This document shows positions 1 through 64,000 of a stretch of DNA of 64,000 nucleotides, piece after piece. Origin of the DNA: Prosthecobacter gellanilyticus (GTDB lineage Bacteria > Verrucomicrobiota > Verrucomicrobiia > Verrucomicrobiales > Verrucomicrobiaceae); assembly GCF_007992435.1 (NCBI RefSeq), contig NZ_BKAG01000015.1, positions 1 to 64,000 of the forward strand. The letters run 5' to 3'. Numbering within the stretch: the stretch's first letter is position 1; every line of letters begins with the position of its first letter. The position numbers and the translations under genes were made by a program. The notes beneath the pieces were generated by a model. It was not told where the DNA came from and did no database searches. It saw nothing but the letters and a program-made list of their open reading frames with translations.

Positions 1-211
1 GCGCTCACGATTCGCATCTGCCCTTCCACGTGCAATGGGCACCCTGGAACGTCGCGGATGTCTGCGCTGGGGTGGCCAGCCCGTGAAGTTTTTTCGTCAT
101 ATTCAGCGTGGCATTGTGGAAGATATCCGAATGCCTGACCTGGAATCTTACGCTCTATCCGCCGAATTTGTGCCCCAACTCATAGGGAACCAGGGGGTTC
201 CCTCATTCCGG

Positions 212-1741
212 GTGATCACACCCGCGAACAGACTTTTCACACTATGCCTCGCAGCGCTCACGGCCCTGCACTGCTTGCATGCGGCTCAAGCGGAAGATGT
301 CTCAACCAAGCGGCCTAACGTTCTTTACATTTTCACGGATGACCAGAGCGTGCGCACCTTGGGCTGTTACTCCCGCGACGCTTATCCTTGGGTGAAAACG
401 CCGAACATCGACGCCCTGGCGAAGACGGGAGTGCGGTTTCATAGCGTCTACATGGCCGCGTATTGCATGCCTGCTCGCATCAGCATGCTCACCGGCAATC
501 TGCCTCATGCTTCGCGCGGCCTGTTTCAAGGCGCGGAGCTGAAGGGGGCGGCGCTGGAGAAGGAGATCCAGGATCATCCCTTCTGGCCTCAGCGTCTGCG
601 GGAGAGCGGATACCGCACGGGCATGATTGGCAAGTGGCACATCACCTCGCGTCCACCGGCTGTGGGCATCGACTGGGACAGCGCCATTCACTGGTCCAAG
701 GACATGGGAGGAAGCTACTACCACCACCCCATGAGCTTCAATGGAGCGCCGCCCAAGGACGACGATGGCTACAGCGTGGACCGCTACACGGATCTGGCGA
801 TCGACTTCCTGAAGGAGCAGCCGAAGGATCCCAGGCCGTGGTATCTGTGGCTGTGCTACACCGGCGTTCACATGCCGACGGAACCTGCGGATCGGCATAA
901 GGGCGCCCTCGGTTCTGTGGATGACATTCCCGAACCAGCCAGCATGAGGCAGCGTGCCGGCAAGCCCGCCTACATCCGGGATCTGCCCGAACGGTCCTGG
1001 ACGAGAGTCCAAGACGCGATCAGGCGGTATCACGAATGCGTGATGGCGATCGATGAGAGTGTGGGACGTCTCATGCAGGCACTCAAAACGACGAACCAGC
1101 TCGAAAACACGGTGGTGATCTTTGCATCGGACCAAGGCATCGCGTATGGCCAGCACGGCCTCGTCCACAAGAAGGACGCGCCCTATGATGCCGCGCTGCG
1201 CTCACCGCTGATCTTTAGCTGGCCCGGGCATTTCGCGCAGGATCAGGTCAGCGAGGAGCCCGTCAATGGTCCGGATGTGGTGCGGACACTGCTGGACATC
1301 TTCGGGCTGGAGCCGCTGAAGACCATGGATGGCATGAGTCTCCTGCCACTGCTCAAAGATCCCGCCCAGCGACTGTCCCGTGAGGCCATGCTGACGACGA
1401 ATGTGCAGAACAACATGGGCCAGAGCATTCCTCAGGGAGTGGCAAGGACGGAGCGCTTGATCGCGCGCGGCGCCAAAGGCGAGGAAGCCATGCGTGACTG
1501 GGCCATGATCCGCACCGGGGACTACAAGTATATCGGCTACTGTGGCGAGGCGAATGAAGAGGAGATCTATAACCTTGCCGACGATCCCGAAGAATTGGTT
1601 AATCTCGCCGATACCGAACACCGAACGCTGGTCGAAGAGATGCGGCGAAAGGCGGCGAAGGAACTTCGTGCCACTCAGTCCGGCTTCGATAGAGGGCACT
1701 ACATTGACTTTTTTCCTCTGCTCAAGCAGCAGCCGAACTGA
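212..1741 (+). CDS. Secreted formylglycine-dependent sulfatase
   Basis: Alkaline-phosphatase-superfamily sulfatase (PF00884 type) expected to cleave sulfate esters from a polysaccharide outside the cytoplasm. From the GTG start used here (509 aa), residues 1-27 are a clear Sec signal peptide ending AAQA. The metal-binding segment FTDDQS follows, then the formylglycine site CMPAR (Cys85), MIGKWH, and the second metal site ASDQG. An ATG at 35 in the same frame gives 59 extra residues before the hydrophobic stretch, which is unlikely for a secreted protein, so I chose 212; the frame is open to the window edge. The gene is convergent with the Nudix gene. The substrate cannot be read from sequence. 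Family call is sure, start less so. Confidence 0.88.
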   Translation: MITPANRLFTLCLAALTALHCLHAAQAEDVSTKRPNVLYIFTDDQSVRTLGCYSRDAYPWVKTPNIDALAKTGVRFHSVYMAAYCMPARISMLTGNLPHASRGLFQGAELKGAALEKEIQDHPFWPQRLRESGYRTGMIGKWHITSRPPAVGIDWDSAIHWSKDMGGSYYHHPMSFNGAPPKDDDGYSVDRYTDLAIDFLKEQPKDPRPWYLWLCYTGVHMPTEPADRHKGALGSVDDIPEPASMRQRAGKPAYIRDLPERSWTRVQDAIRRYHECVMAIDESVGRLMQALKTTNQLENTVVIFASDQGIAYGQHGLVHKKDAPYDAALRSPLIFSWPGHFAQDQVSEEPVNGPDVVRTLLDIFGLEPLKTMDGMSLLPLLKDPAQRLSREAMLTTNVQNNMGQSIPQGVARTERLIARGAKGEEAMRDWAMIRTGDYKYIGYCGEANEEEIYNLADDPEELVNLADTEHRTLVEEMRRKAAKELRATQSGFDRGHYIDFFPLLKQQPN

Positions 1742-1754
1742 ACGCTAACCCCCA

Positions 1755-1769
1755 CTTCATATGATGAAG
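1755..1769. terminator. Small hairpin between convergent genes
   Basis: Inverted repeat CTTCAT / ATGAAG with a 3-base loop, in the 34-base gap between the sulfatase and Nudix 3' ends. There is no T-run, so it is at most a weak bidirectional 3'-end structure. Confidence 0.3.
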
Positions 1770-1775
1770 GCGGCT

Positions 1776-2264
1776 TCAATGCCACTCCATCTCATGCGTG
1801 AGCATGGTGTCGTCATCGAAGAGGAAGCGGCCGGTGAAGTTCTTTTGGTCGATCAAGACCTCACCTAACCAAAAGCGGTCGTCCGCCCACATTTCCTCGA
1901 AAGGCAGCTCTTTTAATGAGGTCCAGAGCGGGATGGCCTCTGGCGTTTCAGTGGGCTCGCCTTCCCAGCGGGTGGCGCGGTAGACATCCACATGCAGGGC
2001 CAGTCCGTCCACGAACTGGAACCACAACTCACCATGCTTCACCGGGTCCAGGGCCGTCACCCCCAGCTCTTCCTGGGTTTCCCGGACGGCGCAGTGCTCG
2101 CTGGTTTCACCGGGGTCGATCTTTCCGCCCGGGCCATTGATCTTCCCGGCTCCAAGACCGCGCTTTTTGCGGATCAGCAGCACTCTGCCTGCAGCCTCAT
2201 CGACGATGAACATCAGCGTGGCGAGCACGCCAGGCTTCCAGTTTTGCCAGTCGGGAGGAGTCAT
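1776..2264 (-). CDS. MTH1-like Nudix hydrolase (oxidized purine nucleotide sanitation)
   Basis: 162-aa cytoplasmic Nudix pyrophosphohydrolase. The Nudix box lies at residues 47-69 (GGKIDPGE then RETQEELG). Outside the box it resembles human MTH1/NUDT1 more than typical MutT: GAGKINGPGG places Asn43 like MTH1 Asn33, and EEMWADDRFW (Trp126, Asp128, Asp129) matches the MTH1 WxDD that reads the oxidized base. The likely reaction is 8-oxo-dGTP or 2-hydroxy-dATP to the monophosphate plus pyrophosphate. The family is certain and the substrate is inferred from these residues. It stands alone, convergent with the sulfatase. The ATG at 2264 has no Shine-Dalgarno. Confidence 0.88.
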   Translation of the reverse strand: MTPPDWQNWKPGVLATLMFIVDEAAGRVLLIRKKRGLGAGKINGPGGKIDPGETSEHCAVRETQEELGVTALDPVKHGELWFQFVDGLALHVDVYRATRWEGEPTETPEAIPLWTSLKELPFEEMWADDRFWLGEVLIDQKNFTGRFLFDDDTMLTHEMEWH

Positions 2265-2385
2265 GGAGGCAGGTGGAGTGGGGTTGGCGGTGAGTCAAGA
2301 AAGCCCTCAAAGAGCTGCGAACAGGCTAGATGAGGTGTGATCTCAGTTGCCAGCAGCGTTGGTTCTCCGTAATTCCTCATCCGCC

Positions 2386-3168
2386 ATGCCACCTGACCGC
2401 CAACTGCTTTTGCTGGCCACCGCCGCCTTCCTCGCGGCCGTGGTGCCTGCCGCGCGCGCGCTCCTCAGCGGGCACTGGCGCACGACGCGCCAGTGGATCC
2501 CCATGCTCATCGGCTTCGCGCTGCAAACCGGGGCCGTCTACCTCCGCGGGGAGGCTGTGAGGCAGTGCCCCATGAAGAGCCTCTCAGACGTGCTGGTCTT
2601 CATCGCCTGGAGCGTGGTGCTGCTCTACTTCCTGGTGGGGCCGACCTACCATGTGTCCCTGCTCGGCATCTTCACCGCGCCCGTGGTCACACTCCTGCAC
2701 GGGCTGGCCTTCGTGGTGCCCAATGCCTTTCCGGACTACAGCCTGAAGGCCAAAATTGATCCCTATGTGGAGCTTCACGCGGCGCTGGCGCTGATCGCCT
2801 ATGCGGCCTTTGCCCTGGCCTGCATCACCGGGGTCATGTACCTGCTCCAGGAGCGCCTTTTAAAGCGACACCGCATCCACGGCCTATTCTACCAGTTGCC
2901 ACCCATCCAGGACCTGTCGAAGGCCATCAAGAAGCTCGTGCTGCTCGGCCTGATCCTGCTGAGCGCCAGCCTGGCCATCTCCTTCAAGCTCACCACCCCT
3001 ATCTCGAACCCCAAGCTGATCTTCGCCTGGGTGGTCTGGGGGCTTTATGCCGTGATCGGCCTCATCATGTGGCGGCACGTGCTGTCCCCCCGGCAGACGG
3101 CCTGGCTGGCCGCCGTGGGTTTCGTCATCCCGTTCATCTCTCTCTGGCTTGTGACGTCTCATGGTTGA
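2386..3168 (+). CDS. CcsA/HemX-type membrane protein (cytochrome c assembly family)
   Basis: 260-aa polytopic inner-membrane protein with about eight hydrophobic helices, of the CcmC/CcsA/HemX family (PF01578). The block around VELHAALALIAYAAF and the following GVMYLLQE match the HemX branch. I see no clear tryptophan-rich WWD heme-handling loop, so HemX (a modulator of glutamyl-tRNA reductase level or a heme-pathway membrane partner) fits better than the cytochrome c synthase CcsA. It overlaps hemA by 8 bases, which supports co-translation and a heme-related job. Start: ATG 2386 immediately before the first helix. An in-frame TTG at 2347 would add 13 residues not typical of the family. Confidence 0.82.
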   Translation: MPPDRQLLLLATAAFLAAVVPAARALLSGHWRTTRQWIPMLIGFALQTGAVYLRGEAVRQCPMKSLSDVLVFIAWSVVLLYFLVGPTYHVSLLGIFTAPVVTLLHGLAFVVPNAFPDYSLKAKIDPYVELHAALALIAYAAFALACITGVMYLLQERLLKRHRIHGLFYQLPPIQDLSKAIKKLVLLGLILLSASLAISFKLTTPISNPKLIFAWVVWGLYAVIGLIMWRHVLSPRQTAWLAAVGFVIPFISLWLVTSHG

Positions 3169-4201
3169 AGCAGGACAAGTATCTCCTCAGCTGCTCTGTC
3201 TGGGCCTGAATTACCGCACCACCCCGGTGGAGGTCCGGGAGCGCGTGGCTTTCCCTGAATCCAAGGTGCCGGAAGCCGTGCAGCAGGTGCGCGGTCTGCC
3301 AGGCTTTGAGGAAGGTGTGGTGCTGAGCACCTGCAACCGCGTGGAGCTCTATGCCACGCACTCCCACGACCAGCCTCACGCCGCCCACGATGCCCTGGTG
3401 AGCTACCTCATCCAGCGCTTCGAGCTGGCTCCCGAGCAGGCAGAAGCCCTGGTGACTTACAAACTCGACGCTGCCGAGGCTGCACGTCATCTCTTCCGCG
3501 TCGTCAGCGGCCTGGACAGCATGGTCCTGGGCGAAACCGAGATCTTTGGCCAGGTCAAAGCCGCCTATCAGACTGCCCTCGGCGCCGGCACCACCAGCCG
3601 CACCCTGAACAAGCTCTTCCAGCAGGCCTTCTCCGTGGGCAAGAAGGTCCGCAATGAGACCTCCATCCAGCGCGGCTCCACCAGCGTGGGCAGCGTGGCC
3701 GTGGATCTGGCGGAGAAGGTGCACGACCTCAAGCAATGCCGTGTCATGCTTGTGGGCGCGGGTGAGATGAGCCGCACCTGCGCGCAGAGTCTGCTTTCAC
3801 GGGGCGCGCGCAGCATCATCGTCTCCAACCGCAGCCATGACCGCGCGGTGGAAATGGCCACTGAGATGGGTGGCAAGGCCATCCGTTTCGACGAATGGGA
3901 AGCCGCCCTGCATGAGGTGGACGTCATCATCTCAAGCACCAGCGCGCCACATTTCGTCATCAAGCCGGAGCTGGTCCGCGATGTGATGCGCAAACGCCGC
4001 TGGGAGCCCCTGCTGATCATCGACATCGCCGTGCCGCGCGATGTGGACCCGCAGGTCAATGAGATCGAAGGCGTGTATCTTTACGATATCGATGCCCTCC
4101 AGGCCATTGCCGACGAAGGCCGCCGGGAGCGCCAGAAGCAGCTCACGATCTGCGAGGAGATCATCGAGGAGCAGCTCACGAAGTTCGGCTTCATGGCTTG
4201 A
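3161..4201 (+). CDS. hemA: Glutamyl-tRNA reductase, short form
   Basis: Reduces glutamyl-tRNA(Glu) to glutamate-1-semialdehyde with NADPH, the first committed step of C5 tetrapyrrole synthesis. N-terminal catalytic domain with GLNYRTTPVEVRE and LSTCNRVELY; Cys58 is the catalytic nucleophile. SGLDSMVLGETEIFGQVK follows, then an NADPH-binding Rossmann domain (MLVGAGEMSR) and IDIAVPRDVDP. The protein ends at 346 aa, about 70-80 residues shorter than the E. coli enzyme (418 aa), so the C-terminal helical dimerization domain is largely missing. I see no continuation in another frame before the hairpins downstream, so this looks like a native short form. Coupled to the upstream HemX-like gene. Confidence 0.96.
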   Translation: MVEAGQVSPQLLCLGLNYRTTPVEVRERVAFPESKVPEAVQQVRGLPGFEEGVVLSTCNRVELYATHSHDQPHAAHDALVSYLIQRFELAPEQAEALVTYKLDAAEAARHLFRVVSGLDSMVLGETEIFGQVKAAYQTALGAGTTSRTLNKLFQQAFSVGKKVRNETSIQRGSTSVGSVAVDLAEKVHDLKQCRVMLVGAGEMSRTCAQSLLSRGARSIIVSNRSHDRAVEMATEMGGKAIRFDEWEAALHEVDVIISSTSAPHFVIKPELVRDVMRKRRWEPLLIIDIAVPRDVDPQVNEIEGVYLYDIDALQAIADEGRRERQKQLTICEEIIEEQLTKFGFMA

Positions 4202-4267
4202 GGTCTGGATGTAGCGGCAGGCGTCAGCATGCCGTTCTGAGGAGTCTCGAAAACACACTCCACCCGA

Positions 4268-4287
4268 AGGAAAACTCACGTTTTCCT
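4268..4287 (+). terminator. Hairpin downstream of hemA
   Basis: Stem AGGAAAA / TTTTCCT (7 bp, 6-base loop) 67 bases after the hemA stop. The 3' arm itself supplies a short T-run. A possible weak terminator for the heme genes. Confidence 0.4.
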
Positions 4288-4296
4288 CTACCCCCC

Positions 4297-4329
4297 AAAA
4301 ACAAACACCCGGCCTTTGCAGGCCGGGTG
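4297..4329 (-). terminator. Intrinsic terminator of the DUF1501 operon
   Basis: Perfect 9-bp stem CACCCGGCC / GGCCGGGTG with a 6-base loop at 4306-4329. On the minus strand it is followed by TTTGTTTTT. It lies 31 bases after the DUF1501 stop, so it is the rho-independent terminator of the minus-strand operon 5723-7915 / 4360-5664. Confidence 0.85.
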
Positions 4330-4359
4330 CTGTGGAACCGGAATGAACCGGGAAATCAA

Positions 4360-5664
4360 TTAAGCGAAGATGTCGATGACTGGCACGCCCTTGTCGCCGA
4401 CCGTGAACGGACGGTTGGAGGGGGACATGACGACTTCGTCCACAGGGAGACCCATGGCGTGACCGACGGTGGCCAGGAAGTCGGAAGGGCTGGTCTGCTT
4501 GTCGGCAGGACGGCGGCCTTCTTTGTCCGTGGAACCATAGGCGTAACCACCTTTGACACCACCACCGGCGAGGACCGTGGAGTAGGCGAGAGGGTAGTGG
4601 TCACGGCCATCGTTTTCGTTCACGTCCGGCGTGCGGCCGAACTCAGAACCGAGGATGACGAGCGTGGACTCAAGCAGACCCTTGGACTGGAGGTCCAGAA
4701 GCAGCGCGGAGAACGCGGTGTCCAGGGTGTTGCCGTTGTTGGTCATCGCGTTGTCGATGGTGTTGTGCATGTCCCAGCCACCCATCTGAACTTCCACGAA
4801 ACGCACACCGCTCTCAACGAGACGGCGGGCGAGGAGACAGCCCTGGCCGAAGTTGTTGCGGCCATACTTCTCACGAGTCTCAGCGGTTTCCTGGGTCAGG
4901 TCGAAGGCCTTGAGGTCTTCGCTCTTCATGAGCTTGAGGGTCTCGTCGTAGAACTCGGTGTAAGCCTTCACATCTTCCGTCTGGAACTTCTTGCGGAAGT
5001 TGGTGTCGAACTCGTCCATCAGGCCGATGCGCTTCTTGAACTGCGTGTCGCTCGCCGTAGGGGCGATGTTCTGCAGGCCGTTTTCTGGATTGGAAATCGG
5101 CACTGGAGAGGTGGCAGGCGGGAAGAAGCCGGCGCCAGGATAGGCGCTGCCGCTGTTCACGACCACGCTGTCCGGGAGGGTGACGTCCTTGATGCGGCCC
5201 AGGAAGTGGGTGCCCCATGCACCCATGGCAGGGTGAACGATGGTGCCGCGAGGCTCATAACCCGTCTTCATGATGTAGGTGCCAGCCTCATGCACGCCAG
5301 TCTTGGAGGACATGGAGCGGATGATCGAAAGCTTGTCAGCGTTCGCAGCCAGCTTTGGCAGGTAGCCACCGAGGGAGACGATGTTGTCACCCTTGGCGCG
5401 GCACGGAGTGCCAAAGCCCTTCGTGGCGCCTTCCTTCGGATCGAAGGTGTCGATGTGGGTCATGCCGCCGTTCATCCAGAGATAGATGACGTGTTTGGCC
5501 TTGCCGAAACCGGGGGTGCCCGGGCCGGACTTGGACACAGCCTCAGCGGCGGCCATCTTCGCGGAAATGCCGGGAAGAAGGGTCACTCCGAGGGCGGTTT
5601 TGGCCGTGTTCAGCATGAACTGACGACGGTTGGCGTCATTGAGACGGAGGAGTTCGGTTTTCAT
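4360..5664 (-). CDS. DUF1501 family Tat-exported protein
   Basis: 434-aa DUF1501 protein (PF07394), an alkaline-phosphatase-superfamily relative of unknown substrate that is very abundant in Planctomycetota and Verrucomicrobiota. The N terminus carries a twin-arginine signal (NRRQFMLNTA followed by a hydrophobic stretch). YLWMNGGMTHIDTFDPK, the family hallmark, sits near residues 60-77. Later blocks include ARRLVESGVRFVEVQMGGWD and LVILGSEFGRTPDVNENDGRDHY with candidate metal ligands. It is the second gene of an operon, 58 bases after the DUF1549/DUF1553 gene. These two families are routinely paired and probably act together at the cell surface. The molecular role is unknown. Confidence 0.9.
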   Translation of the reverse strand: MKTELLRLNDANRRQFMLNTAKTALGVTLLPGISAKMAAAEAVSKSGPGTPGFGKAKHVIYLWMNGGMTHIDTFDPKEGATKGFGTPCRAKGDNIVSLGGYLPKLAANADKLSIIRSMSSKTGVHEAGTYIMKTGYEPRGTIVHPAMGAWGTHFLGRIKDVTLPDSVVVNSGSAYPGAGFFPPATSPVPISNPENGLQNIAPTASDTQFKKRIGLMDEFDTNFRKKFQTEDVKAYTEFYDETLKLMKSEDLKAFDLTQETAETREKYGRNNFGQGCLLARRLVESGVRFVEVQMGGWDMHNTIDNAMTNNGNTLDTAFSALLLDLQSKGLLESTLVILGSEFGRTPDVNENDGRDHYPLAYSTVLAGGGVKGGYAYGSTDKEGRRPADKQTSPSDFLATVGHAMGLPVDEVVMSPSNRPFTVGDKGVPVIDIFA

Positions 5665-5722
5665 GGGTGGAATTGAGTCTGAAGGTTCGTTGAGTGTTTG
5701 AGCAAAGAGGTGGGATCAGCGA

Positions 5723-7915
5723 TTACTGGATGAACATGAACTCGCGGGTGTTGATAAGAGCCCAGATCATGTTGGCGTAGCCTTCGCCCTGGCCGAGGAC
5801 GCGCTTGGCGGTGTCCTTCTCGTTCACCGAGGGTTTGCGGCTCAGGATGGAAAGGAACATGGCGTCCACTTTCTCAGAGGGATCACGAACCTTCTCAATC
5901 GTGCGCAGGATGGGGGACTCATCGCTGGTCAGCATCTTCTGCGCCTTGCCGTTCATCATCATGAGCACCTGGGGAACGTTGCCGATCTTGGTGCTGCCGT
6001 CGATGAGGTTACGAGGGCTCTGGCCGAAGTCGGTCAGGAAGTGACCGCCAGGAGCGGGCTGCGGAAGTTCCGCGGCGCGCATGAGGCGGAGGCCTTCATA
6101 GGAGATGATCTTGCCTGGGCCGTCCGTGGCAGCCACGTCCTCTTTTTTGGTCGTGGTAGGGCGGGTGGTCTTTTTGTCCATCATCATCATGTCATCCACG
6201 TCATCCAGGCTGCCACCCATCAGAGCGCGCTCTTTCGCAGCCATTTTGCGGAAAGCGTCATATTTGATGAGGACGGTCTTGGCATCGACAGTGTCGAGGT
6301 TCAGGTCGATGGACTTGGCGTAGAGGTCCTGGAGAGGAGCCTTGTAGGTGTCTGGCTTGTCCAGCACCATGGTCATGTAGCTGTCCCAGGCCTGCTCAGC
6401 GCTCATGCGGCGCAGCATAGGTCCCTGGAAGTAGTACTTGTCACCCATCGGGATGTTCTCGGAGGTCACCTCGGCGTTGTAAGCGCGTGTGTTGTACACG
6501 ATGCGCATGAACTCCTTGAGGTTGAACTTCACGCGAACCATTTCAGAAGCGAGATGCTTCAGAAGCTCTGGGTTGGTGGAGTTGCTCGGATCGTCGATGT
6601 TGGTCACCGGCTCGTTGACGCCAGCACCGAAGGCGCGCTTCCACAGACGGTTGGCGATGGTCATCGCAAAGCGTGGGTTCTCAGGATGGGTCATCCACTG
6701 AGCGAACTTCGTGCGGATATTCTCGTCCGTGGCACCCTTGTAGGCTGGGGTTTCCGTGTCGGTCGGGGACCAGGTCACGAACTTCGGCGACACCATTTCA
6801 TTCGGGGCACCGTCCTTGTATTTGTAATCGTGAGGGAGCTTCAGGGTGCTGGCACCGCGATCTTTCACGGCAGCGCGATTGGCGCCGATGTAGTTCTGGA
6901 TGCCATTGCGCAGACGACGGATGTCGAGCTCTGGGTTGGCGGCGACCATCTTCTCGATCTCCTCCATCAGCACCTTGCCGCGGTCACCATTGGCGAAGTC
7001 ACGACCACCAAGGCGGGTGGTGGTGCCCCCGAAGAAAGCGGCCATTTCATAGAACTGGCGCTGGGTCCAGTCAGCGAAGGGGTGGTCATGGCACTGGGCA
7101 CAGGCCACGTCGGTGCCGATGAAGACCGTCAGCGTGTTGGCCAGGTTGTCCAGAGGCATGCCGCTGTCGCGGAGGAGGTAGCCAGCAGCGCCATTGTAGG
7201 TGCCATCAGGCTTCTTGTCCCACATCTTGCCGGTGGCGGTGATCATGTCATAGACCATCTCATTCCAGGGACGGTTCTTGGCGATCTGCTCCTTGAGCCA
7301 GCCGATGTAAGGTGTGCCACGCACGTTGTCCTGCTCGAAGTCGTCCTTCACGCGAAGCATCTCGGCGAAGTAGTTGTAAAGATGGGTCTTGGCGCCATCG
7401 GTCTCCAGAAGCATGTCGACCAGCTTGCTGCGCTTGTTGCGGTCAGAGCTCTTGATGAAGGTGGAAGCCTCTTCGAAGTTCGGGATGCGGCCGGCGATGT
7501 CGAGATACACACGACGCACAAAGTGGTCGTCGGTGGACACCGGGTTGAAGCCCTTCAGAGGAGCACGATTGCTCTTCACGCGGTCTTCATTGCCACTCAT
7601 GATGCCATTGTAGACCAGGGTGTCCACCACCTTGGCAGCCTCGGCAGCTGGCATGTTGGCGGAGACGGCCGGAGCTGCTTCAGCCTTGGCGGCCTTGGCA
7701 AACGCCTGATCCTCAGCGGTCAGGACAGCCAGCGGGAAGCGGTGCTCGGTGGCGTCAGCCGTCCTCAGGACGACATTTTCACCTTCGATACGGACGAAGG
7801 AGGCATTGACTTGGCGGCCCTGGGAGTTCGTCCAGATGCGCAGATCTGCGCCGGAGGCAGACAGGCACATGCTGGCGGCCAGGATGCCTGCAAGCAGTGT
7901 AGGTTTGGTCTTCAT
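5723..7915 (-). CDS. DUF1549/DUF1553 secreted protein with SHD1 domain
   Basis: 730 aa. Sec signal peptide at residues 1-23, then an SHD1-like domain (WTNSQGRQVNASFVRIEG, about residues 24-75). Next come a DUF1549 (PSCyt2) domain, with a CxxCH heme-type motif CAQCHDHPF, and a C-terminal DUF1553 (PSD1) domain from about residue 370 to the end. The CxxCH suggests covalent heme c. The protein is first in an operon with DUF1501. The pair is recurrent in this phylum group; proposed roles concern polysaccharide handling, but no activity is established. The leader upstream of its ATG is CTCCTCCACCCACACCC, without a Shine-Dalgarno. Confidence 0.9.
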   Translation of the reverse strand: MKTKPTLLAGILAASMCLSASGADLRIWTNSQGRQVNASFVRIEGENVVLRTADATEHRFPLAVLTAEDQAFAKAAKAEAAPAVSANMPAAEAAKVVDTLVYNGIMSGNEDRVKSNRAPLKGFNPVSTDDHFVRRVYLDIAGRIPNFEEASTFIKSSDRNKRSKLVDMLLETDGAKTHLYNYFAEMLRVKDDFEQDNVRGTPYIGWLKEQIAKNRPWNEMVYDMITATGKMWDKKPDGTYNGAAGYLLRDSGMPLDNLANTLTVFIGTDVACAQCHDHPFADWTQRQFYEMAAFFGGTTTRLGGRDFANGDRGKVLMEEIEKMVAANPELDIRRLRNGIQNYIGANRAAVKDRGASTLKLPHDYKYKDGAPNEMVSPKFVTWSPTDTETPAYKGATDENIRTKFAQWMTHPENPRFAMTIANRLWKRAFGAGVNEPVTNIDDPSNSTNPELLKHLASEMVRVKFNLKEFMRIVYNTRAYNAEVTSENIPMGDKYYFQGPMLRRMSAEQAWDSYMTMVLDKPDTYKAPLQDLYAKSIDLNLDTVDAKTVLIKYDAFRKMAAKERALMGGSLDDVDDMMMMDKKTTRPTTTKKEDVAATDGPGKIISYEGLRLMRAAELPQPAPGGHFLTDFGQSPRNLIDGSTKIGNVPQVLMMMNGKAQKMLTSDESPILRTIEKVRDPSEKVDAMFLSILSRKPSVNEKDTAKRVLGQGEGYANMIWALINTREFMFIQ

Positions 7916-8095
7916 GGGTGTGGGTGGAGGAGGGAGAAACTAAGTTCCGCCTCCCAGAACGGGCCGGACGGCGGGGCATTAGGAAAAAAAAGCTATTTTT
8001 GAAAAACCATACTTCTTTCGCGATCAAAGCCCCTGGAAACCCTGGATGTCAGGAAAGACGCTTGCGCCCACGTCCCCCTGTGCCACAGGCGGGCC

Positions 8096-8617
8096 ATGCT
8101 CGCCCTCATTCAGAACGCCTGGCGCTTCTACCGTGAAAACGACCTGCCGACCGTCTGGCGGGCCCTGCTCCAGCGGGATGCCCACCCTCTGCTGCAGTTC
8201 TTCAAATACGGGATGTGCGGCGTGGCAGCGGCTTTGACGCACAATGGCATCATGCTGGCCCTCTCACTCAGCGTCTTCCCAGCGGGAAAAGGCATGTTGG
8301 TGGACGGCCTGCCCATCACGGACGAGCTCCGTAGCTACAATCTGGTGCTGAACAACGCCATCGCCTGGCCCTTCGGCACCCTGGTGGCCTACTGGCTGAA
8401 CATCCTCTTTGTCTTCACTCCTGGGCGGCACAGCAAGATGACCGAGCTGGTTCTCTTCTGGATCGTCAGCGCCATCGGCTTCTTCCCTGGGGCCTTTGTG
8501 GTGAAATGGCTCGCGGAGGGCTGCGGCTTCTCCTCCACCTTCTCCCAGCTAGGCTTCGTGCTTACCTCCGTGATGGTGAACTTCCTCTGCCGGAAGTTCG
8601 TCATCTTCAAAGGCTGA
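8096..8617 (+). CDS. GtrA-like polytopic membrane protein
   Basis: 173-aa membrane protein of the GtrA family (PF04138) with four predicted helices. The family block FFKYGMCGVAAALTHN starts helix 1. YWLNILFVFTPGRHSK sits in the middle and NFLCRKFVIFKG closes the protein; both are typical. GtrA-type proteins take part in translocation or use of polyprenyl-phosphate-linked sugars for surface glycan decoration. No glycosyltransferase partner is adjacent. It is transcribed divergently from the DUF1549 operon. A copy of the motif CTTGCGCCCA lies 26 bases before the start, and there is no Shine-Dalgarno. Confidence 0.85.
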   Translation: MLALIQNAWRFYRENDLPTVWRALLQRDAHPLLQFFKYGMCGVAAALTHNGIMLALSLSVFPAGKGMLVDGLPITDELRSYNLVLNNAIAWPFGTLVAYWLNILFVFTPGRHSKMTELVLFWIVSAIGFFPGAFVVKWLAEGCGFSSTFSQLGFVLTSVMVNFLCRKFVIFKG

Positions 8618-8703
8618 AACAGCCCGGCGAAAGCAGTGCGCTTCCTGACATTTCACAGGTCCGAGAGAGAAGACTTGCGCCCAGGCGGCTCTCCAGGACA
8701 TTC

Positions 8704-8736
8704 TGCGCCTCAGATTTCCTGATTTTGCGCCTCTGA
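8704..8736 (+). promoter_or_regulatory. Direct repeat upstream of the kinase-receiver gene
   Basis: TGCGCCTCAGA (8704-8714) and TGCGCCTCTGA (8726-8736) are 22 bases apart, two helical turns. A partial third copy, TGCGCC, lies at 8676-8681. They sit just before the ATG at 8744 and could be an operator. No regulator is known. Confidence 0.3.
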
Positions 8737-8743
8737 AGTGCCC

Positions 8744-10141
8744 ATGAAACGCCTTTTCTCCTTCGGCAAACGAGCCCCCACACCGCCCCCGCGGGTGCCG
8801 TCTGCCTCTGAAGGAGTGCCAGGCTGGTCACCGAACCAGAGCTACCCCACGCCCCAGGAACTGACCCAGATGATGCCCGGCGGCGTCTACCAGCTCGACC
8901 TGCAGATCGGCCTGGGCGGCATGGGCGCGGTGTACCGGGGGCGGCACTTGCAGCTAGGCCGCGCCATTGCCATCAAGATCCTCCACCAGCATCACGGCAC
9001 GGACTACGCCTATGCAGAGCGCTTTCGCCGCGAGGCCCAGGCGATGGCGCAGATGAACCACCCTAACATCGTCAGCGTCTATGATTTCGGCATCGTGGGA
9101 GAGTATCTCTACTACGTGATGGAGTTCATCCAGGGCATCGACCTGCATCAAAGCATCTGCCATGGCACCACCCCGCCGCTGAAAGCCATCGACATCATGG
9201 TCAAGGTCAGCGATGCGCTCACCTACGCGCACTCTCAGGGCATCGTGCACCGGGACATCAAGCCCGCGAACATCCTCCTGGCGGAAGACGGCCGTATCAA
9301 GGTCGCCGATTTCGGCCTCGCGAAGCGTTTCGACTCCCAGCTGACCATGCTCACGCAGACGAACATGGCTATGGGCACGCCGGACTATGCCGCTCCGGAG
9401 CAATACGACTCCAAGGCGGAGATCGACCCGCGCGCGGATATCTATGCCCTGGGCGTGGTCTTTTACCAGATCCTCACCGGCCTGCTGCCGCGCGGCTCCT
9501 GGCACCCGCCCTCGGCCATCAGCGGCTGTGACACACGCATCGATGCGGTCATTCTCCGCGCCTTGAAGCCCGAGCGCGAGCAGCGCCAGCAGTCCGCGGA
9601 GGAGTTCAAGAACGAACTTTTGGCTATTCTTGTCGCTCCTGCGGCTCCCGCCCCAGCAGTGCCAGCCCCTTTCTCTCAGGTTCCTCAAACCGCCAGCCCT
9701 GCCAACCGTCCGGCCTCTGTCGCCAAGCCTTTTGCGGGCCGGATCCTGGTCCTGGAAGATGACGTGCTGCTGCGGAACCTGATGAGCCGCACGCTGAAGA
9801 AGGAAGGCTACGAGATCGTCGAGACCTCGGACGGCAGCGACACCGTGAAAGCCTACAGCGAGGCCTTGCTGGCGAAGCGACCCTTTGACCTCGTGCTCAT
9901 CGACCTCACCATTCCGCTCGGCATGGGCGGCGCGCGGGCCATGCAGTTGCTTCGTCAAACCGATCCTCAGGTGGATGCCATCGTCTCCAGCGGCAACCGC
10001 TCGGATCCCGCCATGCTCCAGCCCAGCGCCCATGGTTTCGCCGATGTGCTGCCAAAGCCCTATGACAGCGAAGACCTCGTGCGCCTGGTGAAGCTCGTGG
10101 TCGAACGCCGCCGACAGCGCCTTGGTCAAACCACCGCATGA
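8744..10141 (+). CDS. Serine/threonine protein kinase fused to a C-terminal receiver domain
   Basis: 465 aa. Residues 48-298 form a bacterial PknB-type kinase: glycine loop IGLGGMGAVYRG (55-66), Lys78, Glu97, catalytic HRDIKPANILL (Asp171), DFG 189-191, APE 218. A Pro/Ala-rich linker (299-330) leads to a CheY-like receiver (333-460) with acidic pair Asp339-Asp340, phospho-acceptor Asp387 in LVLIDL, Ser415/Ser416 and Lys438 in LPKPYD. All key residues of both domains are present, so both are probably active. There is no transmembrane helix, so it is cytosolic. This fusion could link His-Asp and Ser/Thr signalling. ATG 8744 was preferred over an in-frame GTG two codons earlier. It shares 4 bases with the next gene. 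Confidence 0.93.
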   Translation: MKRLFSFGKRAPTPPPRVPSASEGVPGWSPNQSYPTPQELTQMMPGGVYQLDLQIGLGGMGAVYRGRHLQLGRAIAIKILHQHHGTDYAYAERFRREAQAMAQMNHPNIVSVYDFGIVGEYLYYVMEFIQGIDLHQSICHGTTPPLKAIDIMVKVSDALTYAHSQGIVHRDIKPANILLAEDGRIKVADFGLAKRFDSQLTMLTQTNMAMGTPDYAAPEQYDSKAEIDPRADIYALGVVFYQILTGLLPRGSWHPPSAISGCDTRIDAVILRALKPEREQRQQSAEEFKNELLAILVAPAAPAPAVPAPFSQVPQTASPANRPASVAKPFAGRILVLEDDVLLRNLMSRTLKKEGYEIVETSDGSDTVKAYSEALLAKRPFDLVLIDLTIPLGMGGARAMQLLRQTDPQVDAIVSSGNRSDPAMLQPSAHGFADVLPKPYDSEDLVRLVKLVVERRRQRLGQTTA

Positions 10142-10323
10142 CCGCCACCACTCCCGTCACCTGCCCCGCCTGCTTTGAGGAGTTCGAGGTGCCCGCCCCG
10201 CACTTCACCGAGGTGCCCTGTGATGTGGACTACGACTGCGAGGTCTGCTGCCGCCCCATGCGCATCTACTTTGAGGAAGAAGACGGCGAGATCATCGGCA
10301 GCGCCTATGGCTTGGGAGATTGA
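10138..10323 (+). CDS. Small CPXCG-type zinc-ribbon protein
   Basis: 61-aa cytosolic protein of the Cys-rich CPXCG family (PF14255). CPAC (Cys9, Cys12) and CEVCC (Cys34, Cys37/38) form a likely four-cysteine zinc knuckle, followed by an acidic tail (FEEEDGEI). The first motif reads CPAC where the family name implies CPxCG. Its ATG overlaps the kinase stop codon (ATGA), so it is translationally coupled to the kinase-receiver gene and may be an accessory of it. Function is not known for the family. Confidence 0.85.
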   Translation: MTATTPVTCPACFEEFEVPAPHFTEVPCDVDYDCEVCCRPMRIYFEEEDGEIIGSAYGLGD

Positions 10324-10395
10324 GGGTGCAGATCGAATAGGTGCATGAGCGGTTCAACCGGTCATGAAGCACCATCCCAAACGTTTCATCAGTTC

Positions 10396-11883
10396 ATGCG
10401 CCGCACTGTCATCTCCTGCCTCCTGTCATGCCTCCTCCTCACGCAGGCAGGCATGTCAGCGCCTCCCAACGTCTTGCTGATTTTAGTCGACGACCTCAAG
10501 CCCGCGCTCGGCTGCTATGGTGACAGCGCCGCAAAGACCCCGAACATCGACCGCCTGGCCTCACGCGGCATGCGCTTTGACCTCGCCTACTGCAACCAGG
10601 CAGTCTGCGCGCCCTCGCGCTTCACCCTCATGCTCGGCGCACACTCGAGCTCGACGGGGCTGTATCACCTCGGCAGCCGTTTGCGCCAGCAGTGGCCAGA
10701 GGCCGTGACCCTGCCGCAGCACTTCGCCAAGCATGGCGGCTACCGCACCGAGTCCGTGGGCAAGATCTTCCATACCGGCCATGGCAATGAGGGCGATCCG
10801 CAGTCCTTCAACACCGAGCCTTATAAGGACAAGGTCATCGAATACCTCGATCCCGCGAGCACAGACGGCGGCCAGCTCACCCGCGAAGAAGCTCTTTTCA
10901 CTAACCAAAAGCTTGATCAAATCCCCAAGCTGCCACGGGGTGCCGCTTTCGAATTTCCTGATGCCAAGGACGACGACTACGCGGATGGACGTGTGGCATC
11001 TGAAGCTGTCAAAAGACTTCAAGAAGCGCAGAAACGCCGGCAAAAGGACGGCACGCCCTTCTTCATCGCCACAGGCTTTGTGAGACCTCACCTGCCCTTC
11101 TGTGCGCCGAAGAAATACTGGGACATGCATGATCCGTCCAAGCTGCCGATGCCGGCCTTTGAAGAGCTGCCCGCAGGCTCGCCGAAGGTCGCGCAAAAAC
11201 GCGGTGGCGAGATCGTCGCCTACAAACCTGTGCCGGAGAAGGGAGACGCTGAGTTCTCACCCGAGCTCAAACGCCAGCTCATCCACGGCTACTATGCCGC
11301 CACCAGTTATGTCGATGCACAGATCGGTCGCGTGCTTGATGAGCTTGACCGCCTGGATCTCGCGAAGGACACGATCATCGTGCTCTGGGGAGATCATGGC
11401 TTCCACCTGGGAGACCTCGGCATCTGGACCAAGCACACGAACTATGAGCAGGCGAACCGCATCCCCCTGCTCGTCATCGCTCCAGGGATCGCGAAGCCTG
11501 GCAGCAGCACACGGCAGCTCGCGGAGAGTGTGGACGTCTTCCCCACGCTCGCCGAGCTCGCCGGATTGCCTGCCCCCCGCGGACCCCAGCCTGTCGATGG
11601 CCTGAGCCTGGTGCCCGTGCTCAAGGATCCTGCGGCACGTGTGCGTGATCACGCCTATCACTGCTACCCCAAGGAAAAGCTCGGCCGCGCCATCCGCACG
11701 GAGCGCTACCGGCTTGTGGAATGGAAGCAGGTCGGTGCGCCACCAGAGAGTGCCGTGATCGAGCTCTACGACTACGAGCGCGATCCCCATGAAACTCGCA
11801 ATCTTGCCGCCGAGCAACCGGAGGTGGTTAACCAACTTCGTGGCATTTTGGCGAGGCATCCCGAAGCACGGCCAACGCGCTAA
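10396..11883 (+). CDS. Iduronate-2-sulfatase-like secreted sulfatase
   Basis: 495 aa. Signal peptide at 1-21 (RRTVISCLLSCLLLTQAGMS), then metal site LVDDLKP and formylglycine site CAPSR (Cys71). HFAKHGGYRTESVGKIFH and GFVRPHLPFCAPKKYW are characteristic of iduronate-2-sulfatase-type enzymes (IDS-like subfamily of family S1). WGDHGFHLGDLGIWTKHTNYE carries the second metal site. It probably removes 2-O-sulfate from a uronate or similar sugar in the periplasm or at the surface. ATG 10396 was chosen because it begins directly at the signal peptide; an upstream ATG at 10345 would add 17 polar residues. It precedes the thioredoxin-protease fusion by 66 bases. Confidence 0.9.
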   Translation: MRRTVISCLLSCLLLTQAGMSAPPNVLLILVDDLKPALGCYGDSAAKTPNIDRLASRGMRFDLAYCNQAVCAPSRFTLMLGAHSSSTGLYHLGSRLRQQWPEAVTLPQHFAKHGGYRTESVGKIFHTGHGNEGDPQSFNTEPYKDKVIEYLDPASTDGGQLTREEALFTNQKLDQIPKLPRGAAFEFPDAKDDDYADGRVASEAVKRLQEAQKRRQKDGTPFFIATGFVRPHLPFCAPKKYWDMHDPSKLPMPAFEELPAGSPKVAQKRGGEIVAYKPVPEKGDAEFSPELKRQLIHGYYAATSYVDAQIGRVLDELDRLDLAKDTIIVLWGDHGFHLGDLGIWTKHTNYEQANRIPLLVIAPGIAKPGSSTRQLAESVDVFPTLAELAGLPAPRGPQPVDGLSLVPVLKDPAARVRDHAYHCYPKEKLGRAIRTERYRLVEWKQVGAPPESAVIELYDYERDPHETRNLAAEQPEVVNQLRGILARHPEARPTR

Positions 11884-11949
11884 CAAGACAGTGGGAGAAG
11901 AAAAGAATCGTCACAGCCGTCGTTGGATTTCATAATTCACCCTGCCGCC

Positions 11950-14067
11950 ATGAAGACGATCCTGACCACCTTCTGCCTTGTCGTGCCCGCATTGCTCAGC
12001 GCTGAAGACATCCAGCTCGACTGGCAATCCCAGGGCTTCAGCTCCAAGATGGGTTACTACAAGCCCATCCGCGCCGCGCTCTCTACCGAGAAGCCGGCGA
12101 ATGTCACCCGCCTGCCTGAAGACCTCTCCTCACCGCAATTCGGCAACCTCCCTTTCGGTCCTCAGGACCAGGAAAAGAAGGTCGTTCTCCTGATCGACAC
12201 CGCTTCCTCCGGCGAGCAACGGCTTTGGGTGGATGCCAATCACAATGGCGATCTGACGGATGATCCTGCCTGTGAGTGGACGGCGCGCAGAAGCGGCTCT
12301 GGTGACCAGCCGCTGACCACCTACTCCGGCAAGGCCCAGGTGAGGCTTCCCGCCGGCGAGCAGCCTCGCGACTACACCCTGCAGATGTATCGTTTCGACC
12401 CGAACGATCCCAAACGTCCCTCCCTGAAAAACACCCTTCTCTACTACCGGGACTTCGGCCTTTCCGGCAAGGCACAGATCGGTGAGAAGACCTACAGCGC
12501 CGTGATGACGGATGACTCCGCTCGCGGCCTCTTCAGTGGTCCAGGAAGCGATGCCGTCATCGGACTCGACCTCAATGATGATGGCAAGTTCGACTCCAGA
12601 TCCGAACGCTTTTCCGTGAACGAGCCCTTCAACATCGGCGGCACGACTTATGAGATCGCGGGATTGAAGCCCGAGGGCGGCGCCTTTCAGATCGTGAAGT
12701 CAGACAAGGTCGTCGCGGAGAAAGCCGTGCCCAAGGCCATGAAGAGCGGCGTTCAGGTCAGTGACTTTGAAGACAAGACCACCACGGGCAAGCCCGTGAA
12801 GTTCCCGCAGGACTACAAAGGCCGCATTGTCATGCTCGACTTCTGGGCCACCTGGTGCGGCCCCTGCATCGCCGAGCTTCCCAACCTAACCAAAGTTTAC
12901 GAAGAGTTTCATGGCAAGGGTTTCGACGTGCTCGGCGTGAGCCTGGATGATGAGCGCACGCTGCCCAAGCTCGCCAAGTTCACGGAAGACAAGGGCATGG
13001 TCTGGCCGCAGATCGCTGATGGCCAGGGCTGGGATGCGCGGCTGGTGCAGATGTATGGCGTGCGCGGCATTCCCGCCTGTTTCTTGGTGGATGGCAATAC
13101 CGGCAACCTCATTGCCGCCGAAAACGAGCTGCGTGGAGCCAGGCTTCGTGAGACCGTTGAGCGCGCCATCGCCAGTCTCGGCAAAGCGGCCCCTGCCCCA
13201 CATGAGATCCCCAAGAAAACGGCAAAGACTGCAGCTCCGGAAAAACCAGAGCCAGAGAGCCCGCTTGTGACCAAGGCACGTGAGATGACGAGCCAGGGCA
13301 AGCTGCCGAAAGCCGCTGCCTTTCTCGATGCGCTCAAAACTCCGACTCCAGCGAAGATCACTCCAGCCAAGCCTTCAACCGAGACTCTGACCGGCCGACA
13401 AATCGCCGCCCGGGCCCAGGCAGCGCATGTGCGCGTCGGCTGGCTCTATCAATGCACCAAATGCAGCCGCTGGCACACCACACTGGCTGGCGGCTATGCC
13501 ATCTCCAACGACGCAGTCGTGACCGCGCACCACGTCATGGATGCCCCACCTAACATGAAGGATGGTCACGGGCATCCTGTGATCGTCCGGGGTGAGGATG
13601 AGATCCTGCCCGACCTCACCGTGATCGCCGCAAATCCAGACGATGACGTCGTCATTCTCCGCACAGGCGTGAGTGATTTGAAGCCTCTCGCGATCCTGGA
13701 TGATGTGCAGGTGGGTGACAGCGTCTTCTGCCTCAGTGACCCGCGCGGCGTGCGTGACTACTTCAGCACCGGCATCGTCAACCGCGCCTTTGATCTTGAT
13801 CCTGCCACAAGCAATGGCCGCAAAGGCAGGCGCCTTCATGTCAGCACGGACTGGGCCCAGGGCAGCAGCGGCTCCGCTGTGCTCGATGCACAAGGCAACG
13901 CCATCGGTCATGTCTCACGCATCAGGGCTCTCCCAGGGGCAAAGCCGGATGCTGAGTCCGATGCCCCCACCGCCATGAACCTGCATGAGGCCATCCCCGC
14001 GAGCAGCGTGCTGAAACTCCTCCTGAAGCTGGAGGCAAAAACCCCCGCTCAAGTGGAAACTCGATAG
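11950..14067 (+). CDS. Secreted thioredoxin (TlpA-like)-trypsin-like protease fusion
   Basis: 705 aa with a Sec signal peptide (1-18). The N-terminal domain (about 19-255) has two Ca-binding-like loops, DANHNGDLTDD from Asp95 and DLNDDGKFD from Asp207, and is otherwise unrecognised. Residues 265-395 are a TlpA/ResA-type thioredoxin with active site WCGPC (Cys303, Cys306) and the cis-proline region GIPACFL. After a Lys/Pro-rich linker, residues 480-690 form a trypsin/HtrA-like serine peptidase: VVTAHHVMD (catalytic His 527/528), DDDVVILRT (Asp), QGSSGSAV (Ser640). The whole triad appears present. There is no PDZ domain. A redox-plus-proteolysis role in the periplasm is inferred; nothing is known of this exact architecture to me. 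It lies between two sulfatase genes. Confidence 0.9.
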   Translation: MKTILTTFCLVVPALLSAEDIQLDWQSQGFSSKMGYYKPIRAALSTEKPANVTRLPEDLSSPQFGNLPFGPQDQEKKVVLLIDTASSGEQRLWVDANHNGDLTDDPACEWTARRSGSGDQPLTTYSGKAQVRLPAGEQPRDYTLQMYRFDPNDPKRPSLKNTLLYYRDFGLSGKAQIGEKTYSAVMTDDSARGLFSGPGSDAVIGLDLNDDGKFDSRSERFSVNEPFNIGGTTYEIAGLKPEGGAFQIVKSDKVVAEKAVPKAMKSGVQVSDFEDKTTTGKPVKFPQDYKGRIVMLDFWATWCGPCIAELPNLTKVYEEFHGKGFDVLGVSLDDERTLPKLAKFTEDKGMVWPQIADGQGWDARLVQMYGVRGIPACFLVDGNTGNLIAAENELRGARLRETVERAIASLGKAAPAPHEIPKKTAKTAAPEKPEPESPLVTKAREMTSQGKLPKAAAFLDALKTPTPAKITPAKPSTETLTGRQIAARAQAAHVRVGWLYQCTKCSRWHTTLAGGYAISNDAVVTAHHVMDAPPNMKDGHGHPVIVRGEDEILPDLTVIAANPDDDVVILRTGVSDLKPLAILDDVQVGDSVFCLSDPRGVRDYFSTGIVNRAFDLDPATSNGRKGRRLHVSTDWAQGSSGSAVLDAQGNAIGHVSRIRALPGAKPDAESDAPTAMNLHEAIPASSVLKLLLKLEAKTPAQVETR

Positions 14068-14120
14068 GTGGATGAGCGCTTCGTTTGCAATGCTGCGGAA
14101 CGTAAGACGTTGCATCTCAC

Positions 14121-15758
14121 ATGAACTTCTTGCCGATCGCCTGCCTTCTCCTGGCCCTCACCCTTTCCCTCCCTGCCGCTGACCGTCCAAACGTCCTCGT
14201 CATCCTGGTGGATGACATGGGCTTCTCGGATCTCGGCTGCTATGGCAGTGAGATCCCCACACCGAATCTGGATGCGCTGGCGCAAGGTGGCGTACGCTTC
14301 ACGCAGTTTTATAACACGGCCCGCTGCAGCACCACACGGGCTTCGTTGATGACAGGCCTCTATCCGCATCAGGCGGGCATGGGTTATCTGGATGGATTGA
14401 AACTGCCCGAGTCCAAAGGCACACATGCGAAGCTCGAGGATCGCTGCGTGACCATGGCCGAGGTGCTTGGCGGCGCAGGTTACCACACCTCCGTCGTCGG
14501 CAAATGGCACCTCGGCCAGCAGAACGGCAGCGTGCCGTGGGAGCGCGGCTTTCAGCGCACAGCGACGACCCAGTTTGGCGAGCTCTATTTCCCGAAGGAG
14601 CGCAGCAAGGATGCGTGCAAGTGGGTCTATCTGGATGGTCGCAAAGTCGCGGCAGATTCACCGGAAGTCGGCAGCGGCGAATGGTACTCGACCTTCATGT
14701 TCACCGACTGGGCGCTGAAGTTCCTGGATGATGCGAAGGCCAGTGGGAAACCCTTCTTCCAATACTTCGCACATGGTGCGCCACACTTCCCGCTGAAGGC
14801 TCCGCAGGACGTGATCGCGAAGTATCGTGGCAAATACAAGATGGGCTGGGACAAACTGCGCGAGGCACGTCATCAGAAGCAAATTGAGTTAGGCATTGTG
14901 GATGCCAAATGGCCGCTGTCACCTCGTCCGAAAGATGTGCCTGCCTGGGATTCTCTGAGTGAGGAGGACAAGGACCGCTATGATCATCTCATGGCCATCT
15001 ACGCGGCCATGCTCGACTGCGTGGACCAGAGCGTCGGCCGCATGATTGCTGGCCTCAAGGAGCGCGGCATGTATGGGAACACGCTGATCCTTTTCATGTC
15101 CGACAACGGTGGCAATGCCGAAGGCGGTCCACGAGGCATCAGCGAGGGTGAACCTCTGGGCGGCCCCGAGAGCCATGTCTTCCTCGGCATGACCTGGGCC
15201 ACGCTGAACAACACACCCTTCCGTCGCTACAAGCACTTCACGCATGAAGGCGGCATCTCCTCACCGCTCATCGCGCACTGGCCAGCCGGCATTCCTGCCG
15301 CACGCCACGGCAAGCTCGAGCATCAGCCCTCGCATCTCATTGATATCATGACCACAGCCTGTGATGTCAGCGGCGCCATCTATCCCTCCGAATTCAAAGG
15401 TCATGCCATCCTGCCTGCCGAAGGTCTTTCCCTCATGCCTGCCATCCTCGGAGAGCCGCTGCACCGCGTGAAGCCCATCTTCTGGATGCATGAGGGCAAT
15501 CGCGCCGCACGCACCGGTCCCTGGAAGCTGGTGAAGAAGTTCAAAGGGCCATGGGAGCTCTACAACATCGACGAAGACCGCACCGAGCAGAATGACATCA
15601 TCACCAAATTCCCCGCCATGAGCCAACACCTCATCCGCCAATGGGAAGATTGGGCCGCCACGACCTATGTCGATGAATGGATCGGCCAGGTCCGCAATGA
15701 CTGGGGCGATGAGATCCGCGCCGATGGTGCCAAGAAGAAGAAAGCCAAGGCTAACTAA
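14121..15758 (+). CDS. Arylsulfatase-type secreted sulfatase with CSTTR active-site variant
   Basis: 545 aa, signal peptide 1-20 (cleavage near PAADR). Metal site LVDDMGFSDLGCYG, then CSTTRASLMTG: the formylglycine Cys69 is kept and Arg73 is kept, but the usual proline of CxPxR is threonine. VVGKWHLGQ and MSDNGGNAEGG (second metal site) are intact. The C terminus is a lysine-rich tail (DGAKKKKAKAN), also seen in the sulfatase at 24701. Arylsulfatase A/choline-sulfatase-like family S1; substrate unknown. It ends 4 bases from the convergent DUF1080 gene. ATG 14121 starts directly at the signal peptide. Confidence 0.9.
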   Translation: MNFLPIACLLLALTLSLPAADRPNVLVILVDDMGFSDLGCYGSEIPTPNLDALAQGGVRFTQFYNTARCSTTRASLMTGLYPHQAGMGYLDGLKLPESKGTHAKLEDRCVTMAEVLGGAGYHTSVVGKWHLGQQNGSVPWERGFQRTATTQFGELYFPKERSKDACKWVYLDGRKVAADSPEVGSGEWYSTFMFTDWALKFLDDAKASGKPFFQYFAHGAPHFPLKAPQDVIAKYRGKYKMGWDKLREARHQKQIELGIVDAKWPLSPRPKDVPAWDSLSEEDKDRYDHLMAIYAAMLDCVDQSVGRMIAGLKERGMYGNTLILFMSDNGGNAEGGPRGISEGEPLGGPESHVFLGMTWATLNNTPFRRYKHFTHEGGISSPLIAHWPAGIPAARHGKLEHQPSHLIDIMTTACDVSGAIYPSEFKGHAILPAEGLSLMPAILGEPLHRVKPIFWMHEGNRAARTGPWKLVKKFKGPWELYNIDEDRTEQNDIITKFPAMSQHLIRQWEDWAATTYVDEWIGQVRNDWGDEIRADGAKKKKAKAN

Positions 15759-15762
15759 CCAA

Positions 15763-16551
15763 TCACTTCTTCTCCAACGACATCAGCTCGATCTTCCGGA
15801 ACCACACGGGCTGGCCCTCCGCCTGAAGTGCGATGTGGCCATAACCCAGCTTCACATCGCCACCCGCATCCGTGATATCCTTCGCCGGAGCGATGGTGCA
15901 TGCCGGATCCAGCACCGGGCGCTGATAGCGCAGCACCTCGACTCCATTGATGCGGTGAATGATCTCGTCATGGCCGCGCACCTCCACCTCTGCACGCACC
16001 CATTCCTCCGCAGGAAAAGTGGATGAGCTCGATTTGGCGATGTGCTTGGTGAAGAGCTCGCCTGCCATCTCGACATGCGTGCCCGGCGTGCACAGATTGC
16101 CCGTGGGCCTCGCGCCTTTGCCTTCATCCGCCAGAAACTGCATTTCCAGGCTTGATGGGAAACCCTGATCAAAGCGCATGCTCTGCGGCGGCTGCGCATG
16201 CAGCATCACGCCACTGTTGAGGTTCACATACTTCGGCGCATCCGCCATCATCCTGCCGGTGAAGCGATACTCCATCCGCAGGACATAATGCGAGTAGGCG
16301 AGGTTGGTGAAGAGGTGCCCATACTGCTGATCGAACTTCTCGTAGCCATCGTAGCTCACCTTCAGGATACCTTCCTCAACACGGAAGGTGTTTGCAAAAT
16401 TCTCTCCCAACGGGTGCTTGGCGATCTTGATCGTCCAGCCACTCAAATCCTTGCCATTGAAGAGTGAAATCCACTTTTCTTCCTCAGCGGCGGCAGAGGC
16501 TGTGAGCACACTCCAAAGGGCGAGCACGGCAAGGCGGGAAAGGTTGGTCAT
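15763..16551 (-). CDS. Secreted DUF1080 (3-keto-disaccharide hydrolase-type) protein
   Basis: 262 aa, with signal peptide NLSRLAVLALWSVLTASAAA. A single DUF1080 domain (PF06439, concanavalin-like fold) opens with ISLFNGKDLSGWTIK, the family signature. It continues with NLNSGVMLHAQPPQ and ends with the strand GHIALQAEGQPVWFRKIEL. Some members cleave 3-keto-glycosides made by partner dehydrogenases; others may only bind sugars. ATG 16551 is preferred to upstream ATGs at 16560 and 16599 because the signal peptide begins there. It is divergent from the AAA+ ATPase gene and convergent with the sulfatase. Confidence 0.9.
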   Translation of the reverse strand: MTNLSRLAVLALWSVLTASAAAEEEKWISLFNGKDLSGWTIKIAKHPLGENFANTFRVEEGILKVSYDGYEKFDQQYGHLFTNLAYSHYVLRMEYRFTGRMMADAPKYVNLNSGVMLHAQPPQSMRFDQGFPSSLEMQFLADEGKGARPTGNLCTPGTHVEMAGELFTKHIAKSSSSTFPAEEWVRAEVEVRGHDEIIHRINGVEVLRYQRPVLDPACTIAPAKDITDAGGDVKLGYGHIALQAEGQPVWFRKIELMSLEKK

Positions 16552-16678
16552 AGTGGGCATCTTGCCGTGATGCGCCATCTTTCCAATCAGAACCTGCATG
16601 GTTCATGAAGCGCCCCACAAGGCCGAAAGGATAAAATGAGTCTGGCTAAAATCAGGCGGCTTGATCATTCTGACTGGG

Positions 16679-18043
16679 ATGAAAAAGAGCTCCCCATCTC
16701 GGCGCAAACCCACGGTTATCAGCGTGGCCGCCACTTTGAGAAAGCATTTCCGCCAGCCTGAGCTGCATCGCCTCATGACGAATGCGCGCATGTTTCCCGT
16801 CACGGCCCGGGTGGACCTCCAGCAGGCTTTGGAAGACCTGATCAGCGAGCATTGCGTGGTCCGGCATCAGTCAGGCATCCAGGCCGGTTATGCCTACCAG
16901 ACCTTCACCTTCAGCATGCTGTCCATGGACCGTGACCGGGCTGCCATTCTAGGACCGCTGGAACACGAGGACGTGGATGTGGGCGAGGCCGTGCCTGTGG
17001 TCTGCCTGAAATCCACTGTCTGGCTCTGTGATCAAGGCCGCCGAAAGATCGCTCTCTTGCTAACGCCAGTGTTAGGTCATGGTCAGATCACTGGCTGGCA
17101 GGTGGAGGTGGCGGAGATGCCGGGCAAGGATGCCTCACGGAAACCGGGCATCGAGATCCTCTCGCAGCTCGAGCAGGCCATCAACCAGGCACGCTCCTAC
17201 CGGGGGAAGGTCATCTCCCTGCAGAAGAGCGATGACTACTCTGGCAAGGTGGGAAGCGTGCGTGTACACAAACTGCGCAGTGTGGCGCGTGACGAGGTGA
17301 TCCTCCCTGCGCCAACCCTGAAACTACTGGAGCAGAACGTGACGGAGTTTATCCAAAAGCGTGACCGCCTGAAATCCCTGGGCATGAGCATCAAAAAAGG
17401 TCTGTTGTTTTACGGACCACCTGGCACGGGCAAGACGCACACGATTCACTACCTCGCCAGCCAGCTCGCGGAGCACACCACGCTTCTCATCACGGCCGAG
17501 CAGGTGGGCATGCTGGATGAGTACATGCAACTGGCCAGGCTGATGCAGCCTGCCATGATCGTGCTGGAGGACGTGGACCTCATCGCCCGCACACGCACCT
17601 CCATGCGCAATCCCTGTGAGGAGGGTTTGCTGAACAAACTGCTCAACGAAATGGACGGGCTCCGAGAGGATGCCGCGCTGCTCTTTGTGCTGACCACTAA
17701 CCGCCCCGAGGATCTCGAGTCTGCCCTCGCCTCCCGCCCGGGACGCATCGATCAAGCGATCGAGTTTCCCCTGCCTGATGAGGAAGGCAGGCGAAAGCTG
17801 GTCAAACTTTATGCGGGCAGTCTGCAGATCCCTGACGATGTCGTCTCCGTGATTGTGCGGAAAACTTCAAGAGCCAGCGCGGCCTTCATCAAGGAGCTCA
17901 TGCGCCGCGCCGCCCAGGTCATGCTGCGTCAGGATCGCAGCCGCAAGCTCAACCTTCAGGATGTCGAATCTGCTCTGGATGAGATGCTCTTCAGCGGCGG
18001 AAGCCTGAATGCAAAGCTGCTTGGCGGTGCTGCGACGGAATAG
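16679..18043 (+). CDS. Cytosolic AAA+ ATPase with uncharacterised N-terminal domain
   Basis: 454 aa. The C-terminal half is a classical AAA module: Walker A GPPGTGKT (246-253), Walker B MIVLEDVD, sensor 1 TTNRPE, arginine finger region RPGRIDQAIEFP and an alpha-helical lid. It is closest in style to FtsH/CDC48-type ATPases, but there is no membrane helix, no zinc-protease HExxH and no second AAA ring. The first 200 residues match nothing I recognise and may bind substrate or a partner. Role unknown; an unfoldase or remodeller is likely. An in-frame TTG at 16661 adds six residues; ATG 16679 chosen. It stands alone, divergent from DUF1080. Confidence 0.85.
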   Translation: MKKSSPSRRKPTVISVAATLRKHFRQPELHRLMTNARMFPVTARVDLQQALEDLISEHCVVRHQSGIQAGYAYQTFTFSMLSMDRDRAAILGPLEHEDVDVGEAVPVVCLKSTVWLCDQGRRKIALLLTPVLGHGQITGWQVEVAEMPGKDASRKPGIEILSQLEQAINQARSYRGKVISLQKSDDYSGKVGSVRVHKLRSVARDEVILPAPTLKLLEQNVTEFIQKRDRLKSLGMSIKKGLLFYGPPGTGKTHTIHYLASQLAEHTTLLITAEQVGMLDEYMQLARLMQPAMIVLEDVDLIARTRTSMRNPCEEGLLNKLLNEMDGLREDAALLFVLTTNRPEDLESALASRPGRIDQAIEFPLPDEEGRRKLVKLYAGSLQIPDDVVSVIVRKTSRASAAFIKELMRRAAQVMLRQDRSRKLNLQDVESALDEMLFSGGSLNAKLLGGAATE

Positions 18044-18159
18044 GGCCCTATCCCAAGGAAGGCGGCGCAAAGAAGAAGGGCAGGGGCAAAGGGAAGAGGA
18101 CTGAGGAATGATGCTCAAGGCTCTGATTGACCCGGTCTTGGAAAGAATGACTTTAAGAC

Positions 18160-18390
18160 ATGATCGTGACCTATGAATCCGTGATGTCCTCAGCGATGCA
18201 GCTTGGTCCGGAGGATCGCCGTCGATTAGCATCCAATCTTTGGGAGTCCGTTCACTCCTTGACCACTGAGGCTAACGGCACGCTGGAGGGCGTGCTCGAT
18301 GAGCGTGAGACTGAGCTGGAAAAAGATCCCTCACTCGAGATCAGTCACGAAGCCTTTATCTGTCACTTTTCACGTCGCCATTTGGCATGA
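18160..18390 (+). CDS. Putative addiction-module component (orphan antitoxin-like)
   Basis: 76 aa resembling the putative addiction module component family (PF09720, antitoxins usually followed by a RelE/ParE toxin). The pattern AMQLGPEDRRRLASNLWESV, then an acidic ERETELEKDPSLEISHEAF, fits that family. The last residues (ICHFSRRHLA) do not. No toxin gene follows: the next gene is convergent and starts its 3' end at 18442. It is either a solitary remnant of a toxin-antitoxin pair or a repurposed regulator. Moderate confidence that it is translated. Confidence 0.6.
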   Translation: MIVTYESVMSSAMQLGPEDRRRLASNLWESVHSLTTEANGTLEGVLDERETELEKDPSLEISHEAFICHFSRRHLA

Positions 18391-18441
18391 CAGGCGACAC
18401 CCAAACTACGGAGCAGATCGAAAGTGAAGACTTAACAAACC

Positions 18442-20937
18442 TCACCTCGACCGGAAGATCTCACTCATCAGGCACTGCTCGACCAGGGTGTTGAGGCCGA
18501 GGCCTTTTTTCTTCAGGGCTTCGTGGAGTTCGTCGATGACGAAATCGTCCGAGGGCTCCATGAGACGGCCGGTGGTGTAGGTTAGGAGCTGGCGAATGAG
18601 ATGCTTGGTGACAAGGTCCTCACGCGTCTCGCGAATGATCTTTTTGAAGCTGGCGAAGTCCTGATAGGTCTCGCCCGATGGGAACTCGCCGGAGGCATCT
18701 ACCAGGGGCGCGGGCTTCTTGTTATTCTTGCCCTGCGGGTAGCTTTTGCGCCAGCGCCCCACGGGATCAAAGGACTCAAGACTGAAGCCAAGCGGGTCGA
18801 TCTTGCGATGGCACTCAGCGCAGGCGTTGTCGGCACGATGCTTCGCGAGACGGTCACGAATCGTGGTGGCACCGCTGACATCCGCATCGATGGCCGGAAC
18901 CACATCAGGCGGAGGAGGAGGCTGGATGCCGAGCATGTTCTCGCTAACCCACACACCACGGGTCACCGGAGATGTCTCCACACCATTCGCGCTCACGGTG
19001 AGCACTCCGGCCATGCCGAGCAGACCGCCGCGATGCTCATTGCCCTTGATGCTCACCTTCTTAAACCCGTCGGCGAGACGCAGGGTCTTCTGCTCCGGCA
19101 GGTCATAGAGTTTCGCGAGCTTCTTGTCCACGAAGGTGTAGTCGCTGTCGATGAACTGGGCGACGGAGCCATTGCCCTTCAGCATGTCGCCAAAGAACAT
19201 GCGCACCTCAGCCCTCATCGAGGCTGGCAGATCCTCCGCATAGTAGTAGCGGAAGGTCTCACGCGGCGGCGGCATCCCACCGAGGTCACGAAGGTTTAAC
19301 CAACTATCCAGGAAGCCATTCACGAAACCACTGATGCGGTCATCCGCGATCATGCGCTGCACCTGCTTCTTCAGCTCGGCATCCTGCGTGAGCTTGCCAG
19401 ACTTCGCGGCAGCGAGCAGAGCGGCATCAGGCGGCTCGGCCCAGAGGGCGAAAGAGAGGCGCGTGGCGAGGTCGTAGGGCTTCAGATCTTTCACCGGGTC
19501 AGTCGTGATCTCGCTGAGATAGAGGAAGGACGGCGAGCAAAGGATGAGCTTCAGCGCATCCAAAGCGGCCTGGCGCGGCGCGATCTTCTCTGCGATGCGC
19601 TTCTCATAGAGCGCACGGATGGGTGCTTTATCGGCATCCGTCAGCGGACGGCGATAAGCTTTCTCAGCGAAAGCATCGAGCTGCTCGACAGCGCGATCTT
19701 CCTTGAAGCCACCTTTGCCAAAGACGGCCACTTCCTCAACACTGCCGCTCTCTTCAGCTACGGGGCCGTTGATCTTGATGTCACTGATGCGGATGTGCGG
19801 GAGCTTGCCCTCCAGCAGGATATGCGCGCGGCCAACGCCTGAGGAACCCACATCTGCCTTGAACTCATCCTTGTAGCGCTTGTTGATCGTGACCACGGAG
19901 GCACGGGATTCAAACGGGCCGTTCGGGAAGATGAAGCGTGGTGTCTGCCCGGCTTCAAGCCAGACGCGGAACTTGAAGGTCGTGGGTGTGTTGTCCGGCA
20001 CGACGGTGCTGGCGAGCAGCGGCTCGATGGCCTGCGGATAATGGATGTGTCCCTTCGTCACGTCCCCTGGCACCACGCCGAGAATGAACGGCTCGGAGAA
20101 ATCGATGCCGAAGATTGCCGGATCGTAGTGCGTGTCACGATGCATCGCTGTGGCCTCGACCTCGAGGTCATAGAGACCGGAGACAGGCACGCCCTGCTTG
20201 AAGTCCTCGATGTGGCCGTAGCCGCCCTGACGCGTGTCCGTGTTCGGCTGCTCGTAGAGATTGAGGTAGCGGTAATTGAAGGCAGACTTGTGCGAGCCGC
20301 TGAGTTCTTCGTATTGAATGAAGTGGCTGTTGAAGTGCCAGCTCTTCGGCTGCGTCGCAGGCTTGCCTAGACGTGTCTCCACAAGACGGTTCGCGGACTG
20401 GAAGTACTGATCCACCAGGAAGCCCGAGGTCACCAGCGAACGACCAATGGTGTCCATGTGCTGAGCCGTCTTTTCCTTCGGGAAGTCTGCCGTGAGGCCG
20501 AGCGTGTCCACGCGCCGACCAAAAAGTGTGGCAAGCGTGTTCTCATACTCACGGCTGGAGAGGCGGCGCATCACCGTGCGTGATCCAGTGCTCTCGATCA
20601 GCCCGCGAGCGGCCACCGTGGCCTCACGGAGTGCACGGAGCACGGCGAGACGCTCTTCTTCCGTGGGCTGGTCCGCCTTCTTCGGAGGCATCTCCTTCAG
20701 CGTGATCTGGTCGATGATATCCTTGGCCTCGATGAGGTCAGGCACGGCCTTCAATGGCAGTACGAACTTATCAAATGCGCGGTCGCCCTTCTGAGTGTCC
20801 GCGTCATGGCACTCCAGGCAGTACTTGCCGAGGAACTGCTGCACGACCTGGGGTGGTGCATCGACGCCGAAAGCAAACGAAGCCGTAAAGATCGCTGACG
20901 TGATGAGGAAATGAGAAAAGTAAGGTTTAGAGCTCAA
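18442..20937 (-). CDS. DUF1592-type cytochrome-like secreted protein (long form)
   Basis: 831 aa multi-domain protein: signal peptide, PSCyt1-like segment with CLECHD (heme c-type CxxCH, about residue 40), then DUF1587, DUF1595, DUF1592, DUF1588 and DUF1585 domains in the usual order. A second CxxCH, ACAECHRKIDPLGFSLESFD, marks DUF1588. The carbohydrate-binding-like insert around residues 190-390 explains the length (compare 624 aa for the paralogue at 34705). It is probably a periplasmic c-type cytochrome/oxidoreductase of unknown substrate. No ATG is available: the frame closes upstream, so the start is TTG at 20937. Last gene after DUF1552 and a small membrane protein on the same strand. 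Confidence 0.88.
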   Translation of the reverse strand: MSSKPYFSHFLITSAIFTASFAFGVDAPPQVVQQFLGKYCLECHDADTQKGDRAFDKFVLPLKAVPDLIEAKDIIDQITLKEMPPKKADQPTEEERLAVLRALREATVAARGLIESTGSRTVMRRLSSREYENTLATLFGRRVDTLGLTADFPKEKTAQHMDTIGRSLVTSGFLVDQYFQSANRLVETRLGKPATQPKSWHFNSHFIQYEELSGSHKSAFNYRYLNLYEQPNTDTRQGGYGHIEDFKQGVPVSGLYDLEVEATAMHRDTHYDPAIFGIDFSEPFILGVVPGDVTKGHIHYPQAIEPLLASTVVPDNTPTTFKFRVWLEAGQTPRFIFPNGPFESRASVVTINKRYKDEFKADVGSSGVGRAHILLEGKLPHIRISDIKINGPVAEESGSVEEVAVFGKGGFKEDRAVEQLDAFAEKAYRRPLTDADKAPIRALYEKRIAEKIAPRQAALDALKLILCSPSFLYLSEITTDPVKDLKPYDLATRLSFALWAEPPDAALLAAAKSGKLTQDAELKKQVQRMIADDRISGFVNGFLDSWLNLRDLGGMPPPRETFRYYYAEDLPASMRAEVRMFFGDMLKGNGSVAQFIDSDYTFVDKKLAKLYDLPEQKTLRLADGFKKVSIKGNEHRGGLLGMAGVLTVSANGVETSPVTRGVWVSENMLGIQPPPPPDVVPAIDADVSGATTIRDRLAKHRADNACAECHRKIDPLGFSLESFDPVGRWRKSYPQGKNNKKPAPLVDASGEFPSGETYQDFASFKKIIRETREDLVTKHLIRQLLTYTTGRLMEPSDDFVIDELHEALKKKGLGLNTLVEQCLMSEIFRSR

Positions 20938-21024
20938 GGTCGAACGCGATGTGGCGTATGGGCGTTAGTTTTGGGTCGGCGGTGAAAATGGAGTGTAAAG
21001 CCATAGCATCCTGCGGACTCATGA

Positions 21025-21408
21025 TCATGTCTGGCGGCTTGCGATGGCAGGATGTCGCCGCGCTAAGACAAGCAGTGGATAAAGCAAAATGAAGCTGCCA
21101 AAAACCTTGATGCCTATGAGCATCCAGCTTGGCCTGAGAACGGGCTTGCCTGTGATGCCCCACGCTCCCCCGCCTGGATAGAGCGATTCCCAACTGGAGC
21201 TGCCAACCTCGACATCTCCAGGCTTCGGAGGACTCCACAGCGGGGAGACCGGAGGATAGATGTCGTAGGTCGTATGATCGCCACCGGATGCGCTGGTCTT
21301 TGTGGAATCACCAAACCAATAGGGCGCGGAAACCACCCAATCCGTCCTAATGGCCTTCCACAGCAGGAGGACAGTCAACAGGCCAAGGGCTAAGCTGCGT
21401 CGCTTCAA
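21025..21408 (-). CDS. Hypothetical protein with two membrane segments
   Basis: 127 aa, not recognised. It has an N-terminal hydrophobic helix (RSLALGLLTVLLLWKAI), a central soluble segment rich in Gly, Ser, Pro and Tyr (about 30-90), and a C-terminal helix (WMLIGIKVFGSFILLYPLL) followed by a basic tail. The only start is TTG. It lies between DUF1552 and DUF1592, two genes that are usually neighbours, with 54 and 87 bases on either side. Topology suggests both ends are cytoplasmic with an exported loop. It could be an anchor for the pair, or fortuitous. Confidence 0.5.
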   Translation of the reverse strand: MKRRSLALGLLTVLLLWKAIRTDWVVSAPYWFGDSTKTSASGGDHTTYDIYPPVSPLWSPPKPGDVEVGSSSWESLYPGGGAWGITGKPVLRPSWMLIGIKVFGSFILLYPLLVLARRHPAIASRQT

Positions 21409-21462
21409 AGTAGTTATCCGGGTTAGTCAGCGAACCGGCATGGCCGCCGACATTCTACGCCG

Positions 21463-22731
21463 TCACGCAAAACGTCCCGTGCTGCTGCCGAAGGAGTCGG
21501 TCTCCACGCCCATCTTCTGGGCGATATCGACGAAGAGATTGCACAGCGGCACTTTGTTGATGCCCTGGTTGGCCACCTGGCGGAACTCGCCGTGCTTATA
21601 ACCACCACCGGCGAGAATGATGGGCAGGTCAGAGTTCTTGTGCGAATTACCATCGCCCATGCCGCTGCCAAAGATCGCGGTCGTGGAGTCGAGCAGCGAG
21701 CGCTCGCCATCGCTGATCTTGGAGAGACGGGTGATGAATTTGCCGAAGTGCTCGATCTGATACTTCTCCAGCGTGATGAGGCTGGCAACGGACTCGGGGT
21801 CGTTGCCGTGGTGCGAGAGACCATGCCAGTCTTTCTTGATGCCAAGATGCTGCGGCATGAAGTCGCCGCCGATTTCCAGCGTGGCGATGCGTGTGCTGTC
21901 CGTCTGCAGAGCCAGCGCGATCAGCTCATACAGCAGCGGCAGATCCTCCACGGCGTTGTGATTGGCCGGCTTCTCAAAAGGAGCCTTCGGTTTTGGCTGG
22001 GTGGTCCAGCGCTCGCGCAGTTCCAGACGCTTCTCCACATCACGGACAGAGGTGAGGTACTCATCGAGCTTGCTCTTGTCCTCGTAGTTCACCATCTTGG
22101 AGAGGCGGTTTGCCTCATCGAGCACGGAGTCGAGGATGGAAGCCTGGACCTTGTTTTCCTGCACGCGGCGGGCCTGGCGCTCCTTGGAGTCGCTGGTGAA
22201 AAGCTTGTCGAAGAGTTCGGCGGGATTCGTCACCGGTGGCACACGCACGCCGGACTTTGTCCAGGCGATCTGGCAGCCACCATGGATGCCACCTTCGGAG
22301 CCGACGGTGAGAGACGGGAAGCGAGTTTCAAAACCCACGGCATCCGCCAGATACTGGTCGATCGTGACATTGCCATCCGCGCGGTTCTGCGCCTCGGAGT
22401 TCAGCACGCCGGAAAGGAAGGAATGCACCGCGAAGTGGCCGCCCTTCACGCCGTGGTCCAGGCCACGGAAAACGGTCATCTGGCTGCGATTGTCCCAGAT
22501 CGGCTCGAGGAGCGCGGTCTTCTCATAGTTCTTACCAACCGTAGTGGGGAAAAGCTGCTTCGTCTGGTAGCCGAGGAGGTTCCCGACCGCCACGAAACGG
22601 CGGGCTCCCATGCCTGCGCCCTTCCCTGCCCCAATGGCGGAGTTTCCACCCACGGTCTTGGCCATGAGGGAGGGCAGTCCTGGCAGTGCCAGCGAGGCAC
22701 CGAGAGATTGAAGGAAGAAACGACGGTTCAT
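21463..22731 (-). CDS. DUF1552 family Tat-exported protein
   Basis: 422 aa, DUF1552 (PF07586), a relative of the DUF1501/alkaline-phosphatase-like fold. It has a Tat signal at the N terminus (NRRFFLQSLGASLALPG). Family blocks seen: RFVAVGNLLGYQTKQLFP, FRGLDHGVKGGHFAVHSFL, and near the end GSGMGDGNSHKNSDLPIILAG. ATG 22731 was taken because the Tat motif starts there; an upstream extension to 22824 lacks export features. It is first of a probable DUF1552 - small protein - DUF1592 operon. Function unknown. Confidence 0.9.
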   Translation of the reverse strand: MNRRFFLQSLGASLALPGLPSLMAKTVGGNSAIGAGKGAGMGARRFVAVGNLLGYQTKQLFPTTVGKNYEKTALLEPIWDNRSQMTVFRGLDHGVKGGHFAVHSFLSGVLNSEAQNRADGNVTIDQYLADAVGFETRFPSLTVGSEGGIHGGCQIAWTKSGVRVPPVTNPAELFDKLFTSDSKERQARRVQENKVQASILDSVLDEANRLSKMVNYEDKSKLDEYLTSVRDVEKRLELRERWTTQPKPKAPFEKPANHNAVEDLPLLYELIALALQTDSTRIATLEIGGDFMPQHLGIKKDWHGLSHHGNDPESVASLITLEKYQIEHFGKFITRLSKISDGERSLLDSTTAIFGSGMGDGNSHKNSDLPIILAGGGYKHGEFRQVANQGINKVPLCNLFVDIAQKMGVETDSFGSSTGRFA

Positions 22732-22818
22732 GGGGGGTAGCCGATTAGTACGCAAAAAAGCCGGATTTATTGCAGCAGAGAGCCGGCCAAAAGAGGCCTT
22801 GCGCCCACCGCCATAACT

Positions 22819-22835
22819 GTTCATTTGAATTGAAC
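22819..22835. promoter_or_regulatory. Short dyad upstream of the DUF1552 gene
   Basis: GTTCA / TGAAC inverted repeat spaced by seven AT-rich bases, 88 bases before the DUF1552 start. It is just downstream of a plus-strand copy of CTTGCGCCCA (22798-22807). Possible operator; unsupported beyond symmetry. Confidence 0.22.
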
Positions 22836-22858
22836 ACTACCCCAACCACTGCTTCACC

Positions 22859-23572
22859 TCACTTCTTCCGCCAGATCTTCACATCATCCACCACCACATT
22901 GCGCGGCACGGAGAGACGGAGCGTGCGCTTGGTCGGATGGGCGATGCCGGGAGAGCTAAAGCTGCCGACCAGCTGGCCGTCAATCGTGGCAGAGAGGGTG
23001 TCACCCGAGACTTTCACGATGAGGTCATGCCATTTACCGACCTCCAGCTCATGCGGGAAAGATTTACTTTTGTCCTTCATCGCCGCCTGCTGCTCAGCGG
23101 TGAGCTTCTGCTTTGCCTTGCGGGCCTCGCTGATGTCCAGCCGCATGCCACCGGTCTTCAGGTCTGAAAGCTGCACTGCCTTCGTGCTGATCCTGGCGAC
23201 GAAGAGATGCCCGGCGTGGACTTCCTTGAAGTCCAGGTCGGCGAAATCCAGACCGAGGCTGTCCTGCCCATCTTCCAGCATGAAGCGCAGGCCCACCGCG
23301 CCATCGGTGAACTCAGCCGGGTGTGTCACGGAGACGGCGTGATTGGCTTCCTTGTGAATGAAAATGCGCATTGTGCCATCCTTCAGGTCCACCTGCTTGT
23401 TGCCCTTCGCCCGGGTCTTGCTGTTGGTGCCCCAGCCGCTGCCAGGCTCATCCGTGGTCTCCTGGGACTCGTTGCGGTCAAAGTGGTCCTGGAAGATCAA
23501 TTCGCCGAGGTCATCGGCAGCCATGATCGACGAGAAAACCAAAGCGGAGAGAAGAAGCGAAAGGCGTTTCAT
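22859..23572 (-). CDS. Secreted concanavalin-like (LamG/DUF1080-related) protein
   Basis: 237 aa with signal peptide KRLSLLLSALVFSSIMA. The mature part begins LIFQDHFDRNESQE, a common opening of secreted jelly-roll (concanavalin A-like) domains. It contains WHDLIVKVSGDTLSATIDGQ and ends with VVVDDVKIWRKK, both typical of DUF1080/LamG-type folds. There are no obvious catalytic residues, so sugar binding or keto-glycoside cleavage are both possible. ATG 23572 starts at the signal peptide. It is divergent from the EF-hand esterase; the 174-base gap probably holds both promoters. Confidence 0.7.
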   Translation of the reverse strand: MKRLSLLLSALVFSSIMAADDLGELIFQDHFDRNESQETTDEPGSGWGTNSKTRAKGNKQVDLKDGTMRIFIHKEANHAVSVTHPAEFTDGAVGLRFMLEDGQDSLGLDFADLDFKEVHAGHLFVARISTKAVQLSDLKTGGMRLDISEARKAKQKLTAEQQAAMKDKSKSFPHELEVGKWHDLIVKVSGDTLSATIDGQLVGSFSSPGIAHPTKRTLRLSVPRNVVVDDVKIWRKK

Positions 23573-23746
23573 GAGGCAGTGCGGTTGGGGTGGACGGGTA
23601 TAGACGGCGTGCATGAACGCGGAGAAGGCTTCTGCCTTTCGCCCTTCATCCGGTGCATTCGGAATAGCTCGAAGTGCTCAGTCACTGCAATGCGCCCACC
23701 GGCCCCGCGTTAATGCGTCGTCACACGTTTGCTCATCGTCTCCACC

Positions 23747-24679
23747 ATGAAAACATGCCTCACCCTCGCCTTGGTCCTCGCGGCAGCCTTTGGTTTCGCG
23801 CAGGAGAAGCCCGGCAAGAACGACCGCCTGATATCCAAGGATAGCAACAAGGACGGCAAGCTCTCGAAGGAAGAGCTGGGTGAGCAGTTCTGGCAGCGTG
23901 CCGCAGGCCAGGATGCGAATGGTGATGGCCTGCTCGATGCCCAGGAGATCGCAGCCCTGCAAAGCAAGGCGCGTGGCAAGGGCACTCCGCAGGCCCGGCC
24001 CGGTGGTGCCAATGCCGCCTTTACCGTGCGCGAGTTCAAAGGCAGCAACGGCCACACCATTCGTTATAGTTTGTTTGTCCCTGAAAAGTCCGAAACGCCT
24101 TTACCGCTGGTGCTTTGCCTGCATGGAGCCGGAGGCAACACGACGGCGGCGAATGTGCTCGCAGCCCCGGAGATGCAGCAGAAGCATGCATGCATCGTCA
24201 TGGCCCCGGCTTGCGATGGCAAAAGCACGCGCTGGGTGGCCAGCACCTTCCGCTACTCAGATGCGCGGCCCGTGATGCCTGAGCTGATGGAGGCGCTGGA
24301 GGCAGTGATCACTGAGACGAAAGCGGACCGCACGCGCCTCTACATCACCGGCCAGTCCATGGGTGGCATCGGGTCGTGGGGTATCATCGCCAGTCATGCG
24401 GACAAATTTGCCGCGGCCGTGCCAGTGTGTGGCATCTGGGAACCCAGTGATGCACCGAAAATGAATGGCGTGCCCATCTGGGCCTTCCACGGTGCCGATG
24501 ACAAGACCGTGCCCGTCTCTGGCTCGCGTGACATGATCGCCGCGCTCAAGAAGGCGGAAGTGAAGCCGGAGCCCAAGTACACGGAGTTCCCCGGTGTCGG
24601 TCATGGAAGCTGGGAACCTGCTTATCAAACAGCCGAGCTGTGGGAATGGTTGTTCGTTCAAAAGAAGATCAAACCCTGA
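23747..24679 (+). CDS. Secreted EF-hand esterase (CE1/feruloyl-esterase-like alpha/beta hydrolase)
   Basis: 310 aa. Signal peptide 1-19, then a pair of EF-hand loops DSNKDGKLSKEEL (from Asp32) and DANGDGLLDAQEI (from Asp56). A Gly/Pro/Arg-rich linker leads to an alpha/beta-hydrolase: LCLHGAGGNT oxyanion region, nucleophile GQSMGG (Ser204), FHGADDKTVP (Asp) and GVGHGSW (His). It resembles carbohydrate esterase family 1 / LpqC-type feruloyl or acetyl esterases. It probably removes acyl groups from polysaccharide outside the cell, with Ca2+ bound by the EF hands. The sulfatase follows 21 bases later, so a joint transcript is likely. Confidence 0.88.
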   Translation: MKTCLTLALVLAAAFGFAQEKPGKNDRLISKDSNKDGKLSKEELGEQFWQRAAGQDANGDGLLDAQEIAALQSKARGKGTPQARPGGANAAFTVREFKGSNGHTIRYSLFVPEKSETPLPLVLCLHGAGGNTTAANVLAAPEMQQKHACIVMAPACDGKSTRWVASTFRYSDARPVMPELMEALEAVITETKADRTRLYITGQSMGGIGSWGIIASHADKFAAAVPVCGIWEPSDAPKMNGVPIWAFHGADDKTVPVSGSRDMIAALKKAEVKPEPKYTEFPGVGHGSWEPAYQTAELWEWLFVQKKIKP

Positions 24680-24700
24680 ACCTCGCCCACCTAACCATTG

Positions 24701-26089
24701 ATGAAATATTTTATTCTCTTTCTCTGCGCGCTTGGCACTGCACTCTTCGCGGCCAAACCGAACCTTGTGGTGTTGCTGGCGGATGACCACAGCGCAGCGG
24801 ACATGAGTGTGTATGGGGCGAATGACATCCCGACCCCGCATCTGGACCGCATGGCGGCGGCGGGCATGGTGTTTGAGAAAGCCTTTGTGAACAGCCCGAG
24901 CTGCGCGCCGAGTCGTGCGGCGCTTTTCACCGGCCAGTATCCGGCACGAAATGGGGCTGAATCGAATCATGCAAAGCCGCATGCGGACATCAAACGACTG
25001 CCGGCCTATCTCAAAGAGCTCGGGTATGAAGTGGTGAGCTTTGGCAAGGTCAGTCACTATGCGCATGTCACGGACCAGGGCTTTGATCGCGCGGAGAATT
25101 TTGGTTATCACGACCACAAAGGCGTGGCCGCAGCAGCGGAGTTTCTGGCCACGAGGAAGAGCGACAAACCGCTCGCTCTTTTCTTCGGCACCAACTGGCC
25201 GCATGTGCCTCTGCCGGAGCCTGAAAACGTGGATCCGGCGAAGGTGAGCATCCAGCCCATGCACATCGACACACCGGAGTTTCGCCGGTATCGCGCGCGC
25301 TACATCAATGCGGTGCTGAAGATGGATGAGGAGATCGGCGCGGTCTATGAGGCCGCGCTGAAGCAGCTCGGCACCGAGAACACCTTTTACCTGCAGACCT
25401 CTGATCACGGCGCGCAGTTGCCCTTCGGCAAATGGAACCTCTACGATGAGGGCACACGCGTGCCGCTCATCGTGCAGTGGCAGGGTCACGTGGCCGCAGG
25501 CACTCGCACGCAGGCTTTGGTGCAGTGGATCGACATTCTACCCACGCTCGTCGAGGTCGGTGGAGGCACGGCACCGCAGGACGTGGATGGCCGCTCCCTC
25601 CTGCCTGTGCTTGAGGGCAAGAGCATGACGCATCGTGATGCCATCTTCACCACGCATAGCAACGATGGTGAGATGAATGTGTATCCCAGCCGTTCCATGC
25701 GCACCTCACGCTGGAAATACATCCTCAACCTGCATCCGGAGTATCGTTTCACCAGTCACATTGATCGTTCGGGCAAGGAGGACAGCCTGGCCTATATCCG
25801 CTCCTGGGAGGAGCGCGCGAAAACGGATGAGAAGGCGGCGAAGATCGTGAATCGCTATCGTCAGCGTCCTGCCGAGGAACTCTATGATCTCGACGCGGAT
25901 CCTTTTGAGCTGAACAATCTGGCCGCCGAGCCTCAACAGGAGAGCCAGCTTCAAAGCATGCGCCAAAGTCTGGAAGACTGGATGAAATCCACCGGCGATA
26001 CCCGCCAGAGCTTCGCCAAGCCGCTGCTGCTCACGGATGAATTCACCCTGCTTGGCGATAAAGCGAAGGGTAAAGGCAAGAAGAAGTGA
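24701..26089 (+). CDS. Heparan N-sulfatase-like secreted sulfatase
   Basis: 462 aa with signal peptide KYFILFLCALGTALFA. LLADDHSAADMSVYG gives the metal site and NSPSCAPSRAALFTGQYPAR the formylglycine site (Cys68). TSDHGAQLPFGKWNLYDEG gives the second metal site. The layout (short signal, ADDHSAADMSVYG, PARNGAESNHA) fits sulfamidase-like family S1 members, so N- or O-desulfation of a sugar is likely. The C terminus is a lysine-rich tail (KAKGKGKKK). Start is ATG 24701; the TTG directly before it is not needed. It sits between the EF-hand esterase and the molybdoenzyme. Confidence 0.9.
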   Translation: MKYFILFLCALGTALFAAKPNLVVLLADDHSAADMSVYGANDIPTPHLDRMAAAGMVFEKAFVNSPSCAPSRAALFTGQYPARNGAESNHAKPHADIKRLPAYLKELGYEVVSFGKVSHYAHVTDQGFDRAENFGYHDHKGVAAAAEFLATRKSDKPLALFFGTNWPHVPLPEPENVDPAKVSIQPMHIDTPEFRRYRARYINAVLKMDEEIGAVYEAALKQLGTENTFYLQTSDHGAQLPFGKWNLYDEGTRVPLIVQWQGHVAAGTRTQALVQWIDILPTLVEVGGGTAPQDVDGRSLLPVLEGKSMTHRDAIFTTHSNDGEMNVYPSRSMRTSRWKYILNLHPEYRFTSHIDRSGKEDSLAYIRSWEERAKTDEKAAKIVNRYRQRPAEELYDLDADPFELNNLAAEPQQESQLQSMRQSLEDWMKSTGDTRQSFAKPLLLTDEFTLLGDKAKGKGKKK

Positions 26090-26146
26090 TGCGCCACCCG
26101 AACAAAAAGTAGGATAGACCGATCCAACTGACGACGTGATGCCAGC

Positions 26147-27328
26147 ATGAGCGATCTCACCCGCAGACAGGCCGTCAAACTCGGCATCGGCAGCCTCGCG
26201 GCCCTGGGCACGAGCCACGCGAAGCCCGCCCCTGCCACACGCTCGTTTTTGACGTCTGCGGCTGACTTTGAAGATGTATCGCGAGGCAATCCAAAGCCGC
26301 ACACCCTGACCGGAGATGCGCTGGTCCGTGCAGGTCTCACGCCAGAGACCTGGAAGCTCGAGATCCAGGCGGATGAAGCCACCAACGCCATCGTGACGCA
26401 GAAGGCGCAGATCGGGAAAGCGGTCACGCTCGACTACCCTGCCCTGCTGGAACTCGGCAAGAAGCATCGCGTCATGTTTCTCAAGGCCATGCAGTGCCTG
26501 AACATCGCCACACCGCTTGGCCAGGGCTTGTGGGAGGGAGTGCCGCTGCGGGATGTGCTGCGACTCTGTGGAGACATGACAAATGTGCGGCGCATCTACT
26601 TCTGGGGCTTTCACAATGAGGATCCGAAGCAGCGCTTTCAGTCCTCGCTGAGCTACACCCAGGTCATGGAGACAGCTCCGGGCGAGCTGCCTGTGTTCCT
26701 GGCTTACAAGCTCAATGGCGAGCCGATCAGCCTGGAGCGCGGCGGCCCAGTGAGGATGGTGGTTCCCTGGGCGCATGGGTTCAAATCCATCAAGTGGCTG
26801 CAGCAGATCCGGCTAACCAACGATTATCAAACCAACGACACCTACGCGGAGAAGAACAACGATCCCGAATCGCATCTGAAAACCGCCGCCTATCTGGATG
26901 ATGTGGCGGTCAGTGGCAAGGATGCACGGGTGAGTGGTCTGGCCATCAGCGGGCTTTCGGGCTTGTCCCATGTCGAGACCTGGTTGCGGCCGGCAGGACC
27001 TGAGCTGGCCGATAATGATCCCGCTTGGGCCGCTGCCGAATGGAAGCGCAGCGAGCTGGATCAACCGCCCGACTGGCGGAGCGTGCTGCCCGCAGGTGTG
27101 AGCCCGCGTGACATCCTGGGCTTTGACCGCAGCAGCGGCAAACCTCTATCCTGGCCACTGCGCTACAGCATGGTCGGTTTCTCCACCACGCTGAGCGGAT
27201 TGAGACCCGGCAAGTATGAGGTGCGGGCACGCACAGTGGACCTGAATGGCTTTGCGCAGCCGGAGCCGCGCTCGATTCAGAAAAGCGGGAAGAATGGGAT
27301 TCAGGTGCGCCGATTCGAAGTGAAGTGA
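26147..27328 (+). CDS. Sulfite-oxidase-family molybdopterin enzyme, Tat-exported
   Basis: 393 aa. Twin-arginine signal LTRRQAVKLGIGSLAALG. The catalytic domain (PF00174) carries Cys117 in KAMQCLNIA, in the position of the Mo-ligating cysteine, followed by LWEGVPLRDVL and the later RMVVPWAHGFKSIKWL. The C-terminal part (about 260-393) is a Mo-co dimerization/Ig-like domain (SWPLRYSMVGFSTTLSGLRPGKYEVRARTVD). It is SoxC/SorA-like, so a sulfite or sulfoxide reaction is the default guess. No cytochrome or heme subunit is encoded next to it. It lies 57 bases after the sulfatase gene. Confidence 0.88.
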   Translation: MSDLTRRQAVKLGIGSLAALGTSHAKPAPATRSFLTSAADFEDVSRGNPKPHTLTGDALVRAGLTPETWKLEIQADEATNAIVTQKAQIGKAVTLDYPALLELGKKHRVMFLKAMQCLNIATPLGQGLWEGVPLRDVLRLCGDMTNVRRIYFWGFHNEDPKQRFQSSLSYTQVMETAPGELPVFLAYKLNGEPISLERGGPVRMVVPWAHGFKSIKWLQQIRLTNDYQTNDTYAEKNNDPESHLKTAAYLDDVAVSGKDARVSGLAISGLSGLSHVETWLRPAGPELADNDPAWAAAEWKRSELDQPPDWRSVLPAGVSPRDILGFDRSSGKPLSWPLRYSMVGFSTTLSGLRPGKYEVRARTVDLNGFAQPEPRSIQKSGKNGIQVRRFEVK

Positions 27329-27367
27329 CTTGAAGAACGGCCTTCGAGTGGCGTTGAATGCTGCTCC

Positions 27368-28609
27368 ATGAAGTTTTCCCTTCTCTTTGCATTTACCCTC
27401 ATCAGCAGTCCGCTCATGGCCGAGAAAGTCGGCCCCTGGGATCTCGATGCGCTCAAGAGCACCGTGCCCAGCATGAAGTGGGTGCAGCAAACGCAGCCTG
27501 TGCATTCGCTGACCTATGCGGGAGAGAAATACAAAGGGCATGATACCGAGGTCTTTGCCTTTTATGCCTCGCCCATCACCCTGGGTGAGGCGAAGCCTGG
27601 CACGAAGTTCCCTGGTGTGGTGTTGATTCATGGCGGCGGCGGCACGGCCTTTGTGGAGTGGGCGCATCTGTGGGCGAAGCGCGGTTATGCGGCGATTGCC
27701 ATGGATCTGGGCGGCATGCGTCCGCCTGATCCGGTTTATGACGAAAAGACCAAGGCCCCGGTCGGTCACCAATCCGATGCCAAATTTCGCACGCCTCTGC
27801 CGAATGCTGGACCTGGGCAAGGTGCTGGCGAGAAATTTGATTCTATCGGTGGGGACACCAGCGATGACTGGCCATTCCATGCAGCCGCGGGTGTGATTCG
27901 AGCGCATAATTTGTTGCGCAGTTTTCCCGAGGTGGATCCGGATCATACCGCCGTCACGGGCATCAGCTGGGGTGGTTACACGACCTGTCTTGTGGCGTCA
28001 TTGGATGATCGATTCAAAGCCGCCGTGCCCGTCTATGGCTGCGGCTTCCTGCATGAGGGTGAGTCCGTGCAGAAGCCAAGCATCGACAAGCTCGGTGACC
28101 GCAAGGCGGAATGGGTGAAGGAGTATGATCCGGGCAGTCTGCTGCCACGCTGCCGTGTGCCGATCTTCTTTGTGAACGGCACGAACGATGTGCACTATGT
28201 GCTCGACAGCTACATGAAGTCCTTCAACGTCGTCCCTGGCGAGAAGCAGATGCGCATCGAGGTGAACATGCCCCACGGTCATCCGCCCGGCTGGGCACCC
28301 AAGGAGATCGGGCTGTTTATCGACTCCAAGTGCCGTGACGGCGCGCCTCTGCCTTTTCCTGGCGAGCCTGCGATCAAGGGTGACTCCATCAAGCTGAGCT
28401 GCCAAGCCACCACGACCCTCAAGAAGGCCGAGCTACACTACACCACGGACACAGGCCTGCGCTCCAAACGTGCATGGAAATCACTTCCAGCCACCATCCA
28501 TGCCAACACCGTCACCGCACCCATACCGCCTGCGGAGGCGAACACGTGGTACATCAGCATCACGGATGAGCGTGATGCCATGGTGACCACGGAGGTGTTT
28601 CTCCGATAA
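27368..28609 (+). CDS. Secreted acetyl-xylan-esterase/dienelactone-hydrolase-like alpha/beta hydrolase
   Basis: 413 aa with signal peptide KFSLLFAFTLISSPLMA. The alpha/beta-hydrolase core has VVLIHGGGGTAFVEWAHLW, nucleophile GISWGGYTT (Ser200), FFVNGTNDVHYVL (Asp) and MPHGHPPGW (His). After the catalytic domain a roughly 90-residue all-beta domain follows (about 325-413, ending TWYISITDERDAMVTTEVFLR). This is the arrangement of PhoPQ-regulated/acetyl-xylan-esterase-like secreted hydrolases. Probably deacylates polysaccharide. It follows the molybdoenzyme by 39 bases and ends 7 bases from the convergent DUF1080 fusion gene. Confidence 0.85.
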   Translation: MKFSLLFAFTLISSPLMAEKVGPWDLDALKSTVPSMKWVQQTQPVHSLTYAGEKYKGHDTEVFAFYASPITLGEAKPGTKFPGVVLIHGGGGTAFVEWAHLWAKRGYAAIAMDLGGMRPPDPVYDEKTKAPVGHQSDAKFRTPLPNAGPGQGAGEKFDSIGGDTSDDWPFHAAAGVIRAHNLLRSFPEVDPDHTAVTGISWGGYTTCLVASLDDRFKAAVPVYGCGFLHEGESVQKPSIDKLGDRKAEWVKEYDPGSLLPRCRVPIFFVNGTNDVHYVLDSYMKSFNVVPGEKQMRIEVNMPHGHPPGWAPKEIGLFIDSKCRDGAPLPFPGEPAIKGDSIKLSCQATTTLKKAELHYTTDTGLRSKRAWKSLPATIHANTVTAPIPPAEANTWYISITDERDAMVTTEVFLR

Positions 28610-28616
28610 ACGAAGC

Positions 28617-30134
28617 TCAACGCTTGATGCGTGAAACGATCACTTCGTCCGTCTTGCGGTCGATGGAGTAAAGCATGCCTTCCTCGCTACGATCCCAGGC
28701 GAATGCCTGACCGTGAGCGCTGATGGGGATGGCGGCGGTCCAGGTGATGGATACTTCCTTTCCTGGCACCTCCAGCACATAGAGTTCCTGCGCGTCGTGC
28801 CCGGTGATGAAGAGATTATTTCCCGGGCCAAAGCTGCCGCCTGAGCTGCTGTTCTTGCCAAACTGGGCGATGAGATCCGGTGGAAAGCTCCAGGCCTGCT
28901 GCTTCTGCCAGTGAGCATCAAAGCTCACCACGCGTGTGTCCGCTGGATTGCCCGTCTTCGCATACTGCGCGAAGCAGGCGAACCACGCGCCATCGCGCTG
29001 GTCCACCCAGGTTAGCGAGCCACCGACCTTCGTGACGTCAATGGTTTTGAGGTGCTGCATCGACTTCGTGTCCCAGACCTCCACGCTGCTCTCCATGGGC
29101 ACGGTGGGGAAGTTGGAATGCGCGCAGTAGAGCTTGCCGTTCAGCACAACGCCTGCGTTCAAGTGCTTGATGCGGCCGTCCTTGGCATCCTGCCAGCCGC
29201 CCACGCGCTCGCCATTGTCCTTTCGGTATTTGCCGATGGCTTCGTTCGTGATGGCATAGAAGAACTCGCCATCCACAGCCACGCCTTGATGAGCCTCCTT
29301 GATCTTGAAACGGCGCAGCTCTTCATGCTTCCAACCGCCTGAGGTCTTGGTATGTTTGGGAGTTTTGTGCTCTTCCTCCTTCGGTGCGGCTTCAGGCTTC
29401 TTTCTGCCTTTCAAGAGTTGTTGCACGCGCTCCTGTTCCTTTTTCAAAGCAGCCTCGGGAACGGGCATTGGTGTGAGGTTTTCGCTGACAAGCTTTTCGT
29501 CCGCCGGGATCTTCCGCCAGCGCAAGTTTCGGAACCACACATCAGCCCCATGATCCTGGAGCGAGATGTTCGCGCCGCGCTTGGACAGATCCGCCCCACG
29601 AACACGCAGCAGCTCAATCTCGGTTTTGTAGCGTGGGTCGGTGTAATCAAAATCAATCACCTTCTCGCCATTCAGCCAGTGCTGGATGACGGTGCCTTTG
29701 CAGACGATGCGGCCTTCGTTCCACTCACCGAAGGGTTTGACCACATCTTTGGTTGGGGCCACGCCGAAGAACAGCGAGGCGGCGCTCTGCCGTGGATTCT
29801 CGCCGTAGGGACTGTTGGCGTTGTCGAGCAGTTGATACTCATACTGGCCGGGGCGGTAATACACACCGCTGTTGCAGCCCTTGGCCACCTTCCAGTCAAA
29901 GCGCAGCTCGAAGTCATCCGGCATTTTTGCTTTCGAGTACACCAGCGATCCGCCCTTCTTCACGCGGGCGATCTCGCCATTCACGACCTCCCAGTTCCCA
30001 CCATTCTTCCAGCCATCGAGCGTCTTGCCATCAAAGATGGATTCAAAGCCGGGCTCAACAGCCGGGGCTGCCATGGAGACACAAAATAGGCAGGAGAGAA
30101 GCGTGTTTCGGAGGTTGGTTGGAAACCAGGTCAT
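28617..30134 (-). CDS. Secreted DUF1080 domain fused to a beta-propeller-like domain
   Basis: 505 aa. Signal peptide, then a DUF1080 domain (about 28-205) with SIFDGKTLDGWKNGG and GCNSGVYYRPGQYEYQLLDN, the canonical keto-disaccharide hydrolase-type signature. A charged coiled-coil-like linker (VPEAALKKEQERVQQLLKGRKK) leads to a repeat-rich C-terminal region (about 265-505). Its blocks are HQGVAVDGEFFYAITNEAIG, HLNAGVVLNGKLYCAHSNFP and GQAFAWDRSEEGMLYSIDRK, which looks like a quinoprotein/YncE-type propeller. The start is ATG 30134. It is convergent with the esterase gene. The linkage of sugar hydrolysis or binding to a propeller is unusual; function inferred only. Confidence 0.85.
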   Translation of the reverse strand: MTWFPTNLRNTLLSCLFCVSMAAPAVEPGFESIFDGKTLDGWKNGGNWEVVNGEIARVKKGGSLVYSKAKMPDDFELRFDWKVAKGCNSGVYYRPGQYEYQLLDNANSPYGENPRQSAASLFFGVAPTKDVVKPFGEWNEGRIVCKGTVIQHWLNGEKVIDFDYTDPRYKTEIELLRVRGADLSKRGANISLQDHGADVWFRNLRWRKIPADEKLVSENLTPMPVPEAALKKEQERVQQLLKGRKKPEAAPKEEEHKTPKHTKTSGGWKHEELRRFKIKEAHQGVAVDGEFFYAITNEAIGKYRKDNGERVGGWQDAKDGRIKHLNAGVVLNGKLYCAHSNFPTVPMESSVEVWDTKSMQHLKTIDVTKVGGSLTWVDQRDGAWFACFAQYAKTGNPADTRVVSFDAHWQKQQAWSFPPDLIAQFGKNSSSGGSFGPGNNLFITGHDAQELYVLEVPGKEVSITWTAAIPISAHGQAFAWDRSEEGMLYSIDRKTDEVIVSRIKR

Positions 30135-30199
30135 GGTTTTCAAAACGCTCCGGCACGGATCAATCCTGCCTTTGAAATGAGCAAGCGGCTCAACAGATC

Positions 30200-30877
30200 T
30201 CAGTTCGCCTTCTTCACAGTCCAGTACAGCGAGGCGCTGTGGCTGGTGACGCCGTACGGCACGCCGCGGAAGTAGCCCGGAAGCTCTTCCGAATAGCGGG
30301 CGATGGCGAGGAGATAGGCGCCGGGCTTGGAGATGTCTGGAGCGCGGACGATGCCTTCAGCATCGGTCTTCAGTTTCTCATCACTCACCGTCGGGGAGAA
30401 GAACAGCATGTCGGCGTTTGGCAGAGGCTTGCCGCGGAAGTACACTCGGGCTTCACCTGGCTTCGCGGTCGGCACCACGTCCATGGTCAGCGCAGGTTTG
30501 CCTTCAGCCCAGCCTTCAGGGATGAAGCGGGTGTAGAAGAGAGGCGCACGGGCGGGCTTGTCCTTGTGCAACTGGCGCACGGTGAACTGGGCCTGGGCAA
30601 AGACGGTCTGGCCTGCGGCGGGCTTGCCGAGGAAGAAGTGGTCGTGCTTCTTGGCGACCTCGAACGACACCGGCTCATTCTTTTCATCGAGCACCCAGCC
30701 GGAGACTTCGATAAAGGCATCGAGGTTGCCCGGGGAGACCTCATACTCGTCTCCCCACTGGGCGAAGCGGACCCCGACGCCAGCATTGTCTGGCAGGGCC
30801 TCGATCCACAGGGAGTGGGCCGAAGCGGTGATGGAGGTGGTGGCAAGAAGGGCCAGGGCTAGGAAGGTGCGTTTCAT
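30200..30877 (-). CDS. DUF4198-type periplasmic protein
   Basis: 225 aa with signal peptide KRTFLALALLATTSITASA. The mature N terminus is AHSLWIEALPDNAGVGVRFA; an exported His directly after cleavage is typical of DUF4198/NikM-like proteins that have been linked to metal (nickel/cobalt) uptake. The C-terminal part is an Ig-like fold (ARVYFRGKPLPNADMLFFSP; DAEGIVRAPDISKPGAYLLA). No metal transporter is adjacent, so the metal link is only a family hint. ATG 30877 was chosen at the signal peptide. It is divergent from the HPP gene. Confidence 0.78.
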   Translation of the reverse strand: MKRTFLALALLATTSITASAHSLWIEALPDNAGVGVRFAQWGDEYEVSPGNLDAFIEVSGWVLDEKNEPVSFEVAKKHDHFFLGKPAAGQTVFAQAQFTVRQLHKDKPARAPLFYTRFIPEGWAEGKPALTMDVVPTAKPGEARVYFRGKPLPNADMLFFSPTVSDEKLKTDAEGIVRAPDISKPGAYLLAIARYSEELPGYFRGVPYGVTSHSASLYWTVKKAN

Positions 30878-31073
30878 GAGATGATTGAAGTTCAGATGTG
30901 GCAGCTCGCGATGTGATCCCATCTCTCCTCTAAGCTGTGTGAGCAGCCCCTTGGCGAGGCGGGGTCAGACCAGGGCAGTGGCGGCGAAGGGCCAAACTCA
31001 TACACATAACGAATGCCGGGCTCATGCGGTCGTTTGTCAGAAACTGTCGGTGCCTTGCGGCGGGGATTTTTCC

Positions 31074-31089
31074 CTGGCCATCTGGCCAG
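31074..31089. promoter_or_regulatory. Perfect dyad upstream of the HPP gene
   Basis: CTGGCCA-TC-TGGCCAG, 7-bp arms with a 2-base centre, 54 bases before the HPP start, in the 265-base divergent spacer with the DUF4198 gene. No T-run follows on either strand, so an operator is likelier than a terminator. The rest of the spacer 30878-31142 shows nothing I can name. Confidence 0.35.
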
Positions 31090-31142
31090 CCGAACCTTGA
31101 GTCACCCCTTTTCCATGCTGCCGATTGATTGATTCACTCAAC

Positions 31143-31946
31143 ATGATGAAACGTCCTCATCGTTTGCAACAATCGGCTCCGAGTATGCCTTTATGTGAGC
31201 CCGCCTCCCGTTTTCCCAGCCACAACATGCCCCTGCCCCAACTGCGCAAAGTCCTCGGTATCGAACTCATCGAGGTCAGCCGCACTGAAAAGATCGTCGC
31301 CACCCTGGGTGGCGGTCTCGCCATCCTGGTACTGTTCTTTTCGACCCTCGCCATCGCACCTTTTCATGGCTCCGTTACCGTGGCCGTCGTGGCTTCCATG
31401 GGTGCCAGTGCGGTGCTGCTTTATGCGGTTCCGCATGGTCCGCTCTCACAGCCCTGGCCGGTCATCGGCGGACATACCATCTCCGCGTTGATCGGTGTGG
31501 CCTGTGCCCAGTGGATTTCGAATCCACTGCTCGCCGCAGCCTGCGCCGTGGGCCTGGCCATTGGAGCCATGCATCAGTTCAAATGCATTCATCCGCCAGG
31601 AGGTGCCACGGCCTTCACGGCGGTCATGGGTGGCGCGGCGATCCGTGATCTCGGCTTCTCGTTCGTGTTGTTCCCGGTGCTGTCCAATGCCATCGGCATG
31701 GTGCTGCTGGCGGTGCTCATCAACAGTTTCTTCCACTGGCGCCGCTATCCCGCCATCCTCAGCCGTTCGCCCGTCCATGTGCCAACCAAGGATGATCCCA
31801 CGCATGAGGAAGTGATCGCCGCGATTCGCTCCATCGACACCTTTGTGGACATCAGCGAGGAGGACCTTTTGCGTCTGGTGGACGTTCTTTCTCATCATGG
31901 AGTGAGTCCCAAAACGTCCATGGCTCCCGTCAAAGTCCGAACATGA
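31143..31946 (+). CDS. HPP family membrane protein
   Basis: 267 aa, about four transmembrane helices. The family motif CIHPPGGATAF lies in the middle (PF04982). HPP proteins include nitrite-permeating proteins of cyanobacteria and chloroplasts, but most bacterial members are uncharacterised. The C-terminal cytosolic tail (about 205-267) is short; no CBS pair is visible. Start: ATG 31143 (preceded by an in-frame TTG at 31125); an internal ATG at 31227, immediately before LPQLRKVLGIEL, is also plausible because the first 28 residues look non-conserved. Overlaps the DUF488 gene by 4 bases (ATGA). Confidence 0.85.
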   Translation: MMKRPHRLQQSAPSMPLCEPASRFPSHNMPLPQLRKVLGIELIEVSRTEKIVATLGGGLAILVLFFSTLAIAPFHGSVTVAVVASMGASAVLLYAVPHGPLSQPWPVIGGHTISALIGVACAQWISNPLLAAACAVGLAIGAMHQFKCIHPPGGATAFTAVMGGAAIRDLGFSFVLFPVLSNAIGMVLLAVLINSFFHWRRYPAILSRSPVHVPTKDDPTHEEVIAAIRSIDTFVDISEEDLLRLVDVLSHHGVSPKTSMAPVKVRT

Positions 31947-32422
31947 AAACCTGCCCACCGCCCGGCACCTATCGCTACGCCACGGATCGCGTGGAAGGCG
32001 AAGGGCTGCGCATCGGTGTCACCCGGCATGTGCCGCGTGGTGTGAGCAAGGGAGACTGGAAGAAGCGTGGTTACTTTGATCTCTGGCTGCCGCTGCTCTC
32101 GCCCTCAGCGGAGCTTCTGAAGTCGTATCGCGACGAGAAGATCATCTGGTCAGTGTTTGCACGCCGCTATCGCGCGGAGATGAAGCGGCCGGAATGCCGG
32201 CAGGTGATTGATCTGCTGGCCACTTTTTCTCTGACCATACCCTTTAGCATCGGCTGCTTCTGCGAGGATGAATCCCACTGCCATCGCTCCCTTCTCCTGC
32301 CGATGATTCTGGCCAGCCGGGAGTCTCTGACGCCATCATCAAAGTTCACCACCGCCGCCTTCGCCAGCCCACCATGCTATCTGGCGGAACTGGGAGGCGT
32401 GATGGACGACTTAGCTCACTAG
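31943..32422 (+). CDS. DUF488 family protein
   Basis: 159 aa cytosolic protein of the DUF488 family (YeaO-like). It shows RIGVTRHVPRGVSKGDWKKR, GYFDLWLPLLSPSAELLKSY, and the cysteine/histidine block IGCFCEDESHCHRSLLLP. The Cys-x-Cys...Cys-His cluster suggests metal binding, a known trait of the family. Function is unknown. It is translationally coupled to the HPP transporter (shared ATGA), which hints at a joint role, and it ends one base before the convergent fsr gene. Confidence 0.85.
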   Translation: MKTCPPPGTYRYATDRVEGEGLRIGVTRHVPRGVSKGDWKKRGYFDLWLPLLSPSAELLKSYRDEKIIWSVFARRYRAEMKRPECRQVIDLLATFSLTIPFSIGCFCEDESHCHRSLLLPMILASRESLTPSSKFTTAAFASPPCYLAELGGVMDDLAH

Positions 32423-32423
32423 G

Positions 32424-33647
32424 TCACTTCACCTTGCCACCTTCAATGTTAGGCAGGAAGACGGTGAGCAGGCCGATCAGCGGCAGGTAGGCGCAGCCGT
32501 GGAAGACAGCGACGATGCCGGTGTGATCCGCGATCTTGCCCAGCACGGCGGCACCGATGCCGGCAATGCCAAAGGCAATACCGAAGAACAGACCCGCGAC
32601 GAGGCCGACCTTTCCAGGCATCAACTCCTGCGCATACACCAGGATGGCTGAGAAGGCCGAGGCCAGGATCAGACCGATGACGATGGTCAGCGCCACCGTG
32701 GTGACGAGGTTCGCATGCGGCAGCCACAGTGTGAAAGGTGCCACACCCAGGATGGAAGCCCAGATCACGCGCTTGCGGCCAATGCGGTCTCCGATGGGTC
32801 CGCCCAGGATCGTCCCTGCGGCGACTGCGAAGAGGAAGGCGAACAGATAGAGCTGTGATGCCTGCACGGAGACGCCGAAGCGCTCGATGAGATAGAAGGT
32901 GTAGTAACTCGTCAGGCTAACCAAATACACGTACTTGGAGAAGGTCAGCGCGATGAGGATGACCAGCGAGATAACAACCGTCCGGCGCGGCAGCTCGACT
33001 CCTGCGTGTGCCGCCGTCTTGCGCTTCTGGATCAGGTGCAGGTTCTTCCACTGCCAGGCGCCCACGTGCCAGAGCACGAACATTCCCATGGCGGCCAGCA
33101 GCGAAAACCACGCGACCTGGCCCTGCCCATGCGGAACGATCATGATCGCGGCCAGCAAGGGGCCCAGCGAGCTTCCCGCATTACCGCCGACTTGAAACAG
33201 CGACTGCGCGAAGCCGCGACGACGTCCCGCCGCCATGTGAGCGATGCGCGAAGCTTCCGGATGGAAGATGGCCGAGCCCATGCCCACCATCGCGGCCGAG
33301 AACATGATGGTCGTAAATGAATGCGCTTGGGAGAGCAGCAGCAGTCCCACCAGCGTGAGGCCCATGCCGATGGCCAGAGAATACGGCATCGGCTTCTTGT
33401 CCGTGACCCAGCCGACGATAGGCTGCAGCAGCGAGGCCGTGCACTGAAAGGCAAAGGTGATCAGTCCGAGCTGGGTGAAGCTCAGCCCCTGGTTCTCTTT
33501 GAACAAAGGATACAAAGATGGAATGAGCGCCTGGATGGTGTCATTCAGCATGTGCGAGAAACTGATCATGAACAAAACCGCGAAAGCGGTCTGCTCGACA
33601 GGTGGGTTGGGTGCCGGGGTGATCTCCTCGGCCAGGGCTGTTTTCAT
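32424..33647 (-). CDS. fsr: Fsr-type MFS exporter (fosmidomycin-resistance protein homologue)
   Basis: 407 aa, twelve membrane helices of the major facilitator superfamily. It is close to E. coli Fsr along the whole length. Shared blocks include ISFSHMLNDTIQALIPSLYP, GMGSAIFHPEASRIA, FQVGGNAGSSLGPLLAA, FSKYVYLVSLTSYYTFYL, FAVAAGTILGGPIGDRIGRK and ILVYAQELMPGKVGLVAGLF. Fsr exports fosmidomycin and related phosphonate-like compounds; natural substrate unknown. ATG 33647 chosen; an upstream ATG at 33710 would overlap the preceding gene. It lies 53 bases downstream of a broken AraC-type regulator on the same strand. Confidence 0.93.
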   Translation of the reverse strand: MKTALAEEITPAPNPPVEQTAFAVLFMISFSHMLNDTIQALIPSLYPLFKENQGLSFTQLGLITFAFQCTASLLQPIVGWVTDKKPMPYSLAIGMGLTLVGLLLLSQAHSFTTIMFSAAMVGMGSAIFHPEASRIAHMAAGRRRGFAQSLFQVGGNAGSSLGPLLAAIMIVPHGQGQVAWFSLLAAMGMFVLWHVGAWQWKNLHLIQKRKTAAHAGVELPRRTVVISLVILIALTFSKYVYLVSLTSYYTFYLIERFGVSVQASQLYLFAFLFAVAAGTILGGPIGDRIGRKRVIWASILGVAPFTLWLPHANLVTTVALTIVIGLILASAFSAILVYAQELMPGKVGLVAGLFFGIAFGIAGIGAAVLGKIADHTGIVAVFHGCAYLPLIGLLTVFLPNIEGGKVK

Positions 33648-33700
33648 GGTCCGACCTTGGTCCATGCAGGGCTCCCATCTCTCAAATCCGATGGGTGGCA

Positions 33701-34601
33701 CTAACCGCACTTTGAATGGTATTTTTCTCGGATTTGCTGTCTGAACTCCGCAGGCGTGACTTCCATCGAACGCCTGAAGAAGCGTGAGAAATAAGAGGGA
33801 TCCTGGAACCCGAGATGATAGCCGACCTCGGAAACACTCAGGTCGGAATGCGAGAGCAGTCGCTTGGCATCCAGCAGTCTCCGCAAGCGTATGATTTCGC
33901 CCGCAGCCTGGCCAGATTGCTCGCGCACGACATCATGCAGATGATTCGTGGTGACACCGAGCAGCTTCGCGTAGTCGCCCACGCTTTGCATCTCACGAAA
34001 GCGCTGCTCCACCGCGAGATGAAACTGCCGCATCAACTGCACCGCGCGCGAGGCTTCCTTCGGCGGGTTCACCTTTTGCAAAGAGCCGGTTCGACCGCAC
34101 CAGCAGGATATGCAACAGCGCACGCAGGATCTCATCCGCGCCAGGCTGCGCCGCATCAAACTCCCGCTGCAGCTCCGCGAAGGTTTCAATGATGCGGAAA
34201 GGATCCTTCGGCGGAATGCTCAACCAGGGACGAACCTCGGCGGGAAAGAAAAAGGGAAACTCAAACAGCAGGCTCGGTGGCGCGGAGTGATGATCAAAGA
34301 ACGCCTGGGTGAAGGACACCGTGGTGCCGCGCATGCCCCGCTGGGGCAGAGCTGTGTGAACCTGCCCAGGACTGAGGAAGACAACGGTGGAACCTTCAGC
34401 CGTGAACTCCACGAAGTCATGCATCACCTGCGCCCTGCCCTGAAGCAGGAAGACCTGGAAGAACTCATGGTAGTGCGGCTTCAGACGCTGCGGATCCACC
34501 ACGACCGAATGCATGAACGGCACCACGCCGACTCCCTGCTGGCGAAGCTCCGCAGATCCGGCCTTGGTCATGCCAAATTGAGGGATCGTGCCGCGGTTCA
34601 T
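33701..34601 (-). pseudogene. AraC-family transcriptional regulator, frameshifted
   Basis: The N-terminal half (34601 to about 34075, from ATG 34601) is an AraC cupin/arabinose-binding-like domain (PHYHEFFQVFLLQGRAQVMH, FLSPGQVHTALP). The C-terminal half, in another frame, is an intact AraC HTH pair (VGDYAKLLGVTTNHLHDVV, VSEVGYHLGFQDPSYFSRFF). The two halves join smoothly (SNRLFAK then VNPPKEASRA) if one base is removed from the T4 run at 34074-34077 (A4 on the coding strand). A complete protein of about 300 aa would result. This is either a real one-base insertion, a sequencing error in a homopolymer, or translational frameshifting. It probably regulated the adjacent fsr gene. Confidence 0.85.
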
Positions 34602-34704
34602 CACAGCACGTTGCCAGGGTGCGCAGGCTCGTCAACCGGCGGCAGAGTCCTGATTGATCCGTGATGGCATCAGCCGATTGGCTGCGTATGACTGCCTCCC
34701 CCCA

Positions 34705-36579
34705 ATGCTGTTGTCTGTTTCGCCACGCTCCCTCATTTCATCTCTCGCCCTCGTCTCCTCCGCTGCCATCGGCGCTGCGGTGGATGCGGTGAACCAGGCC
34801 ATGGACAAGGACTTGCTGCCCCTGATCGAGCAGCGCTGCATGGACTGCCATGATGGCGAGATGAAGAAGGGCGACATCGATTTCGAGTTCCTGCGCAAGC
34901 CTGGCGAGGCGCGGCATGACATCCGTCTTTGGGGCAAGGTGCGCGAGCAGATCCGCGCCGGCACCATGCCGCCGAAAGCCAAGCAGCCACTCGAACAGGC
35001 CCAACGAGATGTATTTCTGCGCTGGATCCAGAGCAATGAGCAAGCTGTGCTGGAGATGAATGAGTCCCGCCCCGGGCTGGCACGCTCACGCCGAATGAAC
35101 CGAGAGGAGTATAACAATACATTGCGTGACTTGCTCGGCATCTCCAAGAAGCCCGGGGACAAGTTTCCAGCGGATGGTGCGGGTGGTGAAGGCTTTGCCA
35201 ATAATGCGGACACGCTGAGCCTCTCGCCGTTGCTCATTGAGAAGTATCTCGAAGCCGCGGATGAGGCCATCACCGAAGTTCGTGAGCGGGGTGATCTATG
35301 GGCACGCCTGCTGGCACCGGTGACTAGTGACAAGCTGGCACCTGACGTGGGCGCGGAGCTGGCGCTGCGTCCGTATCTAGCGAGGGCGTATCGGCGCACA
35401 CCTGCGGAAGCGGATGTGCAGGCACTTTTGAATGTGTTTCGCGATGCGTGGAAGCGCAAGCCGAACTGGGACGAGGCCATGAAGGTCATGTTCAAGGCTT
35501 CGCTGGTCTCACCGAAATTTTTGTTCATCGAAGAGCAGGCCCGTGCGCATGCCAAGGAACCGCGCAGGCTGGATTCGCACGAGATGGCATCACGCCTGTC
35601 CTACCTTCTCTGGTCTTCCATGCCGGATGATGAGCTGTTGAAGCTCGCCAATGAAAACAAGCTGCAGGACGATGCTGTGCTGGAGGCGCAGGTGCGGCGC
35701 ATGCTCGCGCATGAGAAGGCTCTGGCCTTCACCAAGAACTTCGCCGGTCAGTGGCTGCGCTTTGAAGAGGTCTTCAACACCGTGGACCCGGACCGCCGCA
35801 AGTTCCCCGACTTCAACGGCGACCTGCGCCAGGCGATGTATGACGAGATTTTTAGTTTTTCCGATCACCTTCTGCGACGCAATGGCCGCGTGCTCGACTT
35901 CCTCGACAGTGACTACAGCTTCCTCAATGAGCAGCTCGCGAAGGTGTATGAAGTCCCTGATGTGAAGGGCAAGGAGATGCGCCTGGTGAAGTTTAACAAC
36001 CCACGGCGCGGCGGCATCACCAGCATGGCGGCCATTTTGGCCAGCACCTCCTATCCGCAGCGCACGAGTCCCGTGCTGCGCGGCAAATGGATCCTGGAGC
36101 AGTTGCTCGGCACGCCGCCGCCCCCGCCACCACCGAATGTGGGCCAGCTCCCCGAAGATGACCGCACGCTGAAGGAGACCACGCTGCGCAAGAGGCTGGA
36201 AGCACACCGCGACAAGCCTGCCTGCGCTGGCTGCCACGTCCGGCTGGATCCGCCGGGCTTCGCTTTGGAAAACTTTGATCCGATCGGTAAATGGCGGGAC
36301 ACGGAGAATGGCAAGCCTCTGGATGCGACTGGCACCATGCCGGGAGGAAAGAACTTCGCCACGCCTGCGGAGTTCCGTCGCTTGTTGATGGAAGACAAGA
36401 ATCTCTTCGTCCGCTCCTTCTGCACCCGTCTCCTGGGCTATGCCACGGGGCGCACGGTCGAGCTGCATGATCAACCCACCCTGCTGCGCCTGGAGAAAAC
36501 CCTGCGCGACAGCGACTACCACAGTGAGCCGCTTATCATCGCCATCGTGAAGAGCGCGCCCTTCAGGTCTCGCCTTTGA
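34705..36579 (+). CDS. DUF1592-type cytochrome-like secreted protein (short form)
   Basis: 624 aa paralogue of the protein at 18442. Signal peptide, then CMDCHDGEMKKGDIDFEFL (heme c-type CxxCH, PSCyt1-like). DUF1587 follows (RMNREEYNNTLRDLLG), then DUF1595/DUF1592 (SRLSYLLWSSMPDDELL, FLDSDYSFLNEQLAKVY), DUF1588 with ACAGCHVRLDPPGFALENFD, and DUF1585 to the end. It lacks the long insert of the larger paralogue. No DUF1552 gene adjoins; the nearest is at 44901, across the deacetylase and efflux genes. ATG 34705; a more upstream TTG is unlikely. Divergent from the araC relic. Confidence 0.9.
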   Translation: MLLSVSPRSLISSLALVSSAAIGAAVDAVNQAMDKDLLPLIEQRCMDCHDGEMKKGDIDFEFLRKPGEARHDIRLWGKVREQIRAGTMPPKAKQPLEQAQRDVFLRWIQSNEQAVLEMNESRPGLARSRRMNREEYNNTLRDLLGISKKPGDKFPADGAGGEGFANNADTLSLSPLLIEKYLEAADEAITEVRERGDLWARLLAPVTSDKLAPDVGAELALRPYLARAYRRTPAEADVQALLNVFRDAWKRKPNWDEAMKVMFKASLVSPKFLFIEEQARAHAKEPRRLDSHEMASRLSYLLWSSMPDDELLKLANENKLQDDAVLEAQVRRMLAHEKALAFTKNFAGQWLRFEEVFNTVDPDRRKFPDFNGDLRQAMYDEIFSFSDHLLRRNGRVLDFLDSDYSFLNEQLAKVYEVPDVKGKEMRLVKFNNPRRGGITSMAAILASTSYPQRTSPVLRGKWILEQLLGTPPPPPPPNVGQLPEDDRTLKETTLRKRLEAHRDKPACAGCHVRLDPPGFALENFDPIGKWRDTENGKPLDATGTMPGGKNFATPAEFRRLLMEDKNLFVRSFCTRLLGYATGRTVELHDQPTLLRLEKTLRDSDYHSEPLIIAIVKSAPFRSRL

Positions 36580-36659
36580 GAATCGGGCAAAGTGCCACCA
36601 TCGTGCAGGTTGCTTTTCGGGGGAAAAGAGTCAGTTTGACCTTCCCCTAAAACCTCTTC

Positions 36660-37880
36660 ATGCGTCTGGCACTTCTCATTTCTTTTGGCTGGTCATTGAC
36701 CGCGCTCATCAGCGCTGCGCAGGAAGCCCCTGCGACCCCGGCCGTGCCGGACCTGGAAGTGCGCAAGGCTATCGTCTCGCCCGCCGCGCCAGCTCCGACA
36801 AGTGCTCCAGCCACCGCAGTTGCACCAGCGCCAGCCTCTGCTCCGGCGACAACTCCGGCACCGCCTGCGCCTGCATCTGCTTCCGCTCCCACAACTACAC
36901 CAGCGCCTGCTGCGCCAGTTGTCACACCCGCTCCAGCCCAGGCTCCCATGACAGTTCCAGCTCCAGGTGCTGCTGCGACTGATCCTGAGGATGAGCCCAA
37001 GGATGGAGAGACCGTGGTCAAAGCCGTGGCTGTGCCGGAAATGATGCCACTGGTCCCGCCGACCGCGCCGCCGGTGCAACCCAAAGAGGGCAAGATTGTC
37101 TTCACCCGCTGTGAGCTCCAGCCGCCAGCCATCGCGCTGACCTTTGACGACGGGCCGCATCCGGACTTCACGCCAAAGCTGCTGGACATCCTGAAAAAGG
37201 AAAACATCAAGGTGACCTTCTTCCTCGTGGGCCGCTGCGTGAACGCCTATCCAAATGTAGTGAAACGCATGGTGGATGAAGGCCATGAAATCGCCAGTCA
37301 TAGCTGGTCGCATCCGCTGCTGACTTCATTGGGTGACCAGAGCCTCGACTCCCAGATGCAACGCACGCATGACGCCATCATCAAGGCCTGCGGCGTCACT
37401 CCGACTCTGTATCGTCCGCCTTATGGCGCGACTCGCATTAGCCAGCGCAAATTCATCCACGATAAGTTCGGCTATCTCGCCATCTTGTGGGACGTGGATC
37501 CTCTCGACTGGCAGCACCCTCGCACGTCCAAGAAGGTTCATGATCGTGTGCTGGAGCAGACCCGCATCGGCTCCATCATTCTCTGCCATGACATTCATGA
37601 AACCACGGTGGATGCGATGCCCACGACGATCGCAGATTTGAAGGCCCGTGGTTTCCAGTTTCTCACGGTGAGCCAGCTCCTGGATCTGGAGAAGCAGGCC
37701 CCTGCCCTTCCGAACTCTCCTAAACTGCCACCGCAAGCTATTGCCGCGATGGCCGCCGCAGCAGCGCCAGCGACTCCTGCTGCGCCACCGCAGCCAGTTC
37801 CACCGCCGAAGCCTGCACCGAAGCCGATGGACACGAGCAAGCCTCTGTCTCTGGAAGCTCCGGGGGAGATCAAACTGTAA
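36660..37880 (+). CDS. Secreted polysaccharide deacetylase (NodB fold)
   Basis: 406 aa, carbohydrate esterase family 4. Signal peptide 1-19; residues 22-140 are an Ala/Pro/Thr-rich low-complexity spacer. The NodB domain (about 145-345) has motif 1 TFDDGPHP (Asp163, Asp164), motif 2 HEIASHSWSHP (His214, His218), motif 3 RPPYGA (from Arg252), motif 4 WDVDPLDW and motif 5 LCHDIH (His310). All metal and catalytic residues are present. It ends with another Ala/Pro-rich tail. It probably removes N- or O-acetyl groups from peptidoglycan or an exopolysaccharide, with the proline-rich arms spanning the wall. A hairpin-T terminator follows 14 bases after the stop. Confidence 0.93.
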   Translation: MRLALLISFGWSLTALISAAQEAPATPAVPDLEVRKAIVSPAAPAPTSAPATAVAPAPASAPATTPAPPAPASASAPTTTPAPAAPVVTPAPAQAPMTVPAPGAAATDPEDEPKDGETVVKAVAVPEMMPLVPPTAPPVQPKEGKIVFTRCELQPPAIALTFDDGPHPDFTPKLLDILKKENIKVTFFLVGRCVNAYPNVVKRMVDEGHEIASHSWSHPLLTSLGDQSLDSQMQRTHDAIIKACGVTPTLYRPPYGATRISQRKFIHDKFGYLAILWDVDPLDWQHPRTSKKVHDRVLEQTRIGSIILCHDIHETTVDAMPTTIADLKARGFQFLTVSQLLDLEKQAPALPNSPKLPPQAIAAMAAAAAPATPAAPPQPVPPPKPAPKPMDTSKPLSLEAPGEIKL

Positions 37881-37893
37881 GCGTGGGATGACT

Positions 37894-37919
37894 CTGCGGG
37901 CATGTTTCCGCAGATTTTT
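37894..37919 (+). terminator. Intrinsic terminator after the deacetylase gene
   Basis: Stem CTGCGG (37894-37899) / CCGCAG (37908-37913), 8-base loop, then ATTTTT. It lies 14 bases after the deacetylase stop. Confidence 0.65.
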
Positions 37920-37972
37920 GGAGATTTTCTTCGGCTCTTCACCTTGGCTAAAGGTTGGCCGGGCATTCTGCG

Positions 37973-38002
37973 GGCGGGATCGGGCCACCGACCCGCCTTT
38001 TT
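37973..38002 (+). terminator. Hairpin plus T-run abutting the efflux operon start codon (candidate attenuator)
   Basis: GGCGGG-A-TCGG / CCGA-CCCGCC, a 10-bp stem with one bulge and a 4-base loop, followed by TTTTT (37998-38002). The next base begins ATG 38003. A separate terminator for the upstream gene is already present at 37894-37919, so this one probably lies in the leader of the export operon and could end transcription early. CCGCAG at 37908-37913 could also pair with CTGCGG at 37968-37973, an alternative fold. Confidence 0.6.
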
Positions 38003-39409
38003 ATGAAGCCCATGCATCTCCTGAGCCTGCCTGCACTGGCCACAGCGCTGCTGCTTACTTCCTGCACCTGGACCAAGCGCCCGCAAAGCGAGGTCGCCGT
38101 GCCCAACTCATGGCAGCAGAAGAGCGGATCCTCCGCAGTGTCGCTGGACACAGCGCGCCTCGCGCAATGGTGGACGCGCTTCAACGATCCGGTGCTAAAC
38201 CGAATCATCGCAGATGCGCTGCAGTCCAGCCCTGATGTGCGCACGACCCTGGCGCGCATTGATGAAGCACGCGCACGCAAGGGCGTGGCGCGCTCCGCTC
38301 TATTTCCCACACTTTCCGGCGATGTCTCCGGCCAGGGTGCCTACACTGACAACCGGCAGACTGGCTTGACCAAGACAGATAGCTACAGCAGCGCTCTCAG
38401 CTTGAGCTGGGAGATCGACCTCTTCGGCAAGCTCCGCCAGAGCGTGCGTGCGAGTTCTGCTGATCTCGCACAAGCTGAAGAGAACTTCTATGGAGCGCAG
38501 GTGACGCTGGCCGCTTCTGTGGCAGAGAGCTACATCGATCTCCGTGCCGCGGAAGCCCAGCTCGCGGTGTATGAGCGCAATGTCGCCACGCGCAGTGACA
38601 CGGTGCAGATCACCCGCTGGAAGCAGCAGGCCGGTGAAGGCAACGGCTTCGAAACACAGCAGGCTGCGAGCACTTTGGAGCAGGCACGTGCCACCATCCC
38701 GACGCTCAAGCTCTCCATCACCCAGACGAAGAACCGGCTGGCCCTGCTGTCTGGCAAGACACCTGGCGCGCTGGACTCATTGTTAGGCAAAGCACGCAGT
38801 GTGCCCCGCCCGCCATCCACCCTGGCTATCGGCATCCCTGCGGACACCCTGCGTCAGCGGCCCGATGTGCGCGCTGCTGAGCGTGGTGTGGAAGCTGCCG
38901 CTGCCCGAACCAAATCTGCGGAACGCGAGCAGCTTCCCAGCTTGAAACTGAATGGTGACCTGGGCACCACAGCTTCACGGGCCGCTGCCTTCCTTTCGCC
39001 TGAGACAGCGGCCGCGAGTGTGCTCGGAAGCCTTTCCGCGCCGATCTTCAATGCGGGCCGCATCAAGCAAACCATCCTCATTCAAAGCGCTCAGGAAAAA
39101 CAGGCGCTCATCAGCTATGAATCCACGGTGCTCACCGCTTTGTCCGAGGTGGAGAATGCGCTCGCTGCGGTTCGCCGCACGCAGGAGCGCTTAAACACGC
39201 TGGATGGTGCGGTGACCTCGGCACGTGAGGCCGCGAAGCTGGCATCACAAAGCTTTGAAGCGGGCCAGGCCGATCTGCTGCAGGTGCTGGATACACAACG
39301 CACGCTGCTCAGCCTGGAGGAGCAGCAGACACTCACGCTCGGCGACAACGCGACCGCGCATGTGCAGCTTTATCGCTCACTCGGCGGCGGCTGGTCCAAG
39401 AACGGCTGA
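38003..39409 (+). CDS. TolC-like outer-membrane efflux lipoprotein (NodT type)
   Basis: 468 aa outer-membrane channel of a tripartite exporter. Signal with lipobox LLLTSC (lipidated Cys about residue 21). Two OEP repeats with long helices follow (ALQSSPDVRTTLARIDEARA, LSLSWEIDLFGKLRQSV, ALSEVENALAAVRRTQER), as in NodT/OprM/CusC. The ATG at 38003 directly follows a hairpin-T structure; a second ATG at 38012 is in frame. It is first gene of a six-gene operon (channel, adaptor, ATPase, permease, regulator, kinase). Confidence 0.93.
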   Translation: MKPMHLLSLPALATALLLTSCTWTKRPQSEVAVPNSWQQKSGSSAVSLDTARLAQWWTRFNDPVLNRIIADALQSSPDVRTTLARIDEARARKGVARSALFPTLSGDVSGQGAYTDNRQTGLTKTDSYSSALSLSWEIDLFGKLRQSVRASSADLAQAEENFYGAQVTLAASVAESYIDLRAAEAQLAVYERNVATRSDTVQITRWKQQAGEGNGFETQQAASTLEQARATIPTLKLSITQTKNRLALLSGKTPGALDSLLGKARSVPRPPSTLAIGIPADTLRQRPDVRAAERGVEAAAARTKSAEREQLPSLKLNGDLGTTASRAAAFLSPETAAASVLGSLSAPIFNAGRIKQTILIQSAQEKQALISYESTVLTALSEVENALAAVRRTQERLNTLDGAVTSAREAAKLASQSFEAGQADLLQVLDTQRTLLSLEEQQTLTLGDNATAHVQLYRSLGGGWSKNG

Positions 39410-39432
39410 TTCACCTTTGACCTCCCTTTTCC

Positions 39433-40788
39433 ATGGACAAGCTTTCATCCCCTTCCCCCGCTGAGCTCAGCAAGATCATCAGTGCCAATAAATCAAGCTC
39501 CGGCTCTCGCTGGATCATCTGGCTCCTGGTGATCGGCGCTCTTGCGGGAACTGGCTACTATGCCTGGAGCAAGTCGCACGAGACTGAGATCGCTCCCTTC
39601 ACCTACACCACTGAGCCCGTGAAGCGTGGCGAAATCAAGCTCACCGTGACCGCCACGGGCAATCTGGAGCCCACCACGGAGGTCACCATTGGCAGCATGC
39701 TCTCGGGCAATGCGGGCGAGGTGTACGTGGACATCAATGACCGTGTAAAGAAGGGCCAGGAGCTGGCGAAGATCATCATTCGTCGTCTTGATCAAGATAC
39801 CGACAACAGCCGCGCGGCGCTGAATGCGGCGCAGGCGAAGGTGAAGCAGGTGGAAGCCACCGTGATCGAGAGTGAAGCCGCGCTGGAGCGCCAGCAGGAG
39901 CTGCACAAACTCAGCGGTGGCAGGACACCCTCCAAAGCGGATATGGTCACAGCCACTGCGGCTGCCGCACGTGCCAAGGCAGACCTCGGCAGCGCGCAGG
40001 CAGCGGTGGAGCAGGCGAAGGCTTCCCTAGAGGCCAACATGAGTGATCAAGAGCGTGCGGTGCTGCGCTCCCCGATTGATGGCGTGGTGCTGAAGCGCAG
40101 CCTGGAGCCGGGACAAACCGTGGCCGCGAGCTTTAACTCGCCCGAGCTTTTTGTGATCGCCGAAAACCTGGAGCACATGAAGCTCAAGGTCGCCGTGGCG
40201 GAAGCGGACATCGGACGTGTGGCCGCCGAGCAAAAGGCCAGCTTCACGGTGGATGCATGGCCTGACCGGTCCTACTCGGCGAAGGTGACTCGCGTTTCTT
40301 TTGGCTCGGCCATCACGGACAATGTGGTCACCTATGAGACGGAGCTGGAAGTGGCCAATCCCGATCTCAGCCTGCGTCCCGGCATGACCGCCACGGCAGA
40401 CATTCATGTGGCCGAGGGTCATGATGTGCTGCTGGTGCCTGTTTCTGCTTTGCGCTTCGATCCCCATGCGGCGTCTGAAGCTCCACGCGGAGGTCCTCCT
40501 GGCGGAGCTGGAGGTGAGAAGAAGTCTTTTGTGCAAAGCCTCATGCCAGGCCCGCCGCGCCGTGGTGGCAGCGGCGGCCCGCGTGGTGATGCGGCCGATC
40601 ATGACAAGGGCAGCGACAAAGCCAAGTCCGGCCGGTCCCAAGTCTGGATCCTGCGCAACGGGCAACCTGTGGCCATGCCAGTGAAGCTGGGCATCTCGGA
40701 TGGTCGCCTCACTGAGGTGACTGGAGAGGGGCTGAGTGAAGGCACGCCTGTCATTGTTCGGGCCAGCAGTAACACACCCAAGTCATGA
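39433..40788 (+). CDS. MacA-like periplasmic adaptor (membrane fusion protein)
   Basis: 451 aa. One N-terminal helix (WIIWLLVIGALAGTGYYAW) anchors it to the inner membrane. Beta-barrel, lipoyl (GEIKLTVTATGNLEP, VYVDINDRVKKGQELAKI), alpha-hairpin (about 120-205) and membrane-proximal domains follow in HlyD/MacA order (LRSPIDGVVLKRSLEPGQT). A Gly/Pro/Lys-rich insert (about 345-400) near the C terminus is unusual. It links the permease at 41507 to the outer-membrane channel. Overlaps the ATPase gene by 4 bases. Confidence 0.93.
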   Translation: MDKLSSPSPAELSKIISANKSSSGSRWIIWLLVIGALAGTGYYAWSKSHETEIAPFTYTTEPVKRGEIKLTVTATGNLEPTTEVTIGSMLSGNAGEVYVDINDRVKKGQELAKIIIRRLDQDTDNSRAALNAAQAKVKQVEATVIESEAALERQQELHKLSGGRTPSKADMVTATAAAARAKADLGSAQAAVEQAKASLEANMSDQERAVLRSPIDGVVLKRSLEPGQTVAASFNSPELFVIAENLEHMKLKVAVAEADIGRVAAEQKASFTVDAWPDRSYSAKVTRVSFGSAITDNVVTYETELEVANPDLSLRPGMTATADIHVAEGHDVLLVPVSALRFDPHAASEAPRGGPPGGAGGEKKSFVQSLMPGPPRRGGSGGPRGDAADHDKGSDKAKSGRSQVWILRNGQPVAMPVKLGISDGRLTEVTGEGLSEGTPVIVRASSNTPKS

Positions 40789-41510
40789 GCGCCGAAGCTG
40801 ACCCATCACTGATCACGCTGCACGAGCTCACCAAAACGTATGGGCACGGTGATGCTGCTTTCCAGGCTCTGCGCGGCGTGGATCTCACCATCAACAAGGG
40901 TGAGTTCGTGGCGGTGATGGGGCCCAGCGGCTCTGGCAAGTCCACGCTGATGAATGTGCTGGGCTGCCTGGACACGCCGACCTCCGGTCACTATCTCTAC
41001 CAAGGCGTGCCTGTGGAGACTCTGAATGCCGAGCAGCGATCACTGCTGCGTCGTCATGCGCTGGGGTTCATTTTCCAAGGCTTCAACCTACTGGCGCGCA
41101 CCAGTGCGCTGGAGAATGTGGAGCTGCCCCTGCTCTACCGTGGCATCTCCAAAAAGGAACGGCGTGAGCGCGCAGAAGAGGCACTGGTTTCCGTGGGCCT
41201 GCCTACCAAAATGCGTAACACGCCGGCGGAACTGTCTGGTGGTCAGCAGCAGCGCGTGGCCATCGCGCGGGCGGTGGTGACGCAGCCGAGCACCTTGTTT
41301 GCGGATGAGCCGACGGGCAATCTCGACACCAGCACCACGGCGGAGATCATGGAGCTGCTGACACGGCTTAATCAAGACCGTGGCATCACCGTCGTCATGG
41401 TCACCCATGAGGATGAAGTGGCTGCGTATGCCCGCCGCACAGTGAGGGTCAAGGACGGGCTGATTGAATTCGACCGTCTCCACCACGAACCTGCCCCTCT
41501 CCAACCATGA
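40785..41510 (+). CDS. ABC transporter ATPase of MacB/LolD type
   Basis: 241 aa nucleotide-binding subunit. Walker A GPSGSGKST (46-54), Q-loop FIFQGFNLL, signature LSGGQQQRVAIARA (from 150), Walker B LFADEPTGNLD (171-181), H-loop VTHEDE. Q-loop and signature style match MacB/LolD/FtsE-like ATPases that drive mechanotransmission rather than substrate passage through the membrane. Unlike MacB of E. coli, the ATPase and permease are separate genes. Overlaps both neighbours by ATGA junctions. Confidence 0.95.
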   Translation: MSAEADPSLITLHELTKTYGHGDAAFQALRGVDLTINKGEFVAVMGPSGSGKSTLMNVLGCLDTPTSGHYLYQGVPVETLNAEQRSLLRRHALGFIFQGFNLLARTSALENVELPLLYRGISKKERRERAEEALVSVGLPTKMRNTPAELSGGQQQRVAIARAVVTQPSTLFADEPTGNLDTSTTAEIMELLTRLNQDRGITVVMVTHEDEVAAYARRTVRVKDGLIEFDRLHHEPAPLQP

Positions 41511-42721
41511 ACATGCTTTGGAATGCCTTCTTCATCGCGCTGAGGGAGATCCGCCGGAATCTCACGCGCGCTTTCCTCACCGTGCTGGGCATCATCATTG
41601 GCGTGGCGGCGGTCATCACCATGGTCACGCTAGGTCAGGGCACCACGCAGGCGGTGAAAAACCAGATCTCCAACCTCGGCACGAACCTCATGACGTTGCG
41701 CCCAGGCGTGGGCTTCGGCCCGCGTAGTGCCGGCACACCGAACTTCACTCAAGGTGATGCTGACGCCGTTCGGGAGCAGATCAGCGGCATCGCCGCCGTG
41801 GCACCGCTAATGTCCGCCAGCCTCAGCAGCATCCATCTGCAAAACGCGCGCAGCACGCAGATCACCGGCACGACGCCAGAGTACTTCATGATCAGCAAGT
41901 GGTCCATCGGTGAAGGTCGCTTTTTCAACGAACAGGATTACCGCACAGGTGCTGCGGTGTGTGTCATTGGCACCACAGCAAAAAAGGAGCTGTTTGGCAA
42001 TGAAGAGGCGCTGGGGCAGAAGATCCGCCTCGGCAAGGCCTCGTGCACCATCATTGGCATTCTTGTGTCCAAGGGCCAGTCCTTTGGCGGTGACCAGGAT
42101 GACACCATCGTGGTGCCGCTGACCACACTGCAGCGGCGGCTGGTGGGCAAGACATCTGCCCATGACGTGCGTGAGATCATGATCTCTGCGGAGGATGGGG
42201 CGGACACGGATGTGATCATTGATGACATCAACGTGCTGATGCGCCAGCGGCGCTCCCTGGGAAAGAATGAGGCTGACAACTTCTCCGTGCGTGACACACG
42301 CCAGCTCGCCGAGACACTGAGCTCCTCCACGAAGATGATGACCAGTCTGCTGGCCGCCGTGGCTGGAGTGAGCCTGCTGGTCGGTGGCATCGGCATCATG
42401 AACATCATGCTGGTGTCCGTGACGGAGCGCACGCGTGAGATCGGCATTCGTCTTGCCATCGGCGCGCGCTCGCGAGAGGTGCTGCTGCAGTTCCTGGTGG
42501 AGGCAGTCACGCTGTCCTCAATCGGGGGTGTCATCGGCATCGCGATCGCGTTGGGGCTGTGTGTTGGCCTGGCCGGCCTGATCCAGGTGCCGTTTCAATT
42601 TGATGCGCGCATCAACATCATCGCCTTCTTCTTTTCCACCGCGGTGGGTGTGATCTTCGGCTTCGCCCCGGCACGGCGCGCCGCGAGGCTTGATCCCATC
42701 GAGGCCCTGCGCCACGAATAA
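41507..42721 (+). CDS. MacB-type ABC transporter permease
   Basis: 404 aa, four transmembrane helices. Helix 1 (AFLTVLGIIIGVAAVITMV) precedes a large periplasmic MacB_PCD domain (about 45-250). A C-terminal FtsX domain follows with three helices (SLLAAVAGVSLLVGGIGIMNIMLVSVTERTREIGIRLAIGARSR region, about 275-400). It exports peptides, antibiotics or lipid-linked compounds from the periplasm together with the adaptor and channel genes upstream. The regulator gene follows after 12 bases. Confidence 0.94.
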   Translation: MNMLWNAFFIALREIRRNLTRAFLTVLGIIIGVAAVITMVTLGQGTTQAVKNQISNLGTNLMTLRPGVGFGPRSAGTPNFTQGDADAVREQISGIAAVAPLMSASLSSIHLQNARSTQITGTTPEYFMISKWSIGEGRFFNEQDYRTGAAVCVIGTTAKKELFGNEEALGQKIRLGKASCTIIGILVSKGQSFGGDQDDTIVVPLTTLQRRLVGKTSAHDVREIMISAEDGADTDVIIDDINVLMRQRRSLGKNEADNFSVRDTRQLAETLSSSTKMMTSLLAAVAGVSLLVGGIGIMNIMLVSVTERTREIGIRLAIGARSREVLLQFLVEAVTLSSIGGVIGIAIALGLCVGLAGLIQVPFQFDARINIIAFFFSTAVGVIFGFAPARRAARLDPIEALRHE

Positions 42722-42733
42722 CGTCCTCCCATC

Positions 42734-43384
42734 ATGAGAATCCTCGTCATCGAAGATGATCCGCATCTGCTGCGCAGCCTGGCTGCCACTCTGCGCGAGG
42801 AGAACTATGCCGTGGACACCGCGGAAGATGGTGAGGACGGCCTGTACAAGGCCAAGGAAGGTGACTACGACGCCATCGTTCTGGATGTGATGCTGCCACG
42901 CATGAACGGCTGGGAGGTGCTGACCAGGCTGCGCCCTGCGCGCAAGACACCTGTGCTCATGCTCACAGCGCGGGACACGGTGCCAGACCGCATCAAAGGT
43001 CTGGATGCAGGCGCCGATGACTATCTGACCAAGCCTTTTGATATTGATGAACTTTTGGCTAGGCTGCGCGCGCTCATCCGTCGGGCTGCGGGACAAACCC
43101 ATACTGTGCTGGAGATCAGCGGACTCAAGCTCGACACGGCCGCCCGCACGGTGACAAACGCGGATGGCGAGATCGCGCTCACTGCGCGTGAATATGCGCT
43201 GCTGGAGTACCTGGCGCTGCATCGTGGTGAAGTGGTGAGCCGCACCACTCTCTACGAGCATCTCTTCGATGAAGAGGACAGCACGCTCTCCAATCTGCTG
43301 GATGTGCATGTCTCGAACCTGCGCAAGAAACTGGGCGCGGATGTCATCACCACACGCCGGGGGCACGGCTACAGCATCGCATGA
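42734..43384 (+). CDS. OmpR-family response regulator
   Basis: 216 aa. Receiver domain with acidic pocket IEDD, phospho-acceptor Asp51 (IVLDVMLPRMNGWEVL), Thr78 region LTARD, and Lys100 (DDYLTKPFD). The winged-helix DNA-binding domain ends VSNLRKKLGADVITTRRGHGYSIA. It is a DNA-binding partner of the downstream kinase, with a 4-base overlap; most likely it controls its own export operon. Confidence 0.95.
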   Translation: MRILVIEDDPHLLRSLAATLREENYAVDTAEDGEDGLYKAKEGDYDAIVLDVMLPRMNGWEVLTRLRPARKTPVLMLTARDTVPDRIKGLDAGADDYLTKPFDIDELLARLRALIRRAAGQTHTVLEISGLKLDTAARTVTNADGEIALTAREYALLEYLALHRGEVVSRTTLYEHLFDEEDSTLSNLLDVHVSNLRKKLGADVITTRRGHGYSIA

Positions 43385-44820
43385 AGAACTTCCTTCAATC
43401 TCTCCGCTGGCGATTGCAGATCTGGCATGGGTTGCTGCTGCTCGTGGTGGTGGTGGGCTTCACGCTGCCGACCTTTCATTTCGCCCGTGAGAGCCAGACA
43501 CAGCGCATTGATCGTGATCTCGGTCGCATGGAGCGCGGGCTCATCCGCTCGCTGATGGATGTGATGCAAGGGTTTCAGACGGACCCGAGCAAGCCTGACT
43601 ACCGCCAGGACCGGCCGTTCATGCAGTTCTCCGAGTTCTCGCAGCGCATCACAACTCAACCGGTGCAGGTGCCGCCCACCACGGCGGCCCAGTTCCATGG
43701 CCGTGAGCCGGGTTACGCCTACTTCAGCATCCGCGACAAGGACGACAAGATCATCCTCCAGTCCGAGAACGCGCCGGAGGACATGCGCTTCCTGCCCATC
43801 CCGGCCAGTGATTTTACCGAGGAGGCACGCAGCATCGGAAACCGGCGTGAGACAGCGCGCTCGAACTCGCATGGCCTGAAGGTGGTGGTGGGGCGTGACA
43901 TCACACCGGACCTTCAGGAGATGCATGGAATGGCCACACTGCATGTGCTGATTGGGCTCGGTGTGTGGCTCTTTGGTCTCATCGGAGGCTGGTGGCTGTC
44001 CGGCAGAGCCATCCGGCCTATCCGCACCATCAGTGAAACGGCCACACGCATTGCGGAAGGCAATCTCGAGGAGCGCATCAACATTACCGAGACGGATAGC
44101 GAGCTCGGCCAGCTCAGCCAGGTGCTGAACCAGACCTTTGAGCGTCTGCACGATGCCTTTGAGCGGCAGCGCCAGTTTACCGCCGATGCCTCGCATGAAC
44201 TGCGCACACCTGTCACCATCCTCATTTCCGAAACTCAGCGCCTCCTGAAGCGCGAGCGCACCGCAGAAGAATATCGTGAGGCGTTGCAGACCTGTGGTGA
44301 GACGGCCCAGCGCATGCGCCGACTGATTGAGTCACTGCTGCTGCTGGCACGTCAGGATGGCCAGACGAGAAAAGAGCCTAACAGCGTTTGTGACGTCTCA
44401 GATTGTCTGCGGGATGTTGTCAGCCACTTGAAGCCTTTGGCGGATGAACGGCATCGGCAACTGGAGGCAAAGCTTGGCCCGGCTCCTTGCAAGGCCAATG
44501 CTGAGGCCATCTCCATACTCGCCACGAATCTCATCAGCAATGGGCTGCAGCATGGCGGGAACGTCACTGTGACGAGTTGCGCGGACGGAGGCGAGGCGGT
44601 CTTCACCGTGAGTGATGATGGCCCGGGCATTGCCGAAGCGGATCAGCCGCACATTTTTGAGCGCTTTTACCGGGCCGATCAGGCGCGCACGGGCAGTTCC
44701 GGACACTCCGGGCTGGGGCTGGCGATTACGAAGGCGATTGTGGACAACCATGGCGGCAGCATCCGTGTGATCAGCAAGGATGGTCAGGGGACCTCCTTTG
44801 AGGTGCGTTTGCCTGCGTAA
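43381..44820 (+). CDS. Sensor histidine kinase of the efflux operon
   Basis: 479 aa membrane kinase. N-terminal helix (IWHGLLLLVVVVGFTLPTF), a periplasmic domain of about 150 residues, second helix (LIGLGVWLFGLIGGWWL), HAMP (GRAIRPIRTISETATRIAEG), HisKA with ASHELRTPVTILI (His272), and HATPase with SNGLQHGGN (N box), VSDDGPGIAEADQ (G1), GHSGLGLAI (G2). Complete and probably active. Last gene of the operon that starts at 38003. Confidence 0.94.
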   Translation: MKNFLQSLRWRLQIWHGLLLLVVVVGFTLPTFHFARESQTQRIDRDLGRMERGLIRSLMDVMQGFQTDPSKPDYRQDRPFMQFSEFSQRITTQPVQVPPTTAAQFHGREPGYAYFSIRDKDDKIILQSENAPEDMRFLPIPASDFTEEARSIGNRRETARSNSHGLKVVVGRDITPDLQEMHGMATLHVLIGLGVWLFGLIGGWWLSGRAIRPIRTISETATRIAEGNLEERINITETDSELGQLSQVLNQTFERLHDAFERQRQFTADASHELRTPVTILISETQRLLKRERTAEEYREALQTCGETAQRMRRLIESLLLLARQDGQTRKEPNSVCDVSDCLRDVVSHLKPLADERHRQLEAKLGPAPCKANAEAISILATNLISNGLQHGGNVTVTSCADGGEAVFTVSDDGPGIAEADQPHIFERFYRADQARTGSSGHSGLGLAITKAIVDNHGGSIRVISKDGQGTSFEVRLPA

Positions 44821-44900
44821 AGGCTGGGGACCTGCACGCTTTCAAATTCCGCAAGCATTTGGGCTGAAATGGCGTAGTTTAGGCTCCCCTCAATTCCTTG

Positions 44901-46292
44901 ATGAGTTACGTTTCTATTCCCCGAGAGCCTATGTCCCGCCGTGCTGCATTGCGCGGGCTGGGTGCGACGATTGCGCTGCCGTTTCTGGATGCCATGGCAC
45001 CCACGGCACGCGGATCTCAGGCCAAGGCGTTTCCGACACGCATCGGCGTGCTCTTCATGCCGAATGGCGTGCACCCGGATCGCTGGACTCCTGAAGGCGA
45101 AGGCAAGGACTTCAAATTTTCACCGATCCTGCAGCCGCTGGAGCGGCATCGCGGTGACATCAATGTGCTGACGAATCTCGGTCACGCGAACTGCCGTGGT
45201 GGTGACGGACACTATGCCAAGACGGCGAACTGGCTGACCGGCACGGAGATCGAGAAGACCACGGGCAAGAACCTCCGCTGCGGTGTGAGCATGGACCAGG
45301 TCTTTGCCCAGCAGGCAGGCAGCCTCGCGCGCTTTCCATCCTTGGAGTTAGGCACAGAGCCGGTGATGACGGGCGTGGATTTCAATGTGAACTACACCAT
45401 GCTCTATGGCTCGCATGTGGCCTGGCGCACGCCGACCTCGCCACTGCCGCCGGAGATCAATCCGCGCTTTGTGTTTGACCGCCTGTTCCGTGAGAATGCA
45501 GAGCAGCGCAAGGCCAGTGCGCTGGAGAGCAAGAGCGTGCTGGATCTTGTGATGACGGATGCGAAGGCGCTGCGTGGCCGCGTGGGCAAGGATGACCAGC
45601 GCCGCCTGGATGAGTATCTGGAAAGCATCCGCAGTGTGGAGCAGCGCATCGAGGCGGACATTGCCCGCGTGGCGAGCGGCGAAAATCTGGACCCGGCGGC
45701 GAAGGAAGCCGTGGCACAGCTCGACCAGCGCATCACGACCGCGATGGCGCAGCAGAAGGATCCAGGCGGACGTCTGCGACTGGACCACACGGAGCACTGC
45801 CGCCTGATGATGGAACTGATGACGCTCGGCTTCTGGAGCGACAGCACACGCGTGAGCACCTTCATGTTTGGCTGGGCGGTCAGCGGCAAGAATTTTACTT
45901 TCCTGGATGGCGTGAAGCATGGCCACCATGAGTGCTCTCACCATGAGAAGAAGGAAGAGAAGCTGGAGCAGTATCAGAAGATCAACACCTGGCACATCGA
46001 CCAGTTTGCCCACATGCTGGACCGCATGAAGTCCATCAAGGAAGGTGATGGCACGCTGCTGGATCACACGCTGATGCTCTTTGGTTCCAGCATGCGTGAT
46101 GGCAATGCCCACAGTCCGAAAAATCTGCCGCTGGTCCTCGCCGGACATGGCGGCGGTCTTCAAGGTGGTCGCCACCTGGTGAGCAGCCCGGACACACCGA
46201 TGTGCAATCTCTTCCTCAGCATGCACCAGCTCGCTGGCATGAAGTCAGAGCGCTTTGGTGACAGCACCGGGACGCTGAAGGGCCTGGTGTAG
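44901..46292 (+). CDS. DUF1552 family Tat-exported protein (second copy)
   Basis: 463 aa. Tat signal MSRRAALRGLGATIALPFLD close to the N terminus; the DUF1552 opening IGVLFMPNGVHPDRWTPEG and the later HGHHECSHHEKKEEK, GSSMRDGNAHSPKNLPLVLAG are family blocks. ATG 44901 is chosen; a TTG directly before it is also possible. No DUF1592 gene adjoins; the DUF1592 paralogue at 34705 lies on the same strand beyond the efflux operon. Function unknown. Confidence 0.9.
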   Translation: MSYVSIPREPMSRRAALRGLGATIALPFLDAMAPTARGSQAKAFPTRIGVLFMPNGVHPDRWTPEGEGKDFKFSPILQPLERHRGDINVLTNLGHANCRGGDGHYAKTANWLTGTEIEKTTGKNLRCGVSMDQVFAQQAGSLARFPSLELGTEPVMTGVDFNVNYTMLYGSHVAWRTPTSPLPPEINPRFVFDRLFRENAEQRKASALESKSVLDLVMTDAKALRGRVGKDDQRRLDEYLESIRSVEQRIEADIARVASGENLDPAAKEAVAQLDQRITTAMAQQKDPGGRLRLDHTEHCRLMMELMTLGFWSDSTRVSTFMFGWAVSGKNFTFLDGVKHGHHECSHHEKKEEKLEQYQKINTWHIDQFAHMLDRMKSIKEGDGTLLDHTLMLFGSSMRDGNAHSPKNLPLVLAGHGGGLQGGRHLVSSPDTPMCNLFLSMHQLAGMKSERFGDSTGTLKGLV

Positions 46293-46301
46293 TACAGCAG
46301 C

Positions 46302-46320
46302 CATCACACTCCGTGTGATG
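46302..46320. terminator. Bidirectional hairpin between convergent genes
   Basis: Perfect 8-bp stem CATCACAC / GTGTGATG with a 3-base loop between the DUF1552 and metallophosphoesterase 3' ends. No T-run follows, so termination, if any, would need another factor. Confidence 0.45.
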
Positions 46321-46331
46321 AGCTTGGCAGA

Positions 46332-47210
46332 CTACTTTGCAAACGTGCGACTGGTCTGCTTGCGGAAGCCTTGGAGGCGCAGAGATTCGTCGGGCATCAC
46401 TTCGAGCATCGAGTAGCCATTGTTCTCGAGGCCGGCTCCTTCGACCATCGCCACCAGGGTGATGTAGGGGATGTTGACGATCTGTTGGAGATCGTTCTTG
46501 TGCGAATGACCTTGGAACACAGCTAGCACCTTGCCGGACTTCTCCAGCAGAGCACGAACCTCAGCGGCATTGCGAACCGCGTGGGCTTTGTCGAGGTCCA
46601 TACGCTGATGGGCGAGGATGATCACGGGACCGGTGGCCTTGCCGAGCTCGGCTTCGAGCCACGAGAGCTCAGCCTTCGGCAGATTGGAGTCCTGCCAGCT
46701 GAAGTTCTTGCGCTCATAGGGCGTGCCGTCCTCACGGAAGCAGGCATCGAGAATGATGAAGGTCACACCATTCTCGGCGAAGGAGGCATGACCACCAGGA
46801 GCCTTGGTATGCTGAGCGAACTCCTGCTTCGTCAAGGTGCCAACACAATGGTTTCCCAGCACGTAGTGGCGCGGCATGGAGAGCTTCGCGTAGTGCTGCT
46901 CCATGATCTTCAGCCATTCGATCTCCTTCTCCACAGAGTCTGCCTGATCAATGAAGTCTCCGAGTTCCACGACAAGCGCGGGCTTCTCACGATTCATGAA
47001 GTCCACGGCCTCATCGAGCTTGCCCAAGGCTTCGCGATAGAAGCGCGTCTTGGTCGGCACTTTGTCCGCGTAGTGCAGATCCGTCATCAGGCCGACACGC
47101 AGCAAGGGCTTTGCCTCGGCCTCCGCGGCGAGCATGGAAGCACTGCTGAAGCCGGCGAGGCAGAGGGTGCCTTGTTGAAGGAACGAGCGGCGTGAAAGAG
47201 GGGCGGACAT
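46332..47210 (-). CDS. Tat-exported calcineurin-like metallophosphoesterase
   Basis: 292 aa. Twin-arginine signal LSRRSFLQQGTLCLAGF. Metallophosphoesterase motifs in order: DLHYAD (D-x-H), ELGDFID, LGNHC, LAHQR (His) and GHSHKND (GHxH), so the dimetal site is complete. It hydrolyses a phosphoester outside the cytoplasm; the substrate is unknown. ATG 47210 at the Tat signal. Last gene of a four-gene minus-strand operon, 11 bases after the DUF4838 gene, which suggests joint use with polysaccharide-active proteins. Confidence 0.92.
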   Translation of the reverse strand: MSAPLSRRSFLQQGTLCLAGFSSASMLAAEAEAKPLLRVGLMTDLHYADKVPTKTRFYREALGKLDEAVDFMNREKPALVVELGDFIDQADSVEKEIEWLKIMEQHYAKLSMPRHYVLGNHCVGTLTKQEFAQHTKAPGGHASFAENGVTFIILDACFREDGTPYERKNFSWQDSNLPKAELSWLEAELGKATGPVIILAHQRMDLDKAHAVRNAAEVRALLEKSGKVLAVFQGHSHKNDLQQIVNIPYITLVAMVEGAGLENNGYSMLEVMPDESLRLQGFRKQTSRTFAK

Positions 47211-47221
47211 GGGATGAAGTG

Positions 47222-49171
47222 TCAGGGATACAAATCCGGGGCCTGTTTGGTTTCTTCCGACAATTTCCAACTGAGGTCTTCCAGCCAGGCGAGGTGGTTA
47301 AAATTGCTGATGCCCGAGCGCTCATTCGCACGACGGAAGGTGATCACCTCATCGACGCTCTTCTTGATCTGATCGGGAGTGGCGGTGGAGCCTGCGAGCG
47401 TGAGCTGCGAAGACACACGCGAGCATAGCTTGGCATGCTCGAGGCCGAGTTGCAGGAACTTTACCCTGGCCAAGGCCACTTCATCATCCTTGACGGCATC
47501 TGCTGCCTGTTTCAGCAAGGCATCCGCAGGAGTGAAGCACTCTTGCGGATAGAGCGCATGCGAGGCCTTGGCCCAGTTCCGCCAGCGTGAAGTCTCGAGC
47601 TCCACCATGGTCTTGTTGATCTTGTCACCACTGCGCGTGGTGTAGTCTTCCCAGTAGGTGAAGTAGTTTTTCACTAAAGGACCAGCGGCTCCGAAGGCCG
47701 CATAATATTCGGCGAGGAGATCATCTGCGGAGGCTTTGGGTTTCACATGCAGGCGAGAGGCCACGTAGAGGTTCGGCCCTTGAGTGGCCCAGTGACCGGT
47801 GAGGGAATCATAGTCCGTGGCGACCATGCCATGCTCAACAGCATGATGAAATTCGTCTGTGAACTGATGCGCGAAGATGAAGGGCATGCAGTAGCCATCG
47901 AGAAGATGATTCGTGCGCATGAAGAGACGCGCGCCGGTATCGCGCCAGCCGGTCCACTGCTGCTTCATCCAGGCATGCTCCTCCTCGGAGCGAGGGAACC
48001 ATCCGGCGGACGGGCAGTAACCGATGAGGATGTTTGAGTTGAGCTTGATGCCGCTGGTGGGGGCGGAGAAGTAATTGAAATAGGCATAGCCAACAACCGT
48101 GGCATCTGGATGCGTCTTCGCCGCGATCTGCTGGATGCCCAGCCAGAAGTGGGCGTAGCGATCTGACACGAAGCGCGAGCCTGCCATCTTCGAGGTCGCA
48201 GGATAGAATTTCAGATAGTCCACAGGTGCGGGGCCATCGAGAGCGCGGCAGTTCTCACAGGTGCAGAGGCCGAGGATGTCGTTCTCACACGCATTGATGA
48301 AGCCTGGATTCTTGGCATCTGCCGGACGTTTGGCAGCCCAGCGGGCCACGACTTCATGCTCAAGGTCCGGGTTCGAAACGCACATGGAGAAACGACCACC
48401 CTTTTTGTTCGGGCCACGCTTGCCACTTGGCAACTTCTGGAACCATTCAGGATGCGCCTTGCCATCCTTGTCCCACCAATCTGTGAAGGCATGACCATAA
48501 CTCACCGGATAGCTGCGACCCATGCGATGCCGGCGAAGGAACACGGCCTGCTCTTCACCAAACTTCTTGGCACCTTCCGTGGTGAAGCCCAGGGCGGGAT
48601 GCTCGCTCTCAAAGCCGCTGCCTGGACGCAGGCGACGCTGGAAGAACTGGGGTGAGGTGGTCTCATCGGTGTTCTTGGCTGTGATGGCTTTAGACTTCGG
48701 CACGTGCGTGCCAAGCTCACCCGGCCAGAGCCAGCGCACGCCCATGTCACGATCAAGCCACTCATAAACTCCCCAGAGCGTGCCTGCCTGGGTGTTGGAC
48801 TCCAGGGGCTCGCCGCCACCATCGGAACCCACGATAAACATGGCTTTGTCCGTGATTCGGAGCACGAAGGTTTCCGGGCTGAGCTTGGTCACGTCGATAC
48901 CAGCCTCACGTGCCGCCGCACTCTCACCGACATAGATGCGCGAGCGGGTGTCGGCTTTTGCTGAAGCTTCAGCCAGCACTTCTAGCTTCACACCGCTGGC
49001 CTTTTGGACATGATGTGCGAGCTCCTCCGCAGCATAGCGCGCCACGCGTGTGGGTTTGTCCGAGATGACGATGACAGCCTGAGGTTTGCCATCGCTGACC
49101 AAGGACAGGTCAGCCCGCAGTGAACCGAGGCTGCAAACAAGAAGGGTGGCCCAACAAAAACGTGAAAACAT
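47222..49171 (-). CDS. DUF4838 secreted protein (glycoside-hydrolase-like)
   Basis: 649 aa, signal peptide 1-20. The N-terminal domain (about 25-150; VARYAAEELAHHVQKASGV, NTQAGTLWGVYEWLDRDMGVRWLWPG) is the small alpha/beta domain found before GH67/GH20-like barrels. The following DUF4838 barrel has YVSYGHAF-type sequence, ACENDILGLCTCENCRALDG and GYAYFNYFSAPTSG. Members are presumed carbohydrate-active and linked to polysaccharide use; substrate unproven. Cys-rich loop CTCENC may be structural. Third gene of the operon, 46 bases after the beta-helix gene. Confidence 0.87.
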   Translation of the reverse strand: MFSRFCWATLLVCSLGSLRADLSLVSDGKPQAVIVISDKPTRVARYAAEELAHHVQKASGVKLEVLAEASAKADTRSRIYVGESAAAREAGIDVTKLSPETFVLRITDKAMFIVGSDGGGEPLESNTQAGTLWGVYEWLDRDMGVRWLWPGELGTHVPKSKAITAKNTDETTSPQFFQRRLRPGSGFESEHPALGFTTEGAKKFGEEQAVFLRRHRMGRSYPVSYGHAFTDWWDKDGKAHPEWFQKLPSGKRGPNKKGGRFSMCVSNPDLEHEVVARWAAKRPADAKNPGFINACENDILGLCTCENCRALDGPAPVDYLKFYPATSKMAGSRFVSDRYAHFWLGIQQIAAKTHPDATVVGYAYFNYFSAPTSGIKLNSNILIGYCPSAGWFPRSEEEHAWMKQQWTGWRDTGARLFMRTNHLLDGYCMPFIFAHQFTDEFHHAVEHGMVATDYDSLTGHWATQGPNLYVASRLHVKPKASADDLLAEYYAAFGAAGPLVKNYFTYWEDYTTRSGDKINKTMVELETSRWRNWAKASHALYPQECFTPADALLKQAADAVKDDEVALARVKFLQLGLEHAKLCSRVSSQLTLAGSTATPDQIKKSVDEVITFRRANERSGISNFNHLAWLEDLSWKLSEETKQAPDLYP

Positions 49172-49217
49172 GCCCGCCTGAAACGGAGATCGGACAGGTA
49201 AGCTTGCCAGGAAAGCT

Positions 49218-50546
49218 TCAGCGGCTGTGAGTCGTCACGGTGATGTCCTTGCCTTTGTTCTCCTGGACAGCACCCAGCGTGGAGATCTGGCACTTTTCAG
49301 CCTTGGTGCCGATCACAACGGGCATGGTGGTTTGATTGCGCAGGATCAGGCCGCGCGCGAGGCGCTCGCCATGAGCGGTGGCGTTCTCACCCATGGCCGG
49401 TGGAGTATAACCAATGAGGATGGGCGAGAGTTGGACTCGCACGCTTTTCGCGGTGATCGTGACCTCATTGTCGATGCCATAGAGGGCAGCGACGGCGTGC
49501 ACGTTGACCTTGTCTGCCTCCGTGGGCAGCAGTTGCACCTCCACCTTGGCTTTGTCACCTTCGACATAGAGGAGCGGACCGAATTGGGTGTCGCCTTTGC
49601 ATCCGGTCAACACAGCGCCAGTCGAAACCCAGAAGCCGCGCTCGCAGCCGATGGCAGTGCAGTTCTCCAGCTTGGGAGCGGTCTTGGTGCGCAGCTCAAA
49701 GCCGCCACGCATGTTCTTGGACGTGCAGTTCTTCAGCACGAGGCCGCGATGCGTGTGATAGGTGCGGAAGCCATCTTCACTAAGCGCCTTCATGTAGCCG
49801 GGCTGGATGCGGGTGGTGCCGCTGCGGTTTTGCACCTCGCCCATGAACCTGCGGTCAAAAGCCAGGCCTGAGATCTCTGCCAGCATTTCGTCCGTACGGC
49901 GCATGACGCCTTCCGCGTGGCAGTTTTCAAACACCACGTCGTCACAGTTCTCTTGAAGGTAGAAGGCATGACCGAAGGCTTTCTGGAAGACCTTGCAGTC
50001 AATGAAGCGTGAGCGGCTGCCGGTGATGTGGACGCCGCTGTGCTTGTGACCGCCTTTGCCAAAGAGATCGCCATAACCATAAGGTGAGGAACCCTCCACA
50101 TGGATCACGCAGTCCTTCAGTGTGTTCCCCTGTCCTGTGACACCGAGCACGGCACCACCGAAGGCAATGCCTTTGCCGAGGCTGGTGATGGTGAGGCCCT
50201 GCAAGGTATTGCCCTTGCCGCTGATCAAGAACTCATCGGTGTGAATGGGTGAGCCGAGCTTCTGACGCAAAGCGGTATCCAGCTCAAGGGTGACACCCTG
50301 GAGATCGAAGGTGTTGTCGTTGCCGCTGAAGGTAATGAACTGCCATTGCTTCTGCTTTCGACGTTCCGGGATGGAGGCCAGCGGGATGAAGTCTGTCAGG
50401 CGATACTTGCCCGGTTTCATCTTCAGCTTCTGGCCGCTGCGAGTGGCCGCCTGCGCCAGTTCAGCGAGACTGGAGAGAACGGGTGGACTATCGGCAGCAG
50501 TGGCGACGGCCAGGGCGGCCATCCAGAGAATGAAGCAACGGAGCAT
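49218..50546 (-). CDS. Secreted right-handed beta-helix protein
   Basis: 442 aa, signal peptide LRCFILWMAALAVATAA. Repeated short strands such as GNDNTFDLQGVTL, GKGNTLQGLTITSL, GQGNTLKDCVIHV and DDVVFENCHAEGV show a right-handed parallel beta-helix (PF13229 type) over about residues 75-340. A C-terminal beta domain follows. Such proteins are usually polysaccharide lyases, epimerases or adhesins. No single catalytic motif is decisive. ATG 50546 at the signal peptide; an in-frame ATG at 50561 adds five residues. Confidence 0.85.
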   Translation of the reverse strand: MLRCFILWMAALAVATAADSPPVLSSLAELAQAATRSGQKLKMKPGKYRLTDFIPLASIPERRKQKQWQFITFSGNDNTFDLQGVTLELDTALRQKLGSPIHTDEFLISGKGNTLQGLTITSLGKGIAFGGAVLGVTGQGNTLKDCVIHVEGSSPYGYGDLFGKGGHKHSGVHITGSRSRFIDCKVFQKAFGHAFYLQENCDDVVFENCHAEGVMRRTDEMLAEISGLAFDRRFMGEVQNRSGTTRIQPGYMKALSEDGFRTYHTHRGLVLKNCTSKNMRGGFELRTKTAPKLENCTAIGCERGFWVSTGAVLTGCKGDTQFGPLLYVEGDKAKVEVQLLPTEADKVNVHAVAALYGIDNEVTITAKSVRVQLSPILIGYTPPAMGENATAHGERLARGLILRNQTTMPVVIGTKAEKCQISTLGAVQENKGKDITVTTHSR

Positions 50547-50585
50547 GGTGACGGTGACCATGCCCCGGCTTGCGCAAATGTCATC

Positions 50586-51851
50586 TCACGCGTTCAGCAG
50601 GCCCTTCACATGCTGCATGGACTTGCCGAAGCACTCATGCACATAGGCCATGGCCTTCTTCACCTTGGCCTGGGCGGCGGGGTAGTCGGCATCGATGGCG
50701 AAGAGGGTCTCGGCCCACAGGTCGATGGAGGTGGTGTCAAACTCCAGCAACCACTCAGACAGGCCGATGTCCTTGAACATCCAGCACTTCGGCGAATGGA
50801 ACTCGGAATAGGTGTGGATGATCGGCGTGCCATTCGCCAGCGCGATGATGGGTGAGTGCGGCTCATGGCAGACGATGGTATGCGCGCGGGCGAAGATGGA
50901 GGCCGCCTCATCGGTATTCCAGAAGTACTCCAGGTTCACGACGCTCTTCTGGATGTCCGCAGGCAGCTTGTCCCAAATAAATTTTTTGTTATACTCCATC
51001 TCCTTCATGGCCTCGGGAGCGATGAGCACCTTGTGACCAGTCTTCTTCACCCAGCGGGTGATGAGGTCACAATACTTCGCGGCGCGGCGCTCATCATCCG
51101 CGATCATCTCCGGTGTTGGATGCAGCGGGTTCAGCTTCTGCGGGCGCTTGTCGTCCACCCCTGGATGCGAAGGTGTGTGCGTGCGCAGCTGGATGGTGAT
51201 GAACTTCCGCTCCTCAAGGCCGAGCTTCTTCATCGTGGCGAGGCCACGCTCGTCATCACGCACATCGATGCCGAAGCAGCCATCCGGGCCGAATTCAAGC
51301 ACTGGAGTCTTGATGCCAGCGCCTTTGAGAATGCTCAGCGTTTTAGTCTCGCGAGTGTAGATGAAGGAAGCGCCATTCAGCAATGCGATGCGCTCCTCGG
51401 CACCTTTGCCCTCCACCATGTCGGTGAAGTAGGACTGGCCGAAGAGGCCGTACGGCTTCCCATGCTTTTTGCAGAACTGCATGTAGCTCAGGTCCTGACC
51501 CATGCCGGAATTGCGGATGAAAAGGTCACAGCCCTTGATGGCTTCCTGGAGCTTGAGATCAGCCTCGCCATCTTTCAGCGGGCTGCCTTGAAGGATGGTG
51601 ACTTTCGGGAAGCGCTTGTTGAGCATGGCAGTCACACGCTCATCCAGTTTCATGGCCCAGAGGATGACTTTCACCTCGGGCAGGTGCTCTTCGATCACAC
51701 GCAGCGTGCCGGGCGTGTGGCCGATATCGCCAATGTTATGCACGGCCCAGGCGGACTGCAGTACGATGGTCTTCGGCTTGCCGTCTGCGGCGAAAACAGA
51801 GCCGCCCAGCGCGGCGGTGATGGAGGCGATGAAGTGGCGGCGTGTGTTCAT
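50586..51851 (-). CDS. Polysaccharide-pyruvyl-transferase-fold protein with Tat signal
   Basis: 421 aa, PF04230 pyruvyl-transferase-like. Fold landmarks: HNIGDIGHTPGTL near residue 38, the central GPDGCFGID, and the C-terminal HEPHSPIIALANGTPIIH block. The N terminus reads NTRRHFIASITAALGGSVFA, a convincing twin-arginine signal. Known pyruvyl transferases use phosphoenolpyruvate in the cytosol, so an exported member needs another donor or another activity. It is first in the minus-strand operon that continues through the beta-helix, DUF4838 and phosphoesterase genes, and divergent from the FAD gene at 51966. Confidence 0.85.
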   Translation of the reverse strand: MNTRRHFIASITAALGGSVFAADGKPKTIVLQSAWAVHNIGDIGHTPGTLRVIEEHLPEVKVILWAMKLDERVTAMLNKRFPKVTILQGSPLKDGEADLKLQEAIKGCDLFIRNSGMGQDLSYMQFCKKHGKPYGLFGQSYFTDMVEGKGAEERIALLNGASFIYTRETKTLSILKGAGIKTPVLEFGPDGCFGIDVRDDERGLATMKKLGLEERKFITIQLRTHTPSHPGVDDKRPQKLNPLHPTPEMIADDERRAAKYCDLITRWVKKTGHKVLIAPEAMKEMEYNKKFIWDKLPADIQKSVVNLEYFWNTDEAASIFARAHTIVCHEPHSPIIALANGTPIIHTYSEFHSPKCWMFKDIGLSEWLLEFDTTSIDLWAETLFAIDADYPAAQAKVKKAMAYVHECFGKSMQHVKGLLNA

Positions 51852-51965
51852 GTGAGGTTGGACCTTGAAGAGGCGGATGGAACGCGGATTTGGACAGGGA
51901 TTTGGCGGGAAAGATCAGGTCGGAGGCCTTTACGGCGGTCCGCTCCTGCTCAAGCTTCTACCATC

Positions 51966-54002
51966 ATGCGCCTCATCCTCACACTCCTTTTCGCCACCGC
52001 CCTCCTTGCCCAAGCGGCCAGCACGCAGGTCACAGAGACCGATCTGGAGGCACTGGCCGAGAAGAAGGTGATCGAGTCCCCGGACTACTGGCGCGCGAAT
52101 GCGACGGAGACGGGAAAATGCGATGGCGAGAAAGTGGCATCACTGCTGATCAAGGTCGCAGGGCTTCTGAAGCCCGTGGCAACGCTCGATGAAGCGCTGG
52201 AGGTGCTGGTGAAGCATCGCGTGCTGAGCTCACCTGATTACTGGAAGAAGACGGCGCTGCCCGGTGGCACCTGTGTGGGCAAGAATGTCGCGATCGTGCT
52301 CAGTCGAGGTGCGGCGCAACTGCCCATCGACCCACCGAAGTCGGTGACTGCGAAGCCGCTGGAGGCCACGGCCTTTGCGCAGCTTCGGGAGAGCTATGAT
52401 GTGGTCATCGCCGGTGCAGGCACAGGCGGTGTGGGAGCCGCGGTGCAGGCCGCACGGATGGGAGCCTCCGTGTTGCTGCTGGAAGAGACGGATTGGATTG
52501 GTGGGCAGGCCATGGCAGCGGCGGTGACCTCCATGGATGAAGGCGGCACGCTGGTGCGTGAACGCGGTCTGTATCGCGAGTTGTGCGGGCTTATCACCGC
52601 TCACTATCAGCCGCTGGGTGTGAATCATCTCACAGCCTACTGGTACAGTCATGTGGGGGTGGAACCACGTGTGGGCCGGCATCTGCTGCTACAGATGCTC
52701 AGTGATGCACGTGGTAATGGCGTGCTTGACCTGGCGCTGCTGAGCCGTGTATCGGCGGTGTCCAAAGAGGGCAACAAGGTCACTGGCGTGGACATCACAA
52801 GCGGCGGAAGCACGCGGCACATCACCTGCCGCATGCTGATCGATGCCACAGAGTGGGGGGATGTGATTCCGCTCACCGGCGCTCGCTATCGCGTGGGCAA
52901 CTGCACCAGTGATGCCATTGATCTGAAGCGCCGCGTGCAGGACAACACCTGGACCGCTGTGGTGAAACAGTATCCCCAAGGTGTGCCTGATGAGCTTTTG
53001 ATCAAAGACAAACCTCCTGGTTATACCGACAAGGTCCAGACGGCTTTTGCGAAGTCGCTCGGGGATGGTGAGAAGGTGGACGCCAAGCTGAAGCCGTGGA
53101 CCTGGGGCACGTTTATTGGCTATCGCGGCATGCCGGATAGCGCAAGGCCCGCGGACAACAGCGCGATCACACGCACGCATCTAAACTATAACAACGACTA
53201 TGTTTCGAGCATCGCCGAGATTGAAGATCTGGAGACGCGGCGCGCCACGAATCGCGCGATGCAACTCAAGACACTGCATCTGCTCTACTTCATCCAGAAC
53301 ACGCTTGGAAAGAAGGATTGGTCAGTGGCGAATGATGAGGGCTACGACACGCCATATCGTCGTGCGGAGGTGGAAGCTTGGATCAAGGAGCGCGCGGAGC
53401 TTGCGCCGTATCGCGCGATCTTGAATCACTTCTCGATCATGCCTTACACGCGCGAGAGCCGGCGCATCATGGGCCTGCATACCTTGAGCTCAGGAGAGAT
53501 CGAGCGAGTGCATGGCAAGCCCATCCAGTTCGCGAACACGGTCTCCATCGGTGACTATGCGATCGATCTGCATGGTTCGATGTCGAAGCCTTATCTTGAG
53601 ATGGATCTGGATCGTGAGGCCGACATTCCACACAAGTTTGGTGAGCATGGTGTGGGACCCTTTGCGATTCCGTTTGAGTGCTTCATTCCAGAGAAGATCG
53701 ATGGCTTCCTGCCTGCGGAGAAGAACCTCAGCCAGAGCCGCATGGCGAATGGAGCCACACGACTGCAACCCCACACGATGAACATGGGCCAGGCGGTGGG
53801 AGCGATTGCCGCCATCGCGGTGAAGGAAGGCATTGCTCCTCGCGCGGTGGATCCGAAGAAGGTTCAGCGAATTCTGCTCGAAGAAGGTGCCACGCTGACG
53901 ATCGGACCCGTGAAGGCCAGGCGCGGAACCGAGGAATGGCGCAAACTGCAGATGGAAGTGCTGAGCAAGGGAGCTGAGATCAGAACTCCGGCGGACCGTT
54001 GA
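51966..54002 (+). CDS. Secreted FAD-dependent oxidoreductase with tandem SPDYW repeats
   Basis: 678 aa. Signal peptide 1-18, then two similar repeats of about 42 residues (27-68 and 77-119), each with a leading helix, SPDYW (38-42; 89-93) and a C-x-G-x-x-VA block. The FAD domain begins VVIAGAGTGGVGAAVQAARM (FAD-binding glycines from Gly150), with WIGGQAM, as in the FAD_oxidored family (PF12831). It ends with an FAD C-terminal block NMGQAVGAIAAIAV. It probably oxidizes a sugar or related substrate outside the cytoplasm. Open reading continues upstream over the opposite-strand gene, but ATG 51966 is the start. It overlaps the convergent FAD gene by 23 bases. Confidence 0.9.
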   Translation: MRLILTLLFATALLAQAASTQVTETDLEALAEKKVIESPDYWRANATETGKCDGEKVASLLIKVAGLLKPVATLDEALEVLVKHRVLSSPDYWKKTALPGGTCVGKNVAIVLSRGAAQLPIDPPKSVTAKPLEATAFAQLRESYDVVIAGAGTGGVGAAVQAARMGASVLLLEETDWIGGQAMAAAVTSMDEGGTLVRERGLYRELCGLITAHYQPLGVNHLTAYWYSHVGVEPRVGRHLLLQMLSDARGNGVLDLALLSRVSAVSKEGNKVTGVDITSGGSTRHITCRMLIDATEWGDVIPLTGARYRVGNCTSDAIDLKRRVQDNTWTAVVKQYPQGVPDELLIKDKPPGYTDKVQTAFAKSLGDGEKVDAKLKPWTWGTFIGYRGMPDSARPADNSAITRTHLNYNNDYVSSIAEIEDLETRRATNRAMQLKTLHLLYFIQNTLGKKDWSVANDEGYDTPYRRAEVEAWIKERAELAPYRAILNHFSIMPYTRESRRIMGLHTLSSGEIERVHGKPIQFANTVSIGDYAIDLHGSMSKPYLEMDLDREADIPHKFGEHGVGPFAIPFECFIPEKIDGFLPAEKNLSQSRMANGATRLQPHTMNMGQAVGAIAAIAVKEGIAPRAVDPKKVQRILLEEGATLTIGPVKARRGTEEWRKLQMEVLSKGAEIRTPADR

Positions 54003-55578
54003 GGTGCTCGCATTTCTCGGGCTGGCCGGGGATGAAATCGACCACCTGCTTCTGTGCGCGCAGCTTGTCTTGAAGGGCAGCGAGAGGGACTTTTTGCACA
54101 GGCACATCGTCTTTAATGGCGAGTGATGCAGCGATGCCAGCGGCGTGGCCTGTGATCATCCACACGCTCTCGAGGCGCAGGGTGCAGAAGGCCACGTGCG
54201 TGAAGCTGGCGGCTCCGGGGACGAGGAGGTTTGTGCACTGATCGGCCTTTGGAGTGAGCGCACGATACGGGATCTGATAAGCATAACCCATGCGCCAGAT
54301 GCGGCCTTCATTGACGAACTCCCCCTCGTTCACGGCCACACGCTGGACGTGATGGCAGTCAATGAAATGGCTGCTCATGCCGATGCTGTCTTCCTTGCGG
54401 CGATCCGTCTGCACGTCTTGCTGGGTCACCACGTGCTCGCCACGCATGCGGCGTGCTTCGCGAACATACAGTTGGTATGGCAGGTGGCCATTGTCTGCGA
54501 ACTCATCTTTGTGCAGTCCGTAGGACTTCATCTCGGCGCGCATCTTTTCAGGCACGGATTCGTCATTCGCGAGGAAGAAGATCAGACCGAGCGTGTAGTC
54601 CATGTGGTCGTCATAGATGCGCTGGCGTGTGGCGTAGTCTGCCTCAGGCCAGTCAAACTGACCGCCGAAATGGCCGAGCGAGAAGATGGCGGACTGCTTG
54701 TTGTTCATCTCGAACTTGCCGTTGCGGCGCTTGTAGGGATCCAGCACGTCATCGAGCTTCACCTCGGTCTTGTTCGCGGCCTTGAAGCGCAGCCAGTCAG
54801 CCAGCAGGGCGTAGCGCTTCACGTCATAGTTCTTCGGGGGCGGGATGGGCACCTGCAGCTTGGGATCCTTGGCGACGGTGAGGCGGAAGTTGTAGTTCAT
54901 CGGAGCACGATGAGCGTCTCCCTCCTTCAGGTCCTTGGCCCAGGCGCTGATGCCGGGAAGAAGCTGGCCCTTTTCATCCACCGTGCGGGCATGACGGGCT
55001 GTCTTGTCAAAACGGATGCCTGCAGCTTCCTCGCCGAATTCGGCTTTGGACTCGCGGCCTACGGCATACTTCACGCCGGCACGCGCCATGAGGTCTCCCT
55101 CATAACCGGCATCGATGAAGACCTTGGCTTTGATCATCGAGCCATCCGTGAGCTTGATCTCCTTGATGCGGGTCTCTTCCTTAACAACAAGGTCCACGCT
55201 CACACCGTAGCGCACTTCCACCTTGGCCTCGCGCAGCATGTCTAGATAGACCTTTTCGGCGACGCTGGACTCGAAGAAGTACTCCGGCTTGCCGGAGCCA
55301 TAGTGATCGCCTAACCGACGATAGAACTCATCCGCAAAGCCGCCGATCGTCCACTTCAGCATATGCTCACTCTCGGCCGTGTTGATGCCGCTGGTACTGA
55401 GGCCGCCAACATGCTTCGTCGGCTCGATGAGAATCACTTTGGCCCCTTCACGGGCTGCGGTGATGGAGGCTGCGATGCCGCAGGGAACACCCCCATAAAC
55501 GACGATATCGGTCGAGGCAGAGTCTGCAGCAATCAGGGTGGTGGCGCAGAGCAAGCTGGCAAGAATGAGGTGCTTCAT
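53980..55578 (-). CDS. Secreted FAD-dependent oxidoreductase (PF12831 type)
   Basis: 532 aa with signal peptide KHLILASLLCATTLIAADS. The FAD-binding block IVVYGGVPCGIAASITAARE has GGVPCG instead of the classic GxGxxG; EPTKHVGGLSTSGINTAE follows, and AGYEGDLMARAGVKYAVGRE is the central family block. The C-terminal FAD block HAAGIAASLAI closes the fold. Family members are exported oxidoreductases of polysaccharide-degrading bacteria; the electron acceptor is unknown. It is downstream of the 681-aa paralogue (17-base gap), so the two are co-transcribed. Confidence 0.92.
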   Translation of the reverse strand: MKHLILASLLCATTLIAADSASTDIVVYGGVPCGIAASITAAREGAKVILIEPTKHVGGLSTSGINTAESEHMLKWTIGGFADEFYRRLGDHYGSGKPEYFFESSVAEKVYLDMLREAKVEVRYGVSVDLVVKEETRIKEIKLTDGSMIKAKVFIDAGYEGDLMARAGVKYAVGRESKAEFGEEAAGIRFDKTARHARTVDEKGQLLPGISAWAKDLKEGDAHRAPMNYNFRLTVAKDPKLQVPIPPPKNYDVKRYALLADWLRFKAANKTEVKLDDVLDPYKRRNGKFEMNNKQSAIFSLGHFGGQFDWPEADYATRQRIYDDHMDYTLGLIFFLANDESVPEKMRAEMKSYGLHKDEFADNGHLPYQLYVREARRMRGEHVVTQQDVQTDRRKEDSIGMSSHFIDCHHVQRVAVNEGEFVNEGRIWRMGYAYQIPYRALTPKADQCTNLLVPGAASFTHVAFCTLRLESVWMITGHAAGIAASLAIKDDVPVQKVPLAALQDKLRAQKQVVDFIPGQPEKCEHLNGPPEF

Positions 55579-55595
55579 GGTTGGTCGGGAGAGGT

Positions 55596-57641
55596 TCAGT
55601 TTTTGGCTTCGATCAATTGCAACGCATCGACAATCACGAATCCATCGGTCTCCGTATTGCTGAGGGTGATGGTGGTCTCGGCATCGGCAAAGAGCTCCAC
55701 GGTGCCGATGCTGCGGAAGGATTCCTTGGCAGGAAGGGCCTGCGTTTGGTCGACTTTCAGGCTGACCTTGTGATCGCCGCTTTGAATTGTGACGGGCACG
55801 GCTTTGGCGCGTGTCTCATGCGCGGAGTAGGCCATGCGGAGATCGTATTTGCCGGCCTTCGGAGCCTTGAAACGGAAGGTGACACTCGACTGGCCATCGC
55901 CGCGCTTGTCGTCATGCAGGTAGCCGGTGCCGACGTGTGGTTTGAAGTTCGAAGAACGTGCCCAGGGACCTTTCGTCTCGGCCTGAGCATCATCCAGCAC
56001 GATGCCGGAAAGGGTCTTTGGATCGATGCTCACGGGGGTGACCGGTACGGGAGGCAGATCAGGCAGGACGGGGAGATCGAGCGCCTGCTTCTGAGCAAGC
56101 AAGCGTTCACGCAAAGCTGGATAGGCCAGCTTCTGCACGGCGACGCTCTGCTTGGCACTCATGGCGGCGGCGATACCCGCGCTCTGACCGAGGATCATCC
56201 AGGTAGGCTCCACGCGGATGGAGGAGATGCCGACGTGCGTGCAGGAGAGGGCGATGGGCACGAGCAGGTTATCACACTCGTCAGCCTTCGGCAGGATGGC
56301 GCGATAGGGGATGTGATAGGGATAACCATTGCGGCGGCCTTCCATGCGGACTGGCATGATGGTGCCTTCATTCGCCACCATGTCTTTCGTGCCCACGCGC
56401 TGGCAGTCATGCGAGTCGATGGGGAAGGAGGACACCACGATGGGATCATCCTTCTTCGGCTCTTCCATGATGTCCTTCTGCGAGACGACATACATGCCTT
56501 TCATGCGGCGGCCTTCGCGCACATAGAGTTGCGGGGACCAATGGTCATAAGCAGCGAACTCATCGCGGCAGAGACCGAGATCGCCCATCTCCTTGCGCAG
56601 ATGCTCTGGCACGGACGGGTCGGTGCTAAGGAAGTGATAAAGCTCCAGGGTGTATTGCTTGTGCTCCTCCCAGATCCTGGCACGACCTGCTTCATCCGCT
56701 TCACTCCAGCCATTGCAGGCACCGACGAGACCCATGGAGAACTGTTTTCCGATGCCGTTGTTCGCATCAAACTTGTTTCCTGGCAGGGGATACAGATCCC
56801 AGAGAAGGATGGGGCGCTTCTCCTGCGCGAAGTAGCGGCGGATGGCCTCGAAGCGGGCCGGATCATACTTCGCGGGCTTCGGGAAAGGCACACGGTTTGC
56901 AGCATCTTTGGTTACGCAGAGGCGGAAGCTGTAGACCATCACGTTCTTGTCGCCTTCGTCATCGGGACCCGCATCACCCGTGGTGATGAGCGGGAGCAGC
57001 TTGCCCTCGGCATCGAGGCCGGAGATAGCCATCCTACCTTTCGGATACTGTTTGCCTGCGAGTGACTCGCCGAACTCCTTCCGGCCCTCGCGACCGATGG
57101 TCCAGCTCACGCCTGCGGCAGCCATGAGGTCGCCTTCATAGGTGCCGTCGATGTAGGTCTTTGCGGCGAACTCTCCATCACTGGTCTTGAGCTGGGTGAT
57201 GCGCGCACCGTCCTTGGAGACTTGCTTGAGCACGCGTTTGACCAGCACTTTGACGCCGGCTTCATCCAGCATCTCTTTCGTGATCTTGGCGGCCACGTGC
57301 GGTTCGTAGGTCCACTTGTCGGCATTCTTCATGCTGACCTTGTAGGGCAGCTCGACACCACGCTGCTGGTAGTCTTTCTCCACGCGGGTGTGCCACTCAT
57401 CAAAGAGGCCCATCACGGTGCTGCGCACGGTTTGGTTGGAGTCGCTGAAGCAAAGACCGCCGGTGTTCACGCCGCCGACATGGTCCGTGGGCTCCAGCAA
57501 GATGACGGAAGCGCCCTCACGTGCCGCGGCGATGGCGGCGCAGAATCCGCCGGGAGTGGCACCGTAAACAATCACATCCGCCTCCGTGGCGGCATGAGCC
57601 AGAGGACAGAGCGCGAGGAGGAGGAGGGCCAGGCTTTTCAT
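55596..57641 (-). CDS. Secreted FAD-dependent oxidoreductase with C-terminal beta domain (golvesin/xanthan-lyase-like)
   Basis: 681 aa, signal peptide 1-17. FAD_oxidored domain with VIVYGATPGGFCAAIAAARE (variant glycine motif), EPTDHVGGVNTGGLCFSDSN and GTYEGDLMAAAGVSWTIGRE. The C-terminal 130 residues form a carbohydrate-binding-like beta domain (TGYLHDDKRGDGQSSVTFRF, AGKYDLRMAYSAH, GFVIVDALQLIEAKN), the type found behind xanthan-lyase and golvesin proteins. It shares its fold with the 532-aa partner downstream. Likely sugar oxidation after binding a polymer. The RND genes lie upstream on the same strand. Confidence 0.91.
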   Translation of the reverse strand: MKSLALLLLALCPLAHAATEADVIVYGATPGGFCAAIAAAREGASVILLEPTDHVGGVNTGGLCFSDSNQTVRSTVMGLFDEWHTRVEKDYQQRGVELPYKVSMKNADKWTYEPHVAAKITKEMLDEAGVKVLVKRVLKQVSKDGARITQLKTSDGEFAAKTYIDGTYEGDLMAAAGVSWTIGREGRKEFGESLAGKQYPKGRMAISGLDAEGKLLPLITTGDAGPDDEGDKNVMVYSFRLCVTKDAANRVPFPKPAKYDPARFEAIRRYFAQEKRPILLWDLYPLPGNKFDANNGIGKQFSMGLVGACNGWSEADEAGRARIWEEHKQYTLELYHFLSTDPSVPEHLRKEMGDLGLCRDEFAAYDHWSPQLYVREGRRMKGMYVVSQKDIMEEPKKDDPIVVSSFPIDSHDCQRVGTKDMVANEGTIMPVRMEGRRNGYPYHIPYRAILPKADECDNLLVPIALSCTHVGISSIRVEPTWMILGQSAGIAAAMSAKQSVAVQKLAYPALRERLLAQKQALDLPVLPDLPPVPVTPVSIDPKTLSGIVLDDAQAETKGPWARSSNFKPHVGTGYLHDDKRGDGQSSVTFRFKAPKAGKYDLRMAYSAHETRAKAVPVTIQSGDHKVSLKVDQTQALPAKESFRSIGTVELFADAETTITLSNTETDGFVIVDALQLIEAKN

Positions 57642-57707
57642 GGTTGGAAGTCACCACCAAGGCCTGAGACTTGGACTTTTGGACAGAAAAGAGAAGGAAA
57701 TATGCGC

Positions 57708-60700
57708 CTACTCCGTCATTGGCTCTCGACGGATGGTGCGCCCGAAGCGGGCATACAGCGCGGGGAGCAGGAAGAGATTCAGCAGCGTGCTGGTGACCAG
57801 ACCGCCGAGAATGACGAGAGCCATGGGGCGCTCGATCTCATTGCCCGGGACATCTCCTTTCAACACAAGAGGCAGCAGCGCGAGCGCGGCTGTGGCAGCG
57901 GTCATGAGGATGGGCACAAGGCGCTCCTCACTCCCTTGCAGCACCAGGGGCAGGCCGAAGGATTGCTTCTCCTCCTGCTCAAGATGCCGATAGTGGCTCA
58001 CCAGCAGGATGCCATTGCGCGCAGCGATGCCGAGGACGGTGACGAAGCCGACGAGCGAACCCAGTGAAAGCACACCGCCGCCCAACCATGCGGCCAAGAT
58101 GCCACCGATGAGTGCGAAGGGCAGAGTCAGTGCCACGAGCAGGGTCAGCCGGAGAGACTGAAAGTCTGCCAGCAGGAGAATCAGGATGCCTGCGAGTGAT
58201 CCCAGAGCCAACCAACCGAGACGGCTCTGTGCTGCTTGCCGCTCGGCCCATTCACCGAGGATTTCGGGATGATGACCAGGCTTGAAGGTGAGCTTTGCCA
58301 CGCGTGCCTCAATCTCGCGCACCACGTCACCCAGCGCACGACCGGTGACATTGCAGGTCACATCCATGCGGCGGGAGGCGCCCTCGCGTTTGATCGCGTT
58401 CGGCGTGGGGACGATGGCCAGGTCTGCCACATCAGCGAGACGTGTGTGACCGCCGGAAGGAGTCGCGATCAGCAGTTCACGGAGAGTCGTGTAGTCGGCA
58501 CGAGCGCTGGGCACACTCCACACAGTGACATCATGCACACGCTGGTCTTGGTAGACCTCGCCCACTTTGCGTCCGCTGATGAGCGTGGTCACAGCCTGAC
58601 GGATCTGGCCGGCGGTGAGGCCATGCAAGGCAGCGGCTTCGGGCCTCACCTTCACCGTGATCTGCGGCACCAGTGTGAGTGACTCCACCTTCAGCGCGCT
58701 GATGCCTGGAATGTCTTTCACGGCGGCACTCACTTCCGCAGCGTGGGTGCGCAGAGTATCGAGATCAGGACCGAAGATGCGCACCACCACACTGGCGCTG
58801 GCCCCCGTGAGCACCTCCTTGATGCGCTCACGCAGGAAGGTCAGCAAATCGCGTGTGAGGCCGGGGTAGCCATCCACCACGGCCTGCACCTTGTGGATCG
58901 TTTCATCGTAGTCAGCCTCAGGGGCGATGCTGATCCACAGCTCCGTGAAGTCGGGACCGACCACCTCATCCGCCACTTCCGCACGACCGATGTGCGCGCC
59001 TTGATTACGCACACCCGGGACCTGCATGAGATCATGCGCCGCCGCGACGGTGATGCGCTTGCTGGCCTCCACACTGGTGTTGGGCTTCTCCAGCCAGTGC
59101 ATGAGGAAGTCACGCTCCTTAAAGTTAGGCAGGAACTCCTCCTTCAACTGAGTGTGCCACACCCAGCCACTGCCAGCAAAGGTGAGCAGGAGCAAGAGGA
59201 TGGCCAGCCACGGGCTGCGCGCGAAGAGAGGAAGGATGCCGCGATACAAGGCCTTCAAGCCACGAGCGAGGAGAGCATCACGATGCCCTGTGTTTTTGAC
59301 CTTCAGCAGCATGAGGCTCAAGGCAGGGGTCACGGTGAGAGCCACCAGGAGCGAGGCGCTGATGGCGAGGATGTAAGACAGCGCGAGAGGTCTGAAGAAC
59401 GTGCCTGCGAGGCCGGGCAGGAAGAAGACCGGCATGAACACGAGCACGATGATGACGCTCGCATACACGACTGCGCTGCGGACCTCGAGCGAGGCCTCGA
59501 GCACCACACGAAACTTCGATTTTTCCGGATTCTGGCGCAGACGGCGGAGGATGTTTTCGACATCGATGATGGCGTCGTCCACGACCTCCCCGAGGGCGAT
59601 GATGAGACCGGCGAGGATCATGGTATTGATGGTCTCGCCACGCCAGCCGAGGAAGAGCAGGGCCATGGCGAGCGAAAGCGGGATGGCTGTGATGCTGATG
59701 ATGGTCGTGCGCCAGTCACCAAGGAAGAGAGCCAGCACCACGACGACCAGCAGACAGCCTAACCACAGGGCTTCTGTGAGATGATCGATGGAAAGCTGGA
59801 TGAAGGTGGCAGGGCGGAAGATGGTGCTGTCGATGGTGATGCCGGGCAGCGCGGGCTTGAGTTCCTCAAGCATCTTTTCCACACCCACGGTGACATCCAG
59901 TGTGTTTCCCCAGGGCTGCTTCTCCACGATGAGCAGGATGCCATCTCCATCATTGATGACGGCATCACCGATGGGCGCGGGATGACCGATCTTCACCTCA
60001 GCCACATCACCGAGGCGAATGGGCGCGCCATTACGAAACTCCACCACGGTGCGCGCGAGATCCTCCGGCGTGGTGATGAGGGACAACTGGGCCACACTGA
60101 GACGGAGGTTCGGCGTGTCCACGAAGCCACCAGCACTGATGACTGCGGCATCGCCAGCGGCTTTGGTGATCGCATCCAGCGTGACTCCTGAGGCGCGAAG
60201 CTTCTGCGGATCCACGAGCACCTGGAACTGCTTGTCACGCTGCCCCCAGATGGCGACATTGGCCACGCCTTTGACCGACATGAGACGCGGGCGCATGGTC
60301 CAGCGTGCGAGCTCGCTCATTTCCATCTGCGAGAGGGTCTTTGAGGTCAGCCCCACCTTCAGCACGCGGCTGAGAGATGAGTAGGGGGCCATGAGCACGG
60401 GTGGCTTCACCACGGCAGGAAGACGGTTTTGCGCGAGATTCAACCGCTCCTGCACCAGCTGGCGCGCTTTGAGAATGTCTGTGCCGGTGTCAAAGATCAT
60501 CACCACGGACGAGAGACCGAGCACCGATTTGGAACGGAGTGTCTTGAGGAAGGGCAGGCCGTTCAGCGAGTTCTCCAGCGGCACAGTGACCAGGGAGTCC
60601 ACTTCCTCGGTCGAGAGGCCCGGCGCTTCCGTCTGCACCTCCACCAGAGGCGGAGCAAATTCGGGAAAGACATCCAGCGGCGCATTGCGTGTGGCATTGA

Positions 60701-60782
60701 TGCCGACCACAAGCATGGCAGCAGCGGCGGCCACGACGAGCACGCGCATGTTCAGAGCCCAGGAGACGATGGAGTTCAGCAT
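57708..60782 (-). CDS. RND efflux pump, heavy-metal-efflux-like subfamily
   Basis: 1024 aa inner-membrane proton-driven pump of the RND superfamily: twelve helices, two large periplasmic loops (about 35-330 and 545-850). It begins [22 protein letters not shown]4 reads [18 protein letters not shown], the place of the DFGxIVDGAVVMVEN of CzcA or the AIGAMVDAAIVMIEN of CusA; the first Asp/Gly pattern is different, so it is a less-characterised HME branch. Substrate could be divalent metal or small organics. Adaptor and channel genes are upstream in the operon, with gaps of 10 and 8 bases. Confidence 0.92.
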
Positions 60783-60792
60783 AGGGCGGCGG

Positions 60793-61752
60793 TTACTTTC
60801 CGGTCATGAACTCCGTGCCGAACAGCTCGGCAGATCCATCTGTCACGATCTTGGTGCCCACCGGTGGGCCGCTGGCAAGAACCGCATCAGCACCGGCAAT
60901 GCGTGCAACCTGGATACGTGCCCGTGTGTAGGCATGATCCGCGCTCTGCGCATAAACCCACTGGCCGCCGTGAATGTCATGGAGCACCGCGCTGAAGGGC
61001 ACGATCAGGCGCTCTTCCTTGCTCTCCACGGTCGGGATCTCCACCGCGACGCGCTCTCCAGCACGCAAGGTTGTGTCTGCAGGCAGGGAGTAATACCAGT
61101 CCACGGTGTTGGCCAGTGCATTCGCCGTGGGCGGGCCGGAGACAGGTTGCAACACTTGTGGTTGGGCACTCGGAATGCTGGCTGAAGCCTTGGCATCGAG
61201 CTGTGATGACTCGCCACTGTAGATCGCCACGCGCACCCAGGCACGTTTGGCACCTCCCTGCCCCACAGGAGCGCCCAGCAGATCACGCTGCGCTTTCGCG
61301 GTGGTCATGGCGGCTTCTGCGAGGGCGAGAGCGGACTTGGATTCGTCCACATTGCGGGCGCTTCCGGCCTCGGCGGTGAGCATTTTTTGCGCACGCTCGG
61401 CGGCGATCCTGGCCGCATCGATCTGCACCTGGGCCTGCAGGATGCGGCCGTCTGCCGCTGCCTGCAGATCGGCAAGGCGCAGCACTTCATCCAGCGTGCC
61501 GCCGAGCACCGGCGCGACGGTCTTGCCATCTGCCGCGAGCGGAGTGACCACTTCTCCCGAGAAGAGACGGGTGGCGGGCACGACACGCTTCACGACTGCC
61601 ACAGTCTTCAGCCGCAGGCGCTGCTCGGCCTCCGGGGTCAGCTTGAGGATCACGAGGTCACCCTCCTTGGTGATGGTGGCGGGTGCTGCCGCACCTGAGT
61701 CTGCCGCATGAAGCGGAGCCGCGAGCGCAAGAATAACAAAAAGTCGTTTCAT
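60793..61752 (-). CDS. RND periplasmic adaptor
   Basis: 319 aa with signal peptide [18 protein letters not shown]. Membrane fusion protein of HlyD type, shorter than usual: beta-barrel/lipoyl region ([34 protein letters not shown]), a short alpha-hairpin ([19 protein letters not shown]) and [23 protein letters not shown]. The C-terminal [17 protein letters not shown] resembles CusB/CzcB-type adaptors. It bridges the pump to the channel encoded next. Confidence 0.88.
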
Positions 61753-61760
61753 GATCGTGA

Positions 61761-63083
61761 TCAGCGGAGCGTGGCCTGCATGGCATCTTCCAGCGCGCCG
61801 GCGGCGGTCTGGGCTTCGATCTGGGCCGTCAGATGTGCCACGCGCGCAGCACTGGCCTCGATCTGGCGGCGGGTGTAGTCGAGCGCAGAGACTGCGCCAC
61901 CTTCGACCATCTTCTTGGTCGTATCAGATGCAGCGCCAGCCTCTTCAGCAAGCTGTGCTGCGGTGCCTGCTTTGGCGCGAGAGGCATTGTAAGCTGCGAG
62001 GGCGATATCAAGCTCACCCTGAATGATGCTTTGCTGCGCGAGAAAGCGCTTTTCGGTCGTTGCACGCCTGGCTTCTGCTTGTGCGATGGGGCCTTTGTTT
62101 TGATTGAAGGGCAGCGGCAGGTTGATGCCGAGCTGCCAGCGATTCTGCCCCTGGTTGTAATCAAAGCCAGGACTCACGTTCACATCCGGATACTGCTTTG
62201 CAATCTCCAGACGCAGCGCGGACTCTGTGGCGGCGTAGTCGGCAAGCAGGGCCATCAAGTCAGCACGCTGGGTCAATGCCTGACGGCGGCTGGCAGCGAT
62301 GCTGGTGGCGGGAAGGCGCTGGAAGCTTGAGAAATCCAGCTTTGCACCGGCCAATGCATGGACGGGCACACCGACCGCAGCAGCTAGTTTTGCCTCGCCT
62401 GTAGCGGCTACACGTTCAGCATCGTGGCGGGCAAGTCGTGTGCGATTGAGCATCAGGCGAGCCTGCGTGAGCTCGAAGGGAGACACATCTCCCGCGTCCA
62501 TCTGCGCGGTGAGCTTCTTGATGGCCTCGTCATGGAGCTGCTGCTCGGTTTCGAGCAGGCGGATGTTTTCGCGGGCGCTGTAAAGCTCCAGCATTGCCAC
62601 GCGAACTCGTGAACGGGCAGCCCATGCGCGTGATGAGACACGCCAGCGCGCGGCCTCGGCGGTGGCGTGCGCCTGCTCTGTGCGGCGGGAACGCTTGCCT
62701 GCGGTTTCGATGGGGATGGACAGGTTCGCTGCCGCGAACCAGGGCGTGATGGGATTCACGCGATTGCTGGCAAACTGAGGCGCGAAGGTGAAAACGGGGT
62801 TAGGCCGCATCTGCGCGGTCTTGATGGCTGCAGCGGCCTCATCTGCCTCGGCACGAGCGAGGGTGACATCGGGATGAAAATAGGCAGCGACCAACGCCAG
62901 ACGGTTGACATCCCAGGATCCTTGAGATGCTTTTTGTTCAGCAAGAAAGGCCTTCAACCCTGGATCATTCAAGGAATGTCCGGCAAGCTCCTGCACGCCT
63001 GCTTCCGCCGAGATCGGACGTGCCTGATAGCTGACACAAGAGGTCAGCAAGGCGAGTGAAAGCAGGAGCGGGGGCAGCTTCAT
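61761..63083 (-). CDS. TolC-family outer-membrane lipoprotein of the RND operon
   Basis: 440 aa. Lipobox ALLTSC close to the start (signal LPPLLLSLALLTSC), then two long-helix OEP domains (AEADEAAAAIKTAQMRPNPV, LLETEQQLHDEAIKKLTAQ, DLMALLADYAATESALRLEI, AYNASRAKAGTAAQLAEEA). It is the outer-membrane exit duct of the pump. First of the three efflux genes; the kinase gene precedes it by 54 bases. Confidence 0.92.
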   Translation of the reverse strand: MKLPPLLLSLALLTSCVSYQARPISAEAGVQELAGHSLNDPGLKAFLAEQKASQGSWDVNRLALVAAYFHPDVTLARAEADEAAAAIKTAQMRPNPVFTFAPQFASNRVNPITPWFAAANLSIPIETAGKRSRRTEQAHATAEAARWRVSSRAWAARSRVRVAMLELYSARENIRLLETEQQLHDEAIKKLTAQMDAGDVSPFELTQARLMLNRTRLARHDAERVAATGEAKLAAAVGVPVHALAGAKLDFSSFQRLPATSIAASRRQALTQRADLMALLADYAATESALRLEIAKQYPDVNVSPGFDYNQGQNRWQLGINLPLPFNQNKGPIAQAEARRATTEKRFLAQQSIIQGELDIALAAYNASRAKAGTAAQLAEEAGAASDTTKKMVEGGAVSALDYTRRQIEASAARVAHLTAQIEAQTAAGALEDAMQATLR

Positions 63084-63137
63084 GAGTGGGGTCTTTATGA
63101 AACGACAGCACCATGGCCTCCACGAATGAAAAGGCTG

Positions 63138-64000
63138 TCATTGTTGGCAGGGCAGAACCAGCGTGAGCTGCGTGCGGCCATCTGAAAGCACATCATAATT
63201 GAGCGAGCCATGATGAGATTTCGCGATGGACTCGGCAATGCTCAGGCCAAGGCCGCTGCCCTCAACACTGCTGCCGTGAGCGGGATCTCCACGAAAGAAG
63301 CGCTCAAAGACACGCTTGCTCAGCTCTCGAGAGAGGGCGTGACCGGTGTTGATGATGCGGAAGACGGCCTTGCCCTCCTGACGGGAAAGAGCGACCCTGA
63401 TGCTGCCATCTTGTTGGTTATGCTTCACGGCATTGTCAGCGAGGATGATCAGGAGCTGGCGCAGCCGCATGCGGTCACCGAGCACTGCGACCGGCTGGCA
63501 GGAGTCCAGGACAGGAGCAATGCCCTTCACTGAAGCCAGATGCGAGAGATCCTCCATGAGATCACGGACGAGATCGTGCAGCGGCACCTCCGTGAGAGCG
63601 GCATCCAGCAAGCCGGCGTCCGCCTTGGCGAGAAACATGAGCTGGCCAACGATGCTGGAGAGCCGCTGCACCTCCTCCAGCATGGATGTGAGCCTCTCAC
63701 GCTGGGCAGGAGGTGTGGCATCATCTCCCATCATCTGTTCCAGCGTGCCATGCAGGATGGTGAGCGGCGTCTTCAGCTCATGCGAGGCATGCAGAGTGAA
63801 CTCGCGTGACTGGGTGAAGGAGTTGCCGAGGCGCTCCTTCATGTGATTGAAGACCGTGGTCGTGCGGTCGAGCTCATCACCGTTGCCACTGCGCGGCACA
63901 GGTTGGGAGAGATTCGAGATGTCTGTTTTCTCCAAGGCTTCTGTCAGTTCCTCAATGGGGCGCAACGCGCGGCCCATGAGCAGGCTGCCACCGATGATCC
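63138..64000 (-). CDS. Sensor histidine kinase, N-terminal part beyond the window
   Basis: Partial CDS, 287 codons present; the frame runs off the right edge without a stop. Visible: end of TM2 (IIGGSLLMG), HAMP (RALRPIEELTEALEK), HisKA with ASHELKTPLTILHGTLEQ, N box ILADNAVKHNQ, G2-type GSGLGLSIAESI and FERFFRGDPAHGSSVEG. The ATG at 63977 is internal, after TM2. It probably senses envelope or metal stress and controls the RND operon just downstream; the partner regulator should lie past 64000. Confidence 0.92.
   Translation of the reverse strand, partial: IIGGSLLMGRALRPIEELTEALEKTDISNLSQPVPRSGNGDELDRTTTVFNHMKERLGNSFTQSREFTLHASHELKTPLTILHGTLEQMMGDDATPPAQRERLTSMLEEVQRLSSIVGQLMFLAKADAGLLDAALTEVPLHDLVRDLMEDLSHLASVKGIAPVLDSCQPVAVLGDRMRLRQLLIILADNAVKHNQQDGSIRVALSRQEGKAVFRIINTGHALSRELSKRVFERFFRGDPAHGSSVEGSGLGLSIAESIAKSHHGSLNYDVLSDGRTQLTLVLPCQQ

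Follow-up and report, generated by a model that had tools for sequence, protein, structure and literature searches.

The window, a stretch of 64,000 nucleotides from Prosthecobacter gellanilyticus taken here at its full length, carries at 11950-14067 (+) one open frame of 705 amino acids, as the initial annotation had claimed, plus a stop codon, with zero internal stops. A putative TTG start lies 27 bases upstream of ATG 11950, and a signal-peptide-like stretch begins straight after this ATG. From the N to the C terminus, the product consists of a signal-peptide-like start, an all-beta N domain, a TlpA-type thioredoxin and a protease of the HtrA fold. The gene is flanked by two sulfatase genes (10345-11883 and 14121-15758), with a Cys in the active-site motif as judged by eye. 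Two genes upstream (8738-10141) lies a Ser/Thr kinase that ends in a response-regulator receiver domain, and two genes downstream (15763-16599) a 3-keto-disaccharide hydrolase. The features of the protein, each with its basis, are the following:

11950..12003 (+), residues 1-18: predicted signal peptide, read from the sequence (K near the start, LLSA ahead of the mature part)
12007..12705 (+), residues 20-252: all-beta N domain (41-row alignment A2; model)
12232..12264 (+), residues 95-105: conserved DxNx(D/N)GDLT(D/N)D loop (41-row counts)
12568..12606 (+), residues 207-219: second DxNx(D/N)G loop, with Glu219 (41-row counts)
12733..13179 (+), residues 262-410: TlpA/ResA-type thioredoxin (Pfam, PDB sequence search, VIA)
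12853..12867 (+), residues 302-306: WCGPC redox site (TlpA alignment)
13072..13080 (+): cis-Pro375 and the nearby Cys377 (TlpA alignment)
13180..13260 (+), residues 411-437: flexible linker (pLDDT <50 at 417-431)
13261..13338 (+), residues 438-463: short helical segment (helices 438-448 and 455-463 in the model)
13393..14043 (+), residues 482-698: HtrA-like chymotrypsin-fold protease without PDZ (Pfam, PepD/DegP sequence matches, fold matches)
13453..13476 (+): CxxCxxxH motif (C502, C505, H509) in the beta1-beta2 turn, at the LA-loop position
13531..13533 (+): predicted catalytic His528 (59/59 protease domains; aligned with the His of HtrA NNHV)
13645..13647 (+): predicted catalytic Asp566 (59/59; aligned with the Asp of PepD SDIAVVR)
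13729..13731 (+): Cys594, in the CLSDP strand (45/59 protease domains)
13867..13869 (+): predicted catalytic Ser640, in GSSGS (59/59 protease domains)

A hydrophobic stretch starts at residue 4 (Kyte-Doolittle 2.2 across 15 residues), and the 705-aa protein is presumably exported to the periplasm. The AlphaFold model of the whole chain has a mean pLDDT of 89.8 and a pTM of 0.64; this pTM and the low-confidence linker fit two tethered, independent domains. The helical segment behind the linker goes with the protease module, as it is matched in stand-alone proteases too. A frameshift or a chimeric assembly joining two genes is ruled out, since the identical layout is found in separate records of relatives. 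The TlpA-type thioredoxin and the HtrA-like protease are domains of a single polypeptide.

The assignment of these two domains, first proposed from the letters of the window, was borne out by Pfam (AhpC-TSA and Trypsin_2) and by structure matches for both. For the thioredoxin, announced as a complete TlpA-type domain with WCGPC and Cys303/Cys306, the AhpC-TSA match covers 267-383 (E 4e-20, above cut-off), and residues 262-410 superpose on the Bacteroides thiol-disulfide oxidoreductase 3fw2 (VIA Z 20.5, rmsd 1.7, 143 residues). The W, both C and the P of the redox site are present in 54/54 TlpA rows and G304 in 51/54, and cis-Pro375 is likewise invariant (54/54). The domain thus has the thioredoxin fold with CxxC and cis-Pro that marks the TlpA/ResA type at the fold level; its curated NCBIfam scores lie below the cut-offs (ResA 75 bits against 170, TlpA 58 against 230, DsbE 45 against 123), as they do for each of the 25 NCBIfam models listed. 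Two residues past cis-Pro375, position 377 is Cys in 20/23 protease-fused rows versus 1/31 unfused rows, a contrast that ignores kinship; one further three-domain protein outside this count (L129) has Ala there.

In the C-terminal domain, Trypsin_2 is matched at 515-653 (E 2e-16, above cut-off), and by VIA the domain resembles HtrA1 (best Z 22.0), DegS (21.8) and DegP (21.3), with Foldseek matches too. A sequence match to PepD (Rv0983; E 1e-8) aligns His528, Asp566 and Ser640 with the HtrA triad. A peptidase fold with aligned triad residues, on which the earlier reading of this part depended, is therefore present: the histidine left there as 527 or 528 is 528, an invariant column, and not 527, a variable one; Ser640 holds; and the aspartate, previously unnumbered, is Asp566. 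The triad is intact in 59/59 distinct protease domains. The combination of chymotrypsin fold and His-Asp-Ser triad is that of an HtrA-like (S1C-type) protease. No PDZ domain was found by Pfam at E 1, and the last predicted element of the 705-residue chain is a helix at 684-697. The scores against the DegP-like Do protease model (TIGR02037, 20.5 bits, cut-off 416) and the MarP family serine protease model (NF033740, 23 bits, cut-off 250) are far below the curated ones. Without PDZ and with such scores, the window protease is not a canonical HtrA; by analogy, it very likely works like one.

Modelled in isolation, the N domain has a pLDDT of 95.7 and a pTM of 0.90. Foldseek matched nothing in the PDB at E 0.001 or below, and VIA reached a Z of at most 4.1; a known fold could thus not be assigned, although a new fold is not proven thereby. 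Pfam GEVED (PF20009, cut-off 24.4 bits) is no more than a marginal match: it scores 21.1 bits on this domain in the whole protein and 24.7 when the domain is scanned by itself, with 56/233 residues covered, and it is matched at E 0.01 in 11/41 N-domain members. The two 'Ca-binding-like' loops of the initial annotation do exist as conserved motifs. In the first, D95 and D105 occur in 41/41 rows and N97, G100 and D101 in 40/41; in the second, D207 is found in 41/41, E219 in 40/41 and G212 in 36/41. At the motif level these are EF-hand/dockerin-type, DxDxDG-like loops with conserved acidic positions (Pfam EF-hand_5 is matched in 1/41 members), and both probably bind metal. The most likely role of the domain is to dock the enzyme or to hold its substrate. 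It is a widespread module, confidently predicted in structure and without a clear PDB match.

The same three-domain order, which it had been suggested to look for in other Verrucomicrobiota, occurs there and also in one MAG labelled Planctomycetaceae. The comparison covered 11 distinct proteins with all three domains and 13 with TlpA and protease but no N domain, nearly all from Verrucomicrobiota. In a scan of genome contigs, the best 80 of 210 confirmed relatives comprised 5 three-domain loci (L007-L011), 9 TlpA + protease loci (L012-L016, L018-L021) and 66 loci with N+TlpA, partial or other forms. Within the window's family, the protease is found at E 1e-10 or better in 39/68 genomes, of which, as told from open-frame length and read ORFs, 8 carry all three domains and 11 TlpA plus protease. 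A stand-alone protease, about 310-366 aa long, is found in many genomes of the family, alongside a fused form or on its own; the window's genome contains the fused form only. An N-domain profile run across the order found 17/288 genomes (at most 10 candidates scored per genome, so that absences are soft): 9 with three-domain proteins, one of them in another family (L129), 6 with kinases and 2 with N+TlpA. At phylum level, with absences equally soft, the full protein at E 1e-40 found 5/387 genomes (at most 2 candidates per genome), namely the window's own, two with kinases (G046, G014), one with a stand-alone protease (G377) and one with a TlpA-only match (G209), and hence no further three-domain protein under these settings; the protease profile found 25/387 at E 1e-12 or better (at most 7 candidates per genome). 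Seven of nine genomes chosen from the contig scan match at E 1e-8, strongly only in those of L011 and L012, moderately in that of L063 and weakly in the other four. Several genomes in the two collections are identical or near-copies, and their counts are not additive.

Proteins made of N+TlpA alone, found in MAGs whose labels are mainly Planctomycetota and also Armatimonadota-type and Verrucomicrobiota, share the N domain and TlpA with the window protein (about 32-46% identity in the best segments); unlike it, they stop shortly past TlpA and mostly lack C377 (1/31). In a 797-aa protein (L056:3300-5690), N+TlpA is followed by some 400 aa that match Sortilin-Vps10 weakly and look like a BNR-type propeller. 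Genome G003 has an open frame of 1113 aa (L139), 747 aa of which are covered. This part comprises a 3-keto-disaccharide hydrolase domain, a hydrophobic segment and, terminally, an N domain, with no TlpA; it belongs to the second N-domain protein of G003, beside its three-domain one.

For these comparisons, alignment A1 used 63 chosen rows of 107 (the window and 106 references), and 10 duplicate rows were removed ahead of a 35-row tree. The table of 59 protease domains leaves out L141, L167 and L168, which were already included, and 12 weaker matches with E above 1e-28 (L162-L164, L166, L169-L173, L176-L178), treated as ordinary HtrA/trypsin-like proteases. Domains were counted as without TlpA (n=34) when a short ORF was read from its start or the ORF held no WCxxC pattern.

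Of the 25 fused proteases in the 59-row tree, 24 group together (99/93), with stand-alone proteases branching around them. The remaining fusion, a 607-aa protein without CxxCxxxH (L160:361-2181, genome G272), falls outside this group on a long branch, and a single clade of all 25 fused proteins is rejected (p-AU 1e-5). Its layout, with TlpA at 56-165, about 250 residues without Pfam match and the protease at 415-550, occurs in 1/56 genomes of its family; L160 is apparently a TlpA-protease fusion of separate origin, as far as the tree tells. Within the main group, L014, which has no N domain, is placed among three-domain proteins. Its three upstream genes match those of the three-domain L010 in order and at 90-95% identity, meaning that these close relatives differ by an in-place loss, or gain, of the N domain.

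The N+TlpA module is also joined to kinases: six genomes from the window's genus (G046, G014, G048, G038, G013, G017) encode Ser/Thr kinases of 814-841 aa, measured as stop-to-stop ORFs (L117, L118, L131, L132, L135, L136), that have N domain plus TlpA with WCxxC as their C-terminal half. A single hydrophobic segment separates the two parts in 6/6, so that the module presumably sits outside the membrane, and these proteins are possible redox-sensing kinase receptors. This arrangement suggests sensing and is a point in favour of the idea that, in the fused protease too, TlpA is an oxidase, an isomerase or a redox sensor steering the protease rather than a reductase of substrates. We consider that idea improbable. 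The window's genome encodes a complete DsbD (DsbD_N, DsbD_TM and thioredoxin; L121), DsbB and VKOR were searched for in this genome and not found, and WCGPC is the motif of reducing thioredoxins.

The neighbours of the gene point to no partner. Eight window neighbours were compared by tblastn with 43 loci of fused or stand-alone relatives, whose flanks were covered up to 4 kb in 14 and about 1.5 kb in 29; the sole match was the kinase, in L020, no locus has a gene order in common with the window, and the flanking sulfatases were not found beside relatives within these flanks. Pfam assigned 19 neighbour ORFs in 10 loci (L008-L012, L014, L015, L018, L020, L021) to mixed families (GAPDH, AAA/RuvB-like, TPR, RNase PH, MFS, histidine kinase and others), two ORFs having no family. 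An operon or pathway with the flanking genes is thus not supported. A 3-keto-disaccharide hydrolase (PF06439) does adjoin the TlpA-protease gene in three loci (L015:5342-6235, L018:3213-3851, L020:4754-6040), which, with the copy near the window gene, counts against the absence of any conserved neighbour; these three gave no tblastn match to the window's copy. In L021, the TlpA-protease gene adjoins one (5298-7655) whose 786-aa product ends in an AhpC-TSA (TlpA-like) domain. A strict WCxxC pattern, applied to 35 loci with their short flanks, revealed no stand-alone protease beside a separate TlpA gene; its single match was the L160 fusion itself.

The protease domain carries cysteines of its own. 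In the model, strands 493-502 and 508-517 are joined by a turn that contains C502 and C505, and the alignment to a DegP-like protein starts just past C505. Both cysteines are present in 55/59 protease domains (in L161 with four residues between them), both are missing in 3/59 (L144, L146, L160), and the pair is split in one (L011, without C505); H509 is found in 57/59. C594 varies independently of the pair and is missing in 13 domains that retain it. Redox cysteines specific to the fusion were considered and are not supported, as stand-alone relatives carry CxxCxxxH too: the pair occurs in 23/25 TlpA-fused domains, L011 and L160 being the exceptions, and in 32/34 others. On these counts CxxCxxxH belongs to the protease family and not to the fusion, with which it did not arise.

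According to PMC4339722, the LA loop of E. coli DegP spans residues 38-79 and contains a Cys57-Cys69 disulfide that lowers activity; cysteine-less DegP cuts a peptide faster (Vmax 1.13 vs 0.44), and human thioredoxin 1 reduces the LA disulfide in vitro. By analogy, a C502-C505 disulfide could hold the window protease off until the attached TlpA reduces the pair and turns the protease on, stand-alone relatives being switched by a separate thioredoxin-like protein. The position of C502/C505, the joint presence or absence of the two cysteines in 58/59 domains, their retention in most fused proteins and the enrichment of C377 in fused forms all agree with such control in cis, which we regard as a serious candidate and a close rival of the explanation preferred below, possible though on balance doubtful. 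A switch made by the fusion is weakened by the pair being equally common where TlpA is absent, and by the two fused proteins that lack the complete pair. Moreover, the C377 contrast takes no account of kinship and fails in L129, and H509, conserved along with the pair, would fit a metal site no less well.

Such a site, structural, binding zinc and unrelated to TlpA, would leave two enzymes that merely share an export/docking domain. It would account for the conservation of H509, for the presence of the motif regardless of fusion and for the joint loss of both cysteines in L144, L146 and L160, accompanied in 2/3 by that of the His. Only three ligands are evident, however, and C594, the obvious fourth, varies independently (45/59); L146 keeps the His without Cys, and L011 one Cys with the His. 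The long-retained pairing of TlpA and protease, which persists in L014 in the absence of the N domain, argues furthermore for a functional link. We therefore hold this alternative to be unlikely.

The explanation that we prefer, tentatively and at somewhat less than an even chance, is a secreted (periplasmic) quality-control enzyme that first reduces and then cuts envelope proteins. An inner-membrane thiol donor such as DsbD would keep the TlpA domain reduced; TlpA would open the disulfides of envelope proteins that are misfolded or wrongly oxidised; the HtrA-like protease, on its flexible linker, would degrade the loosened chain; and the N domain, with its two acidic loops, would dock the enzyme or hold the substrate. 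The reducing direction, the electron donor, the disulfides of the substrate and the coupling of both activities are thus inferred. This reading is supported by the invariance of the redox site, of cis-Pro375 and of the triad, by the retention of the pairing in the 24 distinct fused proteins of one group, and by L014, which keeps TlpA and protease without the N domain in an otherwise collinear region. It is also supported by the full DsbD and by L160, whose protease lacks CxxCxxxH, as expected if TlpA acts on substrates and not on the protease. Against it stand the neighbouring genes, which indicate no redox or quality-control pathway, the failure to find DsbB and VKOR, and the presence in the same genomes of proteases without any TlpA. 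In addition, the L160 fusion is one ORF from one genome on a long branch, and N+TlpA exists alone and on kinases, so that TlpA may be a sensor.

The layout common to relatives suggests a built-in link between disulfide opening and protein breakdown. A broader version, in which TlpA is a built-in reductase of the CxxC that replaces the LA loop, one polypeptide senses the redox state of the envelope, unlocks its protease and reduces substrates before cutting them, and N+TlpA gives redox input to the Ser/Thr kinases of sister species, seems to us rather unlikely. The parts belong to known families; their combination is not named in the open-licence literature searched, on such fusions, redox-linked proteases and periplasmic reductants, among the matches listed. 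As a natural single-chain version, the protein would open the coupling between disulfide reduction and proteolysis to direct tests in vitro, and the N+TlpA cassette extends beyond protease fusions to membrane kinases.

Compared with known systems, the thioredoxin domain resembles the TlpA/ResA/DsbE oxidoreductases in its TlpA/AhpC-TSA fold, WCGPC and cis-Pro, and matches the ResA, TlpA and DsbE models; it differs in scoring under the curated cut-offs and in sharing its longer chain with a protease. The protease shares with HtrA/Deg enzymes (DegS, DegP, PepD/Rv0983, HtrA1) the chymotrypsin-type double barrel and the His-Asp-Ser triad (Z about 20-22), and with DegP the presence of cysteines in the LA region. 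Unlike them, it has no PDZ, is joined covalently to a thioredoxin and the N domain, and has an LA loop cut down, in the monomer model, to the tight CxxCxxxH turn; PepD and the DegP-like protein have GNSGG where it has GSSGS. In PMC4339722 and PMC3446894, HtrA protease and thioredoxin meet functionally as separate proteins. In the latter (Synechocystis, spinach), PsbO, stable when oxidised, turns into a substrate of the Deg protease HhoA upon reduction by thioredoxin. This is a precedent in trans for reduction followed by cleavage: there, as proposed here, the protease can cleave its substrate once this has been reduced by thioredoxin, with two proteins doing what one chain would do in the window protein.
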